Assembly (NCBI GenBank): GCA_025360125.1
Contig: JANYCU010000011.1
Span: forward strand, 1-64,000
DNA: 64,000 nucleotides
DNA from: Armatimonadota bacterium
GTDB taxonomy: Bacteria > Armatimonadota > Fimbriimonadia > Fimbriimonadales > Fimbriimonadaceae
Direction of reading: 5' to 3'
The notes under the pieces were generated by a model, which ran no database searches, was not told the DNA's origin, and saw nothing but the letters and a program-made list of their open reading frames with translations. The translations under genes were made by a program, and so were the position numbers. The stretch's first letter is position 1, and each line of letters starts with the position of its first letter. Positions 1 to 64,000 of this stretch are shown piece after piece.

Positions 1-427
1 CCGAAGCCTGGACAAAGCAAGCTTCTCAGCAGGGTCTTTCACAAACGTTCTCTCCCCCAATAGTTTAGGAGATGGAATCTTAATTGATTGTTTTAGCATT
101 GATCTTCATGATTATGTTAGTCATGAAGCTTGACTGTACAATAGTCATAGATATTCACGACCTCAGGCGTCAGGGAAACCGGGCTTCAGAGTCGGCGATA
201 ATCGCCGGGTCGCTACCTCAAAAATCTATGCCCTATTGGCATGGATTTTCAAGGTCCCTTCCTCGGACTTTGACGAAAACGACCTTTTACCCAGCCCTCC
301 GAGGCAATTGACGCTGACACGTCAAAAAACCTCTCGGATTGAGCTAAGGGTAAGGGCGCCCCCTTGGGGCTGGTCCTGGAAAATGCAGAATACAGAACAT
401 GACTACAAGAGGCTTTATCATTCGCCC
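1..427. other. Left-edge intergenic stretch with several hairpins, no gene seen
   Basis: No open frame here looks like a protein. The stretch lies beyond the stop codon of the leftward aminotransferase gene. It holds four short palindromes: CGGCGAT-a-ATCGCCG at 193-207, ATGCC/GGCAT at 228-242, TTGACG/CGTCAA at 308-325, and GCCCC/GGGGC at 358-370. None is followed by a clean T-run on the side expected for a terminator, so their role is open (operators, weak terminators or a repeat remnant). Confidence 0.5.
193..207. promoter_or_regulatory. Palindrome with core GCGATAATCGC (copy 1)
   Basis: This is a perfect inverted repeat with 7-base arms around one central A. Its 11-base core recurs at 1966-1976, inside a second perfect palindrome just before the PEP-CTERM gene. 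A shared protein-binding site is an inference; only the repeat is seen. Confidence 0.35.
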
Positions 428-1753
428 TTAAGTCACTTGAGTAAGAGACTGTTCCAATAAAACCAAGAATCGCTCGATATCTTCTTTGGTTACCGAGAGG
501 TTTGGTCGGGTGCGGATGCTTCGATTTCCTGCGCCAAGAAGCAGGAGGCCGAATTGTTCTCGGGCGATTTTGGTTAGCTGGCCCTTTCTCTGAGCGGTGT
601 CGAGTGAGAATCCTTGATAGAGTCCCATCCCTCGGACGTTGCTGGTGAAGTCAAATTTAGCGATGACTTTCTTGAGTCCAGCGTTGAGGATTTCGCCGTT
701 GATGGCGGCCCTTTCAATCAAGCCTTCTCGCTTGACAATTTCCATCTCGTGGCAGACGCGGACCATGTCGGCGAGGTTTCCGCCCCAAGTTGAGTCTAAG
801 ACTCCCACATCATCGAGAGATTCTCGCATGATGATGATGCCGTTGCCCCATTTCTTTCCACTGGCGACGGCCATCGGCGGGTAGGGCAGATCGAAGTGGT
901 CAATTGCCCACATCTTGCCCGTTGCACCGAGTCCAGTTTGGACTTCGTCGAACGCGAGGTAGACCCCGTATTGCTCGGACAGGCGCGACAGCCCTTGGAA
1001 GAATTCGGGCAATGCGATTCGGTTTCCGCCCGCGCCCTGGATCGGTTCTATGATGATGCCAACGATGTCCTCGGCCATGTGGAGGAGAACCGATTCGACC
1101 TGTTCGAGGCTTTGGTTGACGCTTTTTAGATTCTCTTCGTGATCTCGTTCGGAGTCATAGATCGGGAAAGACAGTTTCATGTTTCCTCCCGACGCAAGTC
1201 CGACAAAGTCCTTAGTCGCGACAGGATCCATGGTCTGGGTGACACCAAGCGCGAAGACCGTGCGACCGTGAAACGCACGATCAAAGTAAAGGAATTGACG
1301 TCTCCCAGGGATACGTCCTGCGGCGATGCACTTCTGGTTGTACTTGGCGACCAGGTACTTCATCATATTTTCGATGGCCTCGGCGCCGGAGTTGACCACG
1401 TAGACCTCGAGGTCTTTGTTTTGCATGACTTCGGGGGCGTTTTCGTATACCAGACGATAGAAATCGAGGCATTCTTGCGTGATGAAGTCGGGGTTGGCGA
1501 CCTTGTTGTTGGCAGCTCGACTCAGGCGTCGGAGGTACTCGGGTTCGTAGAGGCCAGGGTGGTTGTGGCCGATCAGTTTTGAGCCATAGTATCCGGCCCA
1601 ATCGAACAGCTCATCGCCATCGACGGTTACCAAGGTCATGTGGTTGCATCGCTCAAGATCGACCGCAAATGGATAGGGTTCGGCGATCACGTATTTGCCC
1701 AATTCGGCAAGCATGGAGGCACTACGAGATGGGGAAATTAGCGTTGGGGGCAC
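428..1753 (-). CDS. lat: L-lysine 6-aminotransferase-like class III aminotransferase
   Basis: This is a PLP-dependent class III aminotransferase of 441 residues, the usual size. It resembles L-lysine epsilon-aminotransferase, which moves the side-chain amino group of lysine to 2-oxoglutarate. It keeps the Lat-type features: an N-terminal stretch around VDLERC, FHGRT near the cofactor pocket, the AFDEVQTG segment carrying the PLP-pyridine aspartate, the Schiff-base lysine in SGKKWG, and STWGGNLADMVR. The start at 1753 is kept because family members also have residues before the conserved block; an internal ATG at 1714 is possible. No lysine catabolism or beta-lactam genes are adjacent, so the physiological substrate is inferred from family likeness only. 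Related ornithine or GABA aminotransferases are the main alternatives. Confidence 0.8.
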   Translation of the reverse strand: MPPTLISPSRSASMLAELGKYVIAEPYPFAVDLERCNHMTLVTVDGDELFDWAGYYGSKLIGHNHPGLYEPEYLRRLSRAANNKVANPDFITQECLDFYRLVYENAPEVMQNKDLEVYVVNSGAEAIENMMKYLVAKYNQKCIAAGRIPGRRQFLYFDRAFHGRTVFALGVTQTMDPVATKDFVGLASGGNMKLSFPIYDSERDHEENLKSVNQSLEQVESVLLHMAEDIVGIIIEPIQGAGGNRIALPEFFQGLSRLSEQYGVYLAFDEVQTGLGATGKMWAIDHFDLPYPPMAVASGKKWGNGIIIMRESLDDVGVLDSTWGGNLADMVRVCHEMEIVKREGLIERAAINGEILNAGLKKVIAKFDFTSNVRGMGLYQGFSLDTAQRKGQLTKIAREQFGLLLLGAGNRSIRTRPNLSVTKEDIERFLVLLEQSLTQVT

Positions 1754-1999
1754 GTAAGATTCTACCCGATTTGAACCTAATATTTCTCGTCATCGGTACC
1801 TGGGAGAATGTCAGAGTGATCATCAATACCGTACGATTCGACAAAGTACCCACGACCGGAACCTAGAATCTTTGTCGTTGGTCGAACACAAAGCGGCTCC
1901 TGACGACTCAGTTATTTGTGGAGAAAACAGCAAGCTTGGGCATTCGGGGGATCGATAGTTAGAGAGCGATAATCGCTCTGGTACGAGGGAAAAACGGTT
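1754..1999. other. Divergent intergenic region between the aminotransferase and PEP-CTERM genes
   Basis: This region should hold the promoters of both divergent genes. The clearest element is the palindrome at 1963-1979. A purine-rich GAGGG lies about 13 bases before the ATG at 2000. I see no convincing -35/-10 pair and no small gene. Confidence 0.4.
1963..1979. promoter_or_regulatory. Palindrome AGAGCGAT-a-ATCGCTCT upstream of the PEP-CTERM gene
   Basis: This is a perfect 8-base-arm inverted repeat around a single A, ending 20 bases before the ATG. Its core GCGATAATCGC matches the palindrome at 193-207. It contains a GATAAT that could also serve as a -10 box. It could be an operator or an mRNA hairpin in the 5' leader. 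Confidence 0.4.
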
Positions 2000-2776
2000 A
2001 TGAAATTTAACACTTCAACATTGAGAATATTCGCAGGCTTTACATCACTATTTGCTGCCTCTCTCTCCTTTGGCGCCCAGAATTGGCACGCCTGGACTGA
2101 GACATTTTCAGGTGGATTCTGGAATTACAACAATACAAGTACTGCCGGAACGATCAGCGGAACTTGCCCGGCGGGCGGGTTTGCCGGATCTCCTGGACCT
2201 TATGGAATGCCGACAGCGATGACTGGGACACCCTTTGCATCTGATGAGTTTCAGATCAATGCTTCAACATCACTTGGGGCCACAACTACATTTCTCTTCT
2301 CGTCCGGTTATGCTTGGGGTACCGGAGGCGACATGCTTATCGGCAATATCCACAACGGTTATGGGTACACGATTTCGGCATGGGATTTAAGCAACAATCC
2401 TATAAATGTGAATACTTGGGCAACGGTCAGCGAATTCAACGCTTTAGCACCAGGTTGTTCTGGATACTTTTCAACAAGCTCGACGTCGCGATCAGCGGTA
2501 GGCTTGAATTCACTCTTCTTCGTGCAAGACACGGCCGCGAGTCCCGATTTAGGACAAGGCGGCGAGGTTTGGGTAACGGGTTTGCAGAACGTTTCGCGAA
2601 TCGACATGACGTTAACGGTCAGTAACTTGATTCCAAACTCCCAGCAGACGGACTTAATGTTTTTTAATGTCAGTACACCAACAGCCGTTCCAGAACCACT
2701 ATCCGGAACCGTCTTGGCTGGCTTTGGGTTAGCGATCCTTCTCCGCAAGAAGAAGCTTTTCAAGAAGGCTTTGTAA
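2000..2776 (+). CDS. PEP-CTERM sorting-domain protein, secreted
   Basis: This is a 258-residue exported protein. It has a signal peptide (residues 1 to about 26, cleavage near SFGA-QN), a beta-rich body full of Gly, Ser, Thr and aromatic residues, and a C-terminal sorting tail. The tail begins VPEP, continues as a hydrophobic helix (GTVLAGFGLAILL) and ends in RKKK and KK, which is the PEP-CTERM layout. In this family the tail is processed by an exosortase after export, often to place the protein on the surface or in an extracellular matrix. No exosortase gene is in the window. The body matches no enzyme I recognise. The palindrome at 1963-1979 lies just upstream. Confidence 0.85.
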   Translation: MKFNTSTLRIFAGFTSLFAASLSFGAQNWHAWTETFSGGFWNYNNTSTAGTISGTCPAGGFAGSPGPYGMPTAMTGTPFASDEFQINASTSLGATTTFLFSSGYAWGTGGDMLIGNIHNGYGYTISAWDLSNNPINVNTWATVSEFNALAPGCSGYFSTSSTSRSAVGLNSLFFVQDTAASPDLGQGGEVWVTGLQNVSRIDMTLTVSNLIPNSQQTDLMFFNVSTPTAVPEPLSGTVLAGFGLAILLRKKKLFKKAL

Positions 2777-2945
2777 TCGAAATCGATCAGCCTCTTTCAA
2801 GAACTCTTCGCCAGGGGCCCAGGGGTTGCCAATAAGTGTTCTTGCTCACATAGGCTAAGTTAGTTAAAATTGTCTAGGCACCCTGCCTCGTATAGGTAAG
2901 GAATTCATTGAAATTGGCAGGGCGATCTAGAATCAAAGAGAATCG

Positions 2946-3278
2946 ATGCTCATTGCAATTCCGATCGTCGCGGTAATGTATTTTTCACTTCTCAGCGCAA
3001 GGTTTGAGGGGGAACGATATGCACCGACGAAGCTAGAGAAATGGATTGTTGTGGGCGGCCTAAGTTTGGCCATGCTGACCTTCACGTTCTTTATCTGCGG
3101 CACGTGGTTGATGTTTTTCCTTGGCGGCGCAACAATTTACGCCTTACTCTTGCCAGTCAGGATGATGCTGAGAATTCGGATTTATCCTATTGAAGCATGG
3201 GTGACCATACTGGCCATTCTGCTTGCTTTCATTACGACTATCGTTATACCCCTCGTATTTCCAAGAATTACTCTATGA
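2946..3278 (+). CDS. Small membrane protein of unknown function
   Basis: I do not recognise this 110-residue protein. It has three to four hydrophobic segments: near the N-terminus (LIAIPIVAVMYFSLL), around residues 34-52, around 54-70, and near the C-terminus (VTILAILLAFITTIVIPLVF). One short charged loop (RFEGERYAPTKLEKW) separates the first two, so it should be an integral inner-membrane protein. Its last 11 bases overlap the 3' end of the convergent OsmC gene. The consistent hydrophobic pattern supports it as real, but there is no functional clue from neighbours. Confidence 0.6.
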   Translation: MLIAIPIVAVMYFSLLSARFEGERYAPTKLEKWIVVGGLSLAMLTFTFFICGTWLMFFLGGATIYALLLPVRMMLRIRIYPIEAWVTILAILLAFITTIVIPLVFPRITL

Positions 3279-3693
3279 CCCAGTCACTGGTAACCGACGG
3301 GGCAGAGCGGATTGTGGAAAGGACGGTGCAATACTTTTCGTCGCTCAACGAAACCGCGCGGGCGACGGCAGCGGGATCGAGGTTTTCGCCCTGAACGACG
3401 TGCTTGACCGTGATCGAGACAAACGGTCGAGGATAGACGCCAGTCGGACCTCGTTCGCCATCGATCTCGACTCGATATGATGTCAAGATCTGCTTCTTTT
3501 TCTGCAAGATCATGACGACATCCACCGCGGAGCAGGCGGCGATGGCACTGAGCAGGGCTTCGACCGGGCTTGGGCCAGAATTGGTGCCACCTTCTTCGAG
3601 GGAGATATCCATAACCAGTTTGTTCCCGCTTGGCGGGGTGGCTTCGAACACCATTCCGCCCTTCCATTCGATGGTTGTTTCGTAGCTGGCCAT
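3268..3693 (-). CDS. OsmC family protein
   Basis: This 141-residue protein is the usual length for OsmC/YhfA-type proteins, thiol peroxidases or related redox proteins. The conserved features are GGTNSGPSPVEALLSAIAAC, with the first active-site cysteine at about residue 54, and a second cysteine in the downstream helix (DEKYCTVLSTI), followed by the characteristic short C-terminal strand. Two cysteines in these positions form the peroxidatic pair in characterised OsmC and Ohr enzymes. The start codon overlaps the stop of the upstream oxidoreductase as TAATG, so the two are probably co-transcribed and translationally coupled. Whether it reduces organic hydroperoxides or serves as a YhfA-type protein cannot be told from sequence. 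Confidence 0.88.
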   Translation of the reverse strand: MASYETTIEWKGGMVFEATPPSGNKLVMDISLEEGGTNSGPSPVEALLSAIAACSAVDVVMILQKKKQILTSYRVEIDGERGPTGVYPRPFVSITVKHVVQGENLDPAAVARAVSLSDEKYCTVLSTIRSAPSVTSDWVIE

Positions 3694-4817
3694 TAGCCCA
3701 TCAACCCACGTTCGTCGGGGAATTCTTCGACTCCAATTAACGCTGGGCGATTGGGTTGGGTTGATGGAGCAATGAATTTGCTTTCATCGGATGATTCGAT
3801 TGCGGCGAGCATAGTATCTAGTACGTGGAACGCAAGGGCTCCGCTCGCACGGTGGTCGCGTCCCTCGGCAATTGCATGGGCCATGTCGAGAATTCCAACC
3901 CCACGCGAGTTTGCTTTGAAGGGTAAATCGGAGAGGTAAATGTGTTCGTCGCCTTTGCCATCCCGCAAGATGATTTTTGAAGAGCTTTCGTTCCAGCCGT
4001 TGAACGAGTTTGGGTCAGGAACCACAAGGGTTCCTTCGGAACCATACACGACGATGTTTGGTTGGCCGGGGAAGCTGTGGGTATCGAATGAGGTGGTTAA
4101 TTGTCCGACGACCCCACCTGCGAATTGGAGCGCGGTGACGAAGGTGGTCGGGGTCTCGACTTTGATGATTTGACCTTTTAATGGTTCTGAGGTGATAGTT
4201 CGCTCATCAAACGTGGTTCGGGTCATGCTGGCGAGGCGCTGGATCGGGCCAAACATGTTGACGAACGCGGTGAGGTAGTAGGGCCCCATGTCGAGCATTG
4301 GGCCTGCGCCAGGCTTGTAGAAGAATTCGGGATTTGGATGCCAAGATTCGACCCCTCGGGAAGTCATGTAGCCATGAACGGCGACTGGAACTCCAATTAG
4401 CCCACTGTCAATGAGTTCTCGCACTCGCTGGTGTCCGGCGCCGAGGAAAGTGTCGGGAGCGCAGCCTACTCTCAGTCCTTTTGTTGCCGCGATCGCAAGC
4501 ATTTTTTTGCAATCTTCGCGGCTGATCGCCAGCGGCTTTTCGTTGTAGACATGCTTGCCAGCGTTGAGGGCTTGGAGGGCGACTTCGCCGTGGGCTTTTG
4601 GAATGGTGATGTTGAGAATGAGGTCGATTTCGTTGGAAGCCAAGAGGTCATCGACTGACATTGATCGAATTGCGTGTTTTTCGGCTTGAGCGGCGGCCTT
4701 TGGCTCATCGACATCGGATATAGCTATGAGGTCGATTGACGGGAATTTCGTGAGATTTTCGCAGTAAATTCCGCTAATGTTTCCGGCACCGATGATGCCA
4801 ACTCGAAGTCGATTCAT
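3693..4817 (-). CDS. Gfo/Idh/MocA family NAD(P)-dependent oxidoreductase
   Basis: With the chosen start the protein has 374 residues. It opens with the Rossmann dinucleotide-binding motif VGIIGAGNISG. The family block EKPLAIS follows, with its conserved lysine, and then the C-terminal GFO-type substrate domain. These enzymes oxidise or reduce hydroxyl groups of sugars, inositols and related polyols using NAD(P). The ATG at 4817 is preferred over an upstream ATG at 4901 because homologues begin right at this motif and because it avoids running into the DUF1800 gene 17 bases upstream. It lies in a leftward run DUF1800 - this gene - osmC. The substrate is unknown. Confidence 0.87.
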   Translation of the reverse strand: MNRLRVGIIGAGNISGIYCENLTKFPSIDLIAISDVDEPKAAAQAEKHAIRSMSVDDLLASNEIDLILNITIPKAHGEVALQALNAGKHVYNEKPLAISREDCKKMLAIAATKGLRVGCAPDTFLGAGHQRVRELIDSGLIGVPVAVHGYMTSRGVESWHPNPEFFYKPGAGPMLDMGPYYLTAFVNMFGPIQRLASMTRTTFDERTITSEPLKGQIIKVETPTTFVTALQFAGGVVGQLTTSFDTHSFPGQPNIVVYGSEGTLVVPDPNSFNGWNESSSKIILRDGKGDEHIYLSDLPFKANSRGVGILDMAHAIAEGRDHRASGALAFHVLDTMLAAIESSDESKFIAPSTQPNRPALIGVEEFPDERGLMG

Positions 4818-4834
4818 GACGACACAGTTTACAT

Positions 4835-6304
4835 TTAACAAATGTGCATGTCGGGACACGCGCTCAACATTTTGAGGCAGTAATAGAGAACTCCGGCCCA
4901 TTTGCCCGGCTCTTGGTAGCAGTTTGCGCCTTGGGCCTTGAAAACGTTTACCAAGAATTCGTCGGTTTTAGGAGACACATTGAGTTCAAATATTTGCTTG
5001 AATCGCTCGGCGGCTTTTTCTGGCGTAGTTGGGTTTGCGCTGGCCATCATAGTTTGGGTCGTTTTTGTCGCGATCCAGGGTCCTTTGGTGTCCCAAATCA
5101 TCATGCCGTTGTATTGCATTCGGGTGGTCATCGTGGACGATGAGATCCAATTTTTGCCCCATTTCCAACCGCTGACATCTTCGGGATAGCAGATATCAAG
5201 ACCAGCTCGGCCCATAAAATAGGCCATGGTAGAGACTTGGTCGAGGACGACTCGGGGCACAGCTTTGGTAGGGTGACCATCTTTGCCTCTTAGCAGGAGG
5301 AGTTCAGTTCCGAGGTCCATTTGGCGCACGGTGCCGATGATGTAGTCGGCGGGGCTCTTGTAGCCCTTGAGTACGCATTTTTCGCTATAGAATTCGGGTG
5401 ATTTGGCGATTGCCATCATCACTTGTTTGATGTTGCCTTTTGATTTCAAGAAGGTTGAGCTGAGCCGCTCGATGACTTCGGGTTCGGGGTTTTCGTAAGC
5501 GAAGAATTCCCACAGTTTTTTGCAGATGTAGTGGGCGGTTTCGGGTCGGTTGGCCAGCATGTCGAGGACTTGATCGCCGTCGAAATCCTTGGTTTGACCA
5601 AGAATTGTTTTCGGCTCGGAGTCGCGCATGGTTGGCATTAGGCAGAACGTGGAGGCCGACCGCTTTTCTCGATAGAGGGTCATTAGCCGCTCGTTATTAT
5701 TCTTGCCGCCCTCATAAAATGTATCGAGCAATCCCCAACCTGTCAAGGATCGAGAGACTTCTTGGACATCGTTTTCGGTGTAGTTTCCGATGCCCATGGT
5801 AAAGAGTTCCATGACTTCTCGGGCAAAGTTTTCGTTGGGATGCCCTTTGAACGCTCGCTCCATGTCGAGGTAGCGCATCATGGCGGGGAGCTTGGCGATC
5901 GACTTGAGGAGATCGTTGAACTGGCCATTGGCTCCGTTGCGGAGGACGATCATGTAATCGAGCATCATCGGGCCGTTTTCGACTTTCTTTTCGCTGACGG
6001 CGAAGTGGGAATGCCAAAAGAGGGCGAGTTTTTCTTGCAGCGGACGATTGGTCGACGCCATCGCGAAAATCCACCAAAGTCGGAACCGGTAGGTGCCGGG
6101 TTCGGCTTCCATTTTTTCGTCAACGTTCCAGGCGAATTCGAACGGATGAACGTTGTAGTTTCCGGGGACGCTGTCGTAATCGACGAGGGCTTTGATGGTC
6201 GCATCTAGTCCAATGGCCGTGCCATGCTCGATCTCGCCAATGGTCCCGCCGAACGAGAAGCGACGATATAGGTGGGCAATTTTTTCGCGAACAGTGAGGG
6301 GCAT
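4835..6304 (-). CDS. DUF1800 domain-containing protein
   Basis: This 489-residue protein has the hallmark blocks of DUF1800: an N-terminal LYRRFSFGG, ALFWHSHFAVSEKKV, NENFAREVMELFTMGIGNYTE, DVQEVSRSLTGW, KTILGQTKDFDGD, PETAHYICKKLWEFF and SPEFYSEK. Members are widespread in environmental bacteria and are usually paired with a DUF1501 sulfatase-like partner, which is absent here. Their biochemical role is not established. It is transcribed leftward ahead of the Gfo/Idh and OsmC genes with only a 17-base gap, so a shared transcript is likely. No signal peptide is evident at this start. Confidence 0.85.
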   Translation of the reverse strand: MPLTVREKIAHLYRRFSFGGTIGEIEHGTAIGLDATIKALVDYDSVPGNYNVHPFEFAWNVDEKMEAEPGTYRFRLWWIFAMASTNRPLQEKLALFWHSHFAVSEKKVENGPMMLDYMIVLRNGANGQFNDLLKSIAKLPAMMRYLDMERAFKGHPNENFAREVMELFTMGIGNYTENDVQEVSRSLTGWGLLDTFYEGGKNNNERLMTLYREKRSASTFCLMPTMRDSEPKTILGQTKDFDGDQVLDMLANRPETAHYICKKLWEFFAYENPEPEVIERLSSTFLKSKGNIKQVMMAIAKSPEFYSEKCVLKGYKSPADYIIGTVRQMDLGTELLLLRGKDGHPTKAVPRVVLDQVSTMAYFMGRAGLDICYPEDVSGWKWGKNWISSSTMTTRMQYNGMMIWDTKGPWIATKTTQTMMASANPTTPEKAAERFKQIFELNVSPKTDEFLVNVFKAQGANCYQEPGKWAGVLYYCLKMLSACPDMHIC

Positions 6305-6334
6305 GGCGACCTATTCGGCAGTATAACCCTTTCT

Positions 6335-7444
6335 CTAATTTATGGAACGGTAAAAGAGGGCTCCGTCGATTGTGTAGGCGACGATGTTCTTGGCTTGGGC
6401 CAGCCAGGTGTCGGTGACATGCACGGCGACAAGCACAGCTGGCGTTCCCTTTTCGGTTCCTCTGGTCAGCCAAACACTAGTGTCTTGGGCGTTTGACTGA
6501 TCGAATTTGAGGGACAGCGATTGGGTTTGGGGCACAACCTTTGGACCATTTTGATTTGGTTCCACCCAGGGTCCGCGGAAGCGGATGGGTCGCAAAATTG
6601 GGTTTGCGGGCATGAGCTCAAGTACATTTGCGCCCGTTACTGGCATCGGTGGCGTCAATCGGAATGTCAGACCTGTAAGGGACGAGGCCACATCGCCGTT
6701 GAAACCACTTGCCCCCGAAAGAGTAACCGTGAAAGTTCCTGAGAATGAGTCACTAGAAACTACCTGGCCATTAGTATCGGCCCTTCCGGCCCTGAGGACG
6801 GTTGGACTATCATTCAAGGTTCGAAGACCTTGGGTGGGTGCGTTCGAGTAGATCGCGGTTCCATCCAACGACCAATTGGGGCCACTATTCCCTTCCTTAC
6901 TCGCCCGATCGAGGTCGGGAGAGTCGGACAGCATGACGGAGCCAAGAGTTAGGACTTTGTGGAACGTCCCGGTCGAATTTCGAAAGGTGACAATGGCATG
7001 ATTGAGGCTTGGTGATCGGTCGATTTGAACACCAGGGAGTAATTTATTTTCGTAGATTTCGGCGAAAATCTTGGTGGCCTTTTGGGTGTCGCCATTCACA
7101 TGATAGATGGTTAAAGCGGTTGATTTTGTCTTTTGGCCTGGAGCATCGGAACGTACGACAATGAGGGCTGACCGCGAGTTTGCTAACCATGTCGCATCGT
7201 AGTTATCATCCTTTTTCAACGGAATAACTACTTTGCCTTCTTTGCTATTTTGGGCATAGATTCCGAGTCCGAACGCATCATCGACGGCGCGGCGGTAGAT
7301 GATTGCTTGGCCCGACGGGTGCCATTGGGCTTCCATCACTCGAATGTCGATTGGCTTTGCCGGGGCCAAGGTCATGGTCTCTGACTGGCCGAAAGCCATT
7401 GTCGACATGACGATTCCAAGCGAAAGTTGCGCGAATTTATTCAT
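6335..7444 (-). CDS. Exported protein of unknown function with propeller-like repeats
   Basis: This 369-residue protein starts with a signal peptide (MNKFAQLSLGIVMSTMAFGQ, cleavage probably after AFG). The body contains repeats of the TolB/PD40 propeller kind, for example EAQWHPSGQAIIYRR near residues 40-54 and GPNWSLDGTAIYSN near the middle. The pattern is 'W.pdG..i.y'. The second half is Ser/Thr/Gly-rich with a tract of short strands (TFTVTLSGASGF). It is likely periplasmic or surface-exposed. It ends 30 bases upstream of the DUF1800 start, on the same strand, so co-transcription is plausible. I cannot name a function. Confidence 0.65.
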   Translation of the reverse strand: MNKFAQLSLGIVMSTMAFGQSETMTLAPAKPIDIRVMEAQWHPSGQAIIYRRAVDDAFGLGIYAQNSKEGKVVIPLKKDDNYDATWLANSRSALIVVRSDAPGQKTKSTALTIYHVNGDTQKATKIFAEIYENKLLPGVQIDRSPSLNHAIVTFRNSTGTFHKVLTLGSVMLSDSPDLDRASKEGNSGPNWSLDGTAIYSNAPTQGLRTLNDSPTVLRAGRADTNGQVVSSDSFSGTFTVTLSGASGFNGDVASSLTGLTFRLTPPMPVTGANVLELMPANPILRPIRFRGPWVEPNQNGPKVVPQTQSLSLKFDQSNAQDTSVWLTRGTEKGTPAVLVAVHVTDTWLAQAKNIVAYTIDGALFYRSIN

Positions 7445-7552
7445 CCCAGTATTACTTTACAGTTTTTGGGCCTGGTTTGTGGTGAATGAATTTTGGGGTT
7501 CGGGGTTATCCGTTGTTCGTTGAGTTCATTTAAATGATGATAAGCTGGTTGC

Positions 7553-7927
7553 ATGAAGCGAATCGAAGAGCTCTATAAGCGATTTCGATTCTTGCTCATG
7601 GTGATTCCCTTTCTGGTTTTACTCTTACCGTTCATCGCTCAGGGCTGGAGTCCTCGATTTTGGGATGCGGCAGTTTTTCTGACTCAATGCCCGTTTGTGG
7701 CGATTGGGCACTCGGTTCGCGAGGATGAAAGTATGTCGGGATTCTTTACCATTGGATTCCTGGTGTGCTTCTTTTTCTTCCTTGACCGTTTTTCGAACTG
7801 GTCTTTTGGTCATCGGGACTCTATGCTGGTTTGTCTTGGGATTTTTGCCCTGATGATTGTGATTGAAGTCTTTGGGATTGAGGTCCTTGGGTGGGCGTTG
7901 GCAAAAATGAGCCAGCGGCCTTCTTGA
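7553..7927 (+). CDS. Small membrane protein of unknown function
   Basis: This is an unrecognised 124-residue protein with three clear hydrophobic segments: residues about 12-31, 63-79 and 93-112. A basic N-terminus (MKRIEELYKRFR) suggests a cytoplasmic start. It is transcribed divergently from the propeller-like gene across a 108-base gap and ends only 3 bases before the convergent lipoprotein gene. Nothing in sequence or context indicates a function. Confidence 0.6.
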   Translation: MKRIEELYKRFRFLLMVIPFLVLLLPFIAQGWSPRFWDAAVFLTQCPFVAIGHSVREDESMSGFFTIGFLVCFFFFLDRFSNWSFGHRDSMLVCLGIFALMIVIEVFGIEVLGWALAKMSQRPS

Positions 7928-7930
7928 GAT

Positions 7931-8632
7931 CTATTCTGGTTTTCGTCCGACCGCCAACACTTTCCATTTGCCTTCTTGTTTTTCGAGGAAGAAGTGGAGT
8001 TGGCCATACTCGGTTCCAGATTTGACTCGGTTGAGTTGCAAGAAGGCGTATTGGCTGTTACCCGAGAATAAAGGGTAGGTGAGGGCACCAGCGGCCCGGA
8101 TACCGCCTTTTTCGTTCATTCGATTGACAACGGTATAGGAGCCGGGGACCCAGGCAATGGCATTGTCAAAGTAGGTGGTTGGGACGATAACTATTCGGGA
8201 ATCGAGGTCCATTTCGGCTAGACCCTTATGCACGTTTGCCGTAGTTCCGGGAGGAGAATTTGCGGTGTCAAGGGTTGCCCTGATTCGTTTGAGGGTCTCT
8301 TCGTCGGCATTTTGGTCGTTACCGAACTTGGTTGTCCAGACTTGGAGCGCTTTGTCGAATGATTCAGAACCGAATTGCCCATTGACCCAGTTTGGTTGGA
8401 TGGCGACGAATTCACCGACTCGCCAGTCAGTCCAGCGTGAGGTGTAGAACTCGTTAAGAGCAGTGGAAATGACGGTCGCTTCTTCGCTGGCGATTAGCTT
8501 TGGGCCGTTGTTGGTTTGGGCTTTTACGAAGGAGGTTTCTTGATTTGGAGTTGCCTGGGTTTGGGGGCTGGGTTCGGGGTTCGGTTTACACGAACAGGCG
8601 AGAACGATTGCGACAATTCCCCACCTGATCAT
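7931..8632 (-). CDS. Predicted lipoprotein of unknown function
   Basis: This 233-residue protein has a short hydrophobic leader, IRWGIVAIVLACSC. Either cysteine of the CSC end could be the lipidated residue. A Pro/Gln/Thr-rich linker follows (NPEPSPQTQATPNQ), typical of a tether. The rest is a mixed alpha/beta domain without motifs I recognise, ending in YGQLHFFLEKQEGKWKVLAVGR, a strand pair seen in many NTF2-like or lipoprotein folds. The small membrane gene immediately upstream on the same strand (stop at 8693) may share its transcript. Confidence 0.65.
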   Translation of the reverse strand: MIRWGIVAIVLACSCKPNPEPSPQTQATPNQETSFVKAQTNNGPKLIASEEATVISTALNEFYTSRWTDWRVGEFVAIQPNWVNGQFGSESFDKALQVWTTKFGNDQNADEETLKRIRATLDTANSPPGTTANVHKGLAEMDLDSRIVIVPTTYFDNAIAWVPGSYTVVNRMNEKGGIRAAGALTYPLFSGNSQYAFLQLNRVKSGTEYGQLHFFLEKQEGKWKVLAVGRKPE

Positions 8633-8692
8633 GATCCTATTATCACCTAGATTGAGGTGGGCTTGGGTGCTAGGTTTGCGAGTAGAGAGAAC

Positions 8693-8998
8693 CTATTCTC
8701 CCGACTTTTGGCGGGACCAGGCCGCATATCCGAGCCAAATGCCGTTTGCAAGAATAGCGATCGCGACCATGAATGGGATTTGCAAGACACTTGGCTTCAT
8801 CCAAAACATGACGGGAACGCCAAGGACAATAAAGACTGGGGCGGCAAAGAAATAGCCAGTCCTTAGGTGCCGATCTGAGGTCCAACTTGTCCGTCGCTGT
8901 CGACCTAATAGGTCTCTCTTTTCGCTTAGTTCGCGACTCATGAACGTCATTTTCATTGCCCGCGAGAACTCAGAACCAATTGCCTTAAGCCAACCCAT
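8693..8998 (-). CDS. Small membrane protein of unknown function
   Basis: This 101-residue protein has a charged, probably cytoplasmic N-terminal half (residues 1 to about 46, rich in Arg, Lys, Ser). Two adjacent membrane helices follow: TGYFFAAPVFIVLGVPVMFW, then IPFMVAIAILANGIWLGYAAW. The regular helix pattern supports a real gene. It ends 60 bases upstream of the lipoprotein gene in the same direction. I recognise no family. Confidence 0.55.
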   Translation of the reverse strand: MGWLKAIGSEFSRAMKMTFMSRELSEKRDLLGRQRRTSWTSDRHLRTGYFFAAPVFIVLGVPVMFWMKPSVLQIPFMVAIAILANGIWLGYAAWSRQKSGE

Positions 8999-9385
8999 TG
9001 CTCAGGTTACCTAGAGACATTAAGGCAATCTGAATCGTTACTGGACAAATCCATTCTTCGTTTCGCCATACAGTGTTAGATTGGACGGCTGTACCAGCCT
9101 CCTTTGCTTTTCCCGTTCAACTTCCTAGGAACTTTATATCACTTCGGCGGGCTTTGCCCGGGGTCGATTTGTTTGGCGATGAACAGAAGAACGGTCAATT
9201 TTTGGCGACCTTGAAAGGGACAACATTTGGACCGTGCAATGCGTACGGATCTAGTCGGAATTCAAGTATTCAAAGGTTTTAGTGCGACCGACTTCGTGGT
9301 CGGGTTTTACTTGAACTACCGTGGGTGCAGGCACCCACGGCTACTTGTATGTAACCGCTTCGCGGTAAAAGGCTATTGGGTTTGG
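8999..9385. other. Intergenic region carrying a hairpin-array repeat
   Basis: This 387-base gap contains no credible gene. It lies between the stop of the hydroxyproline operon's last gene and the start of a small membrane protein gene. Its right end carries the first copy of a dispersed repeat (9281-9370); the rest shows nothing I can name. Confidence 0.6.
9281..9370. repeat. Dispersed hairpin-array repeat, copy A
   Basis: This element of about 90 bases holds three consecutive hairpins: CGACC/GGTCG, then CCGTGGGTGC-AG-GCACCCACGG, then ACCGC-TTC-GCGGT. A second copy at 15076-15166 matches 51 of 55 positions over the last 55 bases. The upstream part is also alike (AGTGCGACC...CTTCG.GGTCGGG). 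Conserved stems in an intergenic setting suggest a REP/BIME- or MITE-like element. Confidence 0.75.
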
Positions 9386-10768
9386 TTAAGACAAGAACTT
9401 TGGAGCGTTTTGGAATGTTACGGGGCGGAGCCAGCGCAAGATTGCGTGATTTCCGACGCTGGTGAAGCGCACGTCACTCGACGCGGGATACGGACCGCCG
9501 TGCTGCATGCCTTCACACACTTCGACCCCAGTTGGGAAGCCGTTAAACACGAGTCGGCCGACTCTTTCTTCGAGCAGGGGGACTAATTCTTTGACAAGTT
9601 CTTCGTCGCTGGTACCATGCTGGATTGTTCCGGTTAGTTGGCCCTCGAGGACGGGGAAAAGCCACTTGAGTTCTTCGATGCTATTGGCCGTGACGAGGAT
9701 TCCGAATGGACCAAAGACTTCTTCGGGGAGGTCCTTGTTTTCGAGATAGGTTTCTATCGTCGTTCGGGCAAGACCGGGCTGACCTGCTTCGGTCGGTTTG
9801 ACTAAGGTCTCGACGCCATCGGCGGCTAATACGTGGGCAGAATTGATGCAATAGGATTTCCCGATGTCTTCGGTGAGCATGGTTCCCGTAGGGACTTCGC
9901 TTACACCTTTTGCGACGCTGCCGCAAAATGCGTCCCACTCGGGGCTGGCGATGCCGAACACGACTCCGGGATTGGTGCAAAATTGGCCAACGCCCATAGT
10001 GAGCGATTGAGTGTAGCCCGTTGCGAGGGCTTCGCCACGATCAGCGAGGGCCCCGGGAAGCATGAAAATTGGGTTGATGCTGCCCATTTCGGCAAAGACA
10101 GGGATTGGCTGGGGTCGGGCAGCAGCGATATCCATGAGGTGACGGCCGACGGCCTTTGATCCGGTAAATCCGACTCCTTTGATGTTGGGGTTGGTGACCA
10201 ATGCCGCTCCGACCTCGTTGGAACCCGAGACGAGTTGGAACACGCCTGCGGGGAATCCGAGTTCAAAAACGGCTGCGGAGACGATGGAGCCGACTAATTC
10301 GGAAGTCTTTGGGTGAGCGGGGTGGACCTTGGCGACTACTGGACAACCAGCGGCGAGCGCGGAGGCGGAATCGCCACCAGCAACTGAAAAAGCGAGGGGA
10401 AAATTGGAGGCACCAAAGACCGCGACAGGGCCGATTGGGATCATGCTGCGCTCGAGTTGGGGGCGAGGCATTGGCTGTCGGTCTGGGAGGGCTTCAACGA
10501 ATCGATGGTCGGACCATTTTCCTTGTCGGATGTCATTCGCGAACATCCTGAGTTGCCCTGTGGTTCGACCGAGTTCGCCAGTCACTCGGGGAACGGGAAG
10601 GTGGGACTCCGCACAGGCGATTTGAACAATTTCCGCTTCTTTTTCTGCCAGTTTTGCGGCGACCGTTTCCAAGAGTACGGCTAGTTTGGAAGGGTCAGCG
10701 GCTCGCATTGCTGGCGCGGCATCGGCTGCTCGTTGGCAGGCAGTCAAAACAAGATCAATTTCGGACAT
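9386..10768 (-). CDS. Alpha-ketoglutarate semialdehyde dehydrogenase (2,5-dioxovalerate dehydrogenase)
   Basis: This aldehyde dehydrogenase of 460 residues oxidises 2,5-dioxopentanoate to 2-oxoglutarate, the last step of hydroxyproline (and some sugar acid) catabolism. It has the type III KGSADH look: FGASNFPLAFSVAGGDSASALAAGCPVV near residue 130, VGFTGSKAVG for NAD binding, EMGSINP carrying the general-base glutamate, and the catalytic cysteine in GQFCTNPG. The ATG at 10768 fits the family N-terminus (SEIDLVLTACQRAADA) and overlaps the upstream dehydrogenase gene by 14 bases. A longer frame from 10828 would overlap by 74. It is the fourth and last gene of the operon. Confidence 0.9.
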   Translation of the reverse strand: MSEIDLVLTACQRAADAAPAMRAADPSKLAVLLETVAAKLAEKEAEIVQIACAESHLPVPRVTGELGRTTGQLRMFANDIRQGKWSDHRFVEALPDRQPMPRPQLERSMIPIGPVAVFGASNFPLAFSVAGGDSASALAAGCPVVAKVHPAHPKTSELVGSIVSAAVFELGFPAGVFQLVSGSNEVGAALVTNPNIKGVGFTGSKAVGRHLMDIAAARPQPIPVFAEMGSINPIFMLPGALADRGEALATGYTQSLTMGVGQFCTNPGVVFGIASPEWDAFCGSVAKGVSEVPTGTMLTEDIGKSYCINSAHVLAADGVETLVKPTEAGQPGLARTTIETYLENKDLPEEVFGPFGILVTANSIEELKWLFPVLEGQLTGTIQHGTSDEELVKELVPLLEERVGRLVFNGFPTGVEVCEGMQHGGPYPASSDVRFTSVGNHAILRWLRPVTFQNAPKFLS

Positions 10769-12014
10769 AACGGTTTGGGCTGAGCTGGTTGATTGGCAAA
10801 GAAGAGTCCTCGCCGGCCAAAATCTCACCCACCAGCATACCGGTTATTGGTCCAAGACTCAGGCCCATCATCGAGTGTCCAGAGGCCATAACAACTCGGG
10901 GATTTCCCTTGAGTTTGCCGATGTAGGGCAGGCCGTCGGGCGAGCAGGGACGAAACCCGTGCCAGATGGGAAGGCCCTCGAAATCGGACTCTTTGAAGTT
11001 GGGGAAGTAGCCAGGAATTGACTCAGCAATGCCTTTGACTTTGTCCATGTTGATGTAGTCGTCGGGTTCGCCGAGTTCCATCGTTCCGCCGAAGCGGACA
11101 CCATTTTGCATGGGCGTAACGGCGACGCGGGCCTCCATCAGTAGGGAGCAGACGGTTGGAGTTTCGACTGGATTTGAGAGCGTCATCGAATAGCCTTTGC
11201 CAGCCATCATCGGCATTCCGACGCCGACTTGTTTGGCGAGAGCTTTTGACCAGACTCCGCTGGCGATCACGACGTAATCGGAATCGAATTTCTCACCTCT
11301 TTCGGTGGTGACTTCGACTTTGTCTTGCACACTCGTCAGGCTATTTACTCCAGAGGTTCCGAGATCGAAGTGGACGCCCATCTCGCGGAGCTTTTTGCGA
11401 AGAGCAGCAAGGAACTCGTGGGGAGTTAGATGACAGTCGTCTTCGAAATGAACACCGCCGATGACGTTCATCGTGACGGTAGGGTCGATCTTTTTGAGGC
11501 CATCGAGGTCGTGAACCGAGGCGTTTATTCCGATTTCGTTGGCCCGCTCCGCGAGTTTCTTTTCTTCCGAAAAGGCTTTTTGGGTTTTGAAGAGCATGAG
11601 GAGCCCACGCTGGACGAGTTGGTAGCCGATGCCGAGGTCTTCGGCCATTGCTTCGTAGAGCTTGCGGCTTTCGAGGTTGAGGTCGCGTAGAATGGTTTCG
11701 CATTTGGCGACGTGCTCAGGGTCAGCCTTGCCCATGAACATCCATGACCAGAGAATTTGATCGAGGGTTGGAGGGAATTTGAAGGCGAAAGGTGCCTTGG
11801 CTTTGAACATCATTTTGATGCCCATCGAGACCATTCCGGGGGCGGCGAGAGGTACGAAATGACTTGGGACGATCATTCCCGCGTTACCCGTTGAGCAGCT
11901 ATCGGTGCCTTCGGCATCCCGGTCGATGACCCAGACATCGAACCCTTTTTGTCGGGCATAGTAGGCGGAACAAAGGCCGATGATTCCGGCTCCGACGATG
12001 GTGACGCGAGCCAT
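10755..12014 (-). CDS. FAD-dependent D-amino-acid/D-hydroxyproline dehydrogenase (DadA-like)
   Basis: This 419-residue protein begins with the FAD Rossmann motif VTIVGAGIIGLCSAYYARQKG and continues as a DAO/DadA-type flavoenzyme. The C-terminal FAD contact is GHSMMGLSLGPITG. In this operon it would oxidise cis-4-hydroxy-D-proline, the epimerase product, to pyrroline-4-hydroxy-2-carboxylate, probably passing electrons to the respiratory chain. The start overlaps the epimerase stop as TAATG, showing translational coupling. Without context the family would also fit D-alanine or D-proline dehydrogenase; the four-gene pathway makes D-hydroxyproline the likely substrate. Confidence 0.88.
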   Translation of the reverse strand: MARVTIVGAGIIGLCSAYYARQKGFDVWVIDRDAEGTDSCSTGNAGMIVPSHFVPLAAPGMVSMGIKMMFKAKAPFAFKFPPTLDQILWSWMFMGKADPEHVAKCETILRDLNLESRKLYEAMAEDLGIGYQLVQRGLLMLFKTQKAFSEEKKLAERANEIGINASVHDLDGLKKIDPTVTMNVIGGVHFEDDCHLTPHEFLAALRKKLREMGVHFDLGTSGVNSLTSVQDKVEVTTERGEKFDSDYVVIASGVWSKALAKQVGVGMPMMAGKGYSMTLSNPVETPTVCSLLMEARVAVTPMQNGVRFGGTMELGEPDDYINMDKVKGIAESIPGYFPNFKESDFEGLPIWHGFRPCSPDGLPYIGKLKGNPRVVMASGHSMMGLSLGPITGMLVGEILAGEDSSLPINQLSPNRYVRN

Positions 12015-12949
12015 TAGCTGATTCCCCAGCGGAACGAATCGGCGGCGTCAAAGATTAGCGTAGATTGTGAGGTGACGTGAGCACGGCCAGAGATGTGGGG
12101 GATTATCTTGTCTCCTTCGATGGTTACGAATCCAGTGAAGGTGGACCCAGTGATGCTTTCTTGAACCCAATGGTCGCCGGGTTTGAGTTCGCCTTTCGTA
12201 TAGAGGGCGGCCATTTTAGCGCTGGTTCCGGTTCCGCAGGGTGAGCGGTCGTAGTCCATTCCAGGACACAGGACGTAATTTTTGCTATGAGCGCCGGGGA
12301 CGATTCCGGGGCCGAAGACTTCGATGTGATCGACTTCCCCGCCGTCGGTTCCTCTGACTTCAGAGATTTTCAAGGCGTTTTTGACATCGGACGTGAACCG
12401 TAAAAGGTCCATGCGGTTTTCGAATTTCACCTCGGGGGCGAAGGCATTTTTTCCGACCAGGAAAAACCAGTTTCCGCCCCAAACAACGTCGCCACAAATT
12501 GTGCCGTAACCATCAGTTTCGACGCAGAATTCACCAAGGGAAAAGGATGCTACGTTGGTGATCCAGACGGTTCCGTTTTCTTCCAATTTGGCTTCAATGA
12601 TGCCGACCGGGGTTTCGATTTTATGAGTTCCGGGCTTGATTCGGCCTAAGTGGCGCAGGGTTTCGACGACGCCGATGCTGCCGTGACCGCACATGCCGAG
12701 GGTTCCGACCGTGGTGAAAAATATCACTCCGGTGCAGCACGTCGGGTCGTAAGGTGGGACAAGCATGGCCCCAACCATAACGTCGGAGCCGCGAGGCTCG
12801 CGGGACACTCCGTTGCGGATATCGCGGAAATTCTGCTCGAAATCTTCTCGCATTTCGGCCATCGAGTTCCCTTTTGGTATGTCAACCCCGCCGACGATGA
12901 CTCGGGTTGGCTCGCCGCCCGTGTGGGAATCGATGACTTGGACTTCCAT
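12014..12949 (-). CDS. 4-hydroxyproline 2-epimerase (proline racemase family)
   Basis: This 311-residue member of the proline racemase family interconverts trans-4-hydroxy-L-proline and cis-4-hydroxy-D-proline. Both catalytic cysteines are present: C87 in GMCGHG and C238 in SPCGTGTSAK. That separates epimerases and racemases from trans-3-hydroxyproline dehydratases, which have Thr at the first site. The N-terminal VIDSHTGGEPTRV is the family signature. It starts 4 bases after the end of the deaminase gene and overlaps the next gene by one base. The genes around it favour epimerase over proline racemase. Confidence 0.92.
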   Translation of the reverse strand: MEVQVIDSHTGGEPTRVIVGGVDIPKGNSMAEMREDFEQNFRDIRNGVSREPRGSDVMVGAMLVPPYDPTCCTGVIFFTTVGTLGMCGHGSIGVVETLRHLGRIKPGTHKIETPVGIIEAKLEENGTVWITNVASFSLGEFCVETDGYGTICGDVVWGGNWFFLVGKNAFAPEVKFENRMDLLRFTSDVKNALKISEVRGTDGGEVDHIEVFGPGIVPGAHSKNYVLCPGMDYDRSPCGTGTSAKMAALYTKGELKPGDHWVQESITGSTFTGFVTIEGDKIIPHISGRAHVTSQSTLIFDAADSFRWGIS

Positions 12950-12953
12950 ATTG

Positions 12954-13859
12954 TTAGATCTTGGGTCGAGCCGCTAAGCCGTCAGCAATGACTTTTTCGA
13001 CTCTGGCTCGGTCAGCTCCGGAAAGGCTCAGCCGAGGGAGGCGGACCCACTCGGGACAGTAGCCCGTGGCTTGGGTTGCCATCTTGATGTTTTGAACGAA
13101 TTTGAGGCCCACGTCGAGGTGGAGGAGTGGGGTGTACCAGCGGTAAAGTTCGCGGGCTTCATCCCACTTTTTGGCCATCATGAGATCCCACAGCTTTTGG
13201 TTCTCATAAGGGAATGCGAGTCCGATACCTGCAACCCATCCGACGGCACCGAGGAATACGCTTTCGAGGGCAAGGTCGTCCACTCCGGAGAAGATCGCGA
13301 GGCGATCGCCCATGTGGTTGATGATGTCGGTGATTCGTCGAACGTCTCCGGCTGACTCTTTGATGGCAATGAAATTGTCGCTTTCGTTACAGAGCATCTC
13401 AAGCATCGGTGGCGTGAGGTCGACGTGGTAGGCGATCGGATTGTTGTAAATCAGGATCGGCATCGAGGTGTGCTTGGCTACGGTTCGGTAGTGGGCCAGG
13501 GCTTCATCGTTGTCTGCCTTGTACACCATCGCAGGCATGAGCATGATTCCGTCGACGCCTTGGGCTTCACACTTTCGGGTGTATTCAACCGCGTGCATGG
13601 TGGAACATTCGGCGACTCCGCTCAGGACCGGGATTTTTCCGGCGGCGACGCGTTTGGCGACTCGCAAGATTTCAAATTTCTCATCCCATGAGAGGGCAAG
13701 GTTTTCGCCCAGGGAGCCGTGCATGACAAAGCCCTCGACTCCGGAATCGATCAAAACTTCGAGGTGCTTTTCGAGGGTGGGATAGTCGATTGAGAGGTCT
13801 TGATGAAAGGGGGTTGTCAACGCTGGGAAGACGCCGGACCAGCTGGGGAATTTGGACAC
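12954..13859 (-). CDS. DHDPS-family enzyme, probable pyrroline-4-hydroxy-2-carboxylate deaminase
   Basis: This is a dihydrodipicolinate-synthase/N-acetylneuraminate-lyase family TIM barrel. The Schiff-base lysine lies in AIKESAGD, and the family motif GSLGEN and tyrosine region YNNPIAYHVD are present. Next to the epimerase, the flavin dehydrogenase and KGSADH, its likely job is to dehydrate and deaminate pyrroline-4-hydroxy-2-carboxylate to 2-oxoglutarate semialdehyde. The GTG at 13859 gives 301 residues, the normal family length, and places the palindrome at 13862-13884 outside the gene. An ATG at 13976 would add about 39 residues unlike the family and would collide with the divergent galM start. 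Confidence 0.85.
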   Translation of the reverse strand: MSKFPSWSGVFPALTTPFHQDLSIDYPTLEKHLEVLIDSGVEGFVMHGSLGENLALSWDEKFEILRVAKRVAAGKIPVLSGVAECSTMHAVEYTRKCEAQGVDGIMLMPAMVYKADNDEALAHYRTVAKHTSMPILIYNNPIAYHVDLTPPMLEMLCNESDNFIAIKESAGDVRRITDIINHMGDRLAIFSGVDDLALESVFLGAVGWVAGIGLAFPYENQKLWDLMMAKKWDEARELYRWYTPLLHLDVGLKFVQNIKMATQATGYCPEWVRLPRLSLSGADRARVEKVIADGLAARPKI

Positions 13860-13861
13860 CC

Positions 13862-13884
13862 TTTTAGTTTGAACGAAACTAAAA
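13862..13884. promoter_or_regulatory. Perfect palindrome at the 5' end of the hydroxyproline operon
   Basis: Arms TTTTAGTTT and AAACTAAAA match over 9 bases with a 5-base spacer (gaacg), directly before the probable GTG start. The position suits an operator for the leftward operon, or an mRNA hairpin masking the start. No regulator gene is adjacent. Confidence 0.55.
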
Positions 13885-13924
13885 TGGGAAGTCCAGGGTG
13901 ATTCGGAATCGGGCCCGATTACCC

Positions 13925-13951
13925 TTGCTTTTCTGGTATTCGTGAGATAAT
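13925..13951 (+). promoter_or_regulatory. Candidate promoter for galM
   Basis: TTGCTT (13925-13930) and GATAAT (13946-13951, preceded by TG one base away, extended -10 style) are 15 bases apart, a little short. Transcription would start near 13958. That would make an ATG at 13964 almost leaderless and give the ATG at 13997 a leader of about 40 bases. Confidence 0.3.
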
Positions 13952-13963
13952 CTAACTTTTGCA

Positions 13964-15046
13964 ATGGTGCTGTCAAATATCGCTCTCGCTATGGTTATGC
14001 AAACAAGTCACTTTGGAACCTATGAAGGTCACCCGGTTACCCTTTATACGCTCAAAAATAAGCACGGAATGACCGCGAAGATCATGGACTACGGCGCGAC
14101 GGTGGTCTCACTTACTGCGCCAGACCGAAACGGCAAGTTCGAAGAAGTGACCCTTGGCTTCGATAAATTCGACATGTATCCGACGAAGAGCCCTTATTTT
14201 GGCTGCATTGCGGGCCGGGTGGCAAACCGAATTGCGAAAGGCAAATTTAAACTCGACGGCAAGGAGTACACCTTGGCGGTGAATAACGGGGTGAACAGTT
14301 TGCATGGCGGCCTCAAGGGATTTGATAAGCACATCTGGACGGTTGTTTCGAAGCCATCGGCCAAGAACGCCAAGATCACGTTGAAATACGTAAGCGCTGA
14401 CGGAGAGGAAGGATATCCGGGCGAGATGACGACGATGGTCACCTACACGCTGACCGCGGACAACGCGATTCAGATTGACTATGACATTCGGGCGAATGCT
14501 CACACGATTGCCAACGTGACCAATCATATGTACTTTAACTTGGGCGGGGCGAAGGCCAAGACCATTTTGGATCACAAGATGCAGATCATGTCGGAGGCGA
14601 TTACTCCGGTTGACGAGACGCTGATTCCTCAGGGCGGATATTTGGACGTTGCCAAGACTCCATTTGACTTTACGAATCTGACCCGCATTGGCGATCGAAT
14701 CGATGCGCCAAACGAGCAGCTCAAGTTTGGCGGCGGATATGATCACAACTGGGTTCTGACCGGGACGGTTGGCAAACTTCGCCGGGCGGCGAATGTGCAC
14801 GAGCCGAAGAGCGGGCGGTTTATGGAAGTGTGGACGACCGAGCCTTGCATTCAATTTTATAGCGGAAACTTCCTCGATGGAACGCTGCACGGGCATGGCG
14901 GAAAGGTTTATCCGAAGCGGGGTGGGCTTTGTTTAGAGACTCAGCACGCGCCAGATTCGGTGAATCAGCCGGAGTTCCCGACGACGGAAATCAAGCCGGG
15001 CGAGGTTTATACCTCGACGACGGTTTATAAGTTCAAAACGAAGTAG
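13964..15046 (+). CDS. galM: Aldose 1-epimerase (mutarotase)
   Basis: This 360-residue protein catalyses interconversion of alpha and beta anomers of aldohexoses. Family blocks present are MDYGATVVSLTAPDRNG, GRVANRIAKGKF, NNGVNSLHGG (with a substrate-contact His), VTNHMYFNLGG (with the catalytic His), GGYDHNWVL and the C-terminal catalytic Glu region GLCLETQHAPD. The first 11 residues (MVLSNIALAMV) are not family-like; the ATG at 13997, giving MQTSHFGTYEG, may be the true start. It is divergent from the hydroxyproline operon and stands alone, with no Leloir pathway genes beside it. Confidence 0.93.
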   Translation: MVLSNIALAMVMQTSHFGTYEGHPVTLYTLKNKHGMTAKIMDYGATVVSLTAPDRNGKFEEVTLGFDKFDMYPTKSPYFGCIAGRVANRIAKGKFKLDGKEYTLAVNNGVNSLHGGLKGFDKHIWTVVSKPSAKNAKITLKYVSADGEEGYPGEMTTMVTYTLTADNAIQIDYDIRANAHTIANVTNHMYFNLGGAKAKTILDHKMQIMSEAITPVDETLIPQGGYLDVAKTPFDFTNLTRIGDRIDAPNEQLKFGGGYDHNWVLTGTVGKLRRAANVHEPKSGRFMEVWTTEPCIQFYSGNFLDGTLHGHGGKVYPKRGGLCLETQHAPDSVNQPEFPTTEIKPGEVYTSTTVYKFKTK

Positions 15047-15075
15047 GGATTGAGCTTTCAGCTTTCGGCTCTCAG

Positions 15076-15166
15076 AGTGCGACCACCTTCGGGGTCGGGA
15101 TTTTTCGGGGTCTACCGTGGGTGTAAGCACCCACGGCTACTTGGGTGTAACCGCTTCGCGGTAAAA
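15076..15166. repeat. Dispersed hairpin-array repeat, copy B
   Basis: This is the second copy of the element at 9281-9370. Over the last 55 bases only four positions differ, two of them in the loop of the central hairpin. The order of three hairpins is the same. Confidence 0.75.
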
Positions 15167-15331
15167 GCACATTTTTTAAGCCTCGCCAATTGAATTGGCT
15201 TCTCGATTTGTTAGACATCCAAACGGGCCAGACGCCCAAAGCCATCTAGATTTTTTATTTGGCCTGACTGAAATGTTCAGGATTTCGATGTAGGTCAATC
15301 TTTCCGGAGGCTCAACGGGTCGGTAGTGTGT

Positions 15332-15402
15332 CAGCCCAGCTCGTAGGAGCTTTACGCGGAGGAACGAAATTCCCAAATCCGCGCTAAAGCTCCAAAGGGC
15401 TG
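15332..15402. repeat. Long imperfect inverted repeat (foldback)
   Basis: CAGCCC (15332-15337) pairs with GGGCTG (15397-15402). Inside it, 15346-15360 (GGAGCTTTACGCGGA) pairs with 15378-15393 apart from one unpaired base. The loop is about 17 bases. The result is one stem of more than 20 pairs with a small internal asymmetry. It could be a structured RNA or a MITE-like remnant; there is no T-run for a terminator. Confidence 0.55.
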
Positions 15403-15609
15403 GGTCCAAATCGCAATATGTCCCTTCCCCGGTCGCTCAGACCAAGCTTCTAAACCTACATGGATTAATGAGCGACCCCCAAGTCCGCCGTAGCTACTTC
15501 GCCACGCTCGGCTGCTTACACCCGACGTAGCGAAGGCGGAGCCGACAGGCGATCTTAACAAATCCTAATCAAGTCGATCAAAAAAGTAAATGACATAGCG
15601 CAGGAACGA

Positions 15610-16554
15610 CTATGATCCGACTGGTTTTACCACGGCTTCGGGCAGAAGGCGTTCGATGGTGGCTTTGTCGCCGATGGCACTGCCGTCGGTGAGGGCAGTA
15701 GCGGCTCCGGCGGCGAGGCCCCATTGGAGGGCTTCGGCGGGGGGGTTGCCCTGGCCCATCGCCCACAGCATTCCGGCGATCATGCTGTCGCCACTGCCGA
15801 TGGTGCTCAGGGGCTTGACGTTCGGGCTGATGCCGACATAGGTTCCTGTTCCGCAAGTCATGACCGCGCCCTTGGCTCCTCGGCTGATTACGGCGATACG
15901 GTCGCCGCCGCCGATCATCGTATGGAGGTCGCGGGATGCTTGAATCACTTCATCGTCGGTTTTGAGTTCTCGACCGAGGACCCGCCCGGCCTCGGGAGTG
16001 TTGGGCTTGATGAAATCGGGCATGGCTTTGAGGCTTTCGGATAAGACTGCCCCGTCGGCATCGACCACGATTTTTGATCCCTTTTCGCGAGCGATGAGGG
16101 CTAATTCGTAGAAGGCGTTGGTTTCGACTCCGGGAGGCAACGACCCACCAAAGCTCACCCATTCGGCCTTTGCGGCGAGCATTCCGACCTTTTCTTTGAG
16201 GGCGAGCCACTCACCGGGGCTGATGGTGGGTCCACGTTGGTTAAAGGTTGTGGGCGGGTTTCCAGATTCGTCCTCAACCGAGAAGTTGGTGCGGGTTTCA
16301 CCTTCGACGTAGACGAAGCCGTCGAGGACGTTTTCTTCTTTCATCACATGGCGAATGAAGGAGGATGTTGCTCCGCCGAGGAAGCCCGTCGCGATGGTGA
16401 CTCCGCGAAGGTGGGCGTAGACCCGGGAGGTGTTGAGTCCTTTTCCGCCAGCGTCTTTTTCTTGTCGCTTGACGCGGTTGGTGTCGTTCGCCGCCATTGT
16501 CTCGACTCGTAACAAGTAGTCGACGCACGGGTTGAGGGTGACGGTGAGGAGCAT
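15610..16554 (-). CDS. 1-phosphofructokinase-type PfkB family sugar kinase
   Basis: This 314-residue PfkB/ribokinase-fold kinase belongs to the FruK/LacC subgroup, which phosphorylates fructose-1-phosphate or tagatose-6-phosphate. It opens with TVTLNPCVDYLL, carries the DAGGKGLNTSR substrate motif near residue 35, and has the catalytic-base motif STIGSGDSMIAG near residue 250. No PTS fructose transporter is adjacent, so the substrate is not certain. Its upstream gap of 150 bases to pfkA carries a hairpin array (16606-16678). Both kinases are read leftward, which suggests a small glycolytic unit. Confidence 0.85.
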   Translation of the reverse strand: MLLTVTLNPCVDYLLRVETMAANDTNRVKRQEKDAGGKGLNTSRVYAHLRGVTIATGFLGGATSSFIRHVMKEENVLDGFVYVEGETRTNFSVEDESGNPPTTFNQRGPTISPGEWLALKEKVGMLAAKAEWVSFGGSLPPGVETNAFYELALIAREKGSKIVVDADGAVLSESLKAMPDFIKPNTPEAGRVLGRELKTDDEVIQASRDLHTMIGGGDRIAVISRGAKGAVMTCGTGTYVGISPNVKPLSTIGSGDSMIAGMLWAMGQGNPPAEALQWGLAAGAATALTDGSAIGDKATIERLLPEAVVKPVGS

Positions 16555-16605
16555 AAAGATAGTTTAGCCCTTTGGGATTGCTTGGACCTGTCCGAGCTTT
16601 GGCCT

Positions 16606-16678
16606 GCGAAACCTGTTTCGCTGAAGTGAGTTTAAAGCAAAGCAGGCTTTGCAGTTGAAAGCTCAAGAAGGCTTGAGC
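16606..16678. repeat. Array of three short-loop hairpins between fruK-type gene and pfkA
   Basis: Three hairpins follow each other: GCGAAAC-CT-GTTTCGC (16606-16621), GCAAAGC-AG-GCTTTGC (16637-16652) and GCTCAAG/CTTGAGC (16661-16678). Two have 7-base arms and 2-base loops reading AG (or CT), the same geometry as in the repeats at 9281, 15076 and 20504. It may be a diverged member of one REP-like family. Confidence 0.55.
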
Positions 16679-16704
16679 ACTCCCAAATTAGCTTTTGCCC
16701 TTCC

Positions 16705-17679
16705 CTATTGAGCCATCACTTCTGCCAGCAATAATTTCTCAGGATCGATGGTTCGTTCGGTGCTGAGGACGTAGGTTAGCGGGTGTGAAACGAGCTTGTT
16801 TCCATCAACCCCCGCCATTTCTCCTCGGAAGCCGCTGAGCATTCGGTTGGTGGCCAGTGCGCCGAGGCGCAGAGCGAGGACTCGGTCAAAAACAGTTGGA
16901 CTTCCCCCTCGTTGCAAATGTCCGAGTACAAGGTATCGGCAATCAAAGCCAGTGTTCTTTTCGATGAAAACTTTAACATCGCTAGCCCGGGCAGCACCCT
17001 CGGCGACGACGATGATCGAGCTCTTTTTACCCCGATCGGATGCTGACCGCAGATTTTTGCAAATGTCGAGGAGAGAATACGGCACTTCGGGGATGAGGAT
17101 TGCTTCGGCCCCGCCCGCGAGCCCGGACTCGATGGCGATAAAGCCATTTCGTCGGCCCATGACTTCGACCACGAAGACGCGTTCGTGGGAGTAGGCGGTG
17201 TCCCGCAGACGGTCGATTGCCTCGACCGAGATGTTTACCGCAGTATCGAAGCCGATTGAGTAATCGGTTCCAGAAATATCGTTGTCGATGGAGCCAGGAA
17301 TGCCCATGACCGGGAATTGGAATTCCTCTTGAAGTTTGAGGGCTCCGGTGAGGGATCCGTCTCCGCCAATGACGACCAAGCCCTCGACCTTGTTGGCTTT
17401 GAGGTTATTGATCGCCTTTTGTCGGCCCTCAGGGGTTCGAAATTCGGCGCTTCGTGCGGATCGGAGGATGGTGCCGCCACGGTCAATGATGCCGCCGACC
17501 GCTTTGGAGTCCATGACTTGGGTTTCGTTTTGGATGACTCCTTCCCAGCCGTGGAGAAAACCGATGACTTCGGCGTTTCGGTAGATGGCCGCCCGTACGA
17601 CTCCCCTAATTGCGGCGTTCATGCCGGGTGCGTCACCGCCGCTAGTTATGAGTCCAATTCGCTTCACGTACCAGTTCAT
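16705..17679 (-). CDS. pfkA: ATP-dependent 6-phosphofructokinase
   Basis: This 324-residue enzyme phosphorylates fructose-6-phosphate in glycolysis. The motifs are standard: RIGLITSGGDAPGMNAAIR at the N-terminus, VVIGGDGSLTGA (the Gly in GGDGS indicates ATP rather than pyrophosphate use), GSIDNDISGTDYSIGFDTA with the catalytic aspartates, and EVMGRRNGFIA. The ATG at 17679 is used here; a GTG at 17667 (VKRIGLITSGG) matches homologues even better. The frame from 17763 is too long. It is divergent from the CBS-DUF1385 gene, with a palindrome at the junction. Confidence 0.95.
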   Translation of the reverse strand: MNWYVKRIGLITSGGDAPGMNAAIRGVVRAAIYRNAEVIGFLHGWEGVIQNETQVMDSKAVGGIIDRGGTILRSARSAEFRTPEGRQKAINNLKANKVEGLVVIGGDGSLTGALKLQEEFQFPVMGIPGSIDNDISGTDYSIGFDTAVNISVEAIDRLRDTAYSHERVFVVEVMGRRNGFIAIESGLAGGAEAILIPEVPYSLLDICKNLRSASDRGKKSSIIVVAEGAARASDVKVFIEKNTGFDCRYLVLGHLQRGGSPTVFDRVLALRLGALATNRMLSGFRGEMAGVDGNKLVSHPLTYVLSTERTIDPEKLLLAEVMAQ

Positions 17680-17699
17680 TATGCCCAAAAACGGGCATA
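17680..17699. promoter_or_regulatory. Palindrome TATGCCC/GGGCATA between pfkA and the CBS-DUF1385 gene
   Basis: Perfect 7-base arms are separated by 6 bases. The element sits exactly where the two divergent genes begin. If both used their outermost plausible ATGs the starts would nearly touch, so GTG starts at 17667 (pfkA) and 17708 may be the real ones. That would leave the palindrome as a shared operator. Confidence 0.4.
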
Positions 17700-18802
17700 C
17701 TATTCGCGTGATCAAGGATCGGCTTACACAACCCGTTGGACGATTTATGCGGCCTTGCGTCACGATCGAGGATTTTTCGAGCGTTCATTTGGCGGTCGAG
17801 AAAATGCGGGAGGCAGGCCAGGAAGTCATTCCGGTTACCAGCGATGGTCAATTGGCAGGGGTTTTGACCCAAAAAAGCTTGCTTGAAATACTGGAAAGCA
17901 ACATCGAGAAGGATGAGCCCGTTGGGCGATATGTTGAGGTTCTGCCAAAGATTTTGAACCGAACGTCGGGGGCGGAGGCCCTGCGACTGCTTGAGAATGA
18001 CCAGACAATTGTGGTGGTTGATGACCATGATGTCGTTTGCGGGCTCCTGACACCGAGTTGTTTTATTGGCACGGTACGGCTGCCGGAACGGCCGTCGTCG
18101 GTGGGTGGGATGGCGACTCCGTTTGGGGTGTATTTGACCACGGGTTCGGTTCGAGGCGGCAAGCACGGCTGGTACTTGTTTTCGACGGGCATGTTCATGA
18201 TGGTCTTCTACTTCGTTGGTGTGGTTGCCGTTAGCAAAGCCACCGAGCACCTGCCAAAAACCAGAATTATTGAGACTTTGAGCTATATCGCGGCGAGTTT
18301 GATTATGCTCGTTGTTTTTCGATTTATGCCAATTGCGGGTTATCATGCGGCGGAGCATATGGTAGTTCATGCTCTTGAACGCGATGAGGAATTGACTCCC
18401 GAAGTCGTGTCGAGGATGCCCAGGGTTCACCCTCGTTGCGGGACAAATTTAGCGGTTGGAGTGTCGATGTTCATGTTGATTTGGCAAACTCCGTGGATAC
18501 CATTTGAATCGACTCGATTAATGTTAGGGGTGATTGTGACGCTTTATTCGTGGCGTAAAGTCGGATCGCTGGTTCAGTTTTGGTTCACCACCCGGACACC
18601 AAATGCGCAGCAACTTGCCAGTGGGATTGCGGCTGGAAAGGAGTTGCTATCCAATTATGAGGTCGCGAATGACCGTTCGGCGAGTCCATTGAAAAGAATT
18701 TTGAACAGTGGAATGTTGCATGTAATGGCGGGCTCATTTTTGACGTTAGGAATAGCAATCCTAATCCAGTGGCTATTTGGAGTCCAATTAATCGCGTTTT
18801 AG
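17681..18802 (+). CDS. CBS-domain/DUF1385 fusion membrane protein
   Basis: With the ATG at 17681 the protein has 373 residues. An N-terminal CBS pair (residues about 10-125: VGRFMRPCVTIEDFSSVHLAVEKMREAG, DGQLAGVLTQKSL) is a likely adenosyl-ligand sensor. A DUF1385 (YqhQ-like) domain follows, with about four membrane helices and the signature GYHAAEHMVVHALE...HPRCGTNL, a His/Glu/Cys set that looks metal-binding. The function of DUF1385 is unknown. The fusion suggests ligand-controlled activity. A GTG at 17708 is an alternative start. The secG gene begins 18 bases downstream in the same direction. Confidence 0.82.
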   Translation: MPKNGHTIRVIKDRLTQPVGRFMRPCVTIEDFSSVHLAVEKMREAGQEVIPVTSDGQLAGVLTQKSLLEILESNIEKDEPVGRYVEVLPKILNRTSGAEALRLLENDQTIVVVDDHDVVCGLLTPSCFIGTVRLPERPSSVGGMATPFGVYLTTGSVRGGKHGWYLFSTGMFMMVFYFVGVVAVSKATEHLPKTRIIETLSYIAASLIMLVVFRFMPIAGYHAAEHMVVHALERDEELTPEVVSRMPRVHPRCGTNLAVGVSMFMLIWQTPWIPFESTRLMLGVIVTLYSWRKVGSLVQFWFTTRTPNAQQLASGIAAGKELLSNYEVANDRSASPLKRILNSGMLHVMAGSFLTLGIAILIQWLFGVQLIAF

Positions 18803-18820
18803 GTATTCTATTAGGACTTC

Positions 18821-19279
18821 GTGGTTACTTTCATACTTATTCTCGCAATTTTGGCCGCGATCATTTTCTCGCTGCTCGTGCTTATAACGGGCAAAGGCGA
18901 CGCGATGAGCGGCGGCGGCAGCGTTCGTACCAGCTATAAAGGCAAGGCAACTTTTGACGACATCATGTCGAAAGCAACCCTCTATCTTGGAATTTCGTTC
19001 ATGGCATTGGTCTTGCTATACAGTGTTTTGACGAAGAAAGCGGCGGCGGCGGGAACGACCGTTACGCCACCAAGTAGTTCGAAGCCTACGGACAACACTG
19101 GTTCGGCGGTGAACAATGCGCCAGTGACGAATACTCCGGCTGTTTCTAATAACGCACCAGCTACGCCGCCACGGGCAACCTCGAATAATTCGCCGGCGTC
19201 GACGAATTCGCCAGCATCGAATAATGCACCAGCACCGGGCATTACTCCGGCAGACGGCAATAACGCGCCGAAGAAATAG
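18821..19279 (+). CDS. secG: Preprotein translocase subunit SecG with a long low-complexity tail
   Basis: The first 75 residues match SecG, the small accessory subunit of SecYEG. There are two membrane helices (FILILAILAAIIFSLLVLI and YLGISFMALVLLYSVL) flanking the cytoplasmic GGGSVRTSYKGKATFDDIMSKAT loop. The start is GTG at 18821 with AGGA about 5 bases upstream. Residues about 76-152 form an Ala/Pro/Asn/Ser/Thr-rich extension with repeats such as NNAP and NSPAS; typical SecG proteins are 70-120 residues. The tail would be periplasmic or cytoplasmic depending on topology and is of unknown use. Confidence 0.88.
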   Translation: MVTFILILAILAAIIFSLLVLITGKGDAMSGGGSVRTSYKGKATFDDIMSKATLYLGISFMALVLLYSVLTKKAAAAGTTVTPPSSSKPTDNTGSAVNNAPVTNTPAVSNNAPATPPRATSNNSPASTNSPASNNAPAPGITPADGNNAPKK

Positions 19280-19348
19280 AATTCGGGGCTCAGGGCTCAG
19301 GGCTCAGTCGCTAACAGCTAAACGCTGTTTTCCGGTACCCTTTAGATC

Positions 19349-20278
19349 GTGATCGAGATACATGGTGCCCCGTTTGACTTAGGGGGAGCTCGACAAGGGA
19401 GTCGCCTCGGCCCGGATGCATTGCGCCTTGGGGGGCTGGCCCATTCACTTTTTACCGACCTCGGGTTATCTGGGATTGACCGCGGAAACATTAACGTTGA
19501 CCTAGCAGCCGAGCCGGGTCCGGGTCTTCCGTTCGCCGCACCCGTTTGTGAGGCTTTGACAAAACTTAAGCAAGCCACAAATGAGGTTTTAGCCGCGGGC
19601 AATTTTCCGATCATGTTGGGCGGCGAACATTCGATGTCTGCGGGTCCGGTGTCGGCGATGGTTGACAAATACGGCGAGAAACTCGGAGTTTTGTGGATCG
19701 ATGCGCATGTGGACATGAACACGCCGGACATTTCTCCTTCGCAGAACATTCATGGCATGCCTTTGGCGTTGCTGTGCGGGTTTGAGAGTGGAGTTTCGGG
19801 TTCGTATGATACTGACTGGCGGCAGTTGGGATTGAGCGTGGGGCGGCCCAAGTTGAATCCGGCCAACATTTGTTGGTTTGGGCTGCGCGACGTGGACCCC
19901 GGAGAAGTTGCTCGGGCAAAGATGGGGTGCGCAGTGACGATGCACGACATTGATCGCGATGGCGTTTTGGGTTGCTGGACTCGGATTGATGCTTATTTTC
20001 GTGAGCGAGGGATTGAGTATCTGTATATCTCTTTGGATGTAGATGCGATGGATCCGATCTTGGCTCCGGGTACGGGGACGGCAGTTCGCGGTGGCCTGAG
20101 TTATCGCGAGGCGCACTTTTTGGCCGAGCTGATTTATTCGTCGCTTCAGTCGGCGGGCAGCTATTCGATGGTGGGCATGGATGTAGTCGAGGTTAGTCCG
20201 ATCCACGATAGTAACAATCAGACGGCGATTGTTGCGGTGGAGTGGGTTGCGAGTTTGTTTGGTAAGAGCATTCTTTAG
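19349..20278 (+). CDS. rocF: Arginase (ureohydrolase family)
   Basis: This 309-residue manganese ureohydrolase should split arginine into ornithine and urea. It has the arginase-type start IHGAPFDLGGARQGSRLGPDALR and the metal ligands in GGEHS, IDAHVDMNTP and SLDVDAMDP. IHGMPLALLCG and, near the C-terminus, MDVVEVSP also match the family. The N-terminus favours arginase over agmatinase or formimidoylglutamase. It sits alone between secG and kdsD. Sequence very like its last 45 or so bases recurs about 175 bases downstream (20407-20449). Confidence 0.9.
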   Translation: MIEIHGAPFDLGGARQGSRLGPDALRLGGLAHSLFTDLGLSGIDRGNINVDLAAEPGPGLPFAAPVCEALTKLKQATNEVLAAGNFPIMLGGEHSMSAGPVSAMVDKYGEKLGVLWIDAHVDMNTPDISPSQNIHGMPLALLCGFESGVSGSYDTDWRQLGLSVGRPKLNPANICWFGLRDVDPGEVARAKMGCAVTMHDIDRDGVLGCWTRIDAYFRERGIEYLYISLDVDAMDPILAPGTGTAVRGGLSYREAHFLAELIYSSLQSAGSYSMVGMDVVEVSPIHDSNNQTAIVAVEWVASLFGKSIL

Positions 20279-20406
20279 TCAGTTCTAATCGACCTTATTC
20301 GCTTCGCTCAATCGACTCATCCAATTCGCCAAGCAGATTTGGCATCTTTTAACGGATTTGGCTCATTGGCTTCTCTTTCCGCTTCGCGGAGGGCGACGCG
20401 AGTGCG

Positions 20407-20449
20407 GTTGCGGGGAGTGGGTTGCGAGCTTGTTTGGCAAGAGTATTTT
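20407..20449 (+). pseudogene. Duplicated fragment of the arginase gene 3' end
   Basis: The sequence GTTGCGG.GGAGTGGGTTGCGAG.TTGTTTGG.AAGAG follows the arginase C-terminal coding sequence at 20231-20269 almost base for base, with a few substitutions and one deletion. It has no open frame of its own. It looks like the relic of a tandem duplication or a recombination footprint. Confidence 0.6.
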
Positions 20450-20503
20450 GTGAAGTAGGGGACATGGGCAAGAGTCGAAGGGCGAGGGATTGACATGAAT
20501 TCA

Positions 20504-20566
20504 GCGAAGCGGGCTTCGCAGCCCAAAGCGAGTGCAGGCACTCGCACTCCAAAGTGCCTGCGGCAC
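20504..20566. repeat. Hairpin array upstream of kdsD
   Basis: The three hairpins are GCGAAGC-GG-GCTTCGC (20504-20519), GCGAGTGC-AG-GCACTCGC (20528-20545) and GTGCC-TGC-GGCAC (20554-20566). The middle one shares the 'TGC-AG-GCA' apex of repeat copy A. The order of stems, with a short triloop hairpin last, also matches. Confidence 0.6.
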
Positions 20567-20606
20567 AAAGAACCTTGGACATGGGTGCGAGGTACCCTTT
20601 TAGCCA

Positions 20607-21566
20607 ATGATTGAGAATGGGCGTCGAGTTTTGAACCAGGAGGCGGAGGCACTTTTGCTGTGCGCCAAGAGTCTTGATGAGACGTTTGAGACGGCTTGCG
20701 CCTGGTTGATGGCGTGCAAAGGGCGGGTGATTTGTTGTGGAGTCGGGAAGTCGGGGCATATTGCCAACAAGACTGCTGCAACGTTGGCCAGTACAGGCAC
20801 TCCGGCGTTTTTCATGCATGCGGCCGAGGCAGTGCACGGTGATTTAGGCATGGTAACGGCTGACGACATTGTGCTGGTTTACACCCATAGTGGCGAGACG
20901 GATGAGTTGGTTCGGCTATTCCCCAGCTTTAAGGCTTCGGGAGCGAAGACGATTTTGATTACGGGCCGACCGGGAAGCACGGCGGCAAAGCTATCTGATT
21001 TGGTGTTGGACACTGGAGTGCGCGAGGAGGCTTGCCCGAACAACTTGGCTCCGACAACGAGTACGACGGTGATGGTGGCCCTCAGTGATGCGCTGGCGAT
21101 TACGGTTATGGAGTCTCGCGGGTTTGGCAAAGATGACTTCGCCAAGTATCACCCTGCGGGGGCGCTGGGCAAGCGGTTGTTGCTTCGGGTCGAAGACGTC
21201 ATGCGTCGGTTTGAGGATATTGCGGCTTGTTCGGTCGATGATACGGTTTTGGCTGTGATGCAGAAGATCGCGACGGCAGGCGTCGGGGCGGCCTGCGTAG
21301 TCTCGGCGGATAGAAGCTTGTTGGGTTTTGTGACCGAGGGCGACCTGCGGCGGCACTTGTTGCGGAGTCCGATTGATATTGACGCTCGAACGGAGACGTT
21401 TATGACGGTCTCACCTTCGATGATCGAGCCAGATTTGTTGGCGATCGAGGCACTTGAGGTTTTTCAGAATTCGGCGGCTAAGATTGGCGAAATGCCGGTG
21501 GTTGAAAATGGAAAGGTCCTTGGGCTTTTGATGCTCAAGGACCTTTTGCGATCGGGGATCGTTTAG
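20607..21566 (+). CDS. kdsD: Arabinose-5-phosphate isomerase (SIS + two CBS domains)
   Basis: This 319-residue protein converts ribulose-5-phosphate to arabinose-5-phosphate, the first step to KDO for lipopolysaccharide. The SIS domain shows GVGKSGHIANKTAATLASTGTP, MHAAEAVHGDLG, THSGETDE and the catalytic KYHPAGALGKR. Two CBS domains follow, the first opening with VEDVMRRF and the second around residues 258-315. The length is as in KdsD/KpsF. Its presence argues for a lipopolysaccharide-bearing outer membrane. It converges with rpsR, with one base between their stop codons. Confidence 0.94.
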   Translation: MIENGRRVLNQEAEALLLCAKSLDETFETACAWLMACKGRVICCGVGKSGHIANKTAATLASTGTPAFFMHAAEAVHGDLGMVTADDIVLVYTHSGETDELVRLFPSFKASGAKTILITGRPGSTAAKLSDLVLDTGVREEACPNNLAPTTSTTVMVALSDALAITVMESRGFGKDDFAKYHPAGALGKRLLLRVEDVMRRFEDIAACSVDDTVLAVMQKIATAGVGAACVVSADRSLLGFVTEGDLRRHLLRSPIDIDARTETFMTVSPSMIEPDLLAIEALEVFQNSAAKIGEMPVVENGKVLGLLMLKDLLRSGIV

Positions 21567-21567
21567 T

Positions 21568-21996
21568 TTATTCGCCTGCTTCGGCGGTTGCTACTGCTTC
21601 AGGAGCTTCGGTTCGGGCTTCTCGTGGCTCTCGTGATTCACGACCTTCTCGACCTTCACGGTAGTCTCGTGGTTCGCGTGGTTCGCGCTTTTCGGTGCTC
21701 ATCTCGGTAACGACAAATGGAATTAGGGCCATTTCTCGTGCCCGCTTGATGGCTTGGGCGATTTGTCGCTGCTGGCCTGCGGTCGTACCGGACTGGCGTG
21801 ACGGAATCATCTTGCCTCTATCGTTAATGAACTTTCGGAGAAGTGCGGTGTCCTTATAATCAACAATGTAGATCTTGTTGAGAGTCAGGTAGCTAATCTT
21901 CTTCTTGCGTCGAGTTCGGGCTTTGGCGCCGACATCAGCGTCCTTGTCCATCTTCATCGGGTCAACCGATTGTGCTTTATTTAAATCTTCACTCAT
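21568..21996 (-). CDS. rpsR: 30S ribosomal protein S18 with N- and C-terminal extensions
   Basis: Residues about 27-100 match S18: [67 protein letters not shown] in outline, with the RNA-binding basic helix. S18 binds the central domain of 16S rRNA next to S6. At 142 residues it is much longer than the usual 75-90. A 25-residue acidic leader precedes the core, and a tail of about 40 residues consists of [17 protein letters not shown]-like repeats ending in an Ala/Glu-rich end. The ATG at 21996 has GGAG upstream. The usual rpsF and ssb neighbours are absent. Confidence 0.93.
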
Positions 21997-22357
21997 TTGC
22001 TTTTGGTCTCCATCGGAGGCTTGCGCCCCAAGCAGCAACGAATGATTATGGCACATTTGGGAAGCTGCTAGCTGTCAGTAAAGAAGCTGTTAGCTATCAG
22101 CAGGTTGTGGAGTTGGGAGATTTAGACGAACAGTGGATCATCCCCCTGCTTCTGGGGAGATTATGGCTTGATGGACATTCATGGCGGGACAGAAAATTTT
22201 GAGCTATTGAGTCGGGAGCATTGCTTCCTCGCTTCCCAGCTTCGTCCGCCTGGTATCCGTTACTAGCTAGTAATTATTACAGCTTGGAATAATAACCGTG
22301 TATTTACCAGGGACATTGGCACAATCCAGATGGAATTGCCTCAGTGAGCTCAAGGAT

Positions 22358-22427
22358 GGGTCACACCAAGAGCCACGATACCTGGGGAGGAATCGTAAAC
22401 CAAAGCCTGAGGGCAGCGGTAAGACCT
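22358..22427 (+). ncRNA. Possible structured leader upstream of flagellin (unassigned)
   Basis: Hand folding gives an outer stem GGGTC/GACCT (22358-22362 with 22423-22427), an inner ACC/GGT pair, a hairpin ACGAT/ATCGT (22375-22379 with 22392-22396) and a small GCC/GGC hairpin (22405-22414). It matches no riboswitch class I know. It also competes with the sigma-28 reading of the same bases, since that start site would lie inside or after it. Confidence 0.25.
22396..22422 (+). promoter_or_regulatory. Candidate sigma-28 (FliA-type) promoter of flagellin
   Basis: TAAA at 22396-22399 is followed after exactly 15 bases by AGCGGTAA (22415-22422), which matches five of eight positions of the FliA -10 consensus GCCGATAA. 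The predicted start near 22429 leaves a short leader containing GGAGGA (22437-22442). Flagellins are the classic sigma-28 targets. Confidence 0.4.
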
Positions 22428-22446
22428 GATAGTCACGGAGGATCGA

Positions 22447-23871
22447 ATGTCATTTCAGATTAACAACAATATCACCGCATTGGGCGCTTACAACAGTGTT
22501 TCCCATGTTTCAACCTTGATGAGCAAGTCAATGGGCAAACTTTCAAAGGGTCTGCGAATTGCAGATGCTTCGGACGACCCTGCTGGTCTCATCTCATCTG
22601 AGCTTTTCCGCTCACAGATCGCTTCGATGGACTCGGCCATGCGAAACAACACTGAAGCCATGAACTACTCGAAGACGGCTGAAAATGCACTCGGAGAAAT
22701 GAACCAGCTTCTTGACGATGCTCGAGGACTTGCAGTTTCGTCCGGTAACTCGGCCACTCTGACAGCTACGCAGCTCTCTGCTAACCAAGATCAGATCAAC
22801 TCGATTATCACTTCGATCAATCGAATCTCATCATCGGTTACCTATTCAGGTCGAAAGCTCCTCGACGGTTCTGCTGGTGTCACAACCCAGATTTCGAACA
22901 CTTCGAAGATTGCAGGATTCAGCTTCGGCGGTACTGCAAACGCAACGACGATTACTCAGACTGGTCTTGTAACGATCAACCAAACGGTTGCCGCTACTGC
23001 CGCTCTGTACACCGCAACCGCGCTTCTTACTGCTGGTGCAGCCGCATCTGGTGCAATTAGCGTCAACGGTGTCAGCTTCACAATTGCGGCTGGTACTTCT
23101 GGTGCGAACATTGCTTCTGCACTTAACGCAGCTTCCGGTCAAACGGGCGTTACTGCTTCGTTTACTGCAGCTAACCAGTTGATCTTTACTCAGACGCAAA
23201 CGGGTACCAACCGATCAGTCAACTTTGTTGACACGGCTGGTGCAGTATCTTCTGCGGCAAACACTTCAGCATCGGTCACTGGTGCCAACGCAACTGCGAC
23301 GGTTACTATGGGCGGTCAAAGTGTTCTCTATACAGGTGGCGCTGCTGGTGCAGACGGTCTGTCCTTGTCTGACGCTGCAGGTAACAAACTGACGATCACC
23401 ACTGGTGGTAACGCGGTTAATACTCAGTTGATGGGTCAAGTCATCGCACAAGACTCAAGCTTCCAAATCGGATTCCAAGCTGGCGGAACCGCCAACCTTG
23501 CTCTCCGAAATATGAGCGCAGGTCAACTTGGATCAGGTATTGTCAGCGGTCTTACCGTTAACAACTTGGATATCTCAACCGCTGCTGGTGCGAACTCCGC
23601 TCTGTCAGTCCTTGACAAGGCGATTGACGAAGTCAGCCAAATGCGAGGCCGAATTGGTAACTTCCAAAGAAACGTATTGGAATCGAACAACCGAACACTT
23701 TCGAGTATGAAAGAGAACCTTTCGAACTCAGAGAGCTCGATCCGAGACCTTGACGTTGCTGCAGAAATGACCAACTATACTAAGCTTCAAGTTATGCAAC
23801 AGGCTGGTATGGCAATGCTCGGACAGGCAAACCAGTCCGGTCAGTCGGTTCTTTCTCTCTTGAGAGGATAA
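22447..23871 (+). CDS. fliC: Flagellin
   Basis: This 474-residue filament subunit has conserved coiled-coil ends. The N-terminus reads INNNITALGAYNSVSHVSTLMSKSMGKLSKGLRI followed by ASDDPAGL. The C-terminus reads LDKAIDEVSQMRGRIGNFQRNVLESN, with DLDVAAEMTNYTKLQVMQQAGMAMLGQANQ and LLRG at the very end, which fits export by the flagellar type III route. The central part (about residues 170-400) is Ala/Thr/Gly-rich and includes a flagellin IN-motif-like stretch (GAISVNGVSFTIAAGTSGANIASALNAASG). GGAGGA precedes the ATG. No other flagellar genes are in the window. A strong terminator follows directly. Confidence 0.97.
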   Translation: MSFQINNNITALGAYNSVSHVSTLMSKSMGKLSKGLRIADASDDPAGLISSELFRSQIASMDSAMRNNTEAMNYSKTAENALGEMNQLLDDARGLAVSSGNSATLTATQLSANQDQINSIITSINRISSSVTYSGRKLLDGSAGVTTQISNTSKIAGFSFGGTANATTITQTGLVTINQTVAATAALYTATALLTAGAAASGAISVNGVSFTIAAGTSGANIASALNAASGQTGVTASFTAANQLIFTQTQTGTNRSVNFVDTAGAVSSAANTSASVTGANATATVTMGGQSVLYTGGAAGADGLSLSDAAGNKLTITTGGNAVNTQLMGQVIAQDSSFQIGFQAGGTANLALRNMSAGQLGSGIVSGLTVNNLDISTAAGANSALSVLDKAIDEVSQMRGRIGNFQRNVLESNNRTLSSMKENLSNSESSIRDLDVAAEMTNYTKLQVMQQAGMAMLGQANQSGQSVLSLLRG

Positions 23872-23899
23872 GGCTTACCTTAAACGAACATTCGAAAGT

Positions 23900-23923
23900 G
23901 CCTCCGTTATGCGGGGGCTTTTT
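23900..23923 (+). terminator. Rho-independent terminator of flagellin
   Basis: The stem GCCTCCG pairs with CGGGGGC (one G-U pair) around loop TTATG and is followed by TTTTT, 29 bases after the flagellin stop codon. Confidence 0.88.
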
Positions 23924-23973
23924 CATGTTTGAAGGGTCTCATTTTATCCACGAGTGTGTTGGTTCGCATGGTG

Positions 23974-24456
23974 CTAAGCATCATTGAATTGAACCTCCGG
24001 CTTTCGAGTTTGAAGACTTCCCTGCTTTCCAGTCTTATGACGAGCCATCCGCCGAGCAGGAGGATGGAGTGGATGTTTTTTTTCTCGGGAGACTTCTACG
24101 ATTTCGGCGCGGTTGATTTCAATTGTTTCGTCTTCGGTTACGATCAGGATCTTTTTCTCAGTGATGCTTAACAGTCCAATTTCGGCATGAGCGTCGTAAA
24201 TTGTCGTTGGTCTGCGATAGACAAAACCAATCAGCTCACCTTCGGCTCCTGTTCGGACACGAAGCTCATGATCAATCTTTTTATTCTCAAAAAAACCGAA
24301 GCGGTCGATTCCGACCCAGGTGGCAAGGATTCCCGCTACGGCTTGAACCATTGGTCCGAAATTGAAGCAGAGCGTGGCAACGGCGATACCCAGTAGAACC
24401 GGAACGATATTGCCCAAGACCTGTCTACGAATACTCCATATGCGTCGTTGTGACAC
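23974..24456 (-). CDS. Membrane protein of unknown function
   Basis: This 160-residue protein has a basic N-terminus (MSQRRIWSIRRQ). A paired hydrophobic region follows (residues about 13-30 and 33-50: VLGNIVPVLLGIAVATLCF, VQAVAGILATWVGIDRFGFF), then a soluble strand-rich domain, then a basic tail (ARRMARHKTGKQ). The soluble part has alternating charged strands (ELRVRTGAEGELIGFVYRR; KKILIVTEDETIEINRAEIVEV), reminiscent of small membrane-anchored PH-like domains, though I cannot assign it. It is divergent from the AddB-like gene across 26 bases. It is probably a real single gene. Confidence 0.55.
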   Translation of the reverse strand: MSQRRIWSIRRQVLGNIVPVLLGIAVATLCFNFGPMVQAVAGILATWVGIDRFGFFENKKIDHELRVRTGAEGELIGFVYRRPTTIYDAHAEIGLLSITEKKILIVTEDETIEINRAEIVEVSREKKHPLHPPARRMARHKTGKQGSLQTRKPEVQFNDA

Positions 24457-24462
24457 TGCCTC

Positions 24463-24478
24463 ATGTTACACTTAACAT
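24463..24478. promoter_or_regulatory. Palindrome ATGTTA/TAACAT before the AddB-like gene
   Basis: Six-base arms around CACT lie in the 26-base divergent gap, ending 4 bases before the ATG at 24483. It could be an operator shared by both genes. The AT-rich TATAAA next to it is too close to the ATG for a normal -10 box. Confidence 0.3.
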
Positions 24479-24482
24479 ATAA

Positions 24483-27311
24483 ATGTCATCCGGTCGATTG
24501 GACGTAATCAGCATCATTCCTGGCCCCAAAAATGTGGCCAGACTGGTCCAGCGATTTGGGAAAAACGACTATGGAATCGTGACTTCGCTCAGCGATTCGC
24601 AATTACCGATGCTTCGAGCCGAACTCGATGATCAGACCTTGGTCGATGTTAAGTCGTTTGGCGAGGTGGTTCATCAAGTTCACCGAATGACGGGTTTCCC
24701 TAGCCGCCGAATTGCGACTTCGCGCCAGATACTTACCGCCATCGGCCTTGTTTGCTCGAAGATTGACGCTAGTAGTCCGTTCCGAAAGGTTGCCGACATG
24801 GCGGGATTTCACGAGTGTCTGTTAGAAATCTTTCGTGAGGCGGGGCAATGGGGGGTGATCGGAACAGATAACCATGATCTTGGCAAGATAATCAAAAGTC
24901 ACCCTGAATTAGTCAAAGTGAGTGAATTGGTTGAACTCTTTAATGATGTCATCCAGATTCTTGAAAAAGCCAACGCGACCATCGTCTCGAAGATGATTGC
25001 TGAGTGCCTGGATTCGACCATTGATATGGATGGTCAAGACTCGCGGTTGCTTTTCTTTATGGGGAGCACGATTCACCCAGCCGCAATTAAGTGGATTCAT
25101 TGGTTGGTCGCAGAAGGCGCTGAGGTCCAGATTATTTTGGATCGTCATGCTACGGACGGTGACATTTTTCATCTGAGCAATGTCGTAGCGAAGGAGTTTG
25201 GCGAAACGCCAGCCGCACCGGGAGCAGGTACCAAGCTTCTCAATAACCTATTTGCGAAATCGGAATCCCACGGAGTAGATCTTGATTGGGTGGAGGTTCA
25301 TTGTTGCGGAGACCCTTTGTCGGAATCCGAATGGGCCTTGAGGAAGTGTATTGAGATCAATAATTTCTCGAAAACTGCAATTTTGACTCGGAACATCGAT
25401 CAATACGGTCCAATTTTGATTCACGCTGGCGAGAGTCTCGGAGTACCCATTGACACTCGACGTCGGATTCCCCTTTTGGCGAGCGGATTTGCTAAAGTCA
25501 CGCTGTCGATATTGCGAGCGATTGCGAGCGACGATGTACGAGATTTAGTGAATCCGTTTCGAACTTCGTATTTCGGAGTGTCGGATGTAACCGAGCTCCT
25601 CGACTCAGCCCACTCGAGTCCATTGAACGATTGGGAAGAGCTTATCGCGGAGGTAGCGAAGCTCGACGAATCGGATGAGTACTTGGTGCAGGCGCTTCAA
25701 TACGTGATTGCCTTCCGGCTTAGGAGTCTTGAACGCGGGCGCAGCTTCGCCGAATGGCACGCCGAGCTTAAGCAGTTTTTGGAAGGTGCTCCCTGGCAAA
25801 AAAATGCTCAGGAGAGGGACCTTCGGGCTCAGACTTCCCTGCTTTCTAATCTGGCTCAGGATGCGACGATTCAGCTCATTCAAAACCCGGATGCCATGTC
25901 CTATGGTTCTTGGCTGAACCACGCTGATTCGGTCTGGCAAAGAAGTGACGTTAGTGTTCCTAGTGAGGAAGACGGCATTCTGCTGGTTTCATCTCCCGAG
26001 GAGCTTGGCGAGATTGAATACTTGCTGGTTCTGGGAATGCTCGAAGGATCTTTTCCTCGTCGACGGTCGGAAAATCCAATCCTTAGTGATGACCTGAAAA
26101 AGGGAATTTCTGGCCTAATTAAGGGTCCTGCATTTAACGATTCATTTGACGTTGCGAAAAGTGAGCGAGATATTTTCTACCGAGTTTGTGCTTGCCCATC
26201 GAAAGCTCTTTATTTTAGCTATCCGATGTCCGATGGTGAAAGCGACAATGTTCCAGCTTTCTACCTTGAAGAAATCCGGCGAATTTGTCAGACTGGGGAG
26301 GTTATTGTCCATCCGCGACGGCACTTAACCCCACCGACCGATCAGTGCAAATCGGAATATGATCGGGAGTTATCGGCTCGGTTAAGCACGGCAACTCCGA
26401 GGCCAGTAAACAATGTTTTGGTTGATCCTCGCGCGATCGAGTTAGTCCGGTTTGACATGAAGAACGTGCAGCCGAGAACGCTACGATCGTTGGTTGACTG
26501 CAATTATAAATTTGCCGCCGAACGCTTGGTCCCTGAGCACCATCAGCCAAGCGACCATTGGGGTCGGATGCTGGAAGTTCCTCGCCGGGCAAATCTCCTG
26601 ACGATCACGAATGAAAAACAAGCAAAGGCAGAAATGAACCAAGTTCTGATTGCCTACCTCGATGAACTTCGACCCCAGCTTCCAGCATGGGAGTTTGATA
26701 TGATTGAACACGGATCATCTCGGTTAATCGAGGGACTTATTGAGCGAGAGTTTTTGTCTCGCGAGGTATGGGGGCGGGACCCATTGAATACGAAGCTTGA
26801 CCTTAAATTTGGGGATCCACAATTGAATCCCGAAATATTTAAGTACCAATTGACGGGTAGGGTGGCAGGAATCACCGATCAAAATGGAATTCGGACCATT
26901 CACCTGTATCGACGGACTCCTCCGAAAGACCCAAAGGAAGAGGCGCTGGACAAATATTTGATTGAATATGGGATGTATTTTGCCGCGGCATGGTACGGAG
27001 TGACCGAAGTGCGCGTTGAGATTGACGGTCTCAGCGAGCACCGAACGACACTGCTGTTTTCTGACACCCAGACGCTTGAGAAGCGAGCGGACCAACTACT
27101 GGTCCTTAACCTCGCGCGGCAATTTGGAAATAAGACCGAACTGGCGGAGGGTATCAAGAATTTGTTGAGGGCTCCAAAAGCGATCGCGGTTTCTGGTCAA
27201 ATGATGGCTCGGGCGGGTGACCATTGCCAGTATTGTTCTTTTACCGACCTCTGTCGCCAGTCACAGGGGAGTTCTGAGGAGTTTAGCGATCTGGGAGTAA
27301 CCAATGGTTAG
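24483..27311 (+). CDS. AddB-like helicase/nuclease subunit with degenerate nuclease motifs
   Basis: This 942-residue protein has the AddB/RecC-like plan: an inactivated helicase-like body without a Walker A motif at the N-terminus, the block LLVLGMLEGSFPRRRSENPILSDD near residue 520, then SERDIFYRVCACPSKALYFSYP, and a C-terminal RecB-type nuclease fold. The four iron-sulfur cysteines of AddB are kept (C673 in VDCNYKF; C915, C918, C924). The nuclease residues are not: the usual GRIDRID is GRVAGIT (792-798) and the usual DYKTG region is IHLYRRT (806-812), so the metal-binding Asp and the Lys are gone. It overlaps the helicase gene by 8 bases, so the two form a coupled pair for DNA end processing or recombination. 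Confidence 0.75.
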   Translation: MSSGRLDVISIIPGPKNVARLVQRFGKNDYGIVTSLSDSQLPMLRAELDDQTLVDVKSFGEVVHQVHRMTGFPSRRIATSRQILTAIGLVCSKIDASSPFRKVADMAGFHECLLEIFREAGQWGVIGTDNHDLGKIIKSHPELVKVSELVELFNDVIQILEKANATIVSKMIAECLDSTIDMDGQDSRLLFFMGSTIHPAAIKWIHWLVAEGAEVQIILDRHATDGDIFHLSNVVAKEFGETPAAPGAGTKLLNNLFAKSESHGVDLDWVEVHCCGDPLSESEWALRKCIEINNFSKTAILTRNIDQYGPILIHAGESLGVPIDTRRRIPLLASGFAKVTLSILRAIASDDVRDLVNPFRTSYFGVSDVTELLDSAHSSPLNDWEELIAEVAKLDESDEYLVQALQYVIAFRLRSLERGRSFAEWHAELKQFLEGAPWQKNAQERDLRAQTSLLSNLAQDATIQLIQNPDAMSYGSWLNHADSVWQRSDVSVPSEEDGILLVSSPEELGEIEYLLVLGMLEGSFPRRRSENPILSDDLKKGISGLIKGPAFNDSFDVAKSERDIFYRVCACPSKALYFSYPMSDGESDNVPAFYLEEIRRICQTGEVIVHPRRHLTPPTDQCKSEYDRELSARLSTATPRPVNNVLVDPRAIELVRFDMKNVQPRTLRSLVDCNYKFAAERLVPEHHQPSDHWGRMLEVPRRANLLTITNEKQAKAEMNQVLIAYLDELRPQLPAWEFDMIEHGSSRLIEGLIEREFLSREVWGRDPLNTKLDLKFGDPQLNPEIFKYQLTGRVAGITDQNGIRTIHLYRRTPPKDPKEEALDKYLIEYGMYFAAAWYGVTEVRVEIDGLSEHRTTLLFSDTQTLEKRADQLLVLNLARQFGNKTELAEGIKNLLRAPKAIAVSGQMMARAGDHCQYCSFTDLCRQSQGSSEEFSDLGVTNG

Positions 27312-29586
27312 AACTGCAACTGACGAACAAAAAGAGATCATCAACAAAGAGGATGGATTCTCGGTTGTTTTGGCGTCAGCCGGATCGGGAAAGACATTTG
27401 TTGTTGTTGAGCGATATTTGCGGATGGTTCGAGATTTTGGAGTTCGTCCATCTCAGATTCTGACGATCACGTTTACCAAAAAGGCAGCGGCGGAAATGAA
27501 GCGCCGGATTGTTGACCGACTTTTTGATGAAGAGCTCTTTGACCAAGCTCAAGAGGCCGAGACTGGCCCGATTCAGACGATTCACTCGTTCTACGAGAGG
27601 TTGTTGCGGGAGAACTCAGTTGAAGCGGGAATTGACCCAAAATTTGATCTTGCCCTCGGAGCGGAATCTGATCGGCTTAAGCGCGATGCAGTGCGCTCGG
27701 TCATTAATTTGTCGGAGGACGACGAAAATGAGCTGATCCCTCTGTTTGTCAAGTTTTCAGTTGGAAAGTCCGAATACGGAATGAATGGAGCTTACGAAAA
27801 GCTCGAAAAAGAGACCATTGGCATTTTGAATCAAATGCGGTGCAGCGGCCACGAGCCCGGTTACTTTGAGGAACTTTATGAGAGCGGCCCGGTCTATTTG
27901 GAATTGACTCATAAGGCTTTAATTGCACGACTACCCGAATATATGAGGAACGCCATCACTGAACAGCCAGGCAGCGATTGGCGAGATGTTGCTTGGCAGG
28001 AGGCGGGAAAAATGAGAGGCGAGAAGTCCAAGTACCCTTGGCTCAAAGTCTCGCAAGATGAAGAGTTAACGATCGCAAACTTAACCTGTGGACTGGCCCA
28101 ACTTGCCTTGCGCGCATGGACTCGGTACGAAACCTTGCTCAGCCAGGATCAGAAAATCGATTTTGACGGCATGGAGAGCCGGGCCGTTCGGTTGATTGAG
28201 AATTCTGTTCAAGTAAAGAATCGAGTTTCGAAGCAATTTTTACATGTCATTGTCGATGAATCTCAGGATCTCAATCGGAATCAATTTCGCTTATTTGACG
28301 CCATTGACAGCAAATCGAAGATGCTAGTTGGTGATGGTAAACAGTCCATATATGCCTTCCGGAACGCTGACGTTGAAACGTTTAATGATCGGGCGAAGGA
28401 TGGGTATTTGAAACTCTCGATGAACTTTCGGTCCAGTGAGTCGATCATCAACATGGTTGACGTTGTGTTTAGTGAGGCGTTCGGGCCAGAGAAATATTTC
28501 ACCTCAAACCGCTACGATGTCTTCGAGAAACAGCTGAGTTTTGAGGGAGTTGAGCGAGTTCACCTTAGTTCAAAAGAGAATTGGAGCGAGCTTGCCGAAT
28601 TTATCGCCGATGAGCGCGCCAATAACATCGAACGCAGTTCAACCTCGATATTGGTACGCATTCACAAAGTTGCAGAAGCAATTGAGGCGAGGCTCAAAGG
28701 GGCTGGAATTGATGTTCGAATGAACGCGGGGCAATCCAAATTCTTTGCTCGTTCTGAGGTGCGAGACCTAGTCAATTCACTTTTGTCGGTCTCTTCGGCA
28801 GGCGACTATTTTGCCTGGCTATCAACGTTGAGGAGTCCAATTGTGGGAATTTCGCTCGACGGGATTGTTCTGCTGGCGAAGCCGGACACGACCTTACCGC
28901 TCAGCGAAGAAGACCAAGAAAAGCTGGATCGATTTAGCTCATGGTTTCTGGAATTAAGAAACCAGGTTGACCATGTTCCGGCAAGCGAAGTGTTGTCGAA
29001 AATCATCAACAAATCGGACTTATTTGCGAATTTGCTTTCGCTGACCGAAGGACGTCGCCGAATTGAAAATGTTCGGAAACTCTTGCTGTTGGCGATGGAT
29101 GCTCCGGAGCTTTCGGCGAGGGAATTTGCCGAGCAGATTCGTAATATTGAAAGACTTCGGCACGACGAAGGAGATGCGGCCACTACGGACGACTCGGAGG
29201 ACCTAGTGACCCTCGTCAATATCCACAAAGCAAAGGGATTGGAATGGGATACCGTAATCCTTGCCGACGGGATGAATCACAAGTCATTCAATGTTAATTC
29301 TCCAGTTTTTGACGCTGAAACTGGTTGGATTGGCTATTGGCAAAACAAGTCATCTACTTACGCTGCGGAGTATCTCAGGAAGGTGCAATCTCAAATCGAC
29401 AAAGAAGAGCTTTTGCGGCTTCAGTATGTCGCGATGACCCGAGCGAAGAAGCGGTTGATTCTTGTGACATGGGGAGACTCATCGGCGGGCCTTATTGGAG
29501 TCATTCGAAATGCGCTTGGACAATCGGCTTTTGATTCATTGAAGACCTGGCGTAGCCAGCAACCTGGGTCTGATCTCCGAAATTAG
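27304..29586 (+). CDS. UvrD/AddA-like superfamily 1 helicase lacking a nuclease domain
   Basis: This 760-residue SF1A helicase has all motifs: Q-like TDEQKEII, Walker A ASAGSGKT (residues 24-31), Ia TITFTKKAAAEMKRRI, Walker B VIVDESQDLNRNQF (near 315), III LVGDGKQSIYAFRNAD, IV SMNFRSSE, V VTLVNIHKAKGLEWDTV and VI QYVAMTRAKKRL (about 706-717). Only about 43 residues follow motif VI, whereas AddA and RecB have a further 300 or more carrying the nuclease. Overlap with the AddB-like gene points to an AddAB-type complex rather than a stand-alone UvrD. With its partner also degenerate, the complex may unwind without cutting. Confidence 0.85.
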   Translation: MVRTATDEQKEIINKEDGFSVVLASAGSGKTFVVVERYLRMVRDFGVRPSQILTITFTKKAAAEMKRRIVDRLFDEELFDQAQEAETGPIQTIHSFYERLLRENSVEAGIDPKFDLALGAESDRLKRDAVRSVINLSEDDENELIPLFVKFSVGKSEYGMNGAYEKLEKETIGILNQMRCSGHEPGYFEELYESGPVYLELTHKALIARLPEYMRNAITEQPGSDWRDVAWQEAGKMRGEKSKYPWLKVSQDEELTIANLTCGLAQLALRAWTRYETLLSQDQKIDFDGMESRAVRLIENSVQVKNRVSKQFLHVIVDESQDLNRNQFRLFDAIDSKSKMLVGDGKQSIYAFRNADVETFNDRAKDGYLKLSMNFRSSESIINMVDVVFSEAFGPEKYFTSNRYDVFEKQLSFEGVERVHLSSKENWSELAEFIADERANNIERSSTSILVRIHKVAEAIEARLKGAGIDVRMNAGQSKFFARSEVRDLVNSLLSVSSAGDYFAWLSTLRSPIVGISLDGIVLLAKPDTTLPLSEEDQEKLDRFSSWFLELRNQVDHVPASEVLSKIINKSDLFANLLSLTEGRRRIENVRKLLLLAMDAPELSAREFAEQIRNIERLRHDEGDAATTDDSEDLVTLVNIHKAKGLEWDTVILADGMNHKSFNVNSPVFDAETGWIGYWQNKSSTYAAEYLRKVQSQIDKEELLRLQYVAMTRAKKRLILVTWGDSSAGLIGVIRNALGQSAFDSLKTWRSQQPGSDLRN

Positions 29587-29640
29587 CTTGCCTGGCCACC
29601 AGTTCCGTGGATTTGCATTCCAGGGTGTAAACTATCGAGC

Positions 29641-30501
29641 GTGACTGTCTCGGTTGGCATCGTTCAATTTTCTCCCGACAAGGGCAAGCTTGATGGCAAC
29701 CTCGACCGGATTGCCGAGCATCTGATTCAGTGCGCTGCCGAGGGAATTCAGTTAGCGATTTTTCCGGAGACGTGTACGACGGGATATTTCCTGGAAGGCG
29801 GAGTTGTTGAGCTTGCAATCACTTCGGAGGAGTTGACCAAAAAACTTCAAGACCGGCTGGTCGGGAAAGTTTCGAATCCTCTTGAATTTGCCCTTGGATT
29901 TTATGAACTATTGGGTGGAAACATCTACAATTCGGCGGCCTTTTGTCGATTTGATGGGACGAGTATTCAGTGTTTAGATACCTATCAAAAATTCTTTCTT
30001 CCTACTTATGGGGTTTTTGATGAAGACCGATTTGTGTCGAAGGGGCATAGTCTCTGCGTTCTTGACTCGGTGGTTGGCCGAACGGGGATCATGATTTGCG
30101 AGGATGTTTGGCATTCGGTTCTACCGACTCTTAATGCCGTGGCGGGGGCGACGGCAATGATCATTCCTTCGGCGTCTCCGGCGAGGGGTTTTAGGCCAGA
30201 CCACATTGAGAACCACGAGCGGTATTCTCGGCTCGTCCGCGGTATTTCGGAAGAGCACGGAGTTTATTCTTTCGTCGCACAGTTAGTTGGGCACGAAGGC
30301 GGAAAGGGGTTTGTCGGCGGCTCGATGATCTGTGACCCATTGGGGCGGATTTTGGTCGAGGCTCCGGTTGGAGTTGAGGCAATTATTCGGGCGGATATTG
30401 ACCTGGAGTTAGTTGCGATCGCTCGGGCTCAGACGCCGTTGATCTCTGATTTGCAGTCGAGTTGGGCGAGTCTGTTGAAAATTGCGAATCAAATCGATTA
30501 G
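29641..30501 (+). CDS. Nitrilase/amidase family carbon-nitrogen hydrolase
   Basis: This 286-residue protein has the complete Glu-Lys-Cys triad of the nitrilase superfamily: Glu in IFPETCTTGY, Lys in YQKFFLPTYGVFDEDRF and Cys in GIMICEDVWH. The YQK.FLP.YGVFDE.R block resembles the glutamine amidase domain of NAD synthetase more than omega-amidases. It stands alone, without the ATP-pyrophosphatase half or an adjacent NadE gene. The start is GTG at 29641. It lies 54 bases after the helicase gene in the same direction, but a functional link is not evident. The substrate is unknown. Confidence 0.82.
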   Translation: MTVSVGIVQFSPDKGKLDGNLDRIAEHLIQCAAEGIQLAIFPETCTTGYFLEGGVVELAITSEELTKKLQDRLVGKVSNPLEFALGFYELLGGNIYNSAAFCRFDGTSIQCLDTYQKFFLPTYGVFDEDRFVSKGHSLCVLDSVVGRTGIMICEDVWHSVLPTLNAVAGATAMIIPSASPARGFRPDHIENHERYSRLVRGISEEHGVYSFVAQLVGHEGGKGFVGGSMICDPLGRILVEAPVGVEAIIRADIDLELVAIARAQTPLISDLQSSWASLLKIANQID

Positions 30502-30616
30502 GGCGAGGGGGAAGACAATGGCCATCAGAAACAGGCGGGGACGCCTATCCTCCGACTGCCTCTACAACGACATTCAGCATGAGAAGTGAGTTTGGAGCGA
30601 GGGCGAGGGCGAGAGA

Positions 30617-31333
30617 TCAGGCTTCAGGCTTCAGAGAAATTAGTGAACCAGTCAAATTTCCGTCTTGCCATTCGTAGAGTCCGGCGAATCGACCATGTGA
30701 GCCACCTTGAACGATCCATGTGTTGTTTTCCTTCACTGGCGATTCGAGAATGGAGTGCGAGTGGCCGCCAAAGATGATATCAATTTCTGGGCATTTTTGA
30801 GCGAGAAGTTGATCCTGTTTGAACCCAATATGGGTTAATGCAACAAGGAGGTCAACCTGGGGTCTTAGTTCTTTTGCAAGTTCTATGGCGGTTTGGATTG
30901 GCTCGGACCAGAGAAAGGCGCTAGCAGCCTGGGTCTTCATTTTCTTTGTAACCATGGCAACCATGGTACTGACGATGCCGATTTTGATGCCGTTTGATTC
31001 TACCACCAGCGATTTTGGAAGGAATATTGAACCATCTTTGGCGTCGAGATTCCCGGCTAATACGGGATGTCGATGTCCCTCAAGTTTCTTTTCAAACGCC
31101 ATTCGTAAGGGGTGGGTCTCGCGGTTACCAAGAACTGAGGCAGTGCAATTGAGGTTTTGGAGTTTTTTCCAAACGGGATCAATTGAAAGTGGAATGGCAA
31201 GATTTCCGGCTTTGATAGCGTCGCCAGAGTCGAAATAGAAGTCAGCTTGGGCCCTCAATTGTTTCAGCTTCCCCACGATCTGATCGTCCAGCTTTCCATG
31301 AAAATCGTTAGTGTGGAGGAATCTCACTTTCAT
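30617..31333 (-). CDS. Metallophosphoesterase (5'-nucleotidase N-terminal domain type)
   Basis: This 238-residue calcineurin-like phosphoesterase has the dinuclear metal ligands in FLHTNDFHGKL, DSGDAIKAG, ALTHIGF and GGHSHS. The fourth motif reads GNRETH where most relatives have GNHE, so the His is replaced by Arg while the Asn is kept. It matches only the N-terminal catalytic half of UshA-like 5'-nucleotidases and has no signal peptide, so it is probably cytoplasmic. The ATG at 31333 (MKVRFLHTND) is preferred; the longer frame from 31480 runs through the divergent YHS-gene promoter. Confidence 0.82.
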   Translation of the reverse strand: MKVRFLHTNDFHGKLDDQIVGKLKQLRAQADFYFDSGDAIKAGNLAIPLSIDPVWKKLQNLNCTASVLGNRETHPLRMAFEKKLEGHRHPVLAGNLDAKDGSIFLPKSLVVESNGIKIGIVSTMVAMVTKKMKTQAASAFLWSEPIQTAIELAKELRPQVDLLVALTHIGFKQDQLLAQKCPEIDIIFGGHSHSILESPVKENNTWIVQGGSHGRFAGLYEWQDGNLTGSLISLKPEA

Positions 31334-31377
31334 ATTAGAAATTGGGGGAACTTTTCGCTTCCTATAAGCATTATGAA

Positions 31378-31405
31378 TATAATAGACATATGTGACTTTG
31401 GTCAC
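31378..31405 (+). promoter_or_regulatory. Candidate promoter and overlapping operator of the YHS gene
   Basis: A perfect -10 box TATAAT lies at 31378-31383, with a poor -35. The inverted repeat GTGAC-TTTG-GTCAC lies at 31392-31405, right where transcription would begin. A dyad at +1 suits repression, for example by a metal sensor, given the product. That link is inference. Confidence 0.45.
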
Positions 31406-31420
31406 GTCTGGAAATCCGAA

Positions 31421-31681
31421 ATGAAAAAAGTAATTCTTACAATCGCGGTCGCAGCCTTGATGGTTCCTGCATTCGCACAAAAAGCTCCTAAGGAAATTGC
31501 CTGTGCAGTCATGGCTTCACACAAAGTCAACATTGCAAAGGCGACTAAGGCCAAGATGTTTGCAGACTACAAAGGCAAGCGATACTTCTTCTGCTGCGAA
31601 GGTTGCCCAGCTACGTTCAAGGCTGATCCTTCCAAGTTCGCAAAAGCTCCAAGCATTCCTACTCCTAAGAAAGGCAAGTAA
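31421..31681 (+). CDS. Exported YHS-domain protein
   Basis: This 86-residue protein has a signal peptide (KKVILTIAVAALMVPAFA, cleavage before QKAP) and a single YHS/TRASH-like domain. A first cysteine (EIACAVM) is followed by the DYKGKRYFFCCEGCPATFKADPSKF block, whose clustered cysteines usually bind a metal such as copper or zinc. The ATG at 31421 is chosen because the signal peptide begins there. It has its own promoter-like TATAAT and GTGAC palindrome upstream and a very strong terminator downstream, so it is a single-gene unit. A periplasmic metal-handling role is likely but unproven. Confidence 0.85.
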   Translation: MKKVILTIAVAALMVPAFAQKAPKEIACAVMASHKVNIAKATKAKMFADYKGKRYFFCCEGCPATFKADPSKFAKAPSIPTPKKGK

Positions 31682-31690
31682 AACCATTTA

Positions 31691-31730
31691 AAATATCGGC
31701 CCTGAGAATTTCTCAGGGCCGATATTTTTT
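31691..31730 (+). terminator. Strong rho-independent terminator after the YHS gene
   Basis: Perfect 16-base arms (31691-31706 and 31712-31727, core ATCGGCCCTGAG/CTCAGGGCCGAT) with loop AATTT and a run of T immediately after. Because the arms begin with AAA, it could also work from the other strand. Confidence 0.93.
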
Positions 31731-31897
31731 TGTGCCTGATTCTAGTGGAGGGTGTTGTATGGATGATCTTCACCCAACTTTCTTTAGCCTCGGCAGCTAA
31801 TTCCTGGGTTTCCGTTGGCAATTCTGAGCCTAGAGTTAGTTCCATCGTGAGCTACCGAGGCTGCGAAGCCGCGCTCTTGGCATCCGGGCAACACCCT

Positions 31898-33010
31898 CTA
31901 GTGGGCTGGATCGTAGCCGTCGGTTAGGGTGCCGAGAAATGTCACAAGATCGGCTTTTTCTTGGGTTGTCAGGTGAAGATTTCCCAATTCGTCGTGGTTT
32001 ACACCAGTCGGCACTTCGGGGGGATTGAACCCGCCTAAATCTCGTTCGTTATAGAACTGAACCACATCTTCTAACGTGGTAAAGACACCATTGTGGAAGT
32101 ACGGTGCGGTGGCCGCGATGTTTCGAAGTGTAGGAACCTTGAATCGACCGATATCGTCTGGTCGCCCCGTGGTGGCTGATAGTCCAACATCAATAAACGA
32201 AGCACCAGCTGGGTTGTGCCAAATCGGTTGGGCGTAAAACGGATTTAATGGGTTCTTGGGCAAGCCGATGTTGTCGTACGAGAAGTCGGTGAATAAGGGC
32301 GGTTGGCCATTTGGTCCTGGACGATTTGGATGGCATGCAGCACAATTTCCTTTGGCAGGATCTTCGAAAATGGCGAGCCCTCTCATTTCTTCGGCGGTTA
32401 GGCTCAATTTGTTCTTGAGGAACAAGTCGTATTTCGATGAGAATGGATGGAAAGCATCCGTTCTCTCGAACGCAGCAATGGCTTCGGCCAGGGCATTATA
32501 AGCCCGGTCTGTATCGTTAAAAATATCTTGTCCGAATACGGCTTTGAATTTCTCAGCGAAGGCTCCGGTCATGACCTTGGTGACCACTTCAAGTTTTGTG
32601 GAGTTGTGCATTTCTCCAGGGTTTAAGAACGGTCCTTTCGCCTGCTCTTCGAGCGTGGCCGCTCGACCGTCCCAGAATTGGCCCCCAATATAATCTTGCG
32701 CATCGGCGTCAAAGCCGAACACGGGTGAAAACTGCATATACATGGCGGAAGGAGTTTGGCGATTGCCAAAAATCCCTGGTAGAACACCTTCTGAGGTTAC
32801 GGTTCCCCTTGAGTCGGTGAACTTTGTGCTGGTCACGTGACAGGTGGCACAAGACTGTCCGCCAGGGCTGGATAAAGTGGTGTCAAAAAAGAGGTCTTTT
32901 CCGAGATCCGCTTTGAGGACAGTTGTCCCAGGAAAAACTCCTCCACACCCAATTGGCATAAGGCCGACGACGAAAAGTGAACCAGATGCAGCAACAAACC
33001 AAAGCTTCAT
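31898..33010 (-). CDS. Di-haem cytochrome c peroxidase family protein
   Basis: This 370-residue exported protein has two c-type haem sites, CATCH (near residue 65) and CAACH (near residue 230), the bacterial CcpA/MauG arrangement. FGNRQTPSAMY, FWDGRAATLEEQAKGP and FKVPTLRNIAATAPYFHNG are family blocks. The first ~25 residues form an export signal; its end, MPIGCGG, could be a lipobox. CcpA reduces hydrogen peroxide in the periplasm using cytochrome c electrons. The ATG at 33010 (MKLWFVAASG) is preferred; an ATG at 33028 is possible, and 33106 would collide with the divergent pdxT. No methylamine genes are near. Confidence 0.9.
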   Translation of the reverse strand: MKLWFVAASGSLFVVGLMPIGCGGVFPGTTVLKADLGKDLFFDTTLSSPGGQSCATCHVTSTKFTDSRGTVTSEGVLPGIFGNRQTPSAMYMQFSPVFGFDADAQDYIGGQFWDGRAATLEEQAKGPFLNPGEMHNSTKLEVVTKVMTGAFAEKFKAVFGQDIFNDTDRAYNALAEAIAAFERTDAFHPFSSKYDLFLKNKLSLTAEEMRGLAIFEDPAKGNCAACHPNRPGPNGQPPLFTDFSYDNIGLPKNPLNPFYAQPIWHNPAGASFIDVGLSATTGRPDDIGRFKVPTLRNIAATAPYFHNGVFTTLEDVVQFYNERDLGGFNPPEVPTGVNHDELGNLHLTTQEKADLVTFLGTLTDGYDPAH

Positions 33011-33105
33011 AGAGTGAGTGAGTGACATTACCATGATTGCCAATATCGGGTCAATAGGATTGGTGTTTGAAATCCGACCCTGGATGCCCAGGTACGCTTT
33101 TGGCA

Positions 33106-33672
33106 ATGCGTGTCGGCGTAATAGCTATCCAAGGTGATTTCGATAAGCATCGAGAAGCACTCCATCGCATTGACAAGCAAGGACTGGAGGTAGTCGAAGT
33201 TCGTACTCCAGAAGACCTCTCGACGGTTGACCGCGCCATTTTGCCCGGTGGGGAAAGTACGACGGTTGGATTGCTGATGGAGCGATATGGTTTGGGTGAT
33301 GCGTTGAAGCTAGCCGGACGGGCGGGGATGCCGCTTTGGGGAACTTGCATGGGCATGATCATGCTTGCAACGGAAGTTGAGGATCGCGACCAATACTCGC
33401 TTGGCCTGTTGGACATTACGGTCAAGCGGAATGCTTTTGGCGCCCAAGTTCACAGTTTCGAAGATGAAGTGGCGGTAAAGGGCCTGAGCGAGCCAGTAAT
33501 GGGGGTTTTCATCCGCGCTCCGATCGTTTCACGTGTTGGACCATCGACAGAGGTGTTAGCAGAATATAAGGGAAAGGTTGTCGCGGTTAAACATAGAAAG
33601 ATTATTGGTACTAGCTTTCACCCAGAATTAACCGACGATGTGCGGATGCACGAATGGTTTTTGAATCTGTAG
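33106..33672 (+). CDS. pdxT: Pyridoxal 5'-phosphate synthase glutaminase subunit PdxT
   Basis: This 188-residue class I glutamine amidotransferase releases ammonia for PdxS to make pyridoxal phosphate. Features are IGVIAIQGDFDKH-like N-terminus, ILPGGESTT, the nucleophile in WGTCMGMIML (Met where most have Ala), NAFGAQVHSFE with the typical NxFGRQ-like block altered to FGAQ, and the His/Glu dyad in SFHPELTDD. The ATG at 33106 begins directly at the conserved strand. The partner pdxS is not in the window. Confidence 0.94.
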   Translation: MRVGVIAIQGDFDKHREALHRIDKQGLEVVEVRTPEDLSTVDRAILPGGESTTVGLLMERYGLGDALKLAGRAGMPLWGTCMGMIMLATEVEDRDQYSLGLLDITVKRNAFGAQVHSFEDEVAVKGLSEPVMGVFIRAPIVSRVGPSTEVLAEYKGKVVAVKHRKIIGTSFHPELTDDVRMHEWFLNL

Positions 33673-33806
33673 CTGACAATTGACCCTGAAGGCAGAAAAG
33701 GGCCCCGGCCGTGGGGGGATTAAGGCGCGGGGCTTAGGGAGAGATAAACCGCCTTTCGGAGGTTTTACTTATTCATTGCTGTCAGTTACGGTGTAAGTCT
33801 TGCGAC
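33673..33806. other. Convergent intergenic region between pdxT and ribD
   Basis: This 134-base gap is GC-rich in its first half, with a possible stem GCCCCG/CGGGGC (starting near 33702, ending near 33733), and then the terminator-like hairpin at 33746. I see no gene. Confidence 0.45.
33746..33766 (+). terminator. Probable weak terminator downstream of pdxT
   Basis: AAACCGCC and GGAGGTTT pair with one G-A mismatch around loop TTTC, followed by TTTTACTT. The T-run is short and interrupted, and the hairpin lies about 75 bases after the stop codon, so confidence is modest. Confidence 0.4.
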
Positions 33807-34844
33807 CTACATGTTATATGACGCCAAAAAGTTTTGAAGGTTCCGAGAGTGATAGGTCAATTTCACATCACTTTCAAACATTCGAGTTTCGACGAGTTTG
33901 AACTGGGGGGCGCTGGCCAAAGACGATAATCTGAAAGTCCCGGACCACGACGGTCCGTCGCCAAAAACCTTTGGAGCAATATAGAGAACGATTCGATCTA
34001 CTAGGTCGGCTTGGAGGAAGTGGGCGGTGGTGGTGGGTCCACCTTCGACCAAGACTCCGGTCTGGCCATGTTCCCAGATTCGTTGAAGGATATCGTTCGG
34101 GCCGGAGACTGGATTCTCGCGGTTGAGGTGGAGGGTTGGGGCAGAATCGTCAAAGATTGGCAACGACGGATCAAGTTTGCTTTGCTGATCGATCACGACT
34201 CTTAACGGTTGATTGACATCGCCGAGACCTCGCACGGTCAGTCGGGCGCGGTCTTCTTCCGCCGTCTTTCGTCCGACGAGGACGCACCCTGCTTCAGCCC
34301 TTAATATCATTGCGTCTTGCCGAGAGGCTTCGTTTGTGATCCATTGGCTTTCTCCCGATGGAAGGGCCACTTTGCCATCGAGCGTGATTCCGGCTTTGAC
34401 GGTCACCATCGGTCGCCGATGCCGCATCGCAAAAAGGAACTGGGCGTTGACCTTAGCGGCTTCTTGAGCGAGGGCTGCGCTTTCGACGAAAACGCCATTT
34501 TCGCTTAAATAATCAATTCCAACTGCGGCGATCGGGTTTTCGTCGAGGGTGGCTACGACGACATTGCATACACCAGCGTTTACTAAAGCGTGGGTACAGG
34601 GTGGGGTTTTTCCGAAATGATTGCAGGGTTCGAGGGTCACGTACGCAGTAGCGCCCTGAGCTTTTGATCCTGCCTCTTTGAGCGCCATGACTTCGGCGTG
34701 ATCTCCGCCATGGCGATTGCAGAAGCCGCGGCCAACTATGGTTCCGTCTTTGACGATCACACAGCCGACATGGGGGTTCGGAGCTGGAAATCCGTTACGA
34801 GACAAGTTAATTGCCTCTTGCATGAAGGCTTCATGCTTTTGCAT
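33807..34844 (-). CDS. ribD: Bifunctional riboflavin biosynthesis deaminase/reductase RibD
   Basis: This 345-residue two-domain enzyme catalyses the second and third steps of riboflavin synthesis. The deaminase half shows PNPHVGCVIVKDG, the zinc site HAEVMAL and EPCNHFGKTPPC. The reductase half shows VTVKAGITLDGKVALPSGESQWIT, VLVGRKTAEEDRARLTVR and LVEGGPTTTAHFLQ. It is the last gene of a leftward run that starts at aroK. No FMN riboswitch sits before it, which fits its place deep in an operon. Other rib genes are not in the window. The start overlaps the preceding small gene by 14 bases. Confidence 0.95.
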   Translation of the reverse strand: MQKHEAFMQEAINLSRNGFPAPNPHVGCVIVKDGTIVGRGFCNRHGGDHAEVMALKEAGSKAQGATAYVTLEPCNHFGKTPPCTHALVNAGVCNVVVATLDENPIAAVGIDYLSENGVFVESAALAQEAAKVNAQFLFAMRHRRPMVTVKAGITLDGKVALPSGESQWITNEASRQDAMILRAEAGCVLVGRKTAEEDRARLTVRGLGDVNQPLRVVIDQQSKLDPSLPIFDDSAPTLHLNRENPVSGPNDILQRIWEHGQTGVLVEGGPTTTAHFLQADLVDRIVLYIAPKVFGDGPSWSGTFRLSSLASAPQFKLVETRMFESDVKLTYHSRNLQNFLASYNM

Positions 34845-35103
34845 TTTGTTGTTTCCGGATGTCTTCTTGGGTGCCTTCGATGAGGTCTTTAAGCATTTCG
34901 GTTCGCGCAGTTTGGTAATCCGCTCGTGCGAGCCTCACGATGAGGATTGCCCCAATTCCCGCCAAAATGAAAGCCAGTAGGGAGACCCCAACTACGACCA
35001 CGCCTTTGGTCAGGAAATCGAGTTGGACTGAAATTGGCGCAGTCTTTGGCGGTTTTTTGCCAATGATCCAGGGCCATCCAAGGGCGGCTCCGACCCCAAT
35101 CAA
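34831..35103 (-). CDS. Small membrane protein between rpe and ribD
   Basis: This unrecognised 90-residue protein has a short hydrophobic N-terminus (GVGAALGWPWIIG), a strong membrane helix (residues about 33-56: GVVVVGVSLLAFILAGIGAILIV), and a charged, helical C-terminal half rich in Arg, Asp, Glu and Lys. The 14-base overlap with ribD and 23-base gap after rpe make operon membership and co-translation likely. No function can be assigned. Confidence 0.6.
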   Translation of the reverse strand: MIGVGAALGWPWIIGKKPPKTAPISVQLDFLTKGVVVVGVSLLAFILAGIGAILIVRLARADYQTARTEMLKDLIEGTQEDIRKQQNAKA

Positions 35104-35126
35104 GACAAATAAGCTCGTTAAGAACT

Positions 35127-35789
35127 TTAGGGGAATCCGCCTAAGATCGATTTCACGCCCTCCTCGAGGCTTGGTGCACGGAGCAGATAGCTACCCACGA
35201 CAAAGACATTGGCCCCGGCCTTGATGATTTCCGGCAGAGTCGTTGGGTCAACACCACCATCAACTTCGATGTCGAGATCTGGCCTCATCGCTCTGATTCT
35301 CTTGATCTTTTCGAGCGTGAATGGCAATAGTGGTTGGCCGCCCCAGCCAGGATTGATGGTCATTACGAGTACAAGATCAACTTCGTTAATGAGATTCTCG
35401 ATCGCTTCGACCGGGGTTGCCGGATTAAGGGCTATTCCAGCTTCGACGCCTTGGGATTTTAGGTATTGAACGAGTCGATGTGCGTGGGCGGTAGCTTCGA
35501 TATGGAAGATGATCCGTTTACAGCCTGCCTTGATGAATGCATCGAAATGCCGATCAGGGGTAACAGTCATCAGGTGCGCTTCCATCGGTGCGTTTGTATG
35601 CTGACGGAGATTTGACGCGAGCACATCGCCAAAGGTGATAGGAGGTACAAACTGACCGTCCATGACATCAAGGTGAATGATGCTGGCCCCTGCCGCTACC
35701 AACCGAGGAACTTCGGTGGAAAGGGTTGTCAGGTCAAAGGACAGGATGGATGGCGCTAGATGATAGTTCAATTCTTTGCTTTTACTCAA
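35127..35789 (-). CDS. rpe: Ribulose-phosphate 3-epimerase
   Basis: This 220-residue TIM-barrel enzyme interconverts ribulose-5-phosphate and xylulose-5-phosphate. Family motifs are LAPSILSFD, IHLDVMDGQFVPPITFG (metal-binding His and Asp), EAHLMTVTPDRH, MTINPGWGGQ and EVDGGVDPTT, with the phosphate-binding end VVGSYLLRA. Its start overlaps the stop of the pseudokinase gene by 4 bases (ATGA). In many bacteria rpe also follows a PASTA kinase and phosphatase cluster, and here that link is kept with the kinase-like gene. Confidence 0.95.
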   Translation of the reverse strand: MSKSKELNYHLAPSILSFDLTTLSTEVPRLVAAGASIIHLDVMDGQFVPPITFGDVLASNLRQHTNAPMEAHLMTVTPDRHFDAFIKAGCKRIIFHIEATAHAHRLVQYLKSQGVEAGIALNPATPVEAIENLINEVDLVLVMTINPGWGGQPLLPFTLEKIKRIRAMRPDLDIEVDGGVDPTTLPEIIKAGANVFVVGSYLLRAPSLEEGVKSILGGFP

Positions 35790-37561
35790 TTCTTTGCTTT
35801 AACTCCGGGCTTCGCTTCAATTGTATCCTTCAGCTCGCCATCAAAGTAGACGTAAAACTTGGCGGTTGTGCCATGCCCAACCTGTTTAAGTGAGATAACC
35901 TCGCCAGGATTATAGTCATCTTCTTTGAGGATTCGTCGACCATCGTCGTCTTCTATATCGACTTTGACCGAAACTTTCCACTTGACTCCTTTGATTTTGT
36001 AATCCAGTTGGAAGCTGTGGGCCGGATTTTTGGCATCGCCCTCACCTTCGCCAGGAAGGCTGCCTTCGGGGGCGTCGGACGGGGCAGCGATCCATATTTG
36101 AACTTTGCTAGTTCGAGATACTAACTCGTTCGCTTCAGGAACTTGCTTGATTATGGTGCCTGCGGTGTTGTTGTAATTCGTGAGTCGGGATGGCTTTCCA
36201 TCGATCGCTAAGTTTTCAGACTCCAGGGCTGACTTAGCCTCGTCGGCAGTCATTCCATGAAGGTCGGGGACTTTTACCAGTTTGGTTCCTGCACTTTCGT
36301 AGACGTTGATTGTGCCGCCTTCTCGGATGGTTTCGCCTGAGTCAGGGTTGGTGTGCAATATCTTTCCAATTTCGACGCGCTCGTTGGATTCCTTGCCTGC
36401 GACTCGGATATTTAGCTTGAGTTTTCGCACCTGCTCGATCGCGCTTTTGGTAAATGTTCCTTTGAGATTTGGTACTTTTACCTCACGCGGTTTTTGGGCG
36501 AGAAAGGTTAATGAGAAGATAACTATTCCGACGGTAATTAGGACCAAGATTCCAATGATGGCGAGAACCCAGCTGGGAACATCTCGTTCTTGTCGCTTGC
36601 GTTTTCTTTCCGCAATACGGTCTTCATTGTTAGGCTTGATCGGTTTTGGTGTTTTTTTGGAGCTCGTTCTAATTGGTTTTATGGGCTCAACGACGACCTC
36701 ATTTCCTTTTTCAGGTGGCTTTGAGACGGGTAGGCGGCCAAAACGGAGTTGGTCGTTGATCGCTCGAAGGTCGGCGAGAAGAGTCTTTGCCGATTGGTAT
36801 CGTAGGCTCGGGTCTTTCTGAAGGAGCTTTTGAACAACTTGCTCGACTGCCACTGGGACTGAGGCATTGATCCCTCGAAGACTAGGGACAGGGCTAGTGA
36901 GATGGCGAATTGTGGTTGCGGAGGGAGTTTCACCGACGTGGGGGACCTTACCCGTTAGCAGTTCATACAGGACGACCCCAACGCTATATAGGTCAGAGGT
37001 AACGCTTGGCTTTTGCCCTGTGCACACTTCGGGAGCGAGGTACGGTGCCATTTGGGCAAGGACGGCGACACCCGCGGTTCGGCTAGAAGAGTAGGCTTTC
37101 CAAATCCCCGCGAGTTGAAGCTTTGCGCTGCCATCGTGGGTTGCGATGATGTTGTGGGGACCAACATCGCCATGGGCGAGGCCTGCCATATGGATCGCGT
37201 CGAGGGCTTCTACGACTCCGGCAATGGTTGCGAGGGAGACGGGAACGGTAAATGGTGCGAACCGTTTGATTCTCTCGCTCAGTTGGGAGCCTTTTGGCAG
37301 TTCGGAGATGATGTAATGTTGCCCAGCATCCTCGATGATTTCGTAAAGTGCTTCGACGTTGGGATGGTTAATTTGAAGTTGGGGAAGTAGTTGTACGAGG
37401 GAATTGATAAATTCAGATTCGGAATTGAACGGGAGCTTGATTTGCCGAATACCGACATTGCGACCACTAAGACGGTCGCGGGCCGAGAACATGGTAAAGA
37501 TGGCACCGTCAGAGACTTGAGCACTAATTTCGTACTTGATCGCGAGAGTTTGGCCAATCAC
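35786..37561 (-). CDS. PASTA-domain serine/threonine kinase homologue, likely a pseudokinase
   Basis: This 591-residue protein has the StkP/PknB layout: an N-terminal kinase fold (residues 8 to about 270), a basic linker, one membrane helix (about 329-354) and two extracellular PASTA domains (about 360-425 and 426-495). PASTA domains bind muropeptides or cell-wall polymers in relatives. The catalytic core is degenerate. The glycine loop is lost (AQVSDGA), VAIK reads VGIR (Arg39), HRDLKPEN reads HGDVGPHN (catalytic Asp132 kept, Lys lost), and DFG reads LAG (about 150-152) with no metal-binding Asp. APEVCTG is kept. It therefore probably senses or scaffolds rather than phosphorylates. It overlaps both neighbours by 4 bases. 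Confidence 0.88.
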   Translation of the reverse strand: MIGQTLAIKYEISAQVSDGAIFTMFSARDRLSGRNVGIRQIKLPFNSESEFINSLVQLLPQLQINHPNVEALYEIIEDAGQHYIISELPKGSQLSERIKRFAPFTVPVSLATIAGVVEALDAIHMAGLAHGDVGPHNIIATHDGSAKLQLAGIWKAYSSSRTAGVAVLAQMAPYLAPEVCTGQKPSVTSDLYSVGVVLYELLTGKVPHVGETPSATTIRHLTSPVPSLRGINASVPVAVEQVVQKLLQKDPSLRYQSAKTLLADLRAINDQLRFGRLPVSKPPEKGNEVVVEPIKPIRTSSKKTPKPIKPNNEDRIAERKRKRQERDVPSWVLAIIGILVLITVGIVIFSLTFLAQKPREVKVPNLKGTFTKSAIEQVRKLKLNIRVAGKESNERVEIGKILHTNPDSGETIREGGTINVYESAGTKLVKVPDLHGMTADEAKSALESENLAIDGKPSRLTNYNNTAGTIIKQVPEANELVSRTSKVQIWIAAPSDAPEGSLPGEGEGDAKNPAHSFQLDYKIKGVKWKVSVKVDIEDDDGRRILKEDDYNPGEVISLKQVGHGTTAKFYVYFDGELKDTIEAKPGVKAKN

Positions 37562-37776
37562 TGCTCTGCCTCTTGGTTTTGCGGTTTGAGTAACGCAAAG
37601 ACAACGATTCCGACGAGGAAAACGAGGCTCAGGATTTGGAATGAGGGTTGATCAATTTGCTGAGCAAAAATGGTTTGCCGATCTTGAGAAGTTGCGAAAA
37701 GGAATCCGAGGTTACAAAGCACCAGAAATCCGAAAACGGTTAGCGCAAAAAGGATCCTAGATTTTTGCAGATTCAT
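37558..37776 (-). CDS. Small membrane protein between aroB and the pseudokinase
   Basis: This 72-residue protein has two membrane helices (residues about 8-28: ILFALTVFGFLVLCNLGFLFA, and 45-63: FQILSLVFLVGIVVFALL) and an acidic C-terminus. It overlaps aroB by 20 bases and the pseudokinase gene by 4 (ATGA), so it is almost certainly translated as part of the operon. It may be a partner of the membrane-bound pseudokinase; that is a guess from position. Confidence 0.65.
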   Translation of the reverse strand: MNLQKSRILFALTVFGFLVLCNLGFLFATSQDRQTIFAQQIDQPSFQILSLVFLVGIVVFALLKPQNQEAEQ

Positions 37777-38770
37777 GCAGTACTTCTTTTACGACCTCTT
37801 CGTTAATATTTTGGACTAATTGACAGTTCCCGATGCTTTTGACTAGGCTCATGGAAAGTTGTCCATCAGTCGACTTTTTGTCTTTGCGCATTACATCGAC
37901 GATTGTTTTAGCTTCATTCAACTCTACCGCTTTTATCGGTAATCCGTGCCCGGTCATGAGGAATTCGACCGATTCTATAAGTCCTTTGTCGGCCAAGCCG
38001 AGTTTCACGGCCAACTTTGTTTCGATGGCCATACCGATGGCAATTGCTTCTCCGTGGGTGTACTTGGAATAGCGGGTTATTTGTTCGAGAGCGTGACCGA
38101 TGGTGTGACCAAAGTTAAGTTCGGCTCTGATTCCCAAGGTTTCAAACTCGTCTTCTTGGACGACTTGAGCTTTGATCCCGATACATTCCTGGACGATTGC
38201 TTGAATTCGGGAATCACCGGGAACGAGGGGTTGGAGTCGGAACGATTCTGCTAGCTTGGGGCTTCGAATAATCGCGGTTTTGAGGACCTCGGCTAGGCCA
38301 GATCGAAATTCTCGAATTGGCAGGCTATGGAGAAGGCTCGTATCGATTTGCACTTCGGTTGGCGGATGGAACGAACCAACGAGATTCTTTCCTTCGGGAA
38401 GGTCTATGCCAGTCTTACCTCCGACTGAACTGTCGACTTGGGCGAGGAGGGTGGTTGGGATTTGGATGTACGGTACCCCTCGCATGTATGTTGCGGCGGT
38501 AAACCCGACTAGGTCTCCGATGACCCCGCCACCGAATGCGATTAGCGTTGACTTTCGATTTGCTCCAGCCTGGACGAGTTGTTGACAGAGTTTGCCGTAG
38601 CTTTCCAGTGATTTGGTTTGTTCGCCAGGGGCAAGGATGATCGTCTTTCGCCCTTCAAGAAGCGATGAGTATGTCTGAAAGACGTTTTCGTCGGTTATGA
38701 CAATACCATTTGGAATTGCCACTGGCAGAAAGTAGATTTCGTAACTTCCCGACGAATGGTTGATCCTCAT
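37757..38770 (-). CDS. aroB: 3-dehydroquinate synthase
   Basis: This 337-residue enzyme makes 3-dehydroquinate from DAHP, the second step of the shikimate pathway. It has GEQTKSLESYGKL, the NAD site FGGGVIGDLVGF, the block YMRGVPYIQIPTTLLAQVDSSVGGKTGIDLPEGKN-like (in outline), and zinc ligands in LAEVLKTAII, NFGHTIGHALE and YTHGEAIAIGM. It is slightly short of the usual 350-360 residues. Its start overlaps aroK by 4 bases. The aroK-aroB pair follows pilM-Q as in gammaproteobacteria. Confidence 0.95.
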   Translation of the reverse strand: MRINHSSGSYEIYFLPVAIPNGIVITDENVFQTYSSLLEGRKTIILAPGEQTKSLESYGKLCQQLVQAGANRKSTLIAFGGGVIGDLVGFTAATYMRGVPYIQIPTTLLAQVDSSVGGKTGIDLPEGKNLVGSFHPPTEVQIDTSLLHSLPIREFRSGLAEVLKTAIIRSPKLAESFRLQPLVPGDSRIQAIVQECIGIKAQVVQEDEFETLGIRAELNFGHTIGHALEQITRYSKYTHGEAIAIGMAIETKLAVKLGLADKGLIESVEFLMTGHGLPIKAVELNEAKTIVDVMRKDKKSTDGQLSMSLVKSIGNCQLVQNINEEVVKEVLHESAKI

Positions 38771-39276
38771 GAGTCTATCTCCAGCAATTTTATGATTCGT
38801 TCAACAACGTCTTCCTGGTGACTTTCGTCGACAGTGACAATGAGGTCGGCTTCTTCATATCGTCCTTTCCGGGATTCGAGGATTGAAGTTAAGGATGACT
38901 CCCAGTTTTCGGTGTTGAGCAAAGGCCTCTTTTTTTTGCTATTTTTGAGTCGCCGAATGAGTTCGTCGGGCTCTGATTGCAGATAGATAAGTTTACCGAT
39001 TGAGCGAAGGTGGTCTCGATTTTCATCGCGAAGAATTGCGCCGCCACCCGTTGCGACGACGATTGGCCCCGCGGAGATTGTTTTGATGATGGAGGTTTCG
39101 TGATCTCGAAACGCTTCTTCACCATAGTGGCCAAAGAATTGAGAGATTGGTCGTCCGAGTCTCCGTTCGATCAGCTTGTCAGTATCGACAAACTCTCGGC
39201 CCGTTCTTTCGGCCAAAAGCCCGCCGATTGTCGACTTTCCGGCTCCCATCATTCCGATCAATATCCAGGCGTCCAT
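38767..39276 (-). CDS. aroK: Shikimate kinase
   Basis: This 169-residue kinase phosphorylates shikimate at the 3-hydroxyl. The Walker A motif is GMMGAGKST (residues 8-16), the shikimate-binding Asp/Arg lie in FVDTDKLIERR and EAFRDHE, GGGA contacts substrate, and the lid region carries KKKRPLL. It begins 64 bases after the pilQ stop with the hairpin 39291-39316 in between, so its expression depends on read-through or on a promoter I cannot see in that short gap. Confidence 0.95.
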   Translation of the reverse strand: MDAWILIGMMGAGKSTIGGLLAERTGREFVDTDKLIERRLGRPISQFFGHYGEEAFRDHETSIIKTISAGPIVVATGGGAILRDENRDHLRSIGKLIYLQSEPDELIRRLKNSKKKRPLLNTENWESSLTSILESRKGRYEEADLIVTVDESHQEDVVERIIKLLEIDS

Positions 39277-39290
39277 GTCGTAAATAAAAG

Positions 39291-39316
39291 CGGGTAGCGT
39301 TCGAAAACGCTACCCG
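39291..39316 (-). terminator. Hairpin between pilQ and aroK (terminator or attenuator)
   Basis: Perfect 11-base arms CGGGTAGCGTT/AACGCTACCCG with a 4-base loop are followed on the leftward strand by CTTTTATTTA. The interrupted T-run may give only partial termination, which would set the ratio of pil to aro expression. Confidence 0.75.
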
Positions 39317-39340
39317 AATTTGTGTTTGTAGGTTTTGATA

Positions 39341-40987
39341 TTAAGGGTTAATGCCGGAGTCTTCGTCTTCGATGATAACCGGAGTTACAAAGATGAGAAG
39401 TTCGCTGGCAGCTCTGCCTTTCACGACTTTCCTGAAGAACTGACCAATAATTGGCAAGTCGCTCAAGACTGGAACTCGCGTTGTAGTAGTATTCGTACTT
39501 TCCGTCGTCATACCGCCGAGAACGATTGTTTCCTTGTCTTTTACGTTAACAACAACGCTGACTGACTGACTGGTTGTGATCGGCAATTCGAATGAAGTAC
39601 CGGATGACGTTACCTGTCGAGTTCCAGCAACGGATGTTACTGATGGGGTTAAGCCCATCGTGATCGTGTTGTCACCGTTGATTCGTGGAGTTACCGAGAG
39701 ACCCGTTCCGAGCGTGAGCTGTTGTGGGTTTACCGTGGTAAGGATTCCATTGTTATTTTGGGTTGTAGTTGAAGTTAGAATCCAGTCGTTCGTGAACGCG
39801 AAAACCGTTGCCGGAGTGTTGTTCATGGTTCGAATAACAGGTGCAGTTACAACTCGTCCTGAGCCTTCGGCCAATCGGGTTCGGAGTCGGAAGACTGCGT
39901 CGCCGCTTGCGTAGGTCAAGAAGACAGGGTCCGACGCTCTCAAGAAGTCTTGGCCTGCCATACCTGCGATAACCGATCCACGTGAGTAGTTGATGTTATA
40001 ACCAAGTGATTGGTCAAGGTTTTCGGTTGTTGTGATGAATTCGACTTTGATTTGAACTTGTCGTGGTCGGACATCAAACTGAGCAATGATATTTTGCAGA
40101 GTGTTGATATCTTCTTCGCTCGTTCCCCGAACGATCAAGCTGTTGTCAGTTGGATCGTAGGTGATGTGGTCGATAGTATCTGGAACGAGTCCTTGTCCGC
40201 CAGTAAGCTGAGTTCCGCCGCCGTTTTGTCCGCCGCCGTTGTTGCCTCCTTGGCCGCCGCCTTGACCGCCGCCACCAAAGTTACCGCCACCGCCGCCGCC
40301 AAGGTTACCGCCGCCACCGCCGCCATTGCGTTGATTCGCTCCTTCGCTTCCAGGAATAGCAATGTTGCTACCGCTGTCGGTCGAAGTTGCCTTTGCTGCT
40401 GAAGGGGCTGGGGTTGGCTGATAACGGTCGAATGATCGAACGGAATCTAGAACTCCGAATGCTTTGTTACCGAAGTCGGTTCCAGAAACCATCAAACGAG
40501 CCATGTTAATTGCTCGAAGGTTTTGGGACTGTCGGGCAGACGGATCAATGACTGTACCAAGTACGACTTGGGCAAAGATCTCATCGGCACCAGCATGAAG
40601 AAGTTTGATCTTCTTCAAAAATCGTACGCTTGGCTTATTTGGTACGACTGGGCTCTCGATTACTGGCTTGCTCGCACTGATAACGTAGACACCGTTTTCA
40701 TCTTTGGTTACGAAAGCACCCGCTGCATCGCAAATATAGCGAATTACATCGTCTGCCGTCATATCCTTCAGTTGAAGGGTTACTTTATTGAACGCCTTTG
40801 TTGATCTGAACATGAATTGCAATCCTGTTCGATCTGTGACCATTTTGGTCGCAGTAACAAGATCTGCATCTTTCAGGTTCACATTCAATCGAGTGACATC
40901 ACTCGTTTGACCTTGGGCAGTGGCGAATGATGCAGCTACAACTACACCAAACGCTACTGCCGTTAATTTCATCTTAATATTTTGCAT
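39341..40987 (-). CDS. pilQ: Type IV pilus secretin PilQ
   Basis: This 548-residue outer-membrane secretin forms the pilus exit channel. A signal peptide (MKLTAVAFGVVVAASFATAQ) is followed by an STN/N0-like domain (about 30-105), an N1-type domain, a long Gly-rich linker (about 225-275), a further N-domain with LIVRGTSEEDINTLQNIIAQFD, and the secretin gate domain. That domain has VVTAPVIRTMNNTPA, VTPRINGDNTI, VNVKDKETIVLGGM and VPVLSDLPIIGQFFR, ending LLIFVTPVII. The ATG at 40987 has AGGAG 5 bases upstream; 41005 and 40972 are less likely. The Gly-rich linker is unusual in this position. Confidence 0.92.
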   Translation of the reverse strand: MQNIKMKLTAVAFGVVVAASFATAQGQTSDVTRLNVNLKDADLVTATKMVTDRTGLQFMFRSTKAFNKVTLQLKDMTADDVIRYICDAAGAFVTKDENGVYVISASKPVIESPVVPNKPSVRFLKKIKLLHAGADEIFAQVVLGTVIDPSARQSQNLRAINMARLMVSGTDFGNKAFGVLDSVRSFDRYQPTPAPSAAKATSTDSGSNIAIPGSEGANQRNGGGGGGNLGGGGGGNFGGGGQGGGQGGNNGGGQNGGGTQLTGGQGLVPDTIDHITYDPTDNSLIVRGTSEEDINTLQNIIAQFDVRPRQVQIKVEFITTTENLDQSLGYNINYSRGSVIAGMAGQDFLRASDPVFLTYASGDAVFRLRTRLAEGSGRVVTAPVIRTMNNTPATVFAFTNDWILTSTTTQNNNGILTTVNPQQLTLGTGLSVTPRINGDNTITMGLTPSVTSVAGTRQVTSSGTSFELPITTSQSVSVVVNVKDKETIVLGGMTTESTNTTTTRVPVLSDLPIIGQFFRKVVKGRAASELLIFVTPVIIEDEDSGINP

Positions 40988-41030
40988 TTGAACTCCTACA
41001 ATCACCTCGCAATTATTGTCTTACGACTAC

Positions 41031-41723
41031 CTAGCCGCCTCTGCTACCGCCGCCGCCGCCGCCGAAGCCGCCACCGCTGCCGCCGCCAAAGCCGCCGCCG
41101 CCAAATCCACCGCCGCTGCCGCTGCCGCCGCCGCCAAAGCCGCCGCCACCGCCGCCGTTACCAAAACCGCCGCCACCGCCGCCGTTTCCGAAACCGCCGC
41201 CGCCGCCGCCGTTACCACTTGACTGCATTCGGCTTAGGCTCGTAATTTCTGAGCTGCTGTTCCAGTTTTGCGTTCCTGCGTTTGATCCACCAATGAGCAT
41301 TGCGATCAATTGTGGGTCAGCAGATCGGATGAAAATCTTTCGAACGATCTTTCCTGCAGGCTTAGGATCAGGACCGCCGGGTTCGACAATTGGCTTTTCT
41401 GGTGGTTCTCGCTTCAGGATAACGAAGACTCCGCCTTCGTATCGGTACGTTGCACCTACTTGAGCGAGTACGTTTTGAAGAACGAGCTCAAATTTTGCAT
41501 CCTTCATGCTCAGAGTAATCTGACCTTGGATGTCGGGTGGGATGCTATAGCTAGCGTTGACTTCTTTGAAAAGGGTTTTAAGTACTTCTCGAAGATCAGA
41601 GTTTTGATACTCTGCCGAGCTGATCTTATGATCAAGGATATCTCCTTGAGCCATTGCCAGCGGAGTCATGCAAGCCGTTGTCATCGCTAGGGCGACTACA
41701 ATCATCATGTTTCTTATTTTCAT
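41031..41723 (-). CDS. Secretin N-domain paralogue without a gate domain, Gly-rich tail
   Basis: This 230-residue exported protein has a signal peptide (KIRNMMIVVALAMTTACM...AMAQ) and an STN/N0-like domain (ILDHKISSAEYQNSDLREVLKTLF, ITLSMKDAKFELVLQNVLAQVGATYRYEGGVFVI in outline). A short N1-like piece follows (KIVRKIFIRSADPQLIAMLIGG). It then ends in about 60 residues of almost pure Gly with Asn, Phe and Ser. The first two parts parallel the start of PilQ next door, but there is no secretin gate. The ATG at 41723 has GAGG about 9 bases upstream. It may be a periplasmic ring component or the relic of a split secretin. Confidence 0.75.
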   Translation of the reverse strand: MKIRNMMIVVALAMTTACMTPLAMAQGDILDHKISSAEYQNSDLREVLKTLFKEVNASYSIPPDIQGQITLSMKDAKFELVLQNVLAQVGATYRYEGGVFVILKREPPEKPIVEPGGPDPKPAGKIVRKIFIRSADPQLIAMLIGGSNAGTQNWNSSSEITSLSRMQSSGNGGGGGGFGNGGGGGGFGNGGGGGGFGGGGSGSGGGFGGGGFGGGSGGGFGGGGGGSRGG

Positions 41724-41800
41724 GTTTCTTGACCTCAAAATTTGGACGTTCCTCAATCTAAATCGTTTCTTTTTTTAATTTTACTGCGTTGACGAAAATG

Positions 41801-42499
41801 TTAGTTGGCACCTGCCGCGCCACCGTTGGCACTGCCCTTGTTACCCCCACCAGCTGGTGGATTGTTCGGTGTGCCGTTGTTTCCTCCGCCTGGAGCGGAG
41901 CTTTGGCTAGGGAATCCAATTTCCAATCGAACTTCAACTTCTCTTGGAGCCCGGTTGCTTCCTACTCGGTGCAAAATTGCTCGATTTTGGTCGATTGAAA
42001 TAACTTTCCAATCTGTACCAGGGAGCATTTGACCCGGTCGAACAATCGTGGATGTATTTCCTTGCTCTAGGATTGCGAGAACAGAGTCCCCAATGAGGAT
42101 TCCCGACAATCTTCGGTAAGGCTGTGGCTCAACTGGTTCAACTTGCGGAAGAGTATCGGGCGGAAGCTCGTACAATTCGCCAATCTGACCACCATCAAGA
42201 ACAATCTTTTCAGCAGCTTGCTGCCGATCGAATGCGGCTTCATCTGCGTTCAGCGCAAATGGATTTTTCCGATGACCATAGCTTGCGGTTCGTGAAATAT
42301 AAGGAAGGTAGCGACCTGGGTCTTGACTCTTCGTAATATCCTTTTGGACGCCAGCCGCTGCAGTAGGAATATATTCCTTGGTTTGCTTTCCAGGCACAGG
42401 CTCGGTCGTAGCGATTTGCTTATTCGGGTCAGCACATCCTACCATTCCGATAGCGGTCGCTAAGCCGATGAGCAACATGGTTTTGTTTTGTGCTTTCAT
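41801..42499 (-). CDS. pilP: PilP-like pilus assembly lipoprotein
   Basis: This 232-residue lipoprotein (signal ending IGMVGC, lipidated Cys) has the PilP plan: an extended disordered N-terminal part with the block RKNPFALN, then a compact beta domain (YRRLSGILIGDSVLAILEQGNTSTIVRPGQMLPGTDWKVISID in outline) that in PilP contacts the secretin, then a Gly/Asn/Pro-rich tail. The start overlaps the pilO stop as TAATG. Position in pilM-N-O-P-Q supports the call; the sequence itself is divergent. Confidence 0.8.
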   Translation of the reverse strand: MKAQNKTMLLIGLATAIGMVGCADPNKQIATTEPVPGKQTKEYIPTAAAGVQKDITKSQDPGRYLPYISRTASYGHRKNPFALNADEAAFDRQQAAEKIVLDGGQIGELYELPPDTLPQVEPVEPQPYRRLSGILIGDSVLAILEQGNTSTIVRPGQMLPGTDWKVISIDQNRAILHRVGSNRAPREVEVRLEIGFPSQSSAPGGGNNGTPNNPPAGGGNKGSANGGAAGAN

Positions 42500-43287
42500 T
42501 AGTTACTTCCCACGCCTCCTTTTGAAGGACCTCTGCCAGCTTGGCCTGGACCACCCGGACCACCACCTGGGGCAGATCCAGCGGCTGCGGCGGCGGCGGC
42601 ACCAGTTGGTGCGGGGCCAAACATTCCGTCATACCGAATGTATCCGACAATTGATAAATTGTATGTTCCGGTCAGCTGGGGAGCCGTACCTTGAACTTGA
42701 AGTCCATGAGCAACTGCCAGATAGTGAGGGAATCGCTCCCATGATCGGACATTTTTCATGATCTGGTCGTACGTTCCGGTAACCGTAACTTGTCCGAGGT
42801 CGTGAATGACGACCGGGAACGGTACGGCGGGAAAGTTGTAGTATGAAGCAAGAATTGAGTTTGGCTCTTCTTGATCGGTCACTCCGGGAACCTTTGGCCC
42901 AACAACCTTTACTCCGCCAACCTTCAGCTGATTATTAACTGCGGTTTGAATGCTGTTTCGGAATCGCTTTGTATCGAGCAAGAGCTGGTATCGGTTTACG
43001 TTGATATTGAATCCACCTGCGGCCGTGTTGTTATTTGGAGTTCGGGCTGCGACGATTGGAACCCAAGCAGCTTCAGCAGCTTTGACCATTTCGATCGCGG
43101 AATTCTTCTTTTTAACCGCAAGCCACAGCTTATTGGCTTCAGAGTACAGCAAGTTAGCTTGCGTTACATTGTAAGTAGCTTCGTCTTGATTGGGAAGCCA
43201 AAACTTAATGAGCCCCAAGGCTAGAAAGATTGCTGAAAACGAAAGGGCAACGAGCCAAATTGTTCGAGGATAGAGTGTTCTAAACAT
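42499..43287 (-). CDS. pilO: PilO-like pilus assembly protein
   Basis: This 262-residue protein has one membrane helix near the N-terminus (TIWLVALSFSAIFLALGLIKFW), a helical region (about 40-80) and a ferredoxin-like periplasmic domain ending VVIHDLGQVTVTGTYDQIMKNVRSWERFPHYLAV, a PilO-type strand pattern. An Ala/Gly/Pro-rich tail follows, beginning about residue 225 (TGAAAAAAAGSAPGGG). It overlaps pilN by one base and pilP by one. PilN and PilO form the inner-membrane alignment complex. Assignment rests on order as much as on sequence. Confidence 0.82.
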   Translation of the reverse strand: MFRTLYPRTIWLVALSFSAIFLALGLIKFWLPNQDEATYNVTQANLLYSEANKLWLAVKKKNSAIEMVKAAEAAWVPIVAARTPNNNTAAGGFNINVNRYQLLLDTKRFRNSIQTAVNNQLKVGGVKVVGPKVPGVTDQEEPNSILASYYNFPAVPFPVVIHDLGQVTVTGTYDQIMKNVRSWERFPHYLAVAHGLQVQGTAPQLTGTYNLSIVGYIRYDGMFGPAPTGAAAAAAAGSAPGGGPGGPGQAGRGPSKGGVGSN

Positions 43288-44111
43288 TAGTTACCCCCCG
43301 CCTTGTTCGAAGCCGGAAGACCTTGCGCTGGGGCCGCACCTGCTAGCGACTTGATTGTTGCTTGCGGATTTGGCGTTTGAATATTTCTTGGCAATGTCAC
43401 AGTGACGTTAATCACGGATTCGCCTGGTCTTGCATCCTTTTGAGTTCCAGGCTCCAAGGTGCCGAAATTTCCTGCATTGAGGAATCCGGTTGGGGATGAC
43501 TCAGATTGGAAATATGTCAATCGATCTAGCGCATCGTCAGGAATTGGCGCTTTGCTTTCTTTTCGCGGTCGGCCAGCTTGGTCGATAAGAGTCAGGGCTG
43601 GAACGATAACATCGTCGCCTTGATATCCCGCTCGAGAAACTGTCAGGGCTCCAGGAATTCGGAGCAGTGCAAGCATCAAGTCCGCATATTGCTGAGCGCT
43701 CTTTACGGTGCCCGTCATATTCACCGAACAACCTTGAGCTCCGAGCGGAGTTGCTCCGAGCGAGGTGATTCGGAAAAATCCAGGGATGTAAGGCTTTACG
43801 AAGTCAAACAGATCAGGATAGAGCCGGTTAGCTCCCGTCATCGAGCTTGCCAATGATGTATTGACTACGAGCTGTCGAACAGCAGGCTTGGCCATCATGT
43901 TGTCGGCTTCGGTTGCAATATCAACTGCTCGCTGATACATTGGCTGAGCCTTTGCTACTGATTCCTTTGCCGTTGTGACACGTGCCCATGATTCATTAGC
44001 CATCCAGAATGCTGCAACGATTGATGCGATCAGCACAATCGAGCCACCAACGAACGCACGTTTAGCGCGACCGGTGGTATCGACGATTTTAGGTAGAAGA
44101 TTTAGTTTCAC
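43287..44111 (-). CDS. pilN: PilN-like pilus assembly protein
   Basis: This 274-residue protein begins MKLNLLPKIVDTTGRAKR, the conserved cytoplasmic INLLP-type tail by which PilN docks on PilM. A membrane helix (FVGGSIVLIASIVAAFWMA) and a helical plus ferredoxin-like periplasmic part follow (SLGATPLGAQGCSVNMTGTVKSAQQYADLMLALLRIPG in outline). The C-terminal third is extended and Pro/Ala-rich. It starts 9 bases after pilM. Confidence 0.87.
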   Translation of the reverse strand: MKLNLLPKIVDTTGRAKRAFVGGSIVLIASIVAAFWMANESWARVTTAKESVAKAQPMYQRAVDIATEADNMMAKPAVRQLVVNTSLASSMTGANRLYPDLFDFVKPYIPGFFRITSLGATPLGAQGCSVNMTGTVKSAQQYADLMLALLRIPGALTVSRAGYQGDDVIVPALTLIDQAGRPRKESKAPIPDDALDRLTYFQSESSPTGFLNAGNFGTLEPGTQKDARPGESVINVTVTLPRNIQTPNPQATIKSLAGAAPAQGLPASNKAGGN

Positions 44112-44120
44112 TGTGTTCCC

Positions 44121-45449
44121 TCAATCGAACAAGATGTGCAGGCCATTTCCAACTGCAATTGTGAGTTGTTCGCGATACTCGTTGACATAATCCATTCCGA
44201 CTTTTTTGGAGGAGAATCCAAGATTCTTCATCGGATCGTAGTTCTCGCACTTTATGTCGAGTGATCGTTGTACGTAAGCCGAAAGACCTTTCAACTTCGA
44301 TCCACCTCCACAAAGAACGATTCTTGATACCGTTCCTCCCCGACCATTATAATAATCTATAGATCGTCTTAATTCTGCAACTAAATCGTCAAGAATTCCC
44401 TGAACTGCAGAAAAAACTTGATCGGACGGCACGCTGTTCGCTACTGGAGCGGCAGCCATTGCCATCGTTTCATTAGCTGGAGCAGGAGTTGCATTTGACG
44501 AAGCGAATGGATCGTTCGTGTACGATTGACTTCCGCCGTCGGGCTCGACTGGCATTCCCGTTACGGGGTCCAACTCAGGCATTGCGTCCATTGCAGCGGT
44601 CGCATTAACGTCTGGCCCGCCTGCCTGGTAAGGAGCGTCCATTGATTGAGTAGCCCCAGAAACGCTGAATGGATCGAATGACGAACCACCCGTAGTTGCG
44701 TTGGCTGGAATCTCGAAGGAGTTGAGCTTGTACGTCTCGGCTTCGGAAACACCTGTTTGCATTGCGTCAGCAATTGCTCGAGTGACCATTTCACCGCCGC
44801 CGGGTACTGGGCGGGGCAGAACGAGATTGTTATGCTCGTAAACGTTGATAGAGGTCGTAGAATGGCCAATATCGACGATTACGACACCATTCTCTTTCGC
44901 GAACTCTGGATTGCTTATTGCCATCGAGCGTGCGACGCTGAGAGGAGCCACATCAATCGCGACGGCTTTCTTGCCAGCGCGCTTAACGCAATCCATAATG
45001 GCTTCAATGGCGGACATCGGTGCCATTGCCATCACCACATCCATGTTGGCCGAATTTGGATCGGCACTTGGGAGGACTTTGTAGTCCGACATGATGTTGG
45101 TTTCTGCAAACGGAATGTTCTTATTAATTTCCCATTCCATATGCGATTTCAATTCTTTATCCGGATCCATGCGAGGGACTTCAACCACTCGAACGAGGAC
45201 CGAATGTTGTCCGGCAATGGTAACGACCGCTGCGGAAGATGAAACTCCCACTTGAGCCATGATCTGCTTGAGGGCAGCTCCAACCGCTTCACTATTGTAG
45301 ACACCGCTATAGTCAACAGCACCTTCGGGTGTTGCGATAACGCCAACGGCTGATACCGTGGCACTTCCGCCTGAAGCTTTCACTTCACACACTTTTATGC
45401 TGTGACTCCCGATGTCGATTCCGAGAACACTACTGAGCTTACTAGCCAT
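44121..45449 (-). CDS. pilM: Type IV pilus actin-like ATPase PilM
   Basis: This 442-residue cytoplasmic FtsA/actin-like protein links PilN to the pilus machine. It has the phosphate-1 loop VLGIDIGSHSIKVCEV, the SHM domain region with VRVVEVPRMDPDKELKSHMEWE, the phosphate-2 loop VVIVDIGHSTTSINVYE and the adenosine motif IVLCGGGSKLKGL. It is about 90 residues longer than usual because of a Ser/Ala/Pro/Asn-rich insertion at about 250-345. It is the first gene of the leftward pil-aro operon, behind a strong promoter. Confidence 0.93.
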   Translation of the reverse strand: MASKLSSVLGIDIGSHSIKVCEVKASGGSATVSAVGVIATPEGAVDYSGVYNSEAVGAALKQIMAQVGVSSSAAVVTIAGQHSVLVRVVEVPRMDPDKELKSHMEWEINKNIPFAETNIMSDYKVLPSADPNSANMDVVMAMAPMSAIEAIMDCVKRAGKKAVAIDVAPLSVARSMAISNPEFAKENGVVIVDIGHSTTSINVYEHNNLVLPRPVPGGGEMVTRAIADAMQTGVSEAETYKLNSFEIPANATTGGSSFDPFSVSGATQSMDAPYQAGGPDVNATAAMDAMPELDPVTGMPVEPDGGSQSYTNDPFASSNATPAPANETMAMAAAPVANSVPSDQVFSAVQGILDDLVAELRRSIDYYNGRGGTVSRIVLCGGGSKLKGLSAYVQRSLDIKCENYDPMKNLGFSSKKVGMDYVNEYREQLTIAVGNGLHILFD

Positions 45450-45481
45450 AGACGCAAAACCTGCCGCTGCAGAGGCGACTC

Positions 45482-45511
45482 ATAGTATCATTCTCCGCTA
45501 ACTTCTGTCAA
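45482..45511 (-). promoter_or_regulatory. Sigma-70-type promoter of the pilM operon
   Basis: On the leftward strand, TTGACA (45506-45511) and TACTAT (45482-45487) are separated by 18 bases, a near-consensus pair. Transcription would start near 45475, giving a leader of about 26 bases before the pilM ATG. Confidence 0.7.
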
Positions 45512-45573
45512 CGTCAAAAAAAACTATTCGCAACAACTCTACTGACCCGTGGATTTTACACTAACCAATCAAA

Positions 45574-45600
45574 AAAGCCCTAGCAATTTGCTAGGGCTTT
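45574..45600 (-). terminator. Terminator at the end of the giant pilin-like operon
   Basis: Perfect 11-base arms AAAGCCCTAGC/GCTAGGGCTTT with a 5-base loop are followed on the leftward strand by TTTTTT. It lies just after the stop of the 2348-residue protein gene and before the pilM promoter. Confidence 0.92.
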
Positions 45601-45621
45601 CTCGTTTTTTTTAGTTCAATG

Positions 45622-48600
45622 TCAATTTGGTGGCAGAACTGGGATGATCTTTCGGGCCACAGTCTCCATAAACACGCTTGGAGCGCCGTTTCTGGTGCTT
45701 GACCACATCATCCAAATCATGCCTCTTCGATTGGACAGGGAGCCTACAGGATCGAGGAACATGTACAGGTTGCTCTCGTTGACCGGGTTCTCCATGGTGA
45801 TGAAGCTCTCGGCGGTTTCGCCAACGAAGGTTACTGGACGGGTTACATCGACTGGCGGAACTATTCCACCGCCGTTGAGTTGTATTCGGATGGATCTGTC
45901 TTCATCGAATCGAGTGAAGTAGATTCTGCCCGCAGCCGGATCGATTTGGTACGATCCGGTGTTTCCGGAGATCGTGATCCCTTCGGCCAAAGTACCATCT
46001 GGGTTGGTCAGGATGGACCTTCCAACCCGAATTCCGAGTCGGAAGGTTGACATAACTGGTCGTGATGTTTGTCCACCAGAAGTTGCGCTACGCACTGCTG
46101 ACATGACAAGTCGATCGGCGAATGTGTTTGCACTCGTCGGCACCTCGTCCACTCCGGAAGGCGTCTTCCAGAACGCATAGTTCACGCTATTATTGGACGA
46201 CTCCAATCGACGATCGAACGCGAGAGATGGACTGGTATAGCCAGAGATTCCCGTTTCCGAAATTCGGAGGAATGTCGGAGTGTATGTTACTTGCAGCTGA
46301 GCCGACTTCGGCAAAGCTGATCCAGTGAACTTGATCGTTCCCAGGTCTGGATCGATCATGACCCTTCCACCAAAGATGGTCGAGGCGGTTTCGAGTTTCG
46401 TTTGTCGGTCAGCGATCGGTGCGCTTGTCAAGATCGATGAACCGTTAGCGGTGACATCAAATTGACCGTTCCAACCACTTCCTCGAACTCGGAATGAACC
46501 GAATCGAGAATCGTAGACCGCGTTTTCGACAATTCGCGTTCCAGGTACGACCGGCAAACCAACAGGATTGATTTGACCGAACGTTCGATAGTTGAAGTTT
46601 GCGTCCAAGCGAGCCAAGAAGACTTCGCTCACTCCGCTACTTCGCAATCGACCCGTGAAGGTCAGGTTGTATTCGGTCGAAGGCACTCCATTCAGTTGAA
46701 CTGACCGCAGGGTAACGGCAGGGTTTGAAACGGATTCGAATCCGGCTCCGAACTGTAGCATTTGTGGAATCTGGAATCCGGTTGCAGCATTGAACGTGGT
46801 CACATAGACTGACCAGATTCCGTTGCTGAACGCAGGATAGAAGATCGTCACGTTATTACCGTCTTGCACGATCGTTGGTCTGCCTTTGAGTGAGAACGGA
46901 TCTGCGTCGAGAACATAATTTGTTCCGGCGGCACCACCGACATTCACTGCAGAAAGAATGATTCGCGAATCATCGACGATTCCTGCGTTAGTTTGTCGTT
47001 TGGCGGTACCTGTGAAGCAGATAAAGTTCTGCGCTTCGACTCCTCCAGCCATGTCTTTGTCTCCGTTTGTTGACCAGACAGGGTTGCCATAGGTTACGTC
47101 ACCGGTGAGCGTTCCTCCAATATTTGTTGGGGTTGCTACACCGTTCGTAAGATTCGGCAAGAATATGTTGGCATCTGGCACGCTTGGCAACGAATACATG
47201 TTTCGGAACCATCGTTGATTGGCAGGGTCATCAGGCGAGAACTTATTCAAGTCTCGAATTTGTGAATCCTGTCCTCTTGAGTCGGCGGCGCCGAGGACGT
47301 TTCCTGGGAGCACGCTCAAGAAGATGCGCATGTTTCGGTTGTTTGGATTCGTGTTTCCAGCGGCAGGATATGGATCTGGTCGGTTGGACGAGAAAGCCAT
47401 AACCACGTTACCGTTGGTTGTTCGTAGTCCCGAAGGTTGAATATCGGTCCATTGAGCTGGGTGCGATGGATCAACAATGTTGCCTTCGTGGAATCCGGCC
47501 GACGTGTAGTCACTTCGACCACCAGTCAACTGGGTTTCTTTAACATTGAACGTCAAGGTAAAGGTTGGATCGCTAAATGATTCGTACGGAATGACCGTCG
47601 AGTTTGCACCATAGCGGAGCGACAGGCTTTCGTCGTTAGCAATACCGAGTCCGGTTCCACCCGTGTCTTCGATCAATCTCATGAGTTGAGAGTATCGACC
47701 GACCGGGGTTCCCCATGGCGGTGTTACGCTAATCGTAGGCGTCAAGTTTGCGTTTCCGGCAATCAGCGGGAATCCTGCTCCAGGAATGTTTGAGTTCAAT
47801 CGTGAAGTTGGGTTGATGACAATTTGTCGTCCGATGGAGTCACCGACCCTTGGCTTTTGGGCAAAGACCGGGTTGAAACCAGGGGCGAATTCGGGAGCAA
47901 ATGTGCTGCCTAAGGTCGAATGGACGTCAGCGGCGGAATCGATCCAGACATCGGCGTTGTTGCCACCCGAAAGGACCTGCCATGGCCAGTAAAGGCCACC
48001 CGTCACATCATAGGTTCCCTTTGCGACTCGGACATTCCAAAGATTTACGTTGCCTTCGTTGAAAGCGGTAAACGGTTTAAACATCTTTGCGTATTCGGGT
48101 CCGTATGGGTTGAAGAATGTGGCTGGTGACAACGCTCTATAAGGGAACGTTGGGCTGTAGGTCAATCTCGCATCGTATCCAGCGCCACCAGCCAATGATC
48201 CGAGGTCGACGTTTGGAGTTCCGATGACAATCTTCTCGTCGGGTGAGACGGCCGCACCAAGGTTGAAGGTTCGATAGGCTTCTCTTGTACTGCCTCCGAA
48301 GCTTCCGCTTTGGTCGCTGTCTACGTAGACGGTGAATCGTCCGGTGTATCCAGCTTCCCAGAAGGCTGACTTCTGGTTTGGTATCGAGATCGCACCGCTG
48401 TTCGCAGGTTGATACTTCGGTACTTCCACTTGGAACTGGAAGACGGTTGGAACAAGGTTTCGCGTATTTGCATTGAGCTCATCGACGTAGCCGACGCCAG
48501 TGTTTGTTACAGGTCCCTTGAGGGAGACTGCGCTAAAGACTGGATTCTCGACGTTGCCATTTGGTTCCTTCGTTACCTTAACTTGCTCTCTTTGAATATC

Positions 48601-51600
48601 GCCATAGTCGAATGACGTATTCGGGAAGTTGCCGGGGAGGTCTTCGAAGTTGCCGAGGAGTCCGCCGATTCCGGGGACTAGTCCAAACGGTTTGTAGATT
48701 GCCGCGGTTCCACCTTGCCATCGCAGATCTTTTCGATCAACTTTGACGAGGTCGAGTCCTCGGCCTTCTCCACGCAAGAGCGTGATGAGGCTTCGGTCGA
48801 TTAGGTTAACATTGACTTTCTTCGATGTGCCATGGGCAGCCGTTCCAACCGAGATTCCGAAGAGATCTCCTCGGATGTTTAAGTTACCTAGCGAGGTAAC
48901 CGTAACGTTTCGTGAACCGTTAGGGAGTGCGTCTTCTCTCGTAGGATCGATCGTATCGCCCATTTGAGATGCCGGGTCAGTTCGGAATGCAGCTTCAACC
49001 GAAATTCCGATTGGGTTCGCGACTTTATAATCCAATTGCGTGAGCTGTGGATTAAGCGTGATCGATTGTTGAGTATTGGTGTTGTTGACCGCACTCGTTC
49101 GAATTTGGACTCGAATCGTACCTGGACCTGGCGTGTGCGACGTTCCACCACCCGCAGTCAGCGGAATGGCGAAGATCGCGTAGCCGCCGTCTGGGTCGGC
49201 TGATGTTTTGTCAGCGAACACTCGGGCTTCGGCAACGACTGGGCGTCCTGCTCGGCCTGCGGTTGTAACCGTGGCTTCGACCACTGGAGGTGCGACATCG
49301 TTTCCGCTGGTATCTTGCGTGGTGAACGGGAAGTTGTAGGCGATCAGATAGATCGTTTCGCCCCATTCGAATGCTGCACCGTGGGTGCTTCGGAATGGCG
49401 GTTTCACCTTACCGTATGGTTTGGTATAGACTCCAGCAGCATTGATGACGGTCGCGTAGTTTTCGGTTCCAGTGATGGATCCGGTTAAGGTTTGCCGAAG
49501 GTCTGAGAATCCTTGTCGACTAAGATACGCAACTTCGCAGGTGCGATAGCTGTCGTAATTTGGATCATTGTCGGGAATCGTTTCGTTACCTGGGCCGTTT
49601 TCACCAACACCAAGGTTCGAACCAGCATTCGCTTGATCAGACCAAGCCAACAGGTAGCCGTTGGTTGAAGCACCAAAGAGCCATTTGTTGGAAATTGTCA
49701 TGGATGACTTAATTGGAGCGCCCATTTCGTAGCCCCACGCTGTTCGGTTGCCAAATCGGGTTTCTTCGCCAAGTCGGGCGAAGAGCGCGGCAAATCGTCC
49801 CCCTTCGGTTGGAACCATGATCACGGGATAGTTACCATATACGCCGAGCGGACTATAGGTAGTCATTTCGGTGTACATCAGGGAGCCTTCGCCACCTGAT
49901 TGAAGTTCCTGGGTTCGCCAGATGGTGTCGCCAGTTGCTGCATTGATTGCATAAACGCAACCGTTTTCGTTCATGGCGAAAACTGTGTTAGGCATTGCAG
50001 GAGAGCCGGATGGCAAGCTGTTAAGTTGAGCTGCGCTTACGTAACAAGCGCCACTGAACCAATCCAATTGATCTGGCGGTGTTACTCCGTTCGGGTCAAC
50101 ATAGGTGTCCGTGATTGAGTTATTTGGGGTTCCCCAAATTGGTGCACCAGTGGTTGCATTGAGGGCCATGAACCGGGCTGGATTGTCGTCTTCGTGCTTG
50201 GTTCCGAAAAAGACTCGATTGTTCGTAACATCCAAGACTGGGGAGCCAACGATTGCAGGCAATGTTGTTACGTTTGCGGCTGGATATTGCCAAATAACGT
50301 TTGTTTTGAGTTGATTTCCAGTTGTGTATGTGAAGTCACCTTGGGCATTAAGGCAGAAGACTCTTCCTTGCTCGGTTGCAACAATGACAACATCGGTTGG
50401 CGTGCCCGAGATCACAAGATTCGCGGAAATAACCGTACTTACGGCGCCCAATTGGCTTGGCTGCGGTGTGGTTGCCGGGAATGTTTCTGGATAAGTCCAT
50501 CGTCGGAATGTTGTTCCCTTTCCGCCAGCAAAGTCTCCTCGACCTTCCATCGCGATGTTATAGACTCGTCCGTTTTTACTACCAACGATGAGGTAGTCGA
50601 GCGCAGTTGGTCCACCTGGAGTAGTGACGGTCATTCGTTGAACGACTGCGGTACTTAGGTCGAAGTCGGTCGCCATTTGAGCTTGCAACGTGTCGTTCAG
50701 TCCGTCGAATTTTTGGAAAACTCCGAGCAAGTTAGGGTCGGTAGCATCTTGGCCTGGTTGAAGATTAGGATCGTTTACGTTATCGGTAGAGCTTGGGTAG
50801 GTCCAATAGCAAGTAGTGGTTCCGTCGCCGTTGCCAGTTGCGTCAACGCAGTGAATTCGACCTCTCTCGTCGGCGATGAGGACGACGTTTGTGTCGATAG
50901 GAGCGGCACCAGAAGCATGTCGAACTTTTGCGGTTGCATGGACTGGAGTTGATGTGATCTTGGTTCCTTCGGAGCCGACGAATCTAAATTGATCGACGTA
51001 GATGGACTTTCCTGCGTCTGCAGCAAGCCAAGTTCCGTTCTCCATTCGGATCGTTAACGCACCTGCTCCTGCCATCGCATGGACATAGCGTCGGTTTCCA
51101 ATCTGTTTCCAGCCCGGAGTGCTCATATCCATCGTAAATCGGCCCGCCGAAACACCGCCTTCGAAGACTTCGTATTGGGCTGCTTGCGCATACTGAACCG
51201 GAGGAGCGACAACATCGCCGCCAACATACATGAAGACCTGGTATGAACCGTCCGCAATATCAGTCTGTGGATCGACCGTGACGTTTTCGGTCGTAGCGTT
51301 GGCTGGTGACGGTACAAAATTCGCCGCAGTCTTCAGATAGGTTCCGCCCCGAGCATTTGGATTGTCAACTGCAGTCGAGAAGCCAGGAGTTGGCGTGACT
51401 CTAACGTTGCCATCATCGAATGAGAGCGTTGCGGGTCCATCTTCGGATGGGCTGTATCGCCATCGTTCGTTGCCCGTATTGTAATCAAAGCTTCGCACTG
51501 TACCGTTTTCGACGGTTGTTGGCTTGGCTCTGAAGTTGGTTGATGCCACGGTTGGCATCGTTGTCGGATCGACTAAGTTTTCGTTTCGTCCGCCAGTTAC

Positions 51601-52668
51601 TCGGATGTCGACGGTACCAAAACCAGCTGAAGTTGGGGTTGCGACATAGTTGTCGGTTTCTGCTGAGAACTTTGCCGCGTCTGCAAAGTAAGCAAATCGG
51701 TTATCGGGTGCGCCTGCATTGACTGTTTCGGTCAATTGATCAGCGGAATCCCGCGGAATTGTGTTGAAGAGCTTGATGGTGATTGGCCATGGGGTTACCC
51801 CGTTTAAGCCTGCATATTGGAAAACCTGGTTCGTTGGTCGTCCTCCGTTGCCTAGCCGAACCCATCCGCCGCCTGATGCTTCGGTGTCAACAACGTCGAC
51901 ATATCGCTGACCGATGCCGTACGTGATTTCGTATGCCCAGTATCTTGGTCGAGGCAATGAAACTCCACCAGGGGAGACCAAGCCAGTTGGAATCCACACG
52001 TAGAGGGCGTAGCCCTTGGGGGTAGGGTCATTGCTGACGACATAGTTTCCGGCGACCAGAGTTGAAAGTCTTGGTGAGAACGTCCACGAGAATGTACTGA
52101 TGTTGGCAGGAACAATTGCTTGACGTGGATCTCCGTTAACACCACCAAGGGAAGCGGTTGATCGGGTCCATAGGTGGGCTGGGAATCGAACATTCTGGTT
52201 TCGAGCGGTGAAACCAAATGGGTTTGCGCCGTTGATGTTTCGGCGAATCGCGAGGGTAAATGGAGCTCCAGCTTCTTCGGTTTCGAGTGGCGCGTTCCAA
52301 GCGCCGGTCGACGAGACGCCACCGTTTGGAAGAGGGTCGTATGGGCCGACATTGTTTCCGACGCCATCAAAGTTGACGACAGCACCGGTGTCGGTGTTAT
52401 CGATAACGGTCGTCAGAGGATTAATTTCATTGAGGCGCAAGGATCCTACTGGTGTAGTTGAAATGAAGGGCCGGAACCATCGCAAGGAACTTGCGAGGAT
52501 ATTGGTCTTCGTTTGAAGCCTTCCGGGTCCCGAAAGGGCGACGTTTCCGTTTACACCGTCATGTTGGTTATTTGACTTTATGTTTGGATGGTCGGTTGCG
52601 GATTGGCTCAAAACCAATCCTGCGAGTCCGATAGTCAATACGCTTAATGTTAATTTCATCTTTTGCAT
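45622..52668 (-). CDS. Giant exported protein with golvesin-like and PQQ-propeller domains
   Basis: This is a protein of about 2348 residues with a signal peptide (MKLTLSVLTIGLAGLVLSQS). Residues about 190-345 and 430-570 look like golvesin/xanthan-lyase C-terminal modules (DNPNARGGTYLKTA..., ending in GKSIYVDQFRF). Residues about 580-1000 carry PQQ-like propeller repeats such as RFMALNATTGAPIWG and CVYAINAATGDTIWRTQ. The rest is beta-rich, probably repeated immunoglobulin-like or propeller modules. The ATG at 52668 has GAGG 6 bases upstream. It is the last gene of the leftward pilin-like operon, the place PilY1 takes in minor-pilin operons; PilY1 also has a propeller. A surface or pilus-tip role is inferred. 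Confidence 0.8.
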   Translation of the reverse strand: MQKMKLTLSVLTIGLAGLVLSQSATDHPNIKSNNQHDGVNGNVALSGPGRLQTKTNILASSLRWFRPFISTTPVGSLRLNEINPLTTVIDNTDTGAVVNFDGVGNNVGPYDPLPNGGVSSTGAWNAPLETEEAGAPFTLAIRRNINGANPFGFTARNQNVRFPAHLWTRSTASLGGVNGDPRQAIVPANISTFSWTFSPRLSTLVAGNYVVSNDPTPKGYALYVWIPTGLVSPGGVSLPRPRYWAYEITYGIGQRYVDVVDTEASGGGWVRLGNGGRPTNQVFQYAGLNGVTPWPITIKLFNTIPRDSADQLTETVNAGAPDNRFAYFADAAKFSAETDNYVATPTSAGFGTVDIRVTGGRNENLVDPTTMPTVASTNFRAKPTTVENGTVRSFDYNTGNERWRYSPSEDGPATLSFDDGNVRVTPTPGFSTAVDNPNARGGTYLKTAANFVPSPANATTENVTVDPQTDIADGSYQVFMYVGGDVVAPPVQYAQAAQYEVFEGGVSAGRFTMDMSTPGWKQIGNRRYVHAMAGAGALTIRMENGTWLAADAGKSIYVDQFRFVGSEGTKITSTPVHATAKVRHASGAAPIDTNVVLIADERGRIHCVDATGNGDGTTTCYWTYPSSTDNVNDPNLQPGQDATDPNLLGVFQKFDGLNDTLQAQMATDFDLSTAVVQRMTVTTPGGPTALDYLIVGSKNGRVYNIAMEGRGDFAGGKGTTFRRWTYPETFPATTPQPSQLGAVSTVISANLVISGTPTDVVIVATEQGRVFCLNAQGDFTYTTGNQLKTNVIWQYPAANVTTLPAIVGSPVLDVTNNRVFFGTKHEDDNPARFMALNATTGAPIWGTPNNSITDTYVDPNGVTPPDQLDWFSGACYVSAAQLNSLPSGSPAMPNTVFAMNENGCVYAINAATGDTIWRTQELQSGGEGSLMYTEMTTYSPLGVYGNYPVIMVPTEGGRFAALFARLGEETRFGNRTAWGYEMGAPIKSSMTISNKWLFGASTNGYLLAWSDQANAGSNLGVGENGPGNETIPDNDPNYDSYRTCEVAYLSRQGFSDLRQTLTGSITGTENYATVINAAGVYTKPYGKVKPPFRSTHGAAFEWGETIYLIAYNFPFTTQDTSGNDVAPPVVEATVTTAGRAGRPVVAEARVFADKTSADPDGGYAIFAIPLTAGGGTSHTPGPGTIRVQIRTSAVNNTNTQQSITLNPQLTQLDYKVANPIGISVEAAFRTDPASQMGDTIDPTREDALPNGSRNVTVTSLGNLNIRGDLFGISVGTAAHGTSKKVNVNLIDRSLITLLRGEGRGLDLVKVDRKDLRWQGGTAAIYKPFGLVPGIGGLLGNFEDLPGNFPNTSFDYGDIQREQVKVTKEPNGNVENPVFSAVSLKGPVTNTGVGYVDELNANTRNLVPTVFQFQVEVPKYQPANSGAISIPNQKSAFWEAGYTGRFTVYVDSDQSGSFGGSTREAYRTFNLGAAVSPDEKIVIGTPNVDLGSLAGGAGYDARLTYSPTFPYRALSPATFFNPYGPEYAKMFKPFTAFNEGNVNLWNVRVAKGTYDVTGGLYWPWQVLSGGNNADVWIDSAADVHSTLGSTFAPEFAPGFNPVFAQKPRVGDSIGRQIVINPTSRLNSNIPGAGFPLIAGNANLTPTISVTPPWGTPVGRYSQLMRLIEDTGGTGLGIANDESLSLRYGANSTVIPYESFSDPTFTLTFNVKETQLTGGRSDYTSAGFHEGNIVDPSHPAQWTDIQPSGLRTTNGNVVMAFSSNRPDPYPAAGNTNPNNRNMRIFLSVLPGNVLGAADSRGQDSQIRDLNKFSPDDPANQRWFRNMYSLPSVPDANIFLPNLTNGVATPTNIGGTLTGDVTYGNPVWSTNGDKDMAGGVEAQNFICFTGTAKRQTNAGIVDDSRIILSAVNVGGAAGTNYVLDADPFSLKGRPTIVQDGNNVTIFYPAFSNGIWSVYVTTFNAATGFQIPQMLQFGAGFESVSNPAVTLRSVQLNGVPSTEYNLTFTGRLRSSGVSEVFLARLDANFNYRTFGQINPVGLPVVPGTRIVENAVYDSRFGSFRVRGSGWNGQFDVTANGSSILTSAPIADRQTKLETASTIFGGRVMIDPDLGTIKFTGSALPKSAQLQVTYTPTFLRISETGISGYTSPSLAFDRRLESSNNSVNYAFWKTPSGVDEVPTSANTFADRLVMSAVRSATSGGQTSRPVMSTFRLGIRVGRSILTNPDGTLAEGITISGNTGSYQIDPAAGRIYFTRFDEDRSIRIQLNGGGIVPPVDVTRPVTFVGETAESFITMENPVNESNLYMFLDPVGSLSNRRGMIWMMWSSTRNGAPSVFMETVARKIIPVLPPN

Positions 52669-52687
52669 GCCTTGCCTCAAGCTGCTC

Positions 52688-55600
52688 TTATCGTCGATCT
52701 GCGAAAACGGGCAGGAATAGTCCTCTTGATCCTTCTACTGGACCGAATCGGAGTCTAATACTGCGGGTGCTGAAACCAAGGTCAACGGCATTAACCGTAA
52801 ATCCCTTGCTGATGTATATATTAGGTTGTAGTCCAACGACCGGGTCGATTCGACCATCGAGCTGAAGGACTTCGCCGGAATAGTTGGTTGCAAGATCAAT
52901 TGTCTTGCCCGTGAATCCATTGACGACCATGATGTTATCTTCGTCGAGCCGCCGAGCATAGGTCGGGAAGAACCCGATTGGGTTGCTCGAGGTAGGCGAA
53001 CCTGCGACTCCATTTCTTCTCATTGCGCGGAATGCCCAGTTTGGCAACATCCATCGCGTATCGAGAATGGTTGGGTCAACAGAATTCGTCACGACTTCGT
53101 AGACTCCCGTTCCGTCGGTGATCATCATTGCCAATTGCGGTGGGCTTCCGGGGACCGTCGGCGGGATCAGTGATGCGGTAACTGATTGAAGGTTACTCAT
53201 CACGTGGGTTCGGGCCGCGATATCTAGGGCTGGGTTTACTGACCAGTCTTGTGGACCAGCGCTGAAGTCCCAGATTCGGGTGTGATCGACGGCAGAAGTA
53301 TTGAATTGGTTGAAAACTCGATATCCGCCAGGGAGGCTGCTATCAAAGATGACAATTCCTCCGTTACCCGTGTTTGACGAGTGGATGTCCGATGGATTTT
53401 GATCTCCAATGAGGGTTGAGCTGAGATTTGGCTCGCCAGAATCAATTCTTGACGGAGCTTTTCCACCTACTCCAGCTACCACGATGAACTTTCCTGACCC
53501 TATTTGGACTCGGGTTATCGAGTTATAGGAATAGCCTTTTCCAGAGATTGCTGGAGGTGAATGCCAAAGGAGGGTTCCTTCTGAGATTCGGCTAATGAGA
53601 TTTCCGGTGGTTGGATCCTCTTGGAATCGATCGACGATTTCAACGATTCGATTGTTGCCTTGATCCGCCACGAGATAGTGTCGCCATGATTCGAGTGGCT
53701 GCGGATTGAAGAAAGGATTGTTGGCTGCCGACACTTCGGACACATAGGTTGATGCATCGCGAGGATTCGTAAAGGTCAACGGGTCGCTATTCTTGTATCC
53801 CGCAGGAACAAAGGTTTGATCGAGCGTGAAGCTTGTGAGGTTTCGGCTTACCGAACCACTCGCCGCCATACGCAGCACGCGGTTCTGGTTACTATCGACG
53901 ACTAGCAAGTCTCCGCTATCGGTGAGCGGATAAACCCGAGTTGGTCGATCGAACTTAGTTAGGTTGGCCCCGTTGGTGTTTCCGCCCGTTGCGCCAGTGA
54001 CGGACTGCAGTGAGCTGTCGTATTGGGTGTTGCCACTTGGATCGAGTTGAATAATTCGACCTTCATCGGCAACCCATGTGCTGGCTTGTCGGAAGCAGAA
54101 CACTCCGTTCGTGTTCCACGCCATGAGCAATCCATCGCCGCCGACCACACCACGACTGGTGCTTCGGAATCCGACGTTGCCACCCCGGAGAACGCATTGG
54201 TTCAGTCGGATTTGGTAATCCTCGAAAGATGTTCGTCCAAGTTCCTCTTTATTTTGTGGGACTTGTGGCCATGCTGACAGTTGGTTCGGATAAAGGTTGC
54301 TGAAGTTGACATTAGTTGATGTCCAACCTGGACCGGTTCTCAAGTAATCCATTGAGATGACTTGTTTCATGTATGGTCGATTGTCGTCGGCGACAACATT
54401 GACCGGAACGAAGTTTGCCGGATTTGCATCGTATGGCAGGTGAGCTTGGCTTGCCTTTTGTGCGACACTTGGATCAAAGTCGGTGCGGAGTGCGGTGACG
54501 AACCCTTCGGAAGCTGGCGGGAAGATCCCCGAAAGTGCCGATGGGACAAAAGAGCCACCGCTGACGAAAACGGTGTTGCCCGAGGCAAAAGCACTGCTTT
54601 CAACTGACATTCCGTGGATGATTGAGTACCACTTCAGAGGGTTCCAGCGATCATTTTGTTGTGCTGGATCAATGACGGTATCGGGTCGCCCCGTTTCTCG
54701 CAAAATGATTGGCTGGCTCGTGCTGATGCTATCAAGAATCTGCCCTCGCTGGGTATTCATCATGTTATCAATCCGAATGGTTGAGCCGACATCGCCTGGC
54801 TCTCGTTCTATTCGGAATGATGTTGGAGTCAAGACACTCATCGTCGTTGGATTTCGCGAATCAGACGATCTTGCAAAGTCTGGCTGAACGATTGCCGCTT
54901 GAGCACTGACATTTCTCCCCATTCTAATTTCCCGAGCGCTCGAGTCATCTCGGAAGCACAAAATCGCGGTACAAGGGGCAGGGACCGGGAATGGTCCAGG
55001 CGGTCGTTTGAATCCGTTAACGGTTACAAAGACGTCTCCGTTTCGGACAACAGGTGCGCCTTGGAACGAAGTAGAAAGAAGTGGACCGCCAATGAACTGA
55101 CCGATGTTTCCGCCACCTGGCAAGGTGAGGTTTTGGATCGGATCGTTATCCGGCAGTGACGCAGGCATGTTCTGAGTGCCACCGCTGTAACTAAATTTAT
55201 GCTCTGGATAGAGATCCCAGCGATAAACCATTCTAAAAATACCGCGTCCTTCTTCTTTGATCGCATAGAAGGAACCCGATCGGACGTTGGGCATCGAAGG
55301 GGCCGTTGGGGCGAAAGTGTTGAGCTGAGTGCTCGACGTTACATAAACGGTTCCGGACGGAGACAAAGCAATTCCGTCGACAACGTTTCTCTGTAGGAGT
55401 CCAGTTGGGGTCGCGAATTGGAGGCGACCACGTTCGACCGACCCGATAGAAACGGGGAACGCAGCTCCCCAGTCGATGGTGTAGTCGACTCGGATTCCGT
55501 TTTCAGGATCGATGTCGGCTGGTGGCCAGACTGCCAGTGGTACGAGACTCAATGATAATGTTCCCTGGGACTCAGTGATGCCACCGTTGAAAAGAGCGGC

Positions 55601-57661
55601 CATTTCAGCGGCGGTATAGACCGTACCGTTTGTCTTTCGAACGAGAGAAATGTGAACAGCCAGCGGATCGCCAGAGGTTCCCATATAAATCGGAAGTCCT
55701 CCTTGGGTCGCGGCTCTTGTTGTTACAGAAACAACGCCACCGGATTCGGACACAGCACTTGGTCGTTCGCCTTTTGCTCCTACCCAAACGCTCATCAGAC
55801 CCGCATTTGCGACACCTGGCATAGTTTGCGCAGCGAGCGGAAGGTACATAACCTTATCGAGTCCACCGGAGTTGTCAAGAATTGGAATGTAGCCAACGGT
55901 AGGTGAGCTTGAAATTCGCTGAATCGCGTTTCCTGTTCCACCGAAGACGAAAGCATTTGATCCGGCTGAATTGGACCGAACAACTTGCATAGTCTGCAAG
56001 TTTGCTTGCCATACTCGGCCGATAAAGGATCCAGCGACGCTCACGGTGTCGGAAACATAGGCGATTCCTTCATGGACGGTTGGGGCCTTAGGAAATTCTC
56101 CAGCAGGCAATGATGCAGCACCACCGAGTCCTGGCTGTAATGTTGCCATTGGAGCCAATGTTTCTGTTGCGGAGCATCGCCGAGTTACAGGATCAAAGAT
56201 TGGATAAACGAGGAGCTTTCCGTCACTGGTAGTCACGAGCAACTGATCGGTTGGGACGCCAGGGGCTGCGTTTGGCACTTCGACACAGACTGCGCTTGAA
56301 ATGAAGCTAGGGATTCTTGCGGTCGCGAAAATGAGATCTTCTTCGTTACCAAGGTTGAAATCTTGGACGCCATCGTCAGCATTGCCATCGCGGTCAACAT
56401 CTGATTTTGGATTGCCGTCGTGGCAGAAGACTTGGTCGTCAGAGACCGTAAACGTCATCCCTTTATAGATGACTGGTGGTCGGACGACGGTAGCTGGAGA
56501 CGAAAGCGTTGATGTTCCGAGCGACGTTGCGTACGGCGAAGCCCACGTTTGAAGGAGTGGAGCGCCAGTATCGATGAACGCACTGTAGTTGCGTCGCGAG
56601 CCTGCTCCAGTTTGCGTTGATTGCACCGAAAGCGATACCGCGTTGATGACAAACTTGGCAACCGTATTTGCGTAGAAGCTAGCGGTAGACGTTCCACCAG
56701 TTTGACCGTTTGGCTCAACAGCGTAGTAGTCTCGATTTAATTGACTACCGACACGGTTTAGTGCTTCGCTTACACCTCGAGTAGTGATGATCAGGTAGCC
56801 ATCGCCAATTTTCGCATAGGCAGTTGAAGGGGGAACACTGGTTCCCGCTCCGGTGACAAATTGAAGTTTTCCGTACTCACCTGCATTGCCAACGACGTTG
56901 TACATCAATGGCTCTACGGCGGTTGCCCCCTCGAGTGAGAGGTCGCTTGAGGCCATGTTCTGCTGCAAGGTTAGTGGATCATTCGTGTACTGAGGTCCCA
57001 TGGCAACCATGGATACCTCGGACGGTGTGAGGGTATTTGGGTAGCGGAGTAGCGGATTTTTGTAATCGGCTTGCGAAACTGAATTGGGAAGTCCGGGAGT
57101 GAACGTGCGGAAAGAGATTGGTCCGCCTTGGGTCTGGTTGAGATAACCGTATGTGTAGTCCAGCCAAAGGACGCCACCTTTATCGACGAATCGTCGAAGT
57201 TTTTCACGATCGGACGGATTTACCGTGAGGCCAGCTCCACCATTGCCAGTCGAGGTCACTTGAAGCACGGCGACATCGAGTTGACCAAAGTCATTGTCGG
57301 TCATGTCGGCAACGTTGAGCCACCAATATCGAGCAGTTCTTTTGTTAACCGGGGTTTGAGCGGCAGGAGTTCCGTTGAATCGGGTTGAGAAGAACGAAAG
57401 CTCACTTGCATCGAGCCAACCTGGCGCGAGAGGATTATAAAAATTCCAGCCTGCAGGCTTTACGGCCCGATTGTTATCGAGGTTAAACCAAACAAACGGA
57501 GCAATTTGCGATGCAGCCGTTGGCAAAGCAACAGCCGGATGATCCCCATTCAAATGCAAATACGCGGCCCGAATGTCAACCTTTCGGAACGCGTTTCCTT
57601 GCTGAGCAACCACAGATGCGGTTGCTGCGGCAAAGCAGATGATTGAAAATATTCGCTTCAT
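52688..57661 (-). CDS. Giant exported protein with NHL-like repeats
   Basis: This is a 1657-residue protein with a signal peptide (KRIFSIICFAAATASVVAQ). The first ~260 residues form an alpha/beta domain with DREKLRRFVDKGGVLWLDYTYGY, resembling the DUF4159/ThuA-like fold, and IGDGYLIITTRGVSEA. Later parts contain propeller-type repeats: LLVVDSNQNRVLRMAASG, YLVADQGNNRIVEIVD and VADEGRIIQLDPSG are NHL-like, which suggests one or more beta-propellers. Its start overlaps the PilX-like gene stop as TAATG, and the next gene starts 20 bases after its end. It is probably a secreted partner of the pilin-like proteins. Confidence 0.78.
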   Translation of the reverse strand: MKRIFSIICFAAATASVVAQQGNAFRKVDIRAAYLHLNGDHPAVALPTAASQIAPFVWFNLDNNRAVKPAGWNFYNPLAPGWLDASELSFFSTRFNGTPAAQTPVNKRTARYWWLNVADMTDNDFGQLDVAVLQVTSTGNGGAGLTVNPSDREKLRRFVDKGGVLWLDYTYGYLNQTQGGPISFRTFTPGLPNSVSQADYKNPLLRYPNTLTPSEVSMVAMGPQYTNDPLTLQQNMASSDLSLEGATAVEPLMYNVVGNAGEYGKLQFVTGAGTSVPPSTAYAKIGDGYLIITTRGVSEALNRVGSQLNRDYYAVEPNGQTGGTSTASFYANTVAKFVINAVSLSVQSTQTGAGSRRNYSAFIDTGAPLLQTWASPYATSLGTSTLSSPATVVRPPVIYKGMTFTVSDDQVFCHDGNPKSDVDRDGNADDGVQDFNLGNEEDLIFATARIPSFISSAVCVEVPNAAPGVPTDQLLVTTSDGKLLVYPIFDPVTRRCSATETLAPMATLQPGLGGAASLPAGEFPKAPTVHEGIAYVSDTVSVAGSFIGRVWQANLQTMQVVRSNSAGSNAFVFGGTGNAIQRISSSPTVGYIPILDNSGGLDKVMYLPLAAQTMPGVANAGLMSVWVGAKGERPSAVSESGGVVSVTTRAATQGGLPIYMGTSGDPLAVHISLVRKTNGTVYTAAEMAALFNGGITESQGTLSLSLVPLAVWPPADIDPENGIRVDYTIDWGAAFPVSIGSVERGRLQFATPTGLLQRNVVDGIALSPSGTVYVTSSTQLNTFAPTAPSMPNVRSGSFYAIKEEGRGIFRMVYRWDLYPEHKFSYSGGTQNMPASLPDNDPIQNLTLPGGGNIGQFIGGPLLSTSFQGAPVVRNGDVFVTVNGFKRPPGPFPVPAPCTAILCFRDDSSAREIRMGRNVSAQAAIVQPDFARSSDSRNPTTMSVLTPTSFRIEREPGDVGSTIRIDNMMNTQRGQILDSISTSQPIILRETGRPDTVIDPAQQNDRWNPLKWYSIIHGMSVESSAFASGNTVFVSGGSFVPSALSGIFPPASEGFVTALRTDFDPSVAQKASQAHLPYDANPANFVPVNVVADDNRPYMKQVISMDYLRTGPGWTSTNVNFSNLYPNQLSAWPQVPQNKEELGRTSFEDYQIRLNQCVLRGGNVGFRSTSRGVVGGDGLLMAWNTNGVFCFRQASTWVADEGRIIQLDPSGNTQYDSSLQSVTGATGGNTNGANLTKFDRPTRVYPLTDSGDLLVVDSNQNRVLRMAASGSVSRNLTSFTLDQTFVPAGYKNSDPLTFTNPRDASTYVSEVSAANNPFFNPQPLESWRHYLVADQGNNRIVEIVDRFQEDPTTGNLISRISEGTLLWHSPPAISGKGYSYNSITRVQIGSGKFIVVAGVGGKAPSRIDSGEPNLSSTLIGDQNPSDIHSSNTGNGGIVIFDSSLPGGYRVFNQFNTSAVDHTRIWDFSAGPQDWSVNPALDIAARTHVMSNLQSVTASLIPPTVPGSPPQLAMMITDGTGVYEVVTNSVDPTILDTRWMLPNWAFRAMRRNGVAGSPTSSNPIGFFPTYARRLDEDNIMVVNGFTGKTIDLATNYSGEVLQLDGRIDPVVGLQPNIYISKGFTVNAVDLGFSTRSIRLRFGPVEGSRGLFLPVFADRR

Positions 57662-60600
57662 TACTTAGATTCTCCAAAGAAGGCGAGTGTTGGACTAACT
57701 GGCAGCCGAGGCATCGGTGCAAGTTGGTACGTCACTCCATTAAGTTGTGTGGTTCGGATCATTCCGTTCGCATTACCTGGGTTTGATGCGTCGAATGGAG
57801 TATCGAACCCGAAGGTTCCTCCAACTCGACCTGTAGCCAGAGCGGTGTCATACGACAGTGTGAGGTTCGATGTAAACGGTCGGATTGCAGGGTTAGCTTT
57901 GGTCCAATTCGAAACATGGCTAACTGGGATGTAAGTCGGTGCCCCGGTCGTTGAATTATAAGCACCTGCTTGCTTGGTTGGCATCCAGCCCCATTTCTTC
58001 ATCCATTCGGATTGAGCGGAAATTGCGGGCGGCATGTTCTCGGCGATGGAACCAACGATGTTGATCTTCACGTCGATTGGTTCACCATAGAATGGTGCGC
58101 CAGCGGTCGTGCCAAAGTTCTCTAGTCGCTCTTGCGAAGCGGCATCACGAGATTGCAACTGGGTTTGGCCCAGCAACACAAGTGCCGCGACTCTGGCTTC
58201 AAACGCATCTCGTCGATCGTTCGGGTTCATGTTAAACCAATCGCCAGGGATAACGAAGAATGATCCTTCTTCGGCGAAGATAGACGCTTCGATTCGAATG
58301 TCCATAGGTACCGCAGCAGCTCTGGCCAACTGATAGTTTCCACTGGCTTGCGTTCCGAACTGGGTCAAGAACACTTCGAGGCTGTTCGAGCCCTGCATTA
58401 GCATTTCGTAACTATTTGTATTGAACGCATTGGTGTATCGATTATTGGCGATGTTCGCCGTTGCAGCCGTTGGGACGATCAATGGGAACTTAACCGTTTC
58501 GAACTTAGGTGATTGCTGGAAGGCTTCTGTTCCAAGTCCGTAGATATTGCCAAAGTTAGGCGCAGGCAATGGATTGTTGATCGATGCCCAGATTAGCTTT
58601 GCGGAATTCGTTGGGGAGTTCAGAACTTCAAATTGATAGTCCTCATTTCCGCCCAATATTTGTCCACTTCGGTTGACCTTCAATCCGTAGAACGCATTGG
58701 TTGGACCTGGGTTGGTGTATTCCAACGCTTCGGTTAACAACAGTCCGGTGTTCAGGAACACGTTTGTTCCATTTGCGTTGTTTGGCGCAGCCGGATCGAA
58801 TTCTTTGTACGTCAAATTCTCTGGAACTCGGCTTTCGTACGGAAGAATGGTCGCAAGATTGGTTGGGTCGTAAGGACTGAGAGCGGTATCAATGTTCAAG
58901 GTGGTCGAACCGTTGGCTCCGTTCAGCGTGTCGGGACTATAGCCGCCAACGCCCGTACCGCCTTGAGACACCTGTGCGTTCTGTTCAGTCTGCGGCCCAA
59001 AGAACATGGTTGGGTTCAAGGTGACATAGTCTTTCGCCATAAACATGGCCGAAGACTTGCTCGCTCGAGTTAATCGGTTGTTCGACAGAACTCCTGGATA
59101 AGCCGAAGTAACGTCATTTGCTTCGGTTCCTTTGAGGACGCTTCCTTCGATGTAGATAGTTTTGTTCGATACCACCGTCATTTGAACGTCGGTTGGTATG
59201 ACGCCTCGCACTCGAACGTTGCCTTCGAAGTAAAGGACGCCATTAAAAACTGGTCCTTTATCGTAATCTGCGGTAGTCAACGCATTGTTGATTGACGCGG
59301 AAAGCCCATTTGTGAGTGTGTTAATGACGTGGATTTGGTTATCGGTACCGTAACCGACTCGATATCGAATTGTGGTGAGTCCGCTGTCGCTTCCGTCGGC
59401 TCGTTTCCAGGTTCTTTCGGTTGGGAGTTGGCCTGGGTTTGCGTTTCGTTGAATGACGAATCCGTCTTTGGTGAGAAGCAAGAAAGCTCCGACGGGGATA
59501 TAGAATGGACCGTGCCAACCAGTTCGGAAGGCAGGATCAGCGGAAGAATCTCCGAATGAACCCAACCAGTCTTGAACGAGGGATGCATTTGCGCCGCTCC
59601 TTCGTCTTCCGGTTTCATCGTCAGGAATTTGGAAATCGGAAGCATTGTTGACAAAGACTCCGGGACCTTGGCCGAATAGACCTGTGTTACCCGAAGCATC
59701 TAAGTGACCCGAATCTTTGGTAGCGGTAATGTATCGGTTCGTATTTGCGCTATCGGTATTTTCAGTATTCGACTCGATGGATGGAGAAACGATGATGCCA
59801 TTTCCTCTGACGTCATTATTTCCGTCGGCACCAGGGAAACCGTCTCGTAGAACTCCGCCAAAGGTCGAGAAAGCCGGATTAAGGCTATCAAGAACCATGT
59901 TCGTTGGCGGCGAGACAATCCATGTATTAGTGCTCCGGTTCCATTGAGTTTTGGTGATCGTCAACGAAGATCCAGGCATTTGCTGGAATGTTCCCGAACA
60001 AAGAATTGCGTCATTAAACGTTTGGTTGAGATAGGTGTTGACCGATCCGTAGAAACGTAAGTCGCCATTGACTCGCATGGAGCCGCCGCTTGGGTAAAGT
60101 CCAGCGAAGGCGCCTGCTCCGGTTGGGGTCAGGTCGTATGTTGCCATCACGTCGCCCATTTGGGTTGGTACGGTGACCGGGGTTCCTTCCACGCCAGCAC
60201 CTTCTCGGTACTTGACGATGTCAGGCGAAAGGCCAATTTCGATTGGGCGAGTGCTCTTATACTTATTGAAGTCCATTCGAGCGTAGTCGATGAGGCCGAT
60301 TTGAGCCATCGCGATGAGCTTTCGACTGGAAATTTCCTTTGCGTCGTAGGACTGCATTTTGCCTTCTTCGGTATCGAAAAGGGCTTGGTTTGGATAATTT
60401 TGGAATTGAACCGAGCTTCGGGCGTTATTGAGGGTCGGATCGTTTGGATCAATTTCGCCTTGTCGACCAACTGATTCGATGATCAGAAAGTTTCGGGCAA
60501 GTCCTGGATCTTTCAAGTAGCCAATTCCAGTCGATGAAAAGATGCTTGGGTCGCCTGGAGCGTATCGAACTCGAACTAGCGCTCGTCCGCCTCGGTATGC

Positions 60601-61002
60601 GATTCGGAAGAAGGGTCCAAGACCATCAGGTCCACCTTGGTCGGCTCTGGTTGAACCAGGAAAATTGAGCGCTCCTCGACGAGGAGAGCGTGCTGGTGGT
60701 CGCAAGTAGTAGGCGTCAGGATCTCGAGTGACGTCAGGAGACACTTGAGTCAGTGTCGTCGGTATTCCTCGCCAGTCGGCACCGAGCGTTGAGTTCACCA
60801 GTTGGGCGTGAGCAAAACGAATACCCGATTCGGCAAGGTCGCTATTAATACCGCGGCCTTTGGCAACGGACGAACCTCGAATTGTTCGACTTAGGATTGA
60901 CGCAAAGGCTGCGCCAAGGATCAAGAGAACGAATAGGACCAGAAGCGCAATTACGAGCGTCTGGCCATGTTGAATTCGACGACTAAAGTTTCTCTGTCTC
61001 AT
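57661..61002 (-). CDS. PilX-like minor pilin-related protein, greatly enlarged
   Basis: This is a 1113-residue protein. The N-terminus is PilX-like: a basic start (RQRNFSRRIQHGQ), a hydrophobic helix (TLVIALLVLFVLLILGAAFASILSR), then SSVAKGRGINSDLAESGIRFAHAQLV, matching the helix in which PilX relatives have 'A..aAEaG...A'. Typical PilX proteins are 150-200 residues. The remaining 1000 or more residues are beta-rich and include a segment like a polymer-forming or passenger fold (GVLYFEGNVRVRGVIP, KTIYIEGSVLKGT). It lies 6 bases after the PilW-like gene and overlaps the next gene by one base. Confidence 0.75.
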   Translation of the reverse strand: MRQRNFSRRIQHGQTLVIALLVLFVLLILGAAFASILSRTIRGSSVAKGRGINSDLAESGIRFAHAQLVNSTLGADWRGIPTTLTQVSPDVTRDPDAYYLRPPARSPRRGALNFPGSTRADQGGPDGLGPFFRIAYRGGRALVRVRYAPGDPSIFSSTGIGYLKDPGLARNFLIIESVGRQGEIDPNDPTLNNARSSVQFQNYPNQALFDTEEGKMQSYDAKEISSRKLIAMAQIGLIDYARMDFNKYKSTRPIEIGLSPDIVKYREGAGVEGTPVTVPTQMGDVMATYDLTPTGAGAFAGLYPSGGSMRVNGDLRFYGSVNTYLNQTFNDAILCSGTFQQMPGSSLTITKTQWNRSTNTWIVSPPTNMVLDSLNPAFSTFGGVLRDGFPGADGNNDVRGNGIIVSPSIESNTENTDSANTNRYITATKDSGHLDASGNTGLFGQGPGVFVNNASDFQIPDDETGRRRSGANASLVQDWLGSFGDSSADPAFRTGWHGPFYIPVGAFLLLTKDGFVIQRNANPGQLPTERTWKRADGSDSGLTTIRYRVGYGTDNQIHVINTLTNGLSASINNALTTADYDKGPVFNGVLYFEGNVRVRGVIPTDVQMTVVSNKTIYIEGSVLKGTEANDVTSAYPGVLSNNRLTRASKSSAMFMAKDYVTLNPTMFFGPQTEQNAQVSQGGTGVGGYSPDTLNGANGSTTLNIDTALSPYDPTNLATILPYESRVPENLTYKEFDPAAPNNANGTNVFLNTGLLLTEALEYTNPGPTNAFYGLKVNRSGQILGGNEDYQFEVLNSPTNSAKLIWASINNPLPAPNFGNIYGLGTEAFQQSPKFETVKFPLIVPTAATANIANNRYTNAFNTNSYEMLMQGSNSLEVFLTQFGTQASGNYQLARAAAVPMDIRIEASIFAEEGSFFVIPGDWFNMNPNDRRDAFEARVAALVLLGQTQLQSRDAASQERLENFGTTAGAPFYGEPIDVKINIVGSIAENMPPAISAQSEWMKKWGWMPTKQAGAYNSTTGAPTYIPVSHVSNWTKANPAIRPFTSNLTLSYDTALATGRVGGTFGFDTPFDASNPGNANGMIRTTQLNGVTYQLAPMPRLPVSPTLAFFGESK

Positions 61003-61008
61003 CTCTGA

Positions 61009-63306
61009 TTACCTAATAAAGTTGCGTACATTGGCGGTAGCTTTCATCGTGACCGTTTGAGGGAATGGGATGTCGGCTTGCGGATAGTTTCGAATTGTCA
61101 TGATGACTTGCATCAATTGTCGAGTGTCGTACTCGGCCCGGACCACATCATCAGGTGTTGTGAACTGGAATTTGTACGCTACTCGTATTCGACCGGGAAC
61201 GTCGTTGATTGTTCCAGATATTCGCATCTTGACCGGAATTGGGACTACTGGACTAGAGCAAAGCTGAATGTATCCGGCTTTGTATCTTGGCTCCACAATT
61301 GCGCTGACAAAGTTCAGTCGATCGTAGTTTGCGGGTGGCACGGGCAGGCCCATCGCAGCCCAGCCAGCGGCGGTTGGAGGCGTAAGGTTTGCGTAGTTGA
61401 TTCGATACTCGTTTGGTCCAGGTTCTCGGTTCACTCGGTGATATCGCACTTCGTAGGCATAGTTTGAACCAGGATTTTGGTCTGGTCCAAAGACCTCTTC
61501 GCTACCAGGCACGATTCTCGTTCGTCCGAATTGAGCCAAAGGATTTGGCGTTCCGTCACCTTGCGGAATAGTTCTTAGGTCAATGAACCGATGAGCTCCA
61601 CCTGTATCACCGAACTGGCTAGGAATGCCGTTTCGTCCCGCTTGAGCATCAGCCCAGACCTTGTTGAAGGTTCGGTTGATGTTATATCGCAGGAACGATG
61701 TATCCCAGAATGGTGCGTCGGAGAAGACTCCGGCAACCAGCGCAGGATCATTCGAAGGTGTGAACGAAGTATCGGTGTTAGTCCAACCTGAAGGCACTGT
61801 TCCTTGGGCTGGAACTTGCGGGAAATTGAACGGGTTTGGATCGAGGTTGCTAAATAGGTTCGCAGCCGCGTTTGGATCCTTGGTGTAGTCACCCACTTCG
61901 CCGATATTGAAGCTAGCAATGATCTTTCCGGTCGTTGTATTGACCGTGAACGGCATGAAGTTGGCTCGAAAAGCAGGATTTGCCGAGCTCAACCATGCGC
62001 TTGAAACGTTGGCAAGATCGAGCCCAACACTAAACGGATATCGACTTGCGGCATCATATTGTCGCTTCTTAAATGCGTCTTCATAAGCGGTGATGTCAAA
62101 CAACATTGTTCCACTAGCTATCGTTGTATCGGGGATTCCCGTAACACCGGGCTGGACAAAGAAAATGCTGAGATTCGATGCATCTTTACGGGCAATTTGA
62201 TAAGGATCAACGCTTTGCCAATTCAAGCCGTAGGTTCGAACCGACAAATTGCTCATCATGGCGAACTGGCCTTGGAACACTTCGGAACCGATTTGATCGG
62301 AGCCTTCGACTTCGTTGCCAAGGGTTGCGGCAACTTGAGCATCAGCACCGTCGCCTTCGACGTGAGATGGCCTGAACAAAACAAGTGGAGTCACTCGCGG
62401 AGACCAAACACCGGTGGTGTTCGTCAATCTTGCGAGGTGCGATGCCTTGTCGTATTGAGGTTGAATCAGATCATAGCGAGTTACTTCGGTTTCGATCTTG
62501 GAGACTGATTTCCAGTGTTGAATTCTGACAGCTTTCGCATCATTATTGACTGGCGCACCCGCTTGGGCGCCAGTAGCGAGAAAGAAATCTGGATCGTCGT
62601 AGATGGGGTTTCGATTGGTTCCGTCGGGAACTGCGTCGAAGAAATCGGTATTGACCTGGGGAATAAAGTTTCCACTTCCTACTGGGGTTTCAACCATTTT
62701 GACTGGCTGAATTTCCGCCGAATAGAGAACAAAAAGGTTATCTCTGCCGCCAGCTTTTGCCATCAAGAAACCGTCGTAAGGGTTATTGTAGTTTCCAAAT
62801 GGGTTGCTGAGGCCGATCCAATATCGCTTAATCGTTGTTCCAGGCGCGAGTGGTAATTGGACTTGACCCTTGGCTGAGTGTAGCGTAGGGTCTTCTTTTC
62901 CAGTTACTGGGTCGATGAACGCTCCACCAGGGCCCTTTTGCCCGACCTTTTGCGGCAAGACAAGATCAAGCTTGGTGTAATTCATTCCAATCTTGACGTA
63001 GCCGCCAAGTGTTGTCACGACCGTGTTATTGTCATCGACACCCTTGAGAGGGATCGGGCAGACGATGCTGACTCGACCGCCTAGTCCTTCGATATCTCGG
63101 ACTGCCGACGCTTCTCCGATTTCTTTTGAAAGCCGTTCCGTCAAGATTCGAGCTTTGTCTTGGGCATCACCGTAGGCTTGGGCCAATCGAGTAGCTTTAA
63201 AAGTCTCAACCATCGGGACTGTGATGATGGTGAGCAATATGGCCGTAATGGCCATAACTGTGATGAGCTCAATGAGCGTGAAAGCGTATCTTCGACCGTT
63301 AATCAT
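61009..63306 (-). CDS. PilW-like type IV prepilin, greatly enlarged
   Basis: This 765-residue protein has a class III (prepilin) signal: basic leader MINGRRYA, cleavage before FTLIELITVMAITAILLTII, with the Glu at +5 kept. The residue before the cleavage is Ala instead of the usual Gly. A helix typical of PilW follows (AQAYGDAQDKARILTERLSKEIGEASAV). PilW proteins are commonly 250-350 residues; here a beta-rich extension of about 500 residues follows. The ATG at 63306 overlaps the upstream stop by 4 bases (ATGA) and gives the proper short leader; 63357 would add 17 residues. Confidence 0.82.
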   Translation of the reverse strand: MINGRRYAFTLIELITVMAITAILLTIITVPMVETFKATRLAQAYGDAQDKARILTERLSKEIGEASAVRDIEGLGGRVSIVCPIPLKGVDDNNTVVTTLGGYVKIGMNYTKLDLVLPQKVGQKGPGGAFIDPVTGKEDPTLHSAKGQVQLPLAPGTTIKRYWIGLSNPFGNYNNPYDGFLMAKAGGRDNLFVLYSAEIQPVKMVETPVGSGNFIPQVNTDFFDAVPDGTNRNPIYDDPDFFLATGAQAGAPVNNDAKAVRIQHWKSVSKIETEVTRYDLIQPQYDKASHLARLTNTTGVWSPRVTPLVLFRPSHVEGDGADAQVAATLGNEVEGSDQIGSEVFQGQFAMMSNLSVRTYGLNWQSVDPYQIARKDASNLSIFFVQPGVTGIPDTTIASGTMLFDITAYEDAFKKRQYDAASRYPFSVGLDLANVSSAWLSSANPAFRANFMPFTVNTTTGKIIASFNIGEVGDYTKDPNAAANLFSNLDPNPFNFPQVPAQGTVPSGWTNTDTSFTPSNDPALVAGVFSDAPFWDTSFLRYNINRTFNKVWADAQAGRNGIPSQFGDTGGAHRFIDLRTIPQGDGTPNPLAQFGRTRIVPGSEEVFGPDQNPGSNYAYEVRYHRVNREPGPNEYRINYANLTPPTAAGWAAMGLPVPPANYDRLNFVSAIVEPRYKAGYIQLCSSPVVPIPVKMRISGTINDVPGRIRVAYKFQFTTPDDVVRAEYDTRQLMQVIMTIRNYPQADIPFPQTVTMKATANVRNFIR

Positions 63307-64000
63307 TGGATTGCGTCTCCTCGATGCAAGTAGGTTTCTTTGGAGTTGACTCCCCATTCTTTGGCCCAGTTCCCGAATCTATTGTTTAAGTTGAGAACTG
63401 GATCAGCGGTGAGGGTAAATCCGTTGCTGTTATAAAACGACTTTGCGATAATCGAAACTCCACGAACATCATTCACCGAGAACGCCATTGAAGCTGCGCT
63501 CGTCGTATCTTGAACAAAGTTTAACGCGGTAGGAATAATATCCTTCAGGTCAATCGATGGCATTGGCTGAGTAATCGAATCAGCACCGGTTCGGAACTTG
63601 ATTTGGAATTCAGCGCCTTCGAGTAGCCCTTCTCGCGTCGTTCCGGCATCATTCCACAGGTATCGAATTCGGCCAATGGCGACTTTACGATTGGTATCCA
63701 TTCGAGGGAAGTAGATTCGAGTTGACGAACCATTCAGCAGTCCGGTTCCGCCGACATAGTATTGGGCAGCGGCAGGAGGGCCATACGTAAAGTCATAGTG
63801 AGCGGCGCTTCGAGAAACTTGGATTGCCCATTCTTCTCGAGCCATGTAGTACATGCGAAGGACTCGACCTGTGACATTCGTTAAAACCGTTGATCCGTCC
63901 GGAGTTGCAATTGCTTGCGTCAACCCATTGGTATCGTCATTGTCGATATCAAAGAGGGTTATGTACCCGTTGGACTTGTCAATTTTGAACGTTGGCTTTC
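63303..64000 (-). CDS. C-terminal part of a further pilin-operon protein (cut by window edge)
   Basis: The reading frame stays open to the right edge of the window, so at least 231 residues of a longer protein are seen and its start is missing. A TTG at 63923 is in frame but is probably internal, because sequence before it reads as normal protein (FKIDKSNGYITLFDIDN). The visible part is beta-rich with many Asn, Thr and aromatic residues, as in bodies of minor pilins (VLRMYYMAREEWAIQVSRSA; GRIRYLWNDAGTTREGLLEG). By position it may correspond to a PilV- or FimT-like first gene, but its N-terminus is needed to tell. Confidence 0.7.
   Translation of the reverse strand, partial: KPTFKIDKSNGYITLFDIDNDDTNGLTQAIATPDGSTVLTNVTGRVLRMYYMAREEWAIQVSRSAAHYDFTYGPPAAAQYYVGGTGLLNGSSTRIYFPRMDTNRKVAIGRIRYLWNDAGTTREGLLEGAEFQIKFRTGADSITQPMPSIDLKDIIPTALNFVQDTTSAASMAFSVNDVRGVSIIAKSFYNSNGFTLTADPVLNLNNRFGNWAKEWGVNSKETYLHRGDAIQ

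Follow-up and report, generated by a model that had tools for sequence, protein, structure and literature searches.

The well-studied bacterial processors of DNA ends, RecBCD, AddAB, and AdnAB, join a helicase and a nuclease in one complex. In Bacillus subtilis AddAB (PDB 3u44), AddA is the SF1A motor and AddB consists of an inactive helicase-like core and a C-terminal Fe-S nuclease fold; this enzyme has one motor and two nucleases, one per strand, with AddA cutting the 3' strand and AddB the 5' strand (PMC4824097). Escherichia coli RecC has an inactivated helicase and an inactivated nuclease domain that were kept for DNA handling, the latter as a hoop (PMC1185551). E. coli RecB1080CD, a point mutant made in the laboratory and less fit, is a processive end helicase without nuclease activity or RecA loading, and recombination in this recB1080 background proceeds with RecJ and RecFOR as partners (PMC3375238).

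The gene pair described here lies in a 64,000-nucleotide stretch of DNA from a member of the Fimbriimonadia (Armatimonadota), referred to as the window. The pair resembles B. subtilis AddAB in its SF1A motor and in an AddB built of an inactive helicase-like core and a C-terminal Fe-S nuclease fold, but this Fimbriimonas-type pair has no nuclease where the B. subtilis enzyme has two. As in RecC, inactivated helicase and nuclease domains have been retained; unlike RecC, whose partner RecB has a live nuclease, the window AddB keeps its Fe-S cysteines and is paired with an AddA that has no nuclease domain. RecC is not known to have an Fe-S cluster. The pair would share with RecB1080CD the character of an end helicase without a nuclease that is served by RecJ and RecFOR, but it is natural, long established, and spread over two families. 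Other Fimbriimonadia and Armatimonadota have a single-nuclease AddAB from the same gene families, also with a nuclease-less AddA, but with an intact AddB active site in all 12 proteins read in the class.

An AddB with substituted catalytic residues and conserved cysteines

The addB-like gene (24483..27311, forward strand) encodes a 942-residue member of the AddB family, in which both the helicase-like region and the PD-(D/E)xK domain are inactive; the Walker A motif has been lost too. It is a distant AddB, matched by TIGR02773 (addB_Gpos) at residues 510-606 with an E-value of 2.1e-5. A phmmer search matched it to B. subtilis AddB (3u44_B), which its live relatives, meaning those with an intact active site, matched with an E-value of 1.1e-82. 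Profile-profile comparison of live AddBs with the window AddB group gave a probability of 100 and an E-value of 1.5e-90 over 900 columns, and AddB homology was found across the whole protein, with a conserved helicase-like core.

The C-terminal nuclease-fold domain (residues 650-942; 26430..27308, forward strand) is without catalytic residues. The Pfam model PDDEXK_1 matched it weakly, at residues 667-925, and also matched all 27 inactive domains of the clade that were tested. Between inactive and live nuclease domains, which align from end to end, profile-profile alignment gave a probability of 99.9 and an E-value of 7.5e-34 over 278 columns. The initial annotation had read GRVAGIT (residues 792-798; 26856..26876, forward strand) and LYRR (residues 808-811; 26904..26915, forward strand) as degenerate forms of GRIDRID and DYK. 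This was confirmed, as both face the GxxDRxD and DYK motifs of live AddBs in the alignment, with GRVAGIT opposite GxxDRxD and YRR opposite YKL. Each of the catalytic positions H, D, D, D, K, and Q is substituted, and the active PD-(D/E)xK site of an AddAB enzyme is absent from this subunit. With the domain alone as query, a PDB sequence search returned no meaningful match. A structural model of the domain, built from a shallow alignment of two sequences, had a pLDDT of 39 and was not used for a fold search.

The four cysteines of the iron-sulfur staple were found exactly where they had been annotated: Cys673 (26499..26501, forward strand) and, together with an invariant Arg925, Cys915, Cys918, and Cys924 (27225..27257, forward strand). 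They would form a putative cluster, as in AddAB. Cys673 is present in 70 of 70 inactive AddBs and the other three in 69 of 70, the lone exception (L054) having unread bases there; all 12 live AddBs have all four. An alignment of 27 diverse inactive domains has no invariant columns beyond the four cysteines, Arg925, and two others, and over the whole AddB the cysteines are among about 14 positions that are at least 97% conserved. Both DNA-end binding and AddB domain integrity depend on the Fe-S cluster (PMC7311471, PMC7430649), and work cited in one of these papers reports that loss of the cluster impairs binding of AddAB to double-stranded DNA (PMC7311471).

A helicase partner without a nuclease domain

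The addA-like gene (27304..29586, forward strand) is co-directional with addB and encodes a 760-residue, complete SF1A helicase. The two genes share 8 bases, ATGGTTAG (27304..27311, forward strand), at the stop of addB and the start of addA, in agreement with the initial annotation. Pfam assigned UvrD-helicase (1.4e-51) and UvrD_C (1.7e-31) domains and no PDDEXK or other nuclease domain, and the best named model was TIGR02785 addA (addA_Gpos; 7.2e-64), placing the protein in the AddA/RecB/PcrA group of SF1A helicases. All SF1 helicase motifs are present, as AddAB requires of its motor, and they are invariant across the clade in the sequences read. The protein ends 46 residues past YVAMTRA (motif VI), close to the previous estimate of about 43, and the nuclease domain found at the C-terminus of AddA in AddAB enzymes is absent. 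The earlier description of the partner as a complete helicase lacking this domain therefore stands. A reading of the pair as a defense system was rejected: AddA gave only generic UvrD matches (GajB and a DRT helicase), and AddB had none.

Distribution and history of the loss

Of 113 genomes in the class Fimbriimonadia, 111 have an AddB and 111 are matched by the AddA query. We read 82 AddBs with their neighborhoods, 70 from families f1 and f2 (35 genera) and 12 from families f3, f4, and f5. In f1 and f2, AddA almost always comes immediately after AddB; the two are unlinked in f3 and f5. In nearly all Fimbriimonadia, AddA is about 735-930 residues long, too short to include a nuclease. All 12 AddBs of f3, f4, and f5 have the His, the GxxDRxD Asps, the DYK Asp and Lys, and the Gln and Tyr that follow. 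In f1 and f2 the active site is lost in 70 of 70 AddBs, each of which retains at most two of the four key residues: the His remains in 1, the GxxDRxD Asps in 18 and 0, the DYK Asp and Lys in 4 each, the Gln in 0, and the Tyr in 17. This pattern, 70 of 70 in two families and 0 of 12 in their sister families, is far from chance, although the 70 are counts of species and not independent events, the loss being one event. The annotated loss of both AddAB nuclease activities is thus supported by a clade-wide comparison of sequences, and we regard the loss as well supported. The pair appears broken in only a few members of the clade, one of them G038, where a TAG stop splits addA (L091).

A tree was built from the AddB core, with the nuclease domain left out, and was rooted on other Armatimonadota. 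On this tree, loss of the AddB active site is one change, at the base of a single clade with a support of 100 and a long stem; the AddB nuclease was lost once, in an ancestor shared by f1 and f2. The AddA nuclease is absent throughout the Fimbriimonadia and also from several Armatimonadota families outside the class. Among the other Armatimonadota families, f12, f13, and f19 have an AddA without the nuclease and a live AddB, while AddA carries a nuclease in f21 and f32. The simplest order is that the AddA nuclease went first and that of AddB later, in the f1/f2 ancestor, so that two nucleases became one (AddB) and then none.

The inactive domain and both genes are under strong purifying selection. 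In two close pairs, dN/dS of the inactive domain was about 0.07 (L057/L059, dN 0.024 and dS 0.339; L051/L052, dN 0.076 and dS 1.037), and values were similar in the rest of AddB and in AddA. Given this ratio, the domain appears to have a role other than cutting.

Candidate nucleases in the rest of the genome

A second complete AddAB or RecBCD would have counted against the initial annotation, and family-by-family profile searches detected none in this assembly, which is rated 98.6% complete. Only three UvrD-type genes were found: UvrD/PcrA, the window AddA, and an IrrE-UvrD protein of a mobile element. No AddA or RecB whose PDDEXK domain is intact, as RecBCD would have, is among the three. The IrrE-UvrD protein (1145 residues; L119:10526-13963, G000:C56) joins an IrrE-like peptidase to a UvrD helicase and is encoded near an integrase-like gene. 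Its C-terminus has Fe-S-type cysteines and a weak partial match to the nuclease fold, with no visible GxxDRxD or DxK motifs, and looks like a second, independent case of a helicase joined to an inactive Fe-S nuclease fold, as judged from its sequence.

The initial annotation had also raised the prospect of a separate nuclease encoded elsewhere, and there are candidates. RecJ, RecF, RecO, RecR, and RecQ were all found in the window's own genome. The PD-(D/E)xK_1 matches above the cut-off were a standalone 253-residue protein, a Cas4-like protein of a mobile element, and two similar gene fragments at contig starts (G000:C30:65-235 and G000:C40:59-235), the latter pointing to a mobile element that is repeated at the ends of contigs. 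The standalone protein (L120:5124-5885, G000:C22) is an AddB-like Fe-S PD-(D/E)xK protein in which the GRVDRLD and DYK motifs are intact and Fe-S-type cysteines are present, and its best NCBIfam match is TIGR02786 (AddB nuclease region; 8.8e-10). Comparable standalone frames occur in most Fimbriimonadia genomes. Sister families with a live AddB have RecJ, RecF, and the standalone nuclease to the same extent, so the loss is not linked to the gain of a gene. For the same reason, the standalone nuclease was rejected as a replacement gained when the AddB nuclease was lost. Neither RecJ nor the standalone nuclease is specific to the inactive clade and, therefore, the sequence data favor neither.

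In the loci read, the addAB pair has no conserved nuclease gene beside it. The neighbors are a small protein and a carbon-nitrogen hydrolase (29641..30501, forward strand; PF00795, 8.5e-25) that lies downstream of addA on the same strand in 33 loci and is probably unrelated to the pair in function.

Proposed mechanism and alternatives

We propose, with a probability of about 0.7, that the pair is a nuclease-free AddAB, an end-unwinding helicase that has kept its Fe-S staple and passes the strands to a nuclease acting in trans. By homology, the Fe-S-stapled AddB domain would bind double-strand ends while AddA powers unwinding in the 3'-5' direction, and AddB would do no more than grip and split the strands in the manner of RecC. 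The window AddAB would thus unwind DNA without degrading it. We infer that the unwound 5' strand is then handed off to be trimmed in trans, most likely by RecJ with the standalone AddB-like Fe-S nuclease as second candidate, after which RecFOR would load RecA; this is also where we would place the cellular role of the pair. On balance, we find it probable that a natural nuclease-free AddAB became fixed through the history of two families, with a staple fold that only binds and splits breaks and with resection by RecJ or the standalone nuclease, comparable to the BLM/EXO1-type resection of eukaryotes.

It is possible, though we doubt it, that the holoenzyme is a three-part helicase-nuclease, with AddAB recruiting the 253-residue protein as a dedicated subunit. 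The intact motifs and cysteines of that protein, its match to the AddB nuclease region, and its presence in most genomes of the class would fit. In one f5 genome (G112) it is even encoded on the addB strand, two genes upstream (L160:4769-5584), with a gene for a 338-residue CorA-type transporter-like protein between them. However, such proximity to addB was seen in only about two genomes and chance may explain it, and the protein is as common alongside a live AddB, so it did not arise as a replacement. Slightly less likely still is that the pair has left break resection and serves as a helicase or remodeler elsewhere. It might, for instance, act on stalled forks, remove RecA or other proteins from DNA, or supply CRISPR adaptation, for which E. 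coli RecBCD needs its helicase only (PMC6212769). Some members of the clade, G016, G018, and G084 among them, bear on this, since they carry, beside the inactive pair, a second, divergent AddAB with PD-(D/E)xK in both subunits (L153, L154, and L155); the two can coexist and redundancy is not required. The window genome, like most members, is without a second AddAB or RecBCD, which makes the inactive pair the sole AddAB-type end processor found there. A second AddAB is possible also at L158 and L169 (G027 and G033).

It is very unlikely that the domain with the nuclease fold has its active site at a new position and continues to cut DNA. E756 and R925 are nearly invariant, but they are equally conserved in live AddBs beside a normal active site and so are no replacement; the alternative Asp-Asp/Glu-Lys site that could have overturned the initial annotation was sought in the alignment, and no acidic pair with a Lys is conserved in the inactive clade. 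A decaying pseudogene pair, replaced by another system, would account for the lost catalytic residues. We give this reading almost no credence, given reading frames that are intact in nearly all genomes, invariant cysteines, the low dN/dS, and the lack of any replacement found in the window genome, and it is already refuted as far as sequence can do so.

Significance

As a helicase-only clade of at least 70 species, the families with a nuclease-free AddAB indicate that the joining of helicase and nuclease is not essential in nature. Their AddAB is also a natural separation-of-function enzyme, in which the role of the Fe-S staple could be studied apart from cutting. For AddABs with inactive nucleases, our search of the open-access literature found only the RecC paper, and an earlier mention is possible; a paper on gene neutralization in Wolbachia was set aside as a precedent because its subject is ruvA.

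The clade further offers a test of whether Chi control is useful when there is no nuclease to control. A mapping of the Chi latch onto its AddBs is suggestive only: in the alignment, the acid and base that correspond to the E129-R629 latch are kept in 55 of 70 inactive AddBs, and the acid is not conserved in their live relatives.
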